Below are positions 1 to 28,552 of a stretch of DNA of 28,552 nt, piece after piece. Below the pieces are notes generated by a model. The model was given only the letters and a program-made list of their open reading frames with translations. It was not told the origin of the DNA and searched no databases. This DNA is from a virus. The translations under genes were made by a program, and so were the position numbers. Position 1 is the stretch's first letter. The number at the start of each line of letters is the position of its first letter. The stretch is from IMG/VR virus record IMGVR_UViG_3300001460_000013, positions 13,888-42,439 of that record. The stretch is one strand, 5' to 3'.

Positions 1-219
1 AACAATACGACATTTCTACGGATTATTAGCATTGACTATAATATAACCAACTCTAATAATGAGTGGTTAGAAATCAATGGATATGTATTTCAAGAAGGAA
101 ATGATTTTATATTTAACTATGGTTATGCTTTAGATATCGGTAAAGTGTATTTGCATTTTGCTTATGTTGAAAATGCTTCTTATACATATGAAGTATATTA
201 TTCTGAAAAGGTTGTATAA
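1..219 (+). CDS. C-terminal end of an unidentified protein (5' partial)
   Basis: Reading frame 1 is open from the first base of the window and ends at TAA 217-219, giving the last 72 residues of a protein whose start lies outside. The piece is rich in aromatic and beta-forming residues and ends in a run of Tyr/Val-rich strands (YTYEVYYSEKVV), with no Cys and no nucleotide-binding motif. It could be the end of a beta-sandwich virion or tail protein, but that is only an impression from composition. The next gene starts 2 bases after its stop, so the two are probably co-transcribed. Confidence 0.6.
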   Translation, partial: NNTTFLRIISIDYNITNSNNEWLEINGYVFQEGNDFIFNYGYALDIGKVYLHFAYVENASYTYEVYYSEKVV

Positions 220-221
220 GT

Positions 222-617
222 ATGAAGAAGGCAGTAACAATTAGATTTCCTGCCCCTTTACCTGCTGAAATTCCCTGTCCTATTTGTGAAGGAAATAAAT
301 GTAAAGTGTGCAATATGAATGGTAAAATAAGTGTAACAGTAGATGCTAAAGTACCAATACAAAGAAGTTTAATAGTTAAATATTTTGCTGAAAACTTATC
401 CGAGATGTCAACGGAGTTAACCAAACAATATGGTTTATCTCCTGACATCCGTACTGAGGATATGATTTTAATAGAAGATAAAGAATATGAAATAGTTAAG
501 ATAAGTAGTCTCGGTGGAGTGGTATGGATAGCAAATAGAGTAGATAAGTTAGAATCTCCTAGATATTTTAAATCATTTAATTCACTCCAAGAATTTAGAC
601 AAGGGTGGACATCATGA
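222..617 (+). CDS. Small zinc-knuckle protein, function unknown
   Basis: A 131-residue protein. Near its N-terminus is a CPxC-x4-CxxC cluster (Cys 19, 22, 27, 30) spaced by Gly/Asn residues, resembling one repeat of the DnaJ-type zinc-binding domain. The rest is a mixed alpha/beta region with a conserved-looking DMILIEDKEYEIVKISSLGG stretch. The start ATG is 2 bases after the upstream stop with a weak AAGGT-type ribosome site before it. Its stop overlaps the next start as ATGA. Zinc binding is a fair inference from the four cysteines. The function is not known; being first before the replication genes suggests a nucleic-acid or regulatory role, but that is a guess. Confidence 0.75.
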   Translation: MKKAVTIRFPAPLPAEIPCPICEGNKCKVCNMNGKISVTVDAKVPIQRSLIVKYFAENLSEMSTELTKQYGLSPDIRTEDMILIEDKEYEIVKISSLGGVVWIANRVDKLESPRYFKSFNSLQEFRQGWTS

Positions 618-859
618 AAGATGAAAAGATAATAGTAAGAATACCTAGAAATGCTACTAGTGAGTTAGTAGTTAGAACGGCAGAATATTGGAACATACCT
701 ATTGTAGATTTACGATGGTATGCTGATGGTAAGCCTTCCCGTAAGGGAATAAGAATGAACATGGATGAGTTAACTCATCTTAGTAAAGCAATAAATAAAA
801 TAATAGAAATTAATAAGGTGAATAAAAATGACGTTGATGAAATTCTCAAGAATGTGTGA
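614..859 (+). CDS. PC4/Sub1-like ssDNA-binding transcriptional coactivator
   Basis: An 81-residue protein matching the C-terminal domain of the PC4 (p15) family. Residues from about 26 read EYWNIPIVDLRWYADGKPSR, followed by KGIRMNMDEL and a helix. This parallels the PC4 pattern of a strand, a basic GKPxRKGI turn, a beta strand and a closing amphipathic helix that mediates dimerisation. PC4-like proteins bind ssDNA and melted duplex, and occur in eukaryotes, some archaea and phages. ATG 614 is chosen over GTG 605 because it overlaps the upstream stop as ATGA and has GGTGG six bases upstream. The acidic C-terminal tail overlaps the ligase gene by 32 bases. Likely role: a viral ssDNA or transcription factor made with the replication genes. 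Confidence 0.75.
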   Translation: MKDEKIIVRIPRNATSELVVRTAEYWNIPIVDLRWYADGKPSRKGIRMNMDELTHLSKAINKIIEINKVNKNDVDEILKNV

Positions 860-2387
860 AGCAATAGAAATGGCAAATGGAAGTATAAAGAAACAAGAAA
901 TAATATCTCAATCAATTAGAACATTTTCTAATCCTTCTGTAGTATTAGATATATTATCAGAACAATTAGAACCTAATAACATTGGTGTTAAGAAGGCTAG
1001 AATATGGTTAGCAGAAATGTTAGAAGTGTTTGAAGATGAAGTTATTGGTAGTGAAAATCTATGGGGAGATTTAGCAGAAGGTATCTATCAAATGGTATTA
1101 GAACCTAGTGAGGTTAAGGATAGTATTTCAATAAGTACATTCAGTACACTACTAAAGTTAGATTGTTCTTCTAAAAATAATACTGCATTTATAATTCTAA
1201 AAGAAGAATTAGATAAGATGACTGGATTAGAAATGAAATGGTTTATCAGATATTGGTTAAGAACACCAAGGAACGGTATCTCATCTTCTAATGTTTACAA
1301 GGCATTAAAATCACACTTTGGGACAAACTATAATGTTAAGTATGATAATTATCATTCACCTAGTGCTATCTATACTAGTTTAGTTAATAATACTACACTC
1401 AAAGAAAAGAGTGGAGTAGGAGTATTTATTAAACCAATGTTGGCTAAAAAATATGAAGGTAAAGTGCCTGATAATTATATCATAGATACTAAGTATGATG
1501 GTAATAGATATCAAATGCATATTAGTAATACTGATGTTATTATTTTCAATAGAACAGGTAAGATAGTTACAGAACAGTTTCGTGATATAGCAACGTTACA
1601 AGACATATCATTATGTAAAGATATGATATTAGATTGTGAAATTTATCCTATCAATGTAGATAGTTCTCCTGCTGAACATAAGAAGTTAGCAACAAGGGTT
1701 CACTCTAAGAATAAAGTTCAGGCAATGATAGATTGTCCTGTTAAGATGGTAGCCTTTGATATATTATATGTTGATGGTAAATCTCTAATTGAAGAACCCT
1801 ATCATATTAGATTAACTAAGTTACGGTCAATAATAGATAAGAAATATATAACAGAATTCTTTTCTACTAATGTATTAGGTAAATATAAAGATTCATCAGA
1901 TTTAATACAATCATATAATATAGCAATCAATCGTGGTTTTGAAGGTATAATGATTAAAGATTTAGATGCACCATATGCTATTGGTAAGAGAAATAAGTGT
2001 TTGTTAAAACACAAACCTCCTATGATAAATTTAGATGTAATTATAGACAGTGCTAAATATGGAGAAGGAAAGAGAAGTAGTGTATTTGGAACGTTTGGTA
2101 TCTCTGTTAAAAGTCCTGACGGTTACGTTAATATTGGTTCGGTTGGTACAGGGTTTTCTGATGATGACTTAACTAGATTAACAACAGATTTGAAAAAGAT
2201 TGTAGATAAGTATGATAAAGATATTTTCTATGTTTTACCTAGAGTAGTATTAGAAGTAACATGTGATTTAATATCTCAAGATGCTGATGGTAATTTTGGT
2301 CTTAGGTTTCCTAGATTAGTTAGAATTAGAGATGATAAGTATCCTGCTGATATTAATACATTAGAAGATATAAGGAGCAATATTTAA
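828..2387 (+). CDS. lig: ATP-dependent DNA ligase
   Basis: A 519-residue ATP-dependent DNA ligase, which would seal nicks through an AMP-lysine intermediate. The adenylation-site lysine is Lys222 in KYDG (motif I). Other nucleotidyltransferase motifs are LDCEIY at 268-273 (III), FDILYVDG at 310-317 (IIIa), EGIMIK at 372-377 (IV) and LLKHKP at 392-397 (V). The OB domain follows, with LRFPR near 492. Residues 1-200 are the helical DNA-binding domain typical of archaeal and eukaryotic ligase I, so the length fits that family. The start has GGTGA six bases upstream and overlaps the PC4-like gene by 32 bases. All catalytic motifs look intact. It would join Okazaki fragments or repair nicks with the neighbouring clamp and polymerase. 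Confidence 0.95.
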   Translation: MTLMKFSRMCEAIEMANGSIKKQEIISQSIRTFSNPSVVLDILSEQLEPNNIGVKKARIWLAEMLEVFEDEVIGSENLWGDLAEGIYQMVLEPSEVKDSISISTFSTLLKLDCSSKNNTAFIILKEELDKMTGLEMKWFIRYWLRTPRNGISSSNVYKALKSHFGTNYNVKYDNYHSPSAIYTSLVNNTTLKEKSGVGVFIKPMLAKKYEGKVPDNYIIDTKYDGNRYQMHISNTDVIIFNRTGKIVTEQFRDIATLQDISLCKDMILDCEIYPINVDSSPAEHKKLATRVHSKNKVQAMIDCPVKMVAFDILYVDGKSLIEEPYHIRLTKLRSIIDKKYITEFFSTNVLGKYKDSSDLIQSYNIAINRGFEGIMIKDLDAPYAIGKRNKCLLKHKPPMINLDVIIDSAKYGEGKRSSVFGTFGISVKSPDGYVNIGSVGTGFSDDDLTRLTTDLKKIVDKYDKDIFYVLPRVVLEVTCDLISQDADGNFGLRFPRLVRIRDDKYPADINTLEDIRSNI

Positions 2388-2411
2388 CTACCTTCTCATG
2401 GAGTCAACATC

Positions 2412-2813
2412 ATGTTATCTCAAGATGAACTGAGAGGAATTTTCCTTTCACATCCTACGGCAGAAATTAATATATCTAAAGACGTTAATACTAACGTAGG
2501 ATATCGAGTAAGATTAAGAGTTTCAATACGAGGTAATGAAAGATATGTATATGCAATACATAGAAGTCTACTCCAATATGAAATCAATAGTAAAATTAAG
2601 AACTTAGAAAGTAATAAAAGACCTAGACCAATATTATATATTACAGGTCTTTCTAATTTAGAAACTATGTATGAAACATTTTCTCTACATAGTAATACAT
2701 CCAATGTTAATTGGAATCCATTTGCACAAGTAATGTGGATGGTAAGACAAGAGCAACATCTAACACAAGATGGTCTTGATAATATACTAAGAATAAAGGA
2801 TTTGTTACAATGA
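2412..2813 (+). CDS. Single-domain LAGLIDADG-like protein, catalytic motif degenerate
   Basis: A 133-residue protein with the layout of one LAGLIDADG homing-endonuclease domain: an N-terminal helix ending in LRGIFLSHPTAEINI, strands (YRVRLRVSI), a helix (HRSLLQYEI), a strand block (RPILYITGLSNLETM) and a C-terminal MWMVRQEQHLTQDGLDNI helix-turn. That last element closely follows the HLTxEGLxxI element common in these enzymes. The acidic residue that normally ends the LAGLIDADG helix is missing, replaced by Ser/His/Pro, so cleavage activity is doubtful. It may be a DNA-binding protein derived from a homing endonuclease. GGAGT lies seven bases before the start. It is stably embedded between ligase and zinc-ribbon genes, its stop overlapping the next start, which suggests domestication rather than recent homing. 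Confidence 0.55.
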   Translation: MLSQDELRGIFLSHPTAEINISKDVNTNVGYRVRLRVSIRGNERYVYAIHRSLLQYEINSKIKNLESNKRPRPILYITGLSNLETMYETFSLHSNTSNVNWNPFAQVMWMVRQEQHLTQDGLDNILRIKDLLQ

Positions 2814-3130
2814 TGTGTGCAAGGTGTAGCCTACGAGAAGCAGAGCATCATTTATGTTCAGTATGTATTGTTAATACATCTTTGTTAGATAAATCAAAAC
2901 ATCTAGTTTCTGATGAAGAAATACTAGATTACCATGCAACTAGACAATCCTTAATGGGTTGCAGAGAATGTGGTAACAAACTCTTTGCTTTCAAAGCAGG
3001 AGTAAAATATGAAAAGGAAATAAAATGGTTTATCATATCTATTGATTGTGGAAAATGCAATACTGAATATGATGAACTTGTAGAAGTGAGGACTATAGAT
3101 GAGCCTAATAAATACAATAAAAGAATATAA
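2810..3130 (+). CDS. Two-site zinc-ribbon protein, unknown function
   Basis: A 106-residue protein with two paired cysteine clusters. The first is CARC near residue 3 with CSVC near residue 16. The second is CREC near residue 51 with CGKC near residue 80. The spacing suggests a short zinc knuckle followed by a zinc ribbon whose strands are LFAFKAGVKYE and WFIISIDC. The start forms ATGATG over the upstream stop; the second ATG (2813) would work as well. The C-terminus overlaps the next gene by 32 bases. No enzyme motif is visible. Small zinc ribbons beside replication genes in archaeal viruses are often proposed to bind DNA, RNA or basal transcription machinery; here that is only inference. 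Confidence 0.7.
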   Translation: MMCARCSLREAEHHLCSVCIVNTSLLDKSKHLVSDEEILDYHATRQSLMGCRECGNKLFAFKAGVKYEKEIKWFIISIDCGKCNTEYDELVEVRTIDEPNKYNKRI

Positions 3131-3959
3131 TGAATATAAACCAATAATAATAGTAGGACAAGCAGTAACAGAAAAAATGGATAAAGCCTTAACATTTGTT
3201 TCTAGTAACCCAATTATAAAATATGCTAATGAGTTTGATATAACTGATAACTATAGTATACCTATAGAAGTAGGTATTATAATTAGAGAAGCAAATTATA
3301 AACCTAATACAGAATTAATTCGTAAGACTATATTAGAATATAAAGGTCAAGTAGTATTACTTTCCGATAATCAAAAGGATGTTCCTAAGAGTCTTTTTAG
3401 TTTGTGTAAGTTAAAACGTGCAACTAAAAAAGTATACTTAGAATATCTAAAAGAGATTGCACCTAGAGCATCACAACCTAAAAAATATGATATTGATATA
3501 TATCCAATGGTAGGTGAATATCTTAAGAATGCAGATAGAGAAGAAATTGCTTTGATGCTAAAGGATAATAAACCATCTGATACTCAGTTCCTATCTTGGT
3601 TAACACCAAACATGCATCCTAATAAATTAGCATACATTGACTTTGCAGTTAAAAGAAAGTTAAGTAATGATTATTTTTATGAGATGTTATCTTATGTTCA
3701 CGATGGTAGAATGTATAGAAAATTAGTAATGCCTAAACGTAGTGCCTATTCGGTAGTACCTAAAATATGTAGGAAACTTAAGATGAGAAAGTCCGATGCT
3801 TACTTAATTAAATCTTTACTACAAGGTGATGAATTTATTGAGTATGCAAAAACTAAATTAGACAATACTGAATGTAAAATTGTTGGTATTGGAGATAAAA
3901 GAAGAAAGAAAAAATACGCCCCAGTACAACCTAAACCATCCTTAGGGGCATGGTTATAA
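3099..3959 (+). CDS. Clamp-loader-like subunit lacking Walker motifs, with C-terminal PIP box
   Basis: A 286-residue protein that looks like a degenerate RFC large subunit. Where a P-loop would be there is IIIVGQAVTEKMDKAL (residues 16-31), without GxxGxGK[ST], and no DExx Walker B is seen. Residues 84-103, a hydrophobic strand followed by SDNQKDVPKSLFSLC, resemble the sensor 1 strand and the following RFC segment. A helical region follows, then a basic stretch (KRRKKKY) and a terminal KPSLGAWL. This ends as a PCNA-interacting (PIP) box, with Lys279 in place of the usual Gln. The start has GTGAGG about seven bases upstream and overlaps the previous gene by 32 bases. The catalytic RFC small subunit lies two genes downstream. 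I infer a non-ATPase partner that docks the loader on the clamp, comparable in role to T4 gp62. Confidence 0.55.
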   Translation: MSLINTIKEYNEYKPIIIVGQAVTEKMDKALTFVSSNPIIKYANEFDITDNYSIPIEVGIIIREANYKPNTELIRKTILEYKGQVVLLSDNQKDVPKSLFSLCKLKRATKKVYLEYLKEIAPRASQPKKYDIDIYPMVGEYLKNADREEIALMLKDNKPSDTQFLSWLTPNMHPNKLAYIDFAVKRKLSNDYFYEMLSYVHDGRMYRKLVMPKRSAYSVVPKICRKLKMRKSDAYLIKSLLQGDEFIEYAKTKLDNTECKIVGIGDKRRKKKYAPVQPKPSLGAWL

Positions 3960-3975
3960 TAATGGAGAAATTAAA

Positions 3976-4503
3976 ATGAATATATTTATATTAAACGAAG
4001 ACCCAACGAAAGCCGCACAAGATATGTGTAACATACATGTCGTAAAAATGCCAACTGAAAGTTTACAAATGATGTCAACTATTGCAGACCACTTAGGTTA
4101 TGATAGTCCATATAAACCAGTGATGTTAAATCATCCCTGTACAATTTGGGCTAGAAAATCTAAACAAAACTTTGTGTTTCTAAAAACACATTGTGAAGCA
4201 TTATGTAAAGAATATAGTATTAGATACTATGATAGAATACACAAAGTAGAAACTACATTAAAAGAGTTTCACAATATATGGGAACAAGTAATAGATACAT
4301 TACCTGATATTGGATTAACTGAATTTGCAGTAGCAATATCTGAAGATTCATTATGTAGAAAAGTAGAAAACTTTGATGAGTTAAGTACTGTAGAAAAATA
4401 TAGAACCTACTATGTTAAAGATAAAATATACTTTGCTAAATGGAAGTCTGAAATACCTAGATGGTTTTCATTAATGAAAGGAATGAAAGGAGTGAGAATG
4501 TAA
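3976..4503 (+). CDS. Conserved phage protein of the NIHVVKM/NHPCTIWAR type, function unknown
   Basis: A 175-residue protein. I recognise its pattern from many tailed-phage genomes but cannot attach a proven activity. It opens with MNIFILNEDPTKAAQ, then NIHVVKMPTESLQM, YKPVMLNHPCTIWAR, LCKEYSIRYYDRIHK and, near the C-terminus, YRTYYVKDKIYFAKW. Conserved His, Lys, Arg and Cys in the first half suggest an enzyme, possibly one acting on nucleotides or DNA, but no classical motif identifies it. Its leader AATAATGGAGAAATTAAA before ATG is identical to the one before the gene at 6785, giving a strong ribosome site. The stop overlaps the RFC start as TAATG, so the two are translationally coupled. Confidence 0.7.
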   Translation: MNIFILNEDPTKAAQDMCNIHVVKMPTESLQMMSTIADHLGYDSPYKPVMLNHPCTIWARKSKQNFVFLKTHCEALCKEYSIRYYDRIHKVETTLKEFHNIWEQVIDTLPDIGLTEFAVAISEDSLCRKVENFDELSTVEKYRTYYVKDKIYFAKWKSEIPRWFSLMKGMKGVRM

Positions 4504-5414
4504 TGTTGTGGACAGAAAAATATAGACCTAGTAAGTTAAGTGAATTATATGGGCAATCCAATTTTGTATTAGATGCAGAGCATTGGATACAGAATAAAGA
4601 AATGCCTAATCTATTGTTATATGGTATAGCAGGAGTAGGTAAAACTACTGCGGCAATCGCTTTAGCAAATGATTTACTTGGTGAATTTAAAGGAGCAAAC
4701 TTCCATGAAATTAATTCATCTGATGATAGAAAGTTAGAAACTGTTAGAACTAGAATAAAAGAAATTGCTTCAACTAGTAAGGTTGGAGAAGTACCATTCA
4801 AAATAATATTATTAGATGAAATGGATGGTATGACTAAAGATGCACAGAATGCATTAAAGAGAATTATGGAAAGATATAGTTCTAATTGTAGATTTATTAT
4901 TACTTGTAATAGTAGACATAAAATTATATTTCCTATTCAATCTAGGTGTGCAAACTATGCGTTTACTAGACTAAACAATTCTGATATGAAACAAGTTATG
5001 GATTCAGTTTTGTCCTCGGAAGGCGTTTTAACGGTATCTGAGGATGAATTAGAAAGGTTCATAACCTATCTTCACGGAGACTTAAGAAGAGGGTTGACGG
5101 AACTACAGGCATCCGTGTCTAGTAAATCAAACCTCATATATCAAATAGATAAAAACCTAGAACCATATACTAAAATATTAGAATTAATTAATACAAATGA
5201 ATATACAAATTGTTTAGAGAAGGTGCATAAGTTGTTATATCAATCAATAGACATGAAGACTGTATGTATTAATTTACATGATACTATAGTTAAAAGTGAC
5301 TTAGAACCTAAAAGTAAATTCAAACTACTTAGAGTTGTAGGAGAAGCAGAATGGAGAAGTAGTAATATGACTCCCAAAGTTCTAGCATCTTGGATGGTAG
5401 GACAAATGATATAA
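4503..5414 (+). CDS. rfcS: Replication factor C small subunit (clamp loader ATPase)
   Basis: A 303-residue AAA+ clamp loader subunit. It opens with WTEKYRPSKLSELYGQ, the RFC box II signature. Walker A is GIAGVGKTT at 41-49 and Walker B LLDEMD at 103-108. Sensor 1 is TCNS at 134-137, and the SRC arginine-finger motif follows at 147-149. The C-terminal helical collar domain completes the usual length for archaeal RFC small subunits. ATG 4503 is used because the family begins at MLWTEKYRP, the codon overlaps the upstream stop as TAATG, and GGAGTG lies upstream. It would hydrolyse ATP to load the PCNA-like ring encoded at 7892. The large-subunit role is probably filled by the protein at 3099. Confidence 0.95.
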   Translation: MLWTEKYRPSKLSELYGQSNFVLDAEHWIQNKEMPNLLLYGIAGVGKTTAAIALANDLLGEFKGANFHEINSSDDRKLETVRTRIKEIASTSKVGEVPFKIILLDEMDGMTKDAQNALKRIMERYSSNCRFIITCNSRHKIIFPIQSRCANYAFTRLNNSDMKQVMDSVLSSEGVLTVSEDELERFITYLHGDLRRGLTELQASVSSKSNLIYQIDKNLEPYTKILELINTNEYTNCLEKVHKLLYQSIDMKTVCINLHDTIVKSDLEPKSKFKLLRVVGEAEWRSSNMTPKVLASWMVGQMI

Positions 5415-5415
5415 A
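5410..5415 (+). promoter_or_regulatory. Candidate TATA box for the SSB gene
   Basis: The sequence ATATAAAG spans the last bases of the RFC gene. It lies about 51 bases before the SSB start, in the longest gene-free gap so far (51 bases). Archaeal transcription usually starts 22-27 bases downstream of such a box, which would leave a leader of roughly 25-30 bases carrying the strong AAAAGGAGAAATAAAT ribosome site. SSB is needed in large amounts, so a separate promoter is sensible. In such AT-rich DNA a chance match is likely, so this is tentative. Confidence 0.3.
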
Positions 5416-5465
5416 GCAAAGTAAAATAAAACAAAAACAAGAAATGAATAAAAGGAGAAATAAAT

Positions 5466-6704
5466 ATGAATGATGAAATAATGAATGAAATAAAGAAAGC
5501 GGCTGAACTGCTCGGTATGACCGAGACAGATGCACTTGCTAAGTTTGAGGACATATGTACTCAAAATAGTATTGATGCGTCTAAAGAACCTCTAATGGCT
5601 AGAGCGTTGTGGAGACAGTTCTTTTCTAGTGCTAGAAATGTACTAAAGAGAAGTGAATCACAAACTAATGTAACAACAAAATCTGATACATTCTTTAAAT
5701 CTGCCTTCGGATACTTTATTGCTTTAGATGAAGCAAGAGATATGATGGCAATACAAAGAACAAGAATTGTAAATGAATACAGAAGAGATAGTAACACAAC
5801 ATTTAGTCTTGGTAAAGTAGCAATATTTACTGAAATACAGAATGAAATGTATGAAGGTCGCATGATGATTAACGGTGAAGAAAAGGTAATAGAGACTAAG
5901 ACTATTCCTAATAATAATGTAGATTTGGAAGACGGTACTTACTTAGTACCTATTGATTCTAACAATGCAGATTGGAATAAGAAGAACTATGGTAAGCCTT
6001 TAGCAAAAGAAGAATTCCGTAGGAGCGGAGTTTTTATTGGTGAAGTAAATGGTGAGTTTGGGAAATATTTCTTTAACTATAAAGGGCCATCAAGTAAAAC
6101 TTTTAGCCCACCTACATTTGAGTTTGTACACTTTACTTGTATACTGAACTCTAATGATAGTAGTAAGATACATGGAGCAACAAACAAAACAATGGATTCT
6201 TTAATCCATAATGTAGACTTGCCCGATGATTCTGAACTTAAGAAAGATGTATCTTCTATAGATATGAAAGAATCTTTAATGGAATACTCTGCCGGAAACT
6301 ATAGTCCTTTGATTGACTTATCTAGGTTTCACGATACAGTAAATGATAAACCCTATTCAGATAGGTTTGTGTTTACTGATGGTAATGCAACTAGTGTTAA
6401 CATGACTCCAACTAAAAACGGAAATAGAATACTAACTCTAGATGATTTGAATACTGATTTTGATTATGAAGGAGATGGATGGAGTGGAACAACATGTTGG
6501 ATACCATCACATATCAATATTGATTTTGGTATTGGTTCTAATGTTATAGTAGTTGGTAGAACTTCCCAAAGTACAGATGATAATGGAGAACTACAACCTC
6601 CATCAATTAACGTTAATGGTATCTATGTAATTAAGGCTAGAGGCGGAAGCCCTGAGGCTATAGAATTTGTAGAAGAAGACGAAGACAATTGGTTCTTTGA
6701 TTAA
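5466..6704 (+). CDS. Single-stranded DNA-binding protein, RPA/SSB-like
   Basis: A 412-residue protein that I take to be the virus ssDNA-binding protein. The body is beta-rich. Residues about 355-390 (GIGSNVIVVGRTSQ, a loop, then SINVNGIYVIKARG) read like OB-fold strands. The C-terminus is a very acidic tip, EFVEEDEDNWFFD, with seven acidic residues and aromatic residues near the end. Such tails occur on bacterial SSB and T7 gp2.5, where they recruit replication proteins. The N-terminal 80 residues are helical. The gene sits between RFC and the RecA-like ATPase and has a strong AAAGGAGA ribosome site. I did not see a clear zinc finger, unlike some archaeal RPAs. The role rests on tail, size and context rather than on a diagnostic motif. 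Confidence 0.55.
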   Translation: MNDEIMNEIKKAAELLGMTETDALAKFEDICTQNSIDASKEPLMARALWRQFFSSARNVLKRSESQTNVTTKSDTFFKSAFGYFIALDEARDMMAIQRTRIVNEYRRDSNTTFSLGKVAIFTEIQNEMYEGRMMINGEEKVIETKTIPNNNVDLEDGTYLVPIDSNNADWNKKNYGKPLAKEEFRRSGVFIGEVNGEFGKYFFNYKGPSSKTFSPPTFEFVHFTCILNSNDSSKIHGATNKTMDSLIHNVDLPDDSELKKDVSSIDMKESLMEYSAGNYSPLIDLSRFHDTVNDKPYSDRFVFTDGNATSVNMTPTKNGNRILTLDDLNTDFDYEGDGWSGTTCWIPSHINIDFGIGSNVIVVGRTSQSTDDNGELQPPSINVNGIYVIKARGGSPEAIEFVEEDEDNWFFD

Positions 6705-6714
6705 GTAGAATTTC

Positions 6715-6762
6715 GAGTAGCCGAACTCTCCCCGTATCGGTCAGAAGGGTGAAAAGCCCTTC
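6715..6762 (+). other. Structured, G+C-rich spacer after the SSB gene
   Basis: The 80-base gap between SSB and the next gene is richer in G+C than its surroundings and can fold. GAAGGG (6744-6749) pairs with CCCTTC (6757-6762), extended by a T-G wobble, around a GAAAA loop. CCGA (6721-6724) can pair with TCGG (6737-6740), or alternatively GAGT (6715-6718) with ACTC (6725-6728). These last two options exclude each other. No T-run follows the main hairpin, so it is not a classical terminator. It could stabilise the upstream mRNA end, cause partial read-through, or be bound by SSB as autoregulation. Confidence 0.5.
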
Positions 6763-6784
6763 AACAAATAATGGAGAAATTAAA

Positions 6785-7030
6785 ATGAATGAATATACAA
6801 TAACAAATAATGTGATGCATGGAAATAGTTTTGCGTTCCCTATGGAGAATGCGGACTTTTCTACTTGGAGACTAAACACTGATACTGGAGAATACTGGAT
6901 GAAATTCCATTTCTCTTCCGGTAAAGAGATTAGACTTAAAGTAACGAAAGAAGAATTAAACGATATTGTCCGCCAATGGACTAACGTTAATATAAATTAT
7001 AATGGTGATACAAATGAGTTGGAATGTTAA
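6785..7030 (+). CDS. Small protein of unknown function between SSB and RecA-like ATPase
   Basis: An 81-residue protein with alternating short strands (FSTWRLNTDTGEYWMKFHF, EIRLKVT) followed by a helix, KEELNDIVRQW. It may be a small beta-barrel or beta-hairpin with a helical cap. I recognise no family. ATG 6785 is chosen over an upstream extension because it follows the same TAATGGAGAAATTAAA leader as the gene at 3976. The C-terminus overlaps the ATPase gene by 17 bases, so the two are coupled. Its position suggests an accessory to SSB or to the ATPase. Confidence 0.65.
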   Translation: MNEYTITNNVMHGNSFAFPMENADFSTWRLNTDTGEYWMKFHFSSGKEIRLKVTKEELNDIVRQWTNVNINYNGDTNELEC

Positions 7031-7886
7031 GAAAGAAGAAACAATAGAAGTAGTAGATTACGAAACAAGAAAGAAAGCCATACGTTTACAAATTAAACAA
7101 CGTATGACTAATGATAAAGAATTTTTATTATTAGGAATAGTAGGATTACCTAAGACAGGTAAAAGTGGAACGGCAATGGATTGTCGAACTGAAGAAGAAA
7201 AGAAAGCAGGTATGAAAGTATTAGTTCTAGATTTAGATGATGGTTGTACTGCTACTTGGAACTCTGCTTGGCGAGATGAGAACATAGAAATTTATGTTCC
7301 TAATGTTCTAAAGTCAGATGGTAGTTGGGATTGGGAACAAACCTTTCACAATTGTCACGCTTGGTTAGAATATGCTAATGAATTAGTAAGTAAAGGGAAT
7401 GTAAAAGCAGTAATCTTAGATGGTGTAGATAAAGTAAATGAAGGTTCTAGTGATGTACTTAGAGAAGCCTTAGTAAAATCAAACAATAAAGGCCAATCTA
7501 TTATACATGATATAGATTCTATTAAAGTTCAACCATTAGATTGGAAGATTAGGAATAGAGTATACAATAGAATACTCAATCCATTCATTGCTCTTAGAGC
7601 AAATAGAATTTTAATAACACATCTAAAACCTATCTATGAAAATATAAATGTCCCTACACCTGTAGGGTTTGAACCGGATTGGCACAAGTCAACTCCGCAA
7701 AGATTGCTACAGATACTTACAGTCTCTAAAATTAAAAGAGGAGATAAAACATTGTATCGTGCGGTCTTAGATGATTGTAAAACTAACCCATCTTTAGTGG
7801 GTAAGTCTTGGAATGTATTTGAAGTATCTAAAACTGAAAATAAATGGTTGGGTATTGAAGAATATAAGACTGGAGAATTTAAGTGA
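7014..7886 (+). CDS. RecA/RadA-superfamily P-loop ATPase (Sak4-like)
   Basis: A 290-residue ATPase. Walker A is GLPKTGKS at 44-51 and Walker B is AVILDGVD at 132-139. An N-terminal segment of about 35 residues precedes the core. The compact core without N- or C-terminal recombinase domains resembles phage Sak4-type proteins and the AAA_24 group of RecA-fold ATPases, which help ssDNA annealing and recombination with SSB. ATG 7014 is preferred over 7002 because GGTGAT, a perfect match to the archaeal 16S tail, lies four bases before it. It follows SSB and abuts the clamp gene, its stop overlapping that gene's upstream region. The likely role is recombination-coupled replication or repair. A clamp- or helicase-loader role cannot be excluded. 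Confidence 0.75.
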   Translation: MSWNVKKEETIEVVDYETRKKAIRLQIKQRMTNDKEFLLLGIVGLPKTGKSGTAMDCRTEEEKKAGMKVLVLDLDDGCTATWNSAWRDENIEIYVPNVLKSDGSWDWEQTFHNCHAWLEYANELVSKGNVKAVILDGVDKVNEGSSDVLREALVKSNNKGQSIIHDIDSIKVQPLDWKIRNRVYNRILNPFIALRANRILITHLKPIYENINVPTPVGFEPDWHKSTPQRLLQILTVSKIKRGDKTLYRAVLDDCKTNPSLVGKSWNVFEVSKTENKWLGIEEYKTGEFK

Positions 7887-7891
7887 GAAAC

Positions 7892-8680
7892 ATGTCAGAA
7901 TGGAATATAAATATAAATGCAAATAAGTTAAAAGAAGTATTAGAAGATGTAGCCTTAAAGGGAAAATATTTTGATGGTATGGCTAGTAAGAATAGTCGTC
8001 TATCTGAGTATGCATATATTCAGTGCCATGAGAATGGCCTGTTTATATGTAATGCTAATGAGGCAACGGCATGTCTAATCTCACTAAATTTAGAAGAACA
8101 AGAGAGTGTTGATTCTAGTAGTGAAGTTGTTATTCTAGATATAGATAAGACAACTAAAATTCTTAAAGCGTTTAAGGAAGATGTACATATAACTGTAGGA
8201 GATTTCTTAACGTTTCAAGATGATTCTATTACTAGTAGAATGGCTAAGGTGTTAGAACATACATCTATGGTTATGATAGGTATGTTAATTGCTTATTTTA
8301 ACACTAACTCTCTTGAATTAACTCAAGATAATAGTATGAATACGTTTAGAAAAACAACCTTTGAGAGTAAGATAACTGTATTAGATACTGAGATGGTTAA
8401 TGTTGTAGAAGCCTGTAATGTTATGAACTTAGCAAAATATAAATTTGATTATGTACAGGAAGAAAGATTATCTATCTCTTCAAATAGAAGTGAAACAGAA
8501 ACTTTTACTATGGTTGTTCCTACAATACATTGTGCAGGACAAAGTGCTACTGTAGAATTTACAGGAGCATTTCATAAATTTATGAAAGGAGTCTTTCAAA
8601 TTCATATGAAAGATGACTGTCCAATATTACTAACCTCTCCAAGTAGGGTGTTAGTTAAAGCACCATACTTGAGGTATTGA
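7892..8680 (+). CDS. pcn: DNA sliding clamp, PCNA-like
   Basis: A 262-residue protein of PCNA length and layout. It begins with helix and strand elements (ANKLKEVLEDVALKG, then YAYIQCHENGLFICNAN) and ends with CPILLTSPSRVLVKAPYLRY, which parallels the PCNA ending of strand, loop and APxL motif. The middle connector region (DDSITSRMAKVLEHTSMVM) is divergent. It should form a trimeric ring that tethers polymerase, ligase and nucleases. ATG 7892 is chosen with AAGTGA as ribosome site; GTG 7883, which overlaps the upstream stop, would add three residues. Two proteins of this operon end in PIP-like motifs that would bind this ring. The polymerase gene starts one base after its stop. Confidence 0.85.
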   Translation: MSEWNININANKLKEVLEDVALKGKYFDGMASKNSRLSEYAYIQCHENGLFICNANEATACLISLNLEEQESVDSSSEVVILDIDKTTKILKAFKEDVHITVGDFLTFQDDSITSRMAKVLEHTSMVMIGMLIAYFNTNSLELTQDNSMNTFRKTTFESKITVLDTEMVNVVEACNVMNLAKYKFDYVQEERLSISSNRSETETFTMVVPTIHCAGQSATVEFTGAFHKFMKGVFQIHMKDDCPILLTSPSRVLVKAPYLRY

Positions 8681-8681
8681 G

Positions 8682-10322
8682 ATGATTATTAATAAAATAG
8701 AAACAGGAATAGGATTGAGTTACAAGGAGGACGGTAAAAGAATAATAAAAACTATACCGTACTCCGAGTACCCATCTTATTTTTATATACATGAACATCA
8801 AATTAAACCTAATAAAATTAAAATTAAAGATAAATGGGGAAGATTTGATTTAGAATTAAGTTATGAAACAGATGATAGTTACAAAGACTTAGAAGGTGAC
8901 TCTTTAGTAAAGGTTAGTTGGAAACCTAATCATAGTAGATATGCGTATAATGTTCGTAGATACTTTGAGAAACAAGGTAATGAAGACTTAGTTAATCCAA
9001 CTTATGAAGCAGACGTTAAACATGAATATCGCTATGCTATAGATAATATAGATTCTATTAAAGAGTATAACTTAACTAAGTTATATTTTGATATGGAATG
9101 GATGCAAGGTGGAGAATTTGACGAACAGATTACTTGTATTACTTGTAGGATTGATGGAGAAGATTTCTGTTATACTTGGTTACCTAATGAAGGTAGTGAA
9201 GCAGATGTAATTAATGACTTCTTAGATAAGATTGTATCTTCTGATGCTGATATGATTATATCTTGGTTCGGTTGGAAGTTCGACATACCTAAGTTAATTG
9301 AGAGAGCGGTGGCTAATGGTATAGACATTAGAAGAATTTCACCTTACTCTCAGATAACAGGAGTATCTAATGTAAAAGGTACTATAAAATGTAATACAGA
9401 AATCATACATAGATACTCTCCGGTAAGTCAACCAATAAAAGGTAGGATAGTAGTACCATTAGACTTAGCATTTGAAAGACAATGGAATGATTCACAGAGA
9501 GGAACGTTACCATCAATGGCTTTAGATTATGTATCTGAAACTATACTAGGTAATAAGAAGTTAGTAAGTACTAAGTTTCCTGATAAGAATGAATTCTTTG
9601 CTAGAGGATGGATAGAAGATAATGAAACATATATAGAGTATGCAATTAAAGATACTCAACTTATATCTGATTTAGATAATAAGATGAATATTACTGATTC
9701 AATTTTATCTTTACAAAAATTATTAGTCGCTCCATTCGATGCTTGTTTTTATGCGAGTAATATGGGTACGATTTACTTTTCAAGAACTGCTCATTGGAAA
9801 GCCCCAACGGGCAGAAAAACGGGTCGAAAAGACTACGATGGCGCAATGGTCTATGACCCACTAAGCGAGGCCACAAATGGCTTGCATTGGGGTGTAGCGG
9901 CCTTTGATTTTGCAGGTCTTTACCCATCAATGATGGTGGCTAGAAATATTAGTTGGGAAACAAAAAGTATAGAACCCACATCGTTCGCAGTAAATCTTAG
10001 CACACCTAAGGACTTTAGTGAAAACTCTAATGAAGATATGTTGTATTACAATACAGATAAGTTAGGTATGTTACCAAAGTCAGTTCTTAATCTTAAAACA
10101 TTAAGAGATTCATATAAACAAAATAGAAAGAACTCTACTTCTGAAGAAGAATACAATAAGTGGGATTCTAATCAGATGGCAGTTAAAAGATTAATGGCTT
10201 CCTTCTACGGTGTATTAGCATACCAAGGATTTGGTTGGGCAGATGTTGACTTAGCCGCTAGTATAACTGCTAGTGCTAGAGAAGCAATTAGAAGTGCCGC
10301 ATTTAAAGCGAGGGAATTATAA
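8682..10322 (+). CDS. polB: Family B DNA polymerase, N-terminal piece (exonuclease and palm up to motif B)
   Basis: The first 546 residues of a split family B polymerase. Exonuclease motifs are intact: Exo I FDMEW (D137, E139), Exo II WFGWKFDIPKL (D201) and Exo III YAIKDTQL (Y320, D324). Motif A is DFAGLYPS at 409-416 with catalytic D409, and the finger helix follows around LRDSYKQNRK. Motif B is KRLMASFYG at 502-510, with Ala where Asn is usual. The frame ends at TAA just after a helix (REAIRSAAFKAREL) that normally leads straight into motif C. Motif C is instead found on the next fragment, at 10838. The two must associate to give an active enzyme with proofreading. The stop overlaps the first of four inserted microgenes as TAATG. 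Confidence 0.93.
   Translation: MIINKIETGIGLSYKEDGKRIIKTIPYSEYPSYFYIHEHQIKPNKIKIKDKWGRFDLELSYETDDSYKDLEGDSLVKVSWKPNHSRYAYNVRRYFEKQGNEDLVNPTYEADVKHEYRYAIDNIDSIKEYNLTKLYFDMEWMQGGEFDEQITCITCRIDGEDFCYTWLPNEGSEADVINDFLDKIVSSDADMIISWFGWKFDIPKLIERAVANGIDIRRISPYSQITGVSNVKGTIKCNTEIIHRYSPVSQPIKGRIVVPLDLAFERQWNDSQRGTLPSMALDYVSETILGNKKLVSTKFPDKNEFFARGWIEDNETYIEYAIKDTQLISDLDNKMNITDSILSLQKLLVAPFDACFYASNMGTIYFSRTAHWKAPTGRKTGRKDYDGAMVYDPLSEATNGLHWGVAAFDFAGLYPSMMVARNISWETKSIEPTSFAVNLSTPKDFSENSNEDMLYYNTDKLGMLPKSVLNLKTLRDSYKQNRKNSTSEEEYNKWDSNQMAVKRLMASFYGVLAYQGFGWADVDLAASITASAREAIRSAAFKAREL
9781..9960. other. GC-rich patch inside polB just before and over motif A
   Basis: By hand count, 9781-9900 is 64 G/C of 120 (53%), while 9601-9660 is 30% and 10021-10080 is 27%. 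Codons also change, with CCC, ACG, GGG, GGC, GAG and GCG appearing close together. The reading frame and protein motifs continue normally, including DFAGLYPS at the end of the patch. It looks like a segment replaced by recombination with a higher-GC relative. Strong protein constraint alone is unlikely to explain it, because other conserved motifs in the gene stay AT-rich. Confidence 0.7.
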
Positions 10323-10447
10323 TGGCCGCAACAAAGAAAAGAGAAACTAAAGTTTGTAAAGTCTGTTCTAAGATATTTAGAATAGGAGTAAACAGACATG
10401 ATGTTTGTGCTACTTGTAAAAGACGTAACAAAGGAGTCAAACTATGA
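10322..10447 (+). CDS. Zinc-ribbon microprotein 1 inside the polB split
   Basis: A 41-residue, very basic protein with paired cysteines CKVC (12-15) and CATC (29-32) separated by 13 residues, fitting a single zinc ribbon. It starts on the TAATG overlap with the stop of the polymerase N-terminal piece and ends on an ATGA overlap with the next microgene, which argues for real, coupled translation. I know no named family for it. Basic residues around the ribbon (KKRETK, KRRNKGVK) suggest nucleic-acid binding. It may associate with the split polymerase. The cysteine pairs and the stop-start coupling are seen directly; the role is inferred. Confidence 0.65.
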   Translation: MAATKKRETKVCKVCSKIFRIGVNRHDVCATCKRRNKGVKL

Positions 10448-10581
10448 TGTCTCATGAAGAATATTTAAACATACCAATAGTAAGAAATTGTATCTTATGT
10501 GGTAAAAAATTTAGATTAGCAAAAAGAGAAGTAACACGATGTGCAAGATGTGTACGTCTATCTAGGGAGAAATTAAAATGA
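10444..10581 (+). CDS. Zinc-ribbon microprotein 2 inside the polB split
   Basis: A 45-residue protein with cysteine pairs CILC (16-19) and CARC (33-36), the same 13-residue spacing as the preceding microprotein and similar basic residues between them (KKFRLAKREVTR). The two are probably paralogues from a local duplication. ATG 10444 overlaps the upstream stop; a second ATG follows directly. Its end carries the GGGAGAAATTAAA ribosome site for the next microgene, so the coding sequence doubles as the leader. Likely a nucleic-acid or protein-binding zinc ribbon; function unknown. Confidence 0.65.
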   Translation: MMSHEEYLNIPIVRNCILCGKKFRLAKREVTRCARCVRLSREKLK

Positions 10582-10700
10582 GTAAAATAAATGTAAGTAT
10601 AAGACCAATACAAAGTAGAAAAAATGGAGCATTCACCTGTGACGCTTGTGGAACGTTAGTTACTGGAACAATGTTAGCATGTCCATGTAGGGGTGAGTAG
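10578..10700 (+). CDS. Cysteine-rich microprotein 3 inside the polB split
   Basis: A 40-residue protein with CDAC (21-24) and CPC (35-37), a tighter four-cysteine cluster than in the two preceding microproteins, consistent with a small zinc knuckle. The N-terminal half is basic (SIRPIQSRKNG). It starts on an ATGA overlap and has GGGAGAAATTAAA before the ATG, a leader shared with the genes at 3976 and 6785. It ends with TAG directly followed by the next ATG. No family recognised. Confidence 0.6.
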   Translation: MSKINVSIRPIQSRKNGAFTCDACGTLVTGTMLACPCRGE

Positions 10701-10838
10701 ATGAGTCGAATGAAAAGACATATGGAAAAGTTATACATGCATGGTAGACTATCAAAAGATATTCCTCATACAATGGATTTTGATACTTGGCAAGCAATAT
10801 TCCTATCGGTACGACAACTCCAACAGGAGGAAGAATAA
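10701..10838 (+). CDS. Small helical protein 4 inside the polB split
   Basis: A 45-residue protein without cysteines. It has a basic N-terminus (MSRMKRHMEK), then DFDTWQAIFLSVRQLQQEEE as a likely amphipathic helix. It starts immediately after the previous TAG and its TAA overlaps the ATG of the polymerase C-terminal piece. Its last codons supply the GGAGGAAG ribosome site for that piece, so translation of this gene may control how much C-terminal polymerase is made. Function otherwise unknown. Confidence 0.55.
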   Translation: MSRMKRHMEKLYMHGRLSKDIPHTMDFDTWQAIFLSVRQLQQEEE

Positions 10839-11719
10839 TGAAAGTAGTTTATGGACATACAGATTCTATCTATGTACAAATAGATAATTTAGAAACTGCT
10901 AAAGAAACTGTAAAGATTATTAATGACCATGTAAGAACTATCTTTCCTAATCTTTTAGGTTTAGAAGAACATCCTGTAACCTTAGAATTTGAGAAATACT
11001 TTCATAGTTTAGGAGTTGGAGCAACTAAGAATAGAAATGCAGGACTAATTACTTGGAAAGAAGGTAAAGATTTAGAAGAAATGGAATTTACTATGACTGG
11101 ATTTACTGCTAAGAGAGTTTCCGAAACTAAATTAGCAAAGAAAGTACAAATAACTACATTAAAAATGTGGGTCAATGGGAAATCTGAAGAAGATATTGTT
11201 ACTTATTTAAATGATACATATGAAAAAGTTAGATTTGGAAAGATTTCTAAGTCTGAAATTATAAAACGTAGTAGATATAGACCTGCTAGATTTACAGTAG
11301 TATGTAAAACATGTAAGAGAACTTCTGACTTAAACGATTTAAGTCGTAATGAGAAAACTTGTTGTGGTCAACCAGTTCTAGAGACTAGTGAAGGTAAACG
11401 TCCGACAATAGGAAGCAATGTAGAAGGAGTATTGTACTATAATAGTAATAACGAAATACCTATAGATGATTCTCATCTTTATCTTAAGATTAATAATAGT
11501 CATCTTAAGAAATACTTTCATCCTATCAAAGGTGAATGGTTAAAACCTAATTTTGTAGCAGAACTTAAGGAAGTAGACTTTGAAAAGTATGTTCCACATT
11601 GGGATTTCTATGCTGAAACTGTAGTAAAGAAAGCAGAGCCAATATTCAATGCAATGAATTGGGACATTAAACAAGTAATGAGAGATAGCAAACAAAAAAC
11701 ATTAGTGGAGTGGTTTTAA
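10838..11719 (+). CDS. polB: Family B DNA polymerase, C-terminal piece (motif C, thumb, PIP box)
   Basis: A 293-residue protein that completes the polymerase. It begins with KVVYGHTDSIYV, motif C, in which the first Asp of the usual DTDS is His. The second Asp (D9), which matches the main catalytic metal ligand, is present. Residues 50-71 (EFEKYFHSLGVGATKNRNAG) match the palm segment near the KKRY motif, and the thumb follows. Cys 156, 159, 175 and 176 form a CxxC plus CC cluster unusual for a thumb, probably a small zinc site. The terminal QKTLVEWF (286-293) is a textbook PIP box. The start is fixed by GGAGG upstream and the TAATG overlap. Together with the piece at 8682 it gives a nearly seamless polymerase of about 839 residues. 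Confidence 0.9.
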   Translation: MKVVYGHTDSIYVQIDNLETAKETVKIINDHVRTIFPNLLGLEEHPVTLEFEKYFHSLGVGATKNRNAGLITWKEGKDLEEMEFTMTGFTAKRVSETKLAKKVQITTLKMWVNGKSEEDIVTYLNDTYEKVRFGKISKSEIIKRSRYRPARFTVVCKTCKRTSDLNDLSRNEKTCCGQPVLETSEGKRPTIGSNVEGVLYYNSNNEIPIDDSHLYLKINNSHLKKYFHPIKGEWLKPNFVAELKEVDFEKYVPHWDFYAETVVKKAEPIFNAMNWDIKQVMRDSKQKTLVEWF

Positions 11720-12585
11720 TGAAAGAATATACATATAAATGGAATGCAGATAACGCAGATAATGAGGAGTTACCAATATTAAAGATAACAAAATCTTCTT
11801 TTGGTTCTTTTCAGTGGTGTCCAAAGAAGTATGAATTTGCATATATAGAAAGATTACCACAAGAAACTTCTGATGCTATGTGGAAAGGCACTATAATACA
11901 TAATGCAAGAGAAGATTTCTTTAATCAGTTTGATATTAAGAAGGCAGAGACATTAACTCAAAGTGAGTTAGTAGATTATTGTATGAGTTTGTATCCCATA
12001 GATGAGAATACTGATATGTATGAAACTATGTCTGTCTTTGAGGCTAACAGATTTTTAGAATCAGTAAAGACTGAAGAGACAAATCAATTCTTACCTGTAG
12101 TTAATGAAGCGATGTTAGATGCAGAAATTATAATAGGTAGAAATGATAACCCTAAGTTTCCACTACAAAGAGATTATGTTGTACATCTTCAAGGAATTAT
12201 AGATAGAATGTTTCAAGATGGTCAAGCCTATATTCCTATGGAATTAAAAACTGGCCCTTGGAAAGATTATAAAACAACTATGATGAGAAAAGAAATGGCT
12301 TTCTATAAATTACTATTTGAAAATGCAGAAGAAGAACAACTATTAGAAAATAAATTAGATAATAATATTCCAATAACACATTGGTCTTGGTATTATCCTG
12401 CATCAAATTATGTATATGTTGAAGGAGTTAAAACTACTAGTGCAAACGCAGTTAAAAAAGGCTTAGCAGAACTAGTTCATGCATATGAAAATAAAAACTT
12501 TCCTGCAAAATACTTTGCAAGAACATGTGCTTCATGTAGTTACTTTGGTATTTGTGATGCGGCCAATACGGAGAGTTGGTTATGA
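11719..12585 (+). CDS. Cas4/RecB-like PD-(D/E)XK nuclease with Fe-S cysteines
   Basis: A 288-residue nuclease of the PDDEXK_1/Cas4 group. Cys34 in FQWCPKKYEF pairs with the C-terminal cluster Cys 270, 273 and 279 (CASCSYFGIC), the usual four-cysteine iron-sulphur site. Catalytic residues are His61 (IIHNA), Asp162 (GIIDRM), and Glu175/Lys177 (ELKTG). Such enzymes resect DNA ends and are common in archaeal viruses. No Cas genes are nearby, so the role is replication or recombination rather than CRISPR adaptation. ATG 11719 overlaps the polymerase stop as TAATG. The terminal SWL slightly resembles a PIP ending but lacks the hydrophobic residue needed. Confidence 0.88.
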   Translation: MKEYTYKWNADNADNEELPILKITKSSFGSFQWCPKKYEFAYIERLPQETSDAMWKGTIIHNAREDFFNQFDIKKAETLTQSELVDYCMSLYPIDENTDMYETMSVFEANRFLESVKTEETNQFLPVVNEAMLDAEIIIGRNDNPKFPLQRDYVVHLQGIIDRMFQDGQAYIPMELKTGPWKDYKTTMMRKEMAFYKLLFENAEEEQLLENKLDNNIPITHWSWYYPASNYVYVEGVKTTSANAVKKGLAELVHAYENKNFPAKYFARTCASCSYFGICDAANTESWL

Positions 12586-12644
12586 AGTGGGAAAAATATT
12601 TTAAAGTAAAAGAAGAATATAAAAGGAGAAATAAATATGAGTAA
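12582..12644 (+). CDS. Possible 20-residue leader peptide
   Basis: A short frame, MKWEKYFKVKEEYKRRNKYE, starts on an ATGA overlap with the nuclease stop and ends just inside the next gene. It is highly charged. Its main effect may be to carry ribosomes to the following AAAAGGAGAAATAAATATG start. It may be real or simply a coupling leader; there is no independent support. Confidence 0.3.
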   Translation: MKWEKYFKVKEEYKRRNKYE

Positions 12645-12819
12645 AATTGAAGATATAGTAATGAAAAAAATAGAAGCAAGAGCAGTATTAGGAAGAAATA
12701 AATACAATATAACAATGGAAAGAACTGATTTAAGTAGAAAAGATTGGTTAATACATGCCCAAGAAGAGGCTCTAGACCTTGCAGTTTATTTACAGAAACT
12801 AATTATGGAGGAAGAATAA
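12637..12819 (+). CDS. MazG-like small all-alpha protein (nucleotide pyrophosphohydrolase type)
   Basis: A 60-residue protein. Its core, RAVLGRNKYNITMERTDLS then DWLIHAQEEALDLAVYLQKL, matches the pattern of phage MazG-like proteins, in which the helix with EEALD binds magnesium. MazG-type enzymes hydrolyse (d)NTPs to monophosphates. This one is shorter than the canonical 90-100 residues and may work as a multimer or have kept only the core helices. It has the same AAAAGGAGAAATAAAT leader as the SSB gene. Its stop overlaps the next start as TAATG. Nucleotide-pool cleaning during viral replication is a plausible role. Confidence 0.65.
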   Translation: MSKIEDIVMKKIEARAVLGRNKYNITMERTDLSRKDWLIHAQEEALDLAVYLQKLIMEEE

Positions 12820-13208
12820 TGATAGAAGATAGAATTAAAAAATTATTAGAAGAAAGAAAATGGACATTTGCAGATTTTCAAGACATGCAAGGTATAATTG
12901 ATGAGTTCAATCTAGAACTACAGGATACTATGACTAAGGTAGAAAAGTTAGATTTTATATTTAATAAACATATTTTTGGTCATGGTTCTAATACTGTTAT
13001 TCCTGATAGATGGGAATTTCAAGATATATTTTCTAGAACAGTATCAGAACATTTAGATATTACTATAGCAAATGTATTGAAAGTTGAATTAATGAATGCA
13101 AATATAAATTTTAAAAAGGAGGAAAAAACAAATGTATCCAAGAGAAGTGTGGGCAGGAAGCCATCTAAAAAACGCACCACAAATGAAAAGACAGATAGTG
13201 AAGAGTAG
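12819..13208 (+). CDS. Unknown protein with overprinted basic tail
   Basis: A 129-residue protein with a helical, acidic first two thirds (IEDRIKKLLEERKW, then DVQ-like helices around EKLDFIFNKHIFGHG). Its strongly basic, low-complexity end contains KRSVGRKPSKKRTTNEK. No family recognised. ATG 12819 is used because it overlaps the previous stop and has TGGAGGAAG upstream. The last 77 bases are shared, in another frame, with the primase start. The tail composition therefore partly reflects overprinting by the primase N-terminus. It might be a DNA-binding accessory of the primase next door. Confidence 0.65.
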   Translation: MIEDRIKKLLEERKWTFADFQDMQGIIDEFNLELQDTMTKVEKLDFIFNKHIFGHGSNTVIPDRWEFQDIFSRTVSEHLDITIANVLKVELMNANINFKKEEKTNVSKRSVGRKPSKKRTTNEKTDSEE

Positions 13209-14112
13209 AACAGAATTTTTATCATGGGTTAATTCCTATAATGGTATTATGAATTGTTACACTACTGTATATGACTATGGAGAATTTAATGAAAACATTA
13301 AGTTAGATTATTCAGTTATATTAGATAGAATGTTTTTAGATTTTGATGCACATGATAAACCATTGCTAGAAGCATTTGAGGATTATGATAAGTTAAGAGA
13401 CTATTACATAAGTTTAGGAATTAAGTTTGATTCTTTCTTTAGTGGAAAAGGTTTTCATATGATAGTCTATGGTGAAATTGTAGATGATATCAGAAGCATT
13501 CAACGGTATTATACCAAGATGGCTATTGATTATCCTACCCTTGATAGAACGGGCATACAAACTAATAGACTTCGTAGAGTCCCTAATTCGATGAACCTTA
13601 GTAGTGATGGGTATTTTTGTATACCATTAGATAAGAAATATAGTCTGTCTAAAATCTTACAGTTAGCGAGAAAACCTCATTTAGTTTCATCTAGAACTGA
13701 TGGTAAATTATTAACTTGGCCCGATGTTAAGCCAATAGAATTATCTAATATAGAGATAGACATACCTACCCCACTTGGAAGAATACCAATACTACCTTGC
13801 TTACATAATGCAATAACTGTAGAAAATCCTAGTCATTATGCTAGAGTTTATCTCATACAATGGTATAGAGATTTACTATCATTAGGTGAACGAGAACTTT
13901 CGCATGAAAAGAAAGATGAAATTGTTTCTCAAATTATGGGAGAACTAAAGATAATTTCCTCTGTTGAAGATATATGGTTAGATTGGGATGAGATTAAATC
14001 TAGAAAATATGTTACAGGTATTGTAAATAAAGGATATCATGCGGCAGGTTGTAAATCTATATTAATACCCCAAGGGTATTGTGTTGGTAAATGTTGGAGG
14101 TATCATGAATGA
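13132..14112 (+). CDS. Archaeo-eukaryotic primase, PriS catalytic domain fused to PriL-type Fe-S domain
   Basis: A 326-residue primase. The catalytic part has FLDFD with Asp70/Asp72, SGKGFH at 104-109 (the SxxH-type nucleotide-binding motif) and RLRRVPNS around 146-153, as expected for an AEP-fold enzyme. From about residue 218 the protein changes to a helical domain with Cys223 (ILPCLHNAI), Cys307 (AGCKSI), Cys317 and Cys321 (GYCVGKC). This is the four-cysteine pattern of the PriL C-terminal 4Fe-4S domain. The two eukaryotic/archaeal primase subunits are thus condensed into one short chain. It should make RNA or DNA primers for PolB. AAAGGAGG (13116-13122) sets the start. The next gene begins on an ATGA overlap. 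Confidence 0.85.
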   Translation: MYPREVWAGSHLKNAPQMKRQIVKSRTEFLSWVNSYNGIMNCYTTVYDYGEFNENIKLDYSVILDRMFLDFDAHDKPLLEAFEDYDKLRDYYISLGIKFDSFFSGKGFHMIVYGEIVDDIRSIQRYYTKMAIDYPTLDRTGIQTNRLRRVPNSMNLSSDGYFCIPLDKKYSLSKILQLARKPHLVSSRTDGKLLTWPDVKPIELSNIEIDIPTPLGRIPILPCLHNAITVENPSHYARVYLIQWYRDLLSLGERELSHEKKDEIVSQIMGELKIISSVEDIWLDWDEIKSRKYVTGIVNKGYHAAGCKSILIPQGYCVGKCWRYHE

Positions 14113-14810
14113 ATAAATTGTTAATAGATAGTAGAGAAGATTCTAACTTAACTAAAGCAGTAATAGCAAAAGCAGAAGAACTTAGTATTTCTTATTCTAA
14201 AGAATGGTTAGAAATTGGAGACTATACATTTAACGATGTATGTTTTGAAGCGAAGTCATCATTTGATTTCCTACAGTCTGTAGTAAATAAAAGATTGTGG
14301 AATCAAATGGATAATATGGATAGAGCATTTACAAATAATCTTGTAATTGTTTATGGTTCTCAAGTAGAAGCAGTAGCAAGTTTCATTAGTTATTCTAAGA
14401 CTACACTACCTAAAGCCAATCAAGCAAGACTACTAAAGAATAAATTCTATGGAGCAATAGGTAAGATTCTTTTAGATACTGATTGTAGTATCATATGGGT
14501 CAAAGATGAAAAAGAAGCGGCACAAATTATATGTGTTGTTTGTAAAATGCAACCAATAAATAGGGATATATATAATCCTAGGTTAATTAAACAACGTAAA
14601 ATTAGTACATCAGATTTAAGGATAGATGTATTAACAACAATAAAAGGTGTAAGTGAAAAGAAAGCCAAATTGTTAATTAAAGAATATGGTTCTCTTATGG
14701 AAATAGGAGAAACCTCTGTTAAAGAATTAACAGAATTAGATGGTTTTGGCAAAATATTAGCCGAAAGAATCTATGGAGTATTTAACTCCGAAATAAAACA
14801 GGTGATATAA
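14109..14810 (+). CDS. XPF/ERCC4-family nuclease with tandem HhH
   Basis: A 233-residue structure-specific nuclease like the nuclease half of Hef, XPF or Mus81. It shows DSRE at 7-10, GDYTF from 37 and the catalytic segment FEAKSSFD (E47, K49, D53), where the family normally has ERK. QSVVNKRLWNQ follows, as expected. Residues 178-225 carry helix-hairpin-helix elements (IKGVSEKKAKLLIKEYG and LDGFGKILAERIYG) that bind DNA and dimerise. Such enzymes cut forks and flaps. The Arg to Ala change next to the catalytic Glu is unusual, but the metal ligands stay. It is coupled to the primase by ATGA, and its own end supplies GGTGAT for the helicase gene. Confidence 0.88.
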   Translation: MNKLLIDSREDSNLTKAVIAKAEELSISYSKEWLEIGDYTFNDVCFEAKSSFDFLQSVVNKRLWNQMDNMDRAFTNNLVIVYGSQVEAVASFISYSKTTLPKANQARLLKNKFYGAIGKILLDTDCSIIWVKDEKEAAQIICVVCKMQPINRDIYNPRLIKQRKISTSDLRIDVLTTIKGVSEKKAKLLIKEYGSLMEIGETSVKELTELDGFGKILAERIYGVFNSEIKQVI

Positions 14811-16286
14811 ATGAGTGATAATAACTATGATAATGAAGAAGAAGAAGATAGATTATATTTTGAGGGGTTGGCGGAAGAAGTTCCTAAACGAAAAAATAGT
14901 AAACTCCCCAAAGTAGTTGAAGAATATGTAAAGAGTGCAGTAGAAGTCTCTCACTATAATGAAGTACCATCTGCTATATCTTTCTACGTTCTGTTAGGTC
15001 AAATATGTAAAGACATGGTAGCCATACCGAATGGTAGAAGGACAGATGATACAAGAGTACAATTTATTTGGATGCAAACTTCAGGTACAGGTAAGTCTAC
15101 ATTGTATGATTTTTATGGGCCAGTATCTAGATTAACTTTTGATATCTTAAGAGATAAACATGGTGTAGATTTCAATACATTTGCAGTAAAAGACATTACC
15201 GATGCAGGATTAATTGGTTCTATGGGTGAGACTGAGGAAATGGTTGAAGATGAAAATGGAAATATTACTAGACAAAAAGTTCCTATTCAATTATATGGTG
15301 AATTAGAAGGAAGTGGCTTAGCGGCTTTTGATGAGTTTGAATATTCAGGAGTGTTTAAAACTTCTAACCATAAAGAAAATGTAGTATTATATCTTAATAC
15401 CTTTATGAATTCTCTACATGGAGAAAATTGGATTATCACTAAGAAACTAAAAGAAGGAGATGTTATGGAATGTAGGTGTCAACGTTCTTTATTTGCTACA
15501 ACTTATATTCCCAAACAATTAACTTCCGTTATAGCAGAGAAAGGAGTAATGCAAAGAACTCTAATCTATATTAGAGAAGTTCCACAGGAAATACAGGATG
15601 AACTTAGAGATGCTATTATTGATGAAGTAGGTACAATTGTAAATAGAGATTTACCCGTAGCCAAGTTTGCAACCGGATTTGTAAAAATATATGAATCTCT
15701 TAAAAAACATTTTGATGATACAGGTCAAGATGCATTAAGAACAATAACATTTTCTCCTGCGTTTAATTCAGCATTAAAAAATGAATCATGGAAGATGAGA
15801 AACTTTGTATCGGATAGCAGACCCGCAGTTTTTGAAATAGCAAGTAACTTCATTACAAGACTAAATGGTACTATGACAAGGATGGCAGTACTAAGTTGTA
15901 TAGCAGAAGCACCTAATATTAGAGATAAGAATAAGAGGTATATTGTGACCGAAAGACATGTTAGACAGGCGGCTTATATAGTCAGACAATGTTATAAGTC
16001 TCTTGTATCGTGGCTTGACTCATCCCTAAAGGAAAGACCTCAAGGTTTACAGGCGGAAGCGACTAAGCAAAAATTTATTAAAACATACCAAGAAATACTA
16101 AATGAGAGTTCTGATACAGAAGGTTGGATAAATAAAACAACATTATTAACAAGAATTAGAAAACAAACTGGAATTAGTCAAGCAACTTTATATAGAGATT
16201 TTAAGAAGATAGCAAAAGAAAATTTTGAGAACAAAAGAATAGGAAAATATAGTTACCTAAAAGAAATAAGGAGTGAACAAAAATGA
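14811..16286 (+). CDS. Replicative helicase-like P-loop ATPase with C-terminal winged helix
   Basis: A 491-residue ATPase. After an acidic N-terminal 25 residues and a helical region comes Walker A QTSGTGKST (89-97). Walker B is AAFDEFE (171-177). A sensor-like strand, RSLFATTYIP, and GVMQRTLIYIREVP with a probable arginine finger follow. The C-terminal 60 residues (LLTRIRKQTGISQATLYRDF) form a winged helix. The arrangement resembles DUF3987-type and other viral helicase ATPases. It is not a canonical MCM, since the GDPGxAKS P-loop is absent. Next to primase and nuclease, it is the best candidate for the replicative helicase. GGTGATATAA precedes the start directly after the nuclease stop. Confidence 0.7.
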   Translation: MSDNNYDNEEEEDRLYFEGLAEEVPKRKNSKLPKVVEEYVKSAVEVSHYNEVPSAISFYVLLGQICKDMVAIPNGRRTDDTRVQFIWMQTSGTGKSTLYDFYGPVSRLTFDILRDKHGVDFNTFAVKDITDAGLIGSMGETEEMVEDENGNITRQKVPIQLYGELEGSGLAAFDEFEYSGVFKTSNHKENVVLYLNTFMNSLHGENWIITKKLKEGDVMECRCQRSLFATTYIPKQLTSVIAEKGVMQRTLIYIREVPQEIQDELRDAIIDEVGTIVNRDLPVAKFATGFVKIYESLKKHFDDTGQDALRTITFSPAFNSALKNESWKMRNFVSDSRPAVFEIASNFITRLNGTMTRMAVLSCIAEAPNIRDKNKRYIVTERHVRQAAYIVRQCYKSLVSWLDSSLKERPQGLQAEATKQKFIKTYQEILNESSDTEGWINKTTLLTRIRKQTGISQATLYRDFKKIAKENFENKRIGKYSYLKEIRSEQK

Positions 16287-16546
16287 GTAATATAACGTAT
16301 GAGCATCAATTTTTGGTGTTTAATGTAAGTGACGGGCCAAAAACGATAAACGAATCTTTGAATACCTACGGACAAGAAGGTTGGAGATTAACTACAATGA
16401 TTACTGTTGGTGGTGGAGAACATATTGTAGCATGGATAGTTAAAGACCATGCACTACTTGCACCCGACCCAACTAAATCAGAAGCAAATAAAATTGCTCA
16501 ATTGTGGTCATCAGCAGAAAAAACCGATGATAAGAAGGGTAAATGA
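16283..16546 (+). CDS. DUF4177-like small protein
   Basis: An 87-residue protein matching the small DUF4177 pattern: a first strand YEHQFLVFNV, then INESLNTYGQEGWRLTTM, in which LNxYGxEGW is the hallmark, and a closing strand HIVAWIVK. A charged tail, AEKTDDKKGK, follows. The family occurs in bacteria, archaea and phages without a known function. The start overlaps the helicase stop as ATGA, and its end supplies GGGT for the exonuclease start. Confidence 0.75.
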   Translation: MSNITYEHQFLVFNVSDGPKTINESLNTYGQEGWRLTTMITVGGGEHIVAWIVKDHALLAPDPTKSEANKIAQLWSSAEKTDDKKGK

Positions 16547-16547
16547 T

Positions 16548-17141
16548 ATGTCAGTTATGGCAATTGATTTAGAAACAAAAAACTACTCTTATGAAATAGG
16601 AGGTTGGGATAACACCCATATGTTTAGAGTGTCTACAGTTTGTACTTGGGATGGAGATAAAGGAACAATTTATATTGATAAAGCAGTAGATAATCTAAAG
16701 AAGTCTAATGTAGAAGTTAAAACAATCTCTCAACTTAAGTTTGATTTAGATGACCACTTTGAAAAAGGTGGTAAACTATTAGGACATAATATTGTAGCCT
16801 TTGACTTACCAGTATTAAAGAATGCATTAGATATATATTGTATTAAAAAATATTTAGATGCGGGAGCATATATTGATACAAGTCAAATATTAAATAAAGG
16901 ATATGGAGAAAGGTATAGTCTTTCTAATTTAGTTCAGCATACTTTAGGAACAGATAAACTAATGACTAGTGAAGATGCTCCTGTTGTTTGGAAAGCAGGT
17001 GGGTATTCGGAAGTTGCAGAATACTGTTTAAAAGATTGTGAGTTAGTTTATGATTTATGGAAACATGGTCAATCTCATAATATAGTAAAAGGTTTCTCTT
17101 TAAAAGGAGAAGAAATAAAAAACTTGGAGGTGGAATGGTAA
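16548..17141 (+). CDS. Stand-alone DEDDy 3'-5' exonuclease (RNase H fold)
   Basis: A 197-residue exonuclease similar to the proofreading domain of family B polymerases. Exo I is AIDLET (D7, E9), Exo II is GHNIVAFDLP (D86) and Exo III is YCLKD (Y159, D163), placing it in the DEDDy group. It is separate from the exonuclease domain already present in the polymerase piece at 8682. Roles could be mismatch or flap trimming, RNA-primer removal or host nucleic-acid degradation. ATG 16548, not the upstream extension, is used because the family motif begins there and GGGT lies seven bases before it. The C-terminus is followed by a TAATG overlap with a small membrane protein. Confidence 0.88.
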   Translation: MSVMAIDLETKNYSYEIGGWDNTHMFRVSTVCTWDGDKGTIYIDKAVDNLKKSNVEVKTISQLKFDLDDHFEKGGKLLGHNIVAFDLPVLKNALDIYCIKKYLDAGAYIDTSQILNKGYGERYSLSNLVQHTLGTDKLMTSEDAPVVWKAGGYSEVAEYCLKDCELVYDLWKHGQSHNIVKGFSLKGEEIKNLEVEW

Positions 17142-17299
17142 TGTCAACTTGGGAATATATAGGTTGGTTTTTCTTCTTTTGCTTAATGTGTCTTTTATTC
17201 TTTGCTTCATTCGGAACTAGTAGATATTCCGAATCTAGTATTGATGAATATATGGACAACTTGATAGCAGAGGAGAGCCAAAGAAATGGCCCTCTCTGA
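17141..17299 (+). CDS. Small one-pass membrane protein
   Basis: A 52-residue protein with one strongly hydrophobic segment, about residues 7-24 (IGWFFFFCLMCLLFFASF), then an acidic cytoplasmic- or exterior-facing tail (SSIDEYMDNLIAEE). It starts on a TAATG overlap with the exonuclease stop and has GGAGGTGG upstream, an excellent archaeal ribosome site. Small membrane proteins at operon ends may be holin- or egress-like, but no family is recognised. Confidence 0.6.
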   Translation: MSTWEYIGWFFFFCLMCLLFFASFGTSRYSESSIDEYMDNLIAEESQRNGPL

Positions 17300-17423
17300 A
17301 ATTTGTAAATTTTGTAATCAATTATCTATCCCTAAAAGGATTAAGGGTAGATATATTGGTTCAAAAGAACAAATTAAAATTTGGGAATGTCGTAAATGTA
17401 AAGCACTATGGTCAGATAATTAA
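17286..17423 (+). CDS. Zinc-ribbon microprotein at the operon end
   Basis: A 45-residue basic protein with CKFC (7-10) and CRKC (35-38), the same one-ribbon style as the microproteins inside the polB split but with a longer loop. GGAGAG lies about eight bases before ATG 17286, inside the upstream gene. The last codons form the left arm of the terminator hairpin. Probably a small nucleic-acid-binding protein; function unknown. Confidence 0.6.
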   Translation: MALSEICKFCNQLSIPKRIKGRYIGSKEQIKIWECRKCKALWSDN

Positions 17424-17453
17424 TTTTATCCGGCCATAGTGTCTTTTTTTTTT
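17403..17453 (+). terminator. Hairpin plus T10 terminator of the replication operon
   Basis: CACTATGG (17404-17411) pairs perfectly with CCATAGTG (17434-17441). The stem extends through G-T wobbles to about 11 pairs, and a run of ten T (17444-17453) starts 2 bases later. Only the plus strand has a T-tract after the stem, so it terminates transcription from the replication operon. The left arm lies inside the last gene's coding end and the stop codon is in the loop. Confidence 0.85.
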
Positions 17454-17470
17454 AAAAAATTTAATAAAAT

Positions 17471-17513
17471 ATTAGTGTTATATAACATTAAAATAATTAG
17501 TGTTATATAACAC
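17471..17513. promoter_or_regulatory. Two palindromic operator-like sites 25 bp apart
   Basis: ATTAGTGTTATATAACA occurs at 17471-17487 and again at 17496-17512. Each contains a perfect palindrome, TGTTATATAACA in the first and GTGTTATATAACAC (17500-17513) in the second, with centres exactly 25 bp apart. They lie just upstream of a TATA box, in the main gene-free stretch of the window (17424-17684). This is the expected look of a site for a dimeric regulator binding twice. No binding protein can be named. Confidence 0.7.
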
Positions 17514-17547
17514 AAAACCTATTAGACATTTTGGGGGTGTCTGAGAG

Positions 17548-17555
17548 TATATAAA
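17548..17555 (+). promoter_or_regulatory. TATA box TATATAAA in the control region
   Basis: TATATAAA is preceded by the purine-rich CTGAGAG, which could act as a BRE. A start about 25 bases further on would give a leader of roughly 105 bases to the membrane protein at 17685. The box also reads TTTATATA on the minus strand, the classic archaeal form, so the direction is not certain. Plus is favoured because new plus-strand genes follow the terminator. Just upstream, AGACA (17524-17528) and TGTCT (17538-17542) flank a GGGGG-containing loop. Confidence 0.55.
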
Positions 17556-17617
17556 CTCCGAAAAAATGGTTGAACTGCTTTTCTAATTTACACACTTTAG
17601 CAAAAAAATAAAATACT

Positions 17618-17650
17618 AGTGGTTTACTTTTTACACTATGACTAACCACT
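17618..17650 (+). other. Hairpin-capable leader before the micro-ORF cluster
   Basis: AGTGGTT (17618-17624) is the exact reverse complement of AACCACT (17644-17650), with a 19-base loop. It falls in the presumed 5' leader of the membrane protein at 17685. It might affect translation or be a regulator site. Seven base pairs with a long loop is modest evidence. Confidence 0.35.
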
Positions 17651-17684
17651 CCGATATTAGTGAAGCATTTGTAGGTTGGAATGC

Positions 17685-17867
17685 ATGAATTTAAATCTTG
17701 ATTTTACAATGGGATTTCTTGATAATCTAAATGCAAATATATATGAGATACCAACTTCTATCAAACTTATTTTAATGGTTCTTGGTTTAGTAAGTATAGT
17801 AGGTATGGAAAGATGGCGTTCTTTTAAAAAAAATTATATTAATTTCTTTGGTTTTAAGGTAGAATAA
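17685..17867 (+). CDS. Small one-pass membrane protein in the control region
   Basis: A 60-residue protein with one transmembrane segment near residues 25-43 (SIKLILMVLGLVSIVGM), an uncharged-to-acidic N-terminal part and a basic C-terminal part (ERWRSFKKNY). By the positive-inside rule the C-terminus would face the cytoplasm. ATG 17685 is taken instead of TTG 17676; AGGTTGG upstream is a weak ribosome site. It is the first gene after the TATA box. It could act in egress, superinfection exclusion or membrane anchoring, but no family is recognised. Confidence 0.55.
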   Translation: MNLNLDFTMGFLDNLNANIYEIPTSIKLILMVLGLVSIVGMERWRSFKKNYINFFGFKVE

Positions 17868-17939
17868 ATGAAAATAGATTCAGATGGTTATAACCGATTT
17901 TGGTTTTGGTTTGCTAAAAAGATAGGGTTAATAATATGA
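17868..17939 (+). CDS. Micro-ORF, 23 residues, aromatic-rich
   Basis: ATG follows the preceding TAA with no gap. The product has a Phe/Trp-rich middle (RFWFWFAKKIGLII) that could be a membrane-surface helix. Its stop overlaps the next ATG as ATGATGG. Support comes from back-to-back coupling only; a peptide this short may not be functional. Confidence 0.3.
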   Translation: MKIDSDGYNRFWFWFAKKIGLII

Positions 17940-18004
17940 TGGACTGGGATTATTGGGATGCAATTCTAGAAGCGATGGGTGAGAGTATTGAGCAGAATAG
18001 ATAA
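17936..18004 (+). CDS. Micro-ORF, 22 residues, acidic
   Basis: MMDWDYWDAILEAMGESIEQ is an acidic, probably helical peptide. It starts on an overlap with the preceding stop. Its codons for MGES contain GGGTGA, a good ribosome site for the following micro-ORF. Real function is unproven. Confidence 0.25.
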   Translation: MMDWDYWDAILEAMGESIEQNR

Positions 18005-18062
18005 GATGTTTTGGTATCTTTCAAATAAATTTTTTGTGTGGTTAGCACTAAAGAATCAATAA
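17988..18062 (+). CDS. Micro-ORF, 24 residues, hydrophobic
   Basis: It reads from TTG 17988, placed seven bases after GGGTGA, or from ATG 18006. The peptide is hydrophobic (MFWYLSNKFFVWLALKNQ from the ATG). Its TAA (18060-18062) sits directly against the stop of the convergent fibre gene (18063-18065). Tentative. Confidence 0.25.
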   Translation: MSRIDKMFWYLSNKFFVWLALKNQ

Positions 18063-19574
18063 TTATGTAAAATCTACCCATACGGTAATTAGAACTTCTT
18101 CAAAAGTAATATCTCCACTTACTCTTCTAACTTGTATTGCGTCACCTGCTACAAAGGCTTGGTTAAAATCTAAAGTGGCTACGGCATAAGTGCTACTATT
18201 ACCAAATGGCCTTATCATATTATCACCATTTAATACGACAGTTGCATAATCATCACCACTATTAGCGCCAGTAATTCTTACGGCAAAAGTAGCACCGTTA
18301 GTACTACTAGTAATAGTTCCACCACCTGCATTTCTAATTGTTATAGCCTTTACTACTCCCGCAACAGGCATACCATAACTGTTAATACTACTACTAGAAG
18401 CGTTTGCACCTAATACATTAAAATTATAATTAGCAGTATTACTCACGTTGTCTCCTTGGAAAAAGAACTGAGCATAACCATTAAATTTACTACTAAATCT
18501 TACTACATCAGCACCATCAGTTTTTAATATTTCATCTACTGTACCGTCTGCGTTAGGTAATTTATAAGCATCATTTATGTTTAATGTACCATCTGATTCA
18601 AGTAGCATTCTTACTCCACCATTTCCATACCATCTTAAATCATTAGAACCATTACCCGAATTTATTATCCACGGCCCAGTTGAATCAGATGATAACTCAA
18701 GAGCCGCCTCGTTATCTGTAGATTCTACTGTTATCTTTTGCACACCTGAACCTTTAACATGTAATGCAGTAGAAGGAGAAGTATTGTTAAGTCCTATTCC
18801 GAGTCTACCATTACTACCGTCTAAAAACATTCCATTAGTACCACCTGCATAAGTAAAAACAAGACTACCACCTGCGACATTAGAACCTATACGAACTGTA
18901 TTAGGTAAAGTTCCATTAGTGCTTCCTCTATATTGGAATATTCCGACAGTTGCAGTATTTTCTTTTAATGTAAAAGTTCCTAGACCCGCCGTATTGTCAT
19001 TGTCAATAGAAATTGCTAAGGTGCCCGATGTATCACCTGCAACTTCTAATTTTTCAGCAGGAATTGTAGTACCTATTCCAACATTACCACTATCAAGTAC
19101 CGTAACTTTTGTAGCCCCACCTGCTTGTAAATACAAATCATCATCGGCTCTTAAGAATAAATCATCATCGGCTCTTATTGTCATATCTGAACCGGAAGTA
19201 CTACTGTAAATGTATGTACTAGCATTTCCACCAAAGTGTATAGCAGTACCCGCAGTACCATCTGACATTACATCAATTGCACCATTTATCTCTACTTTTT
19301 TAGAATTTGTTGGATTTAATGAAATAGTTCCATCGGCATTAACTGCCATACTTTGTACTCCTGATATATCATTTACACTAAAGATATCTCCACTGTTTAA
19401 TATTGGAGAGATAGAGAAAACTTGTCCTTGTACTCCCTCAAAGGATAAACTATTATCATCTAATATTTTTAAATCAATAGGACTGTTATCCTTACCTGTA
19501 AATGTCATTTTAGGATGTGTAGATGCTACACCTGTATTGGGTGTAATTAAAATGTCTTTATCACTATCTGCCAT
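18063..19574 (-). CDS. Tail-fibre protein with GIGT repeats and C-terminal knob
   Basis: A 503-residue fibre protein. It contains two copies of the GNVGIGTTxPxxKLxV element (around residues 168-182, and a second variant reading RLGIGLNNTSPSTALHV) that recur in the large fibre upstream. Glycine/asparagine/serine-rich beta repeats such as RADDDLFLRADDDLYLQAGG lie between. The last 150 residues lose the repeats and look like a compact beta-sandwich, probably the receptor-binding or trimerisation tip. The start overlaps the upstream LamG stop as TAATG. It is the last gene of the minus-strand operon. No hairpin terminator is seen beyond it; the nearest minus-strand U-tract is T8 at 17833-17826. 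Confidence 0.8.
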   Translation of the reverse strand: MADSDKDILITPNTGVASTHPKMTFTGKDNSPIDLKILDDNSLSFEGVQGQVFSISPILNSGDIFSVNDISGVQSMAVNADGTISLNPTNSKKVEINGAIDVMSDGTAGTAIHFGGNASTYIYSSTSGSDMTIRADDDLFLRADDDLYLQAGGATKVTVLDSGNVGIGTTIPAEKLEVAGDTSGTLAISIDNDNTAGLGTFTLKENTATVGIFQYRGSTNGTLPNTVRIGSNVAGGSLVFTYAGGTNGMFLDGSNGRLGIGLNNTSPSTALHVKGSGVQKITVESTDNEAALELSSDSTGPWIINSGNGSNDLRWYGNGGVRMLLESDGTLNINDAYKLPNADGTVDEILKTDGADVVRFSSKFNGYAQFFFQGDNVSNTANYNFNVLGANASSSSINSYGMPVAGVVKAITIRNAGGGTITSSTNGATFAVRITGANSGDDYATVVLNGDNMIRPFGNSSTYAVATLDFNQAFVAGDAIQVRRVSGDITFEEVLITVWVDFT

Positions 19575-20293
19575 TATAAATCAACTCTTCCTCTTATATT
19601 ATTAAATGATTGGGCTACTTCTACACTTGTCAGCGCAGTATCGTATATCTTTACGAAAGCAATCTGCCCATTAAAGTGTCCTGCATAACCTTTGCCGATT
19701 GTAATGTTATGTGTAGCGGCTTCGGCGGCAGTAATTGTTTGTGAATTTGTATCTGTAAAACTTGTAGTTGTTCTTTTTAATTCTCCATTTTTATAATGTC
19801 TGTTTTGTGTATTAGTAAAATCTCTTACAACTGTATAATGATGCCAAGTATTATCATCTGAAAAATGACCCGTTCCTGCACCTGTTCCAAGATAATAATT
19901 TGTACTAGCATCTGCACCATTACCATAGTATAAAGTCATAGAACCACTTGTTTCATTTGTTATTGTTCCTGTACCATGATAACTCTTATTGTAAACATTA
20001 CATCTTACATTATGAACATCTGATTTAAACAATACTTCCCAAGTTGCATCTCCTGTTAAGTTATCAACTAATGGAGTATCACCTACTGCTAAGTAATCAT
20101 TACTTCCATCAAAATTAAGATAGCCAGCGTTATTAGTACTAAATGATGCACCGTTTGTAATAGTAGCAGAAACTTGCTGGATAACATCATATACAGTAGT
20201 TCCACTTCCTGAATATGATTTAGGATTAGCGGCATCATAACAAAAAATAAGATTACTAGGCTTAGATAATTTAGCCCCACCTGCTACACCCAT
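19574..20293 (-). CDS. LamG/concanavalin-like jelly-roll fibre protein
   Basis: A 239-residue protein with a laminin-G-type (Laminin_G_3) fold pattern: LIFCYDAANPKSYSGSGTT at the start, GYLNFDGSNDYLAV, a TWEVLFKS strand, then WHHYTVVRD and HYKNGEL. It ends with GQIAFVKIYDTALTSVEVAQ followed by SFNNIRGRV. Such domains bind sugars and sit at tail-fibre tips in many marine phages. It has TTGGAGGAATAAAT before its ATG. Two related proteins lie upstream (20424-21185 and 21450-22134). Likely a receptor-binding adhesin. Confidence 0.82.
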   Translation of the reverse strand: MGVAGGAKLSKPSNLIFCYDAANPKSYSGSGTTVYDVIQQVSATITNGASFSTNNAGYLNFDGSNDYLAVGDTPLVDNLTGDATWEVLFKSDVHNVRCNVYNKSYHGTGTITNETSGSMTLYYGNGADASTNYYLGTGAGTGHFSDDNTWHHYTVVRDFTNTQNRHYKNGELKRTTTSFTDTNSQTITAAEAATHNITIGKGYAGHFNGQIAFVKIYDTALTSVEVAQSFNNIRGRVDL

Positions 20294-20295
20294 AT

Positions 20296-20427
20296 TTATT
20301 CCTCCAAGGATTCCATTATATCTAAAGCGGCAGTTTGTAATTCAACTGTAACATGTTTACCAATACCTGAAAGTATATTATTTAATTGTCTTACAGAATA
20401 TTCTTTTCCATTTATTTCATATTTCAT
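20296..20427 (-). CDS. Small 43-residue protein between two LamG genes
   Basis: The product begins MKYEINGKEYSVRQLNNIL and ends in an acidic helix (ALDIMESLEE). It starts on an ATGA overlap with the LamG gene before it and carries the GGAGGA ribosome site of the next LamG gene in its last codons. It may be a fibre-assembly helper or a coupling gene. No family recognised. Confidence 0.55.
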   Translation of the reverse strand: MKYEINGKEYSVRQLNNILSGIGKHVTVELQTAALDIMESLEE

Positions 20428-21185
20428 ATTCCAACTCTCCCTCTTGTTGCATTAAAGTTCTGTAGAATTTCTGCGGCAGATAATGTTTTAGAATAAATTC
20501 TAGCACAAAGCATACTTCCCATGAAATTATATCTTGTTGTACCAGTACCATATCCTGCCATTATTTTGTTTATTCTTAATTCTGAATCACCAATTGATAC
20601 TGTATTACCTGTTTGTACTCCATCAACATAGAAAGTTAATACTCTTCCGGTTGTCGCAGTAAATACAACTTGATGCCAGTCTTTATTCCCTGTTAAAATA
20701 TTAGTTCCACTATCATAATAATCAGCATCATTATCTCTAAATCTAGGATACCAACTATTTGTACCCGACATTTGCCAAATTATCCAAGGTTGTGTGTTAC
20801 CTCTTCCTGCTAAACTATTGAATGTAATTACTGCATTAGCCCTTGGCTTAGCCCAAAACTCACAAGACCAAGCATCTTCATCAGCAATTAGAATATCATC
20901 ATCTAAACCTAATTCATTAGCATAATTAGTAGAGTCTGTTGCCGAATTTCTTCCTGTAACTCCTAAATCAATTGCTTTAATTGCACCTGTATCTGTAGGA
21001 AAAGAAAAAGATGCAGTTGTCCCTGAACCTGTTATCCCTCTATCAGTTCTTGATGAATGAGAAACAATAGCACTATCTCTCATACTTGTTACTTCATCAT
21101 CAGAATCAGTACACTTTACATTACCTGCATCAAATGAAAATATTAGTGAATCACTAACAACATTTAATCCGTTATGAAATCCCAT
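20424..21185 (-). CDS. LamG/concanavalin-like jelly-roll fibre protein, paralogue 2
   Basis: A 253-residue protein with the same plan as its neighbours: LIFSFDAGNVKC at the N-terminus, DAWSCEFWAKPRAN (the S.E.W strand), DWHQVVFTATTGRVLTFYVD and the C-terminal CARIYSKTLSAAEILQNFNA followed by TRGRVGI. The middle (about residues 35-80) is unrelated to the other two paralogues, suggesting domain shuffling. GAGGAAGAATA precedes the start. It ends overlapping the 43-residue gene. Role: host-surface glycan binding, by family inference. Confidence 0.82.
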   Translation of the reverse strand: MGFHNGLNVVSDSLIFSFDAGNVKCTDSDDEVTSMRDSAIVSHSSRTDRGITGSGTTASFSFPTDTGAIKAIDLGVTGRNSATDSTNYANELGLDDDILIADEDAWSCEFWAKPRANAVITFNSLAGRGNTQPWIIWQMSGTNSWYPRFRDNDADYYDSGTNILTGNKDWHQVVFTATTGRVLTFYVDGVQTGNTVSIGDSELRINKIMAGYGTGTTRYNFMGSMLCARIYSKTLSAAEILQNFNATRGRVGI

Positions 21186-21207
21186 TATTCTTCCTCTGTT
21201 ATTATTT

Positions 21208-21453
21208 CTACTGGGCAGGTTCTTCTTCTCCTTGCCATTCAGGGTAAGTTAATATTTCTTTTATTTCTTTATGAGTTAATGGCCCAATTGTATTCTTTAA
21301 TTTAGAAATAAAATTAGGTTTTCTTCCTTCCCATTTTACAAATGTTTTTTTACCATTCTTACTATAACGTAATGTATCTTTAGAAGTTTCTAATACTTTA
21401 TCAAATAGAATTGAATCTACGTCTTTTGTATTTATTATTATATATTTTCTCAT
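21208..21453 (-). CDS. Small unknown protein of marine-phage tail regions
   Basis: An 81-residue protein beginning MRKYIIINTKDVDSILFDKV and containing GKKTFVKWEG and IGPLTHKEIKEIL before an acidic end (GEEEPAQ). I have the impression that similar small proteins sit beside fibre genes of marine phages, possibly as assembly helpers, but I cannot name the family. Its ATG overlaps TGA 21452-21450, the stop of the shifted frame of the upstream LamG gene. That supports the shifted frame as the original gene end. Confidence 0.7.
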   Translation of the reverse strand: MRKYIIINTKDVDSILFDKVLETSKDTLRYSKNGKKTFVKWEGRKPNFISKLKNTIGPLTHKEIKEILTYPEWQGEEEPAQ

Positions 21454-22134
21454 AATCCAAACCTCTTTCTATTTGCATCAAAGTTTTGTTTAACTTCAGC
21501 AGGAGTTAATGCTTTCTTATACATTCTAGCCATAGCCAATCTTCCTTCGTAAAATTGACCTTGAGAACCACTAGCCGCTTGTTTACTACAAATCTTCCAA
21601 TCATGTTGGTCAGGAGTTCCTAAACCTGTTACATCACTAGGGTCATAAGATTGCTCCTAATTCTCCATTTTTATATATTGCCAAAAGGGTGTCATTTTTC
21701 CAAGTCATAATAATGTTATGCCAAGCATCTCTAGTAATACTTACACCTCTTTCTTTAGAAGTATTTCCACTTCTAACCCATGCTATTACAAGATTATCAA
21801 CTGGGTGTCTCCATATTCCATGTGAACCTGCATAACCCCCTCTTGTAAATATAGAAGACCTTGCTGAATTAGACCAATCTGCATTAGCAGGAACATATAT
21901 CCAAACTTCTAAACTAAAGTCATCAGCAAAGGTAGCAGGATAACTATTATTTGTTACAGTTAAATCTTCATTAACACCATCAAAAGTAAAATAGCCATCT
22001 GTACTATGAGTTGGACTATTAGCAAGAGAAGTATTATTTCCCCCTGCTATATCAGTAGCACTAGAAAATGATTTAGGATTTAGAGCATCAATACAAACTT
22101 CTAGTTCTTGTACTACTTTTGGCCCATAGTGCAT
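21450..22134 (-). pseudogene. LamG jelly-roll fibre gene with an internal frameshift
   Basis: The gene starts on a TAATG overlap with the giant fibre stop. It reads as a LamG protein (CIDALNPKSFSS, GYFTFDGVNEDLTV, DDFSLEVWIYVPA, WHNIIMTWKN) up to NGELGAIL, where TGA 21645-21643 stops it after 163 residues. Shifting by one base at about 21657 opens a frame that continues EQSYDPSDVTGLG, then GRLAMARMYKKALTPAEVKQ and NFDANRKRFGL. That is exactly the C-terminal signature of the two paralogues. The shifted frame ends at TGA 21450-21452, overlapping the next start. It may be a natural mutation, phase variation, programmed frameshifting or a sequence error. Confidence 0.85.
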
Positions 22135-25100
22135 TAATACTCCACCACCATCTTATCAATATCTTTTCTCTCTGCTTGTACAAAGTAATAACAGTTAATA
22201 GAATGCATCTTTTCATTTTCAACATAGATTTTATTATCTTCTATCTTGTCAACATATAATCTTTGAAATCTACCTTTACCAGTAAGTTGTACTGTTATAG
22301 TATCTTCATCTACTAATCCTAACCAATAATCAGGTAGTTCAATTACACCACTATCTTGTAATGTTCCTCTAACATATACACCATGTTCCGGCCCTTCAAG
22401 AGAACCATGTCTTAGTATTTTTCCTTCTTTAGTTGGATGAGGAATAACGAATGATTTACTTGTAGCGGCTAATGTTGTAGCAGATAATGTTCCTGTTACT
22501 GTAGCACCATTAGCACTTGTTGCAAACTTAGCCACATTATTATGATAAAGAGTTACTGCACCATCTGTAATAAAAGTAGCCATATTTTCTGCGGCATCTG
22601 CACCACTCTTTATTGCAACTTGACTTGAGTTAATGATTAAAGAACCAGTTCCTTCTTCATCTATGTAAGAGTTAGAACCATCGTGATAAATAGATAAGTC
22701 TTGACTTGCACCAAATCTTAATTTTGTATTATCAAGAGGTAAATCTACACTAGAAAATGCTTGAGCCGCACTTGAACCTCCGCTTTTTAATCTCAAAACT
22801 TCTTCTGATGTAAGTTGACTATTACCTGTTTCATTACAATCAACAAAGAAACTCATAGAGCCTTCATTAACTGACCCTAAATATTTGTAGGCAATTCTTC
22901 CATCAGCAGAACCAGTTCTAAATGTAATTCCACTCCATGCTCCGTTAGTAGTAGATAAATTTTCAACATATACTCCACCACCTTGAGAGTTAGCCCCGAT
23001 AGCACCTGCACCGGAACTTGAACCACTACCTTGTGGGTCAGTTCTGTTATCTGTGTATTTAACATGAAGTGGAAATGTAGGAGCAGTAGTTCCTATTCCA
23101 ACATTACCCGCAGAAGTAATTCTCATCTTTTCTGACCCATTTGTGTAGAATGTCATCCTGTTATCTGTATGACGATATTGAATTCTGCCAACTGCATTAG
23201 CATCCGAATCTCCAAATAATAATCCACCATAATCTGAGTTATTTCCGGTAGTAATTTGAGCATATGCACTAGAAGTTGATTTAATTTCTAAACTGTAAGC
23301 GGGGTCAGATACTCCTATTCCGACTTTACCATCATGAGTTATTCTCATTCTTTCAGTATTACCATCATCTGCCTCATTTGAACCACTACCCATAGTAGAA
23401 TCATTAGTAGAGAATACTAAATTAGCATCGTGAAGACCCGCAGTAGAACCTGCACTTGTATCTCTTACTGCCGCTATTGAAGCACTAATAGAATCAAAGT
23501 CTGTTTCTGTGCTAATGTCGAATGCTATACCTGTAAATGAATTAGTCGCTACTGTATTGTTTCTAAGTAAAACCATGTTACGATATGTTTCATTTGTATT
23601 TGCAAAATCCGTAGTATCTCCACCACTAAACTCAAGATGTAATAACGCTAATGGGTTACTATCCCCGATACCAATCTTACCATCCGTACCAACAACTAAT
23701 CTAGGAGTATTATTTACTTCATCATAGATAGAAAATCTATCTGAATTACTTGCTAACTTACCTAGACTCCATTTGTTAGTACCTGCTTCTGCAAAGAATA
23801 CTACAGCATAACCATCGTCAGGAGTATCTATTTTTATTCCTGCCCCTGCATCTGTTGATTTGAATAATCCTAATACTTCATCAGCACTTTCAACGTGCAA
23901 CATTTCAGAAGGAGTTGCAGTTCCTATTCCTACATGGCCTGTTGTTCCTTCGACAACAAATTTATACCCGTTACTACTACCATTTATGTTATACAGACCA
24001 AATGCTCCCCTTCCGTCTGTTGTTCCTGCATTGTTAGCCGTAGAAATTAGTCTCCATTCACTACCACCCGTTGCAGTTGCCGCAAGACTAATCTGTGAAC
24101 CTGTTATATGGGATGAATCAACACTCAATGCTACTTCAGCCGCATCCGAAAGATGAAGTTTAGTAGAAGGACTTGCAGTTCCTATTCCAACTTTACCAGT
24201 AGAATCAATCCTCATTTTTTCAACTGCATTAAGTCTAAACGATATTCCATCATAAGCAGATATAGCAAGTCCATCGGGATTAGAACCATTATGGTCTTGT
24301 ACTGTAATTGAAGGTTGATTAGTGTTTAAGAATCCTTCACGGAAGTACAGACCTGCACCTGCACCTTCTGTATAAGCATCAATTAACACACTACCCTCGA
24401 CATGAAGTTTAGTATCGGGAGCAGTAGTACCTATTCCAACTCTAGCATTTGCCCCATCAATTATCATTATGTCAGAGTCATCTGCCGCACCAAGATACAA
24501 TTTACTATTTGCTTGTCGGTCATACAAGTAGGAAATAGAACCGGATTTAGTCAGTAATAGTGAATTACCATCATTACTTCCCGAAGAGTTATCTGTATCA
24601 CTAAGATATATTCTAGGAGTTGCAGATGCTAATTTTAAGTTTGTTCCGTCATAAGTAAAAGTTGATTCACCTGTCATTGCATCTGCACCTGTTGCAGTTA
24701 AGATTCTATTATTTGCACCATTAGCCATAAAGTCAGATACATCTACACTAAATGTAGTTCCACTAAGGTCAAGTCCTGTACCTGCTGTATAAGTTGTATC
24801 TGAATTATTTGTAAAAGAAAGACCATTTTGCATATATGTCTTTAGCCTAGACAATGTAGCCTTTCTGTTTGTTCCACCTGCACCATCATCAACTATCATT
24901 AAGTCAGCATCTACTAAAGCCGCACCAATGTCAGTCATACCATCTATATCTAGTGAAAATGTTTTACCTGAAAGTCCAATACCTCCATTTGAACCTACTG
25001 CTAAATGTTGAGTTACATTTGATTCTGCAATTCTAGCATTTGCAAATGTACCGGAAGTAATTTTACTTGTTGCTAAAGCAGGTATATTAGAAGCCGCTAA

Positions 25101-28100
25101 TCCTCCATTTAAGATATTAATCTCAGCAAGAGAAGCAGTAATTCCTAAATTTGTTAGTCCTCTTCCTTGCTGAGTTGCGTCTAGACTTTGATTAGCATCT
25201 ACTCTCAATCTATTTCCTAATGATGTAGCAGTAGTAGTGGAGAAAGAAGCATCATCTCCAAGAGCCGCCGCTAATTCGTTTAGAGTATTTAATGCACTAG
25301 GAGATGAATCAACAAGATTTGAAATTTGAGTTCCAACATATGCTACTATTGATTGTTGAGTAGCAAGATGAGAAGCAGAATTAGAAGAAAAGTTATCTTC
25401 ATCTAATACTGGAACAACTAAATCTACTGTATTATCTCCTGTTTGGTATGTAGCAGTAATGAATGTTTCAGTATTTCCTGTAAACAACCCACCTGCAAAA
25501 TCTTCTACTTGTGCTTGTGATAATTGAGTGTTAGTGTTAGTAACAGAATTAGTAATTGTTACTGCACCATCAGTTTCAGCAATAGTAATTCCTGTTCCGG
25601 CAGTAAAGGCTAATGTTTCAGTAGAATCTAATGTATTTCCCCCTGCTGTTACAGTTCTAAATGTATTATCATTAGCGGTCATGTCATCTACAACGAGATT
25701 AATTTTACCTGCTCCTGCTCCATTATCTACATAGGATGCACTAATTCTAGTTTCAGTATTAGAAGCAAACATATTACCTACAATATCTTCAACTGCTTCA
25801 GTTGTTAATTGTGTATTAGTAGTGGAAATACTACCTCCTAATGGAATAGCACTTCCATCAATAGTAATAGTACTATTACTTAAAGAAGTATTAGTAATAT
25901 TACTTAAAGTGTTATGACTTGCATTAATTGTTTTGTCAGTTAGAGTTTGAACAGCCGCTAATTGCACTATGTTGCTATTCGTTATAGAAGCAATCTTTGT
26001 GGCAGTACCTGTTACGTTTCCTGTTAATGGCCCTGCAAATGCAGTTGCAGTTACAGTACCACTAACTTGTAGTTTAGTAGAAGGACTTGTAGTGCCTATT
26101 CCTACATTACCTGTATCTTGTTTTATAGTCATGCGTTTGCTAGTACCACTTTGCGTACTTAGTACTAAATCTTCGTCACTATATGATGAAAGTGTTCCAT
26201 GAGCAGAACTTGTATTTACAATAAGGGGTTGATTAAAGTAAAATCTTGTTTGACTTCCTTCTATATGATTCCAACTAGGACTAGTACTTCCTATTTGTAT
26301 TGTACCATATTGAGTTCTAACTTCTAATTGTCCTCCGTCTTCTCCTAAGTGAACTGATGTTAAATCAGCAGGAGCGGCAGTAGTATCTCCTGTAAGAACC
26401 ATATAACTAGACAATGTTTTTACTCCGGCAATAGTTTGATTACCAGTAGTATAAACTCCATTAGTTACAGTAGCCGCATTACCTGTGGTTGAACCGGAAG
26501 AACCACTTACATTTCCTGTTAAAGCACCTACAAACCCACCACTAGAATAAAGAGACTTATTAATTTCTAATCTAGTGTTTGGATTACTCCATATTAATGT
26601 AGGGGTAGTACCGGAAGACCAAGCACCAAAAGTTAAACCTGCTCCGTTGGCCGCAGATGAAGTAGTAGCCGCTTTTCCAACTGTAATGTTTAAATCTTCT
26701 ACATCTAAAGTTGCAGTATTAACTGTAACTGTATCTCCGCTAACGAGTAAGTCGCCTGTAACTGTTAAGTTATCTCCTACCGTAATAGTACCACTACTTG
26801 TTCCTAAAGTATATGATGCTACACCGTTTAATAATGTAATAATCTCACTAGCAGTTTGGTCAGCCGTTGCAGATGCTTCAATACTAGATAATTTATCAAA
26901 CTGTGTATCAGTCATTAAACCATGTGCATCAGTTGTAGCATCAGGAATAATAGCAGTTTTAGTTGTCCCATCACTATGAGTTAATGTTATTAATCCATTT
27001 ACAACTGCTAATCCTGTAACGGCAGTAGGAGAAGATAATATTAATTTACCATTCACAACACTAGTATTTATTGATAAACCTCCATCTATGTCAACATGAG
27101 TACTTCCCCCTGAAACATCTGTAAGTTTTAATATCGCATGAGTATTAGTATTATTCATTGATGCACTCATTGAATATCCTTGAATTTCATCACCGTCTAA
27201 TTTTTTATCTAATTGTGCTTGTATATTAGATGATAAACCAACTAAATAACCTAAATGACTACTACTTAGATTAGCAGGAACACCACTTAATTTATTTAGT
27301 TCAGCCGCAGTAGCAGTTATACTTAAGTCATTTAAATCAGTAACCATATCTCCTAAAGAAGTACTTAATCCTGAAATTTTACTTTGTGCAATAGAACCTG
27401 CTAAATGGTCGTTAGTTACTGCACCTGAAGTAAGTGAAAAATTATTAGCATTAGGAGCAATATTATCTAACTTATTACTTCTAGCAGTTGTAAAATTAAG
27501 TTCAGTTAAACCTCCATTGCCAACAGAATAAGTAGTATTAGTATAATTACTTGGATTGATAGTAGTACCTGTATTAGTAGTCCAATCTAAAATTTGATTA
27601 CCACTTGGTATTGTTGGTTTGTTTTCTATGAAAGAATCCCCACTACTTGAGGCCCAATTTGCATTAACATTTACTTCTGCTCCATCTGCAACGTTAATCA
27701 TTGTTCTTAGATTTGCAGGAGTTATTTCTTCTATCACACCTGCATTAGCACTATCTCTTCCAAGTATTATATTTGTTGTTGAAACATTTTGCATCTTAGC
27801 ATATGTTATTGCGCTGTCTGCTATCCTATTAGTTGCGAATGTTCCATTTGTAATTTTAGATGCGCCAAGATTAGGTATATCACTTGCAACTAACTTATCA
27901 AATATATTTGCTATACTAGCCCTTCTTAATGGATTGCCTGAAGTTATTGAACCGTCATCAAACATTATAAAATCAGCAGTTCTATCAATACCCGTTTCTA
28001 ATCCTAAACCACTAGCACCATTAATATTAATTTTTAAGGATGCTCCTGTTCTAGTTAAACCATCTGCAATAGTAAGACTAGGTTCTTTACCACCTAATGA

Positions 28101-28552
28101 AGTAGATAGACCTGCAATTTTACTTTGGTCGATATCAGCATTACTTGCAACCTTTACATTTGTAATAGCCCCATTATTAATTTTAGCCGTAGTAACCGCA
28201 TTACTTACAATCTTAACCGCAGTAACAGCCCCATCATTTATTTTAGCAGTAGTAACTTTACTTGTTCCTATTGTTGTAGCACCATCAGCACTAGATGTTA
28301 CATCCCCAGTATGATTAGGGTGAACATATGTATTAGCATCAGTAGTACCTGTATAACTTAAGTCGGATAATGAAAGAGTTCTAGTTCCCATAGCCGTAAC
28401 ATGACCAGTAGCATTTGTTGTTATAGAATCAACTATAACTGCGCCACTAGTATCTATGTTCGTAACTGCATCAATAGTAGCATGAGCATAGTCAGATGGT
28501 ATTGTCATATTATAATATGTACTTCCATCATTTGTAAACTGCCATTTATCTG
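22134..28552 (-). CDS. Giant tail-fibre protein (5' partial, over 2,138 residues)
   Basis: The frame has no stop up to the window edge. The 14 codons before ATG 28508 read DKWQFTNDGSTYYN, so that ATG is probably internal. The N-terminal region holds beta-helix-type repeats (VTTAKINDGAVTAVKI, SKIAGLSTSLG). The middle has at least seven GxVGIGTxxPxxxLxV elements, between about 26110 and 23075. The C-terminal 108 residues form a separate domain (KSFVIPHPTKEGKILRHG, then LEGPEHGVYVRG) that I recognise from many marine-phage fibres and that may be a terminal chaperone or assembly domain. Composition is Ser/Thr/Asn/Gly-rich and almost free of Cys. It is the first gene of the fibre operon within the window and is coupled to the LamG gene. 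Confidence 0.88.
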   Translation of the reverse strand, partial: DKWQFTNDGSTYYNMTIPSDYAHATIDAVTNIDTSGAVIVDSITTNATGHVTAMGTRTLSLSDLSYTGTTDANTYVHPNHTGDVTSSADGATTIGTSKVTTAKINDGAVTAVKIVSNAVTTAKINNGAITNVKVASNADIDQSKIAGLSTSLGGKEPSLTIADGLTRTGASLKININGASGLGLETGIDRTADFIMFDDGSITSGNPLRRASIANIFDKLVASDIPNLGASKITNGTFATNRIADSAITYAKMQNVSTTNIILGRDSANAGVIEEITPANLRTMINVADGAEVNVNANWASSSGDSFIENKPTIPSGNQILDWTTNTGTTINPSNYTNTTYSVGNGGLTELNFTTARSNKLDNIAPNANNFSLTSGAVTNDHLAGSIAQSKISGLSTSLGDMVTDLNDLSITATAAELNKLSGVPANLSSSHLGYLVGLSSNIQAQLDKKLDGDEIQGYSMSASMNNTNTHAILKLTDVSGGSTHVDIDGGLSINTSVVNGKLILSSPTAVTGLAVVNGLITLTHSDGTTKTAIIPDATTDAHGLMTDTQFDKLSSIEASATADQTASEIITLLNGVASYTLGTSSGTITVGDNLTVTGDLLVSGDTVTVNTATLDVEDLNITVGKAATTSSAANGAGLTFGAWSSGTTPTLIWSNPNTRLEINKSLYSSGGFVGALTGNVSGSSGSTTGNAATVTNGVYTTGNQTIAGVKTLSSYMVLTGDTTAAPADLTSVHLGEDGGQLEVRTQYGTIQIGSTSPSWNHIEGSQTRFYFNQPLIVNTSSAHGTLSSYSDEDLVLSTQSGTSKRMTIKQDTGNVGIGTTSPSTKLQVSGTVTATAFAGPLTGNVTGTATKIASITNSNIVQLAAVQTLTDKTINASHNTLSNITNTSLSNSTITIDGSAIPLGGSISTTNTQLTTEAVEDIVGNMFASNTETRISASYVDNGAGAGKINLVVDDMTANDNTFRTVTAGGNTLDSTETLAFTAGTGITIAETDGAVTITNSVTNTNTQLSQAQVEDFAGGLFTGNTETFITATYQTGDNTVDLVVPVLDEDNFSSNSASHLATQQSIVAYVGTQISNLVDSSPSALNTLNELAAALGDDASFSTTTATSLGNRLRVDANQSLDATQQGRGLTNLGITASLAEINILNGGLAASNIPALATSKITSGTFANARIAESNVTQHLAVGSNGGIGLSGKTFSLDIDGMTDIGAALVDADLMIVDDGAGGTNRKATLSRLKTYMQNGLSFTNNSDTTYTAGTGLDLSGTTFSVDVSDFMANGANNRILTATGADAMTGESTFTYDGTNLKLASATPRIYLSDTDNSSGSNDGNSLLLTKSGSISYLYDRQANSKLYLGAADDSDIMIIDGANARVGIGTTAPDTKLHVEGSVLIDAYTEGAGAGLYFREGFLNTNQPSITVQDHNGSNPDGLAISAYDGISFRLNAVEKMRIDSTGKVGIGTASPSTKLHLSDAAEVALSVDSSHITGSQISLAATATGGSEWRLISTANNAGTTDGRGAFGLYNINGSSNGYKFVVEGTTGHVGIGTATPSEMLHVESADEVLGLFKSTDAGAGIKIDTPDDGYAVVFFAEAGTNKWSLGKLASNSDRFSIYDEVNNTPRLVVGTDGKIGIGDSNPLALLHLEFSGGDTTDFANTNETYRNMVLLRNNTVATNSFTGIAFDISTETDFDSISASIAAVRDTSAGSTAGLHDANLVFSTNDSTMGSGSNEADDGNTERMRITHDGKVGIGVSDPAYSLEIKSTSSAYAQITTGNNSDYGGLLFGDSDANAVGRIQYRHTDNRMTFYTNGSEKMRITSAGNVGIGTTAPTFPLHVKYTDNRTDPQGSGSSSGAGAIGANSQGGGVYVENLSTTNGAWSGITFRTGSADGRIAYKYLGSVNEGSMSFFVDCNETGNSQLTSEEVLRLKSGGSSAAQAFSSVDLPLDNTKLRFGASQDLSIYHDGSNSYIDEEGTGSLIINSSQVAIKSGADAAENMATFITDGAVTLYHNNVAKFATSANGATVTGTLSATTLAATSKSFVIPHPTKEGKILRHGSLEGPEHGVYVRGTLQDSGVIELPDYWLGLVDEDTITVQLTGKGRFQRLYVDKIEDNKIYVENEKMHSINCYYFVQAERKDIDKMVVEY
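23075..26110 (-). repeat. Dispersed VGIGTxxP fibre repeats
   Basis: Seven related elements occur in the giant fibre, near 26108, 24440, 24190, 23935, 23675, 23325 and 23105. They read NVGIGTTSPSTKLQV, RVGIGTTAPDTKLHV, KVGIGTASPSTKLHL, HVGIGTATPSEMLHV, KIGIGDSNPLALLHL, KVGIGVSDPAYSLEI and NVGIGTTAPTFPLHV. On the plus strand they share CCTATTCC-type DNA cores, giving places where recombination could swap fibre segments. Two more copies lie in the fibre gene at 18063-19574. Confidence 0.8.
28141..28260 (-). repeat. Imperfect 60-bp tandem duplication in the fibre N-terminal region
   Basis: Bases 28141-28200 and 28201-28260 align without gaps over 60 bp (for example TTACTTGCAA/TTACTTACAA and TTTTAGCCGT/TTTTAGCAGT). 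They encode two 20-residue units of the type V-TTAKINxGA-T-VK--SNA. Sixty bases keep the reading frame, as expected for growth of a repetitive beta-structure by unequal crossing over. Confidence 0.8.

Follow-up and report, generated by a model that had tools for sequence, protein, structure and literature searches.

A lineage of abundant ocean viruses, the magroviruses, keeps a break in the gene for its B-family DNA polymerase (polB) and appears to use this break as a dock for exchangeable genes. Our preferred reading, in which sequence comparisons give us considerable confidence, is that an ancestral fission of a B5-like viral polB became fixed in the magrovirus lineage, and that the junction between the two halves now acts as a cargo slot in a translationally coupled replication operon. 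The exchange of cargo and of polymerase halves at the split is the main feature of this arrangement, and it was missed in an earlier note on this DNA, which concentrated on four microgenes lying inside the split.

The stretch of DNA analysed, hereafter the window (28,552 nucleotides), is part of an 86,154-base IMG/VR virus record. The features that concern us are the following:

7883..8680, + strand: conserved operon gene upstream of PolB-N; PCNA by context, no Pfam match at E < 0.01
8682..10322, + strand: PolB-N, 546 aa; exonuclease domain, palm motif A (DFAGLYPS), motif B (KRLMASFYG) and the helix after motif B
10322..10447, + strand: slot gene 1, 41 aa; CxxC-x(11)-CxxC, zinc-ribbon-like microprotein, slot family 12
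10444..10581, + strand: slot gene 2, 45 aa; CxxC-x(13)-CxxC, paralogue of gene 1, family 12
10578..10700, + strand: slot gene 3, 40 aa; CxxC...CPC microprotein, family 35
10701..10838, + strand: slot gene 4, 45 aa; no cysteines, family 36
10838..11719, + strand: PolB-C, 293 aa; motif C (YGHTDS) at the extreme N-terminus, the rest of the palm, thumb and a Cys-rich insert
11710..12585, + strand: conserved operon gene downstream of PolB-C; PD-(D/E)XK (RecB/Cas4-like) nuclease, Pfam PDDEXK_1 1e-14

The two polymerase pieces cover complementary parts of the Pfam DNA_pol_B profile, which PolB-N matches with an E-value of 5.5e-19 and PolB-C with 1.6e-08. PolB-N also matches PHROG 262 (3.2e-51), and a structure search with PolB-C retrieved archaeal PolB (E 1.7e-05). 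When joined, the pieces align collinearly with archaeal PolBs, including that of Deep Vent, except for about two residues that are missing where the halves meet, and also with the intact halovirus PolB, in which the stretch equivalent to the PolB-N end (..KAREL) and the PolB-C start (MKVVYGHTDS) reads ...QELGF-EVIYGDTDS. The polymerase is thus divided as first proposed: PolB-N ends after the motif-B helix, PolB-C starts at motif C, and little or no sequence has been lost. The motif A Asp, the motif B Lys and Tyr, and the second Asp of motif C are invariant in the alignments of relatives, and both pieces have dN/dS values of ~0.1. PolB-C begins with MKVVYGHTDS in all 17 relatives aligned (window 10838-10867, PolB-C residues 1-10), so that motif C has a His in place of the first Asp, HTD not the canonical DTD; the motif of the intact haloviruses is YGDTDS. 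Moreover, the position of the ExoII Asn is occupied by Phe (ExoII region of PolB-N, window 9252-9287). Because of the HTD motif and the absent ExoII Asn, full catalysis and proofreading by the split enzyme are only putative. Modelled alone, PolB-C has a well-formed thumb and a palm part of low confidence (much of it with pLDDT under 50), as expected if the palm requires PolB-N.

The gap between the halves (10322-10838) is filled by four chained ORFs of 41, 45, 40 and 45 codons. Our coordinates agree with the earlier note for these ORFs and for their junctions, which are TAATG at 10320-10324, ATGA at 10444, ATGA at 10578, TAG-ATG at 10698-10703, and TAATG into PolB-C at 10836-10840; neighbours overlap by one or four bases, or directly abut. 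None of 5000 dinucleotide shuffles of the region gave a chain of at least two ORFs of at least 38 aa. The final PolB-N codons (GCGAGGGAATTA) include the GAGG Shine-Dalgarno motif of the following gene, and the 3' end of slot gene 4 (GGAGGAAGAATAATG) contains that of PolB-C while also coding for the EEE tail of gene 4.

Three of these ORFs are zinc-ribbon-like, as had been noticed: ORFs 1 and 2 by CxxC...CxxC and ORF3 by CxxC...CPC. In family 12, four Cys and one Phe are invariant in 12 sequences, and members often occur as paralogous pairs; the pattern of two CxxC knuckles fits a zinc-ribbon microprotein, and zinc binding is predicted. The AlphaFold model of gene 2 consists of a beta-hairpin and a C-terminal helix (mean pLDDT 78), and a fold search with it gave no significant structural match. 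A search with one subfamily of family 12 found 11 close relatives of gene 2 in IMG/VR, every one of them in a slot directly downstream of PolB-N. Among the slot families compared, genes 3 and 4 recur solely in the slot of locus L002, which holds eight genes and whose PolB-N is 90% identical to that of the window. Their pairwise dN/dS values, each from a single pair, are 0.34 and 0.27, in line with the purifying selection looked for on the microprotein frames. Together with the family medians given below, these values make the microgenes look like constrained genes.

Relatives were collected by IMG/VR scans with PolB-N and PolB-C and one GTDB scan, which yielded over 200 loci; after removal of loci with an identical junction, 141 were left (L-numbers are locus labels). 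The polymerase is split at the same residue in 139 of them, all magrovirus-type, and is fused in the other two, the haloviruses HVTV-1 and HF1. Because the 139 include close relatives, they do not represent 139 independent lineages. The earlier note considered that close relatives with an intact polB and no cassette, together with evidence of misassembly, would speak against it; no fused magrovirus-type relative is present among the 139 junctions, and in phage-record searches only distant T4-like and halovirus polymerases matched. Since the break is at the same residue in all 139, we conclude that the split is an old, fixed trait of the lineage. One magrovirus-type contig (L172, NZMJ01000151.1) lies within a MAG named Maricaulis sp., probably by a binning error.

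A split viral PolB is of a known kind, and the suggestion that the system is undescribed does not hold for the split itself, because the ICTV profile of the Aoguangviridae already labels PolB-NTD and PolB-CTD (PMC10768690). According to that profile, the Magrovirales (Aoguangviridae, virus YSH_150918) are viruses of Poseidoniales and have a replication cluster with PolB in N- and C-terminal pieces and gene types as in the window; the labels stand in a figure legend only, and the accessible text does not mention a variable slot, coupling or exchange (PMC10768690). In the literature searched, whose scope excluded most subscription journals and the 2017 magrovirus paper, we found no description of a cargo slot or of half-swapping at a split polymerase. 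The haloviruses HF1 and HVTV-1 have a related viral PolB of the B5 group, but theirs is intact (854 and 913 aa) and has no slot. Just upstream of the intact polB of HF1 are two 39-aa genes annotated as CxxC motif proteins (L174:1074-1193 and 1656-1775), from which zinc-type microgenes beside polB may be older than the split. Methanothermobacter shares the trait of an archaeal PolB made from two genes, but that enzyme is a cellular PolB3. Kelman et al. (1999) reportedly found that both of its polypeptides are needed, and we know of no cargo slot in this split PolB. The Methanothermobacter split has been ascribed to erratic intein excision (PMC4104785). By analogy with experiments on the split gp43 of T4-related phages and on Methanothermobacter PolB, the two magrovirus polypeptides would form one polymerase.

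The slot ranges in length from -4 nt (an ATGA overlap) to 2392 nt, with a median of 529 nt, and at five junctions it is empty, with the halves within a few nt of each other. In total, 524 slot ORFs were predicted (0-10 per slot, median 57 aa), which fall into about 78 families; these are single-linkage clusters, and families 4 and 5 probably merge distinct groups. A CxxC motif is present in 31% of the ORFs and a hydrophobic segment in 24%. Besides zinc-ribbon-like proteins, the cargo of relatives includes membrane microproteins, coiled coils, DUF2061 (L072), an HNH gene just above the Pfam cut-off (L208), T5orf172/MUG113 GIY-YIG-type genes (family 30; three loci, including L220) and an HUH Rep. 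The last is a Viral_Rep domain (PF02407, 4e-17) at L105:5410-5754, in the slot of a magrovirus-type contig; this domain is typical of small ssDNA viruses. Median dN/dS is 0.05-0.39 in 26 of the 27 families for which it was estimated, and purifying selection acts on most of them. The slot also offers a bounded region for the discovery of viral effector microproteins, such as zinc ribbons, membrane peptides and Rep-like proteins.

The operon gene order was recovered across loci by tblastn, with ligase, RFC-S, PCNA, primase, nuclease and helicase looked for around polB; Pfam confirms only PolB and the PD-(D/E)XK nuclease, and most other names come from context. Median spacings at other junctions are 6 nt (PCNA/PolN), 31 nt (PolC/RecB) and -4 nt (ERCC4/helicase). 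The RecB/primase junction, with a median of 421 nt, is variable too; the PolB slot is thus not the only cargo site, and 12 of the 78 cargo families also occur at other operon junctions. A 60-aa gene of the window (12637-12819, MSKIEDIV...) resembles slot family 34, whose members lie between the polymerase halves of L089 and L094 and, in other relatives, at the RecB/primase junction; from this placement, cargo may be transferred between junctions of one operon.

The commonest slot junction is ATGA, a 4-nt overlap, and a Shine-Dalgarno-like 4-mer is present at -18 to -4 of 452 of the 524 slot ORF starts (86%), compared with 67 of 524 (13%) in a control stretch inside genes. These values bear out the proposal that the ORFs are translationally coupled genes. 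The proposed mechanism starts from ends suited to coupling: the last polN codons contain a Shine-Dalgarno motif of the GAGG type, and polC starts with an ATGA from which the upstream gene can take its stop. Cargo genes bring their own Shine-Dalgarno motif and mostly join by ATGA or TAATG overlaps, and because of these two properties the chain stays unbroken when genes are added or removed. The operon is a clear case of the modularity that translational coupling can give.

One alternative, which we regard as unlikely, has polB split by a homing endonuclease or another selfish element that is still using the site; the slot would be the footprint of this element, and the microgenes its remnants or followers. 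The nuclease genes found in slots (HNH and GIY-YIG-type) fit this idea, as does an HNH gene located just upstream of the intact polB of HVTV-1. There are also precedents. In the Aeromonas phages 25 and 44RR, gene 43 is split into 43A and 43B with inserted DNA, and the products co-purify and are active (PMC2988022); a seg gene can lie beside the split in such T4-related phages. Homing endonuclease genes (HEGs) are enriched near phage DNA polymerases, and in phage HEG islands variable genes, including T5orf172 and HNH, lie beside essential replication genes and coincide with recombination boundaries (PMC10448857). However, the insert in the Aeromonas phages is untranslated sequence with or without a seg endonuclease, whereas the magrovirus junction holds up to 10 coding genes, chained and exchangeable; and the HEG islands are nuclease-driven, whereas here the cargo is mostly microproteins and the boundary lies inside the polymerase. 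Nuclease genes were recognized in only a few of the 139 junctions, and no HNH, GIY-YIG or LAGLIDADG homing endonuclease is present among the four ORFs of the window. The bulk of the cargo encodes no nuclease and evolves under purifying selection, and intein or intron traces are lacking. Pfam detected no intein domain in the PolB pieces or microproteins of the window, nor at the PolB-N C-terminus or the PolB-C N-terminus, and a group I or II intron was rejected as no Rfam match at the gathering threshold was obtained for the window and four slot loci; on both, the first reading was right. Given the precedents, insertion of a homing endonuclease is plausible as the origin of the split, not of the present slot content. 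The idea that the microgenes are remnants of a mobile cassette came near the truth as to mobility, but the slot is in active turnover rather than a relic.

This turnover is seen when cargo and polymerase are compared between loci. Mean cargo-family overlap is 0.78 at a PolB-N identity of at least 98% and 0.03 or less below 65%. Even so, five loci with PolB-N sequences at least 95% identical have disjoint or empty slots: L075 (empty), L083 (family 55), L129 (family 17), L130 (family 16) and L077 (families 16 and 17). L105 differs from L033 (PolB-N 99.5% identical) by one extra gene, the Rep-like one, exactly at a gene boundary. Conversely, the PolB-N sequences of L002 and L104 are 63% identical but their cargo 86-96%, and the slot of L002 combines, in a mosaic, blocks resembling L104 with others resembling the window. 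Judged from these identities, the comparisons show that cargo is replaced far more quickly than the polymerase and passes from one divergent virus to another.

These data also bear on the possibility that the four microproteins serve the split polymerase as dedicated subunits or stoichiometry regulators, both raised in the earlier note, or as assembly chaperones. Their position between the halves, in the same operon and with coupled translation, would suit such a role, zinc ribbons are common in replication proteins, and relatives in family 12 have so far turned up in the polymerase slot only. However, genes 3 and 4 are found elsewhere only in L002, most relatives carry unrelated cargo behind the same split, some of the five empty junctions have polymerases nearly identical to those at filled ones, and cargo families are present at other operon junctions. 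Near-identical PolB-N pieces with unrelated or no cargo imply that the zinc microproteins are not required subunits, and we consider this role very improbable. The search of related viruses that the note had proposed recovered the split in 139 of 139 junctions, with mostly unrelated cargo or none in the gap. Under the cargo-slot reading, the four microproteins would be lineage-specific accessory passengers co-expressed with the replisome, not polymerase parts, and probably zinc-binding effectors acting on host or viral partners. The view that the split reflects decay or misassembly of the polymerase, with the small ORFs as chance frames, for which ORF size alone could be invoked, has practically no chance of being correct and is refuted by the comparative data: the same break in 139 junctions, invariant motifs on both sides, the low dN/dS of both pieces, the absence of the ORF chain from the shuffles, and the Shine-Dalgarno enrichment.

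The polymerase halves themselves have also been exchanged. The PolB-N of L226 is 99% identical to that of L221, but the PolB-C pieces are only 55% identical; compared with L210, L226 has a PolB-C that is 98% identical and slot genes that are 88-100% identical, but a PolB-N of 69% identity. An exact-junction scan for the L226 junction returned L226 itself and a third virus type, L265-L267, in which the same slot (~95% identical to L226) follows a PolB-N sharing 58-60% identity with the others; over its first 77 aa, the L265 PolB-C is 100% identical to L210. The exchange point in L221/L226/L265, the clearest of the breakpoints, lies inside a 42-nt tract common to the polN 3' ends. Because a module of slot and PolB-C that is 95-100% identical is found behind PolB-N pieces only ~60% alike, the polymerase halves reassort. 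L226 is a single contig that could in principle be misassembled via the shared 42-nt tract; the L265-L267 case is replicated, albeit by three near-identical assemblies.

Strong half-exchange events are few (about 2-3 loci). When five boundaries between neighbouring segments (PCNA, PolB-N halves, PolB-C halves, RecB) were tested, strong identity discordance was found only across the slot, at ~3 loci. In L120, the switch is near the slot/PolB-C boundary, and the discordance of L091 has its breakpoint within polN and not at the slot. In 14 of 134 loci, compared with 1.1% in controls, the tails of polN and of the first cargo gene share a match of at least 9 nt; a general repeat of the Shine-Dalgarno tail as recombination site would thus be a minor contributor at most.

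In a few lineages, the slot and PolB-C have thus been exchanged against a different PolB-N, with one crossover in the conserved polN 3' end; such exchange presumably proceeds through homologous recombination in the conserved motif-B and motif-C flanks. It is conceivable, although we hold it to be somewhat doubtful, that the fission of polB serves as an evolvability device, with the catalytic motifs as homology arms, a single crossover swapping microgenes or a half, and heterologous halves (~55-75% identical to the original partners) still working. Such natural chimeras offer a test of how far two replicative polymerase halves must co-evolve.

Outside the polymerase slot, another 45-aa CxxC...CxxC microgene is present at window positions 17286-17423, after an exonuclease-like gene. 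The ~0.9 kb between the replication and structural gene blocks (window ~17100-18100) contains small ORFs only, and the GC skew switches sign near 18 kb (window ~17100-18100), at the meeting point of the rightward replication genes and the leftward structural genes.
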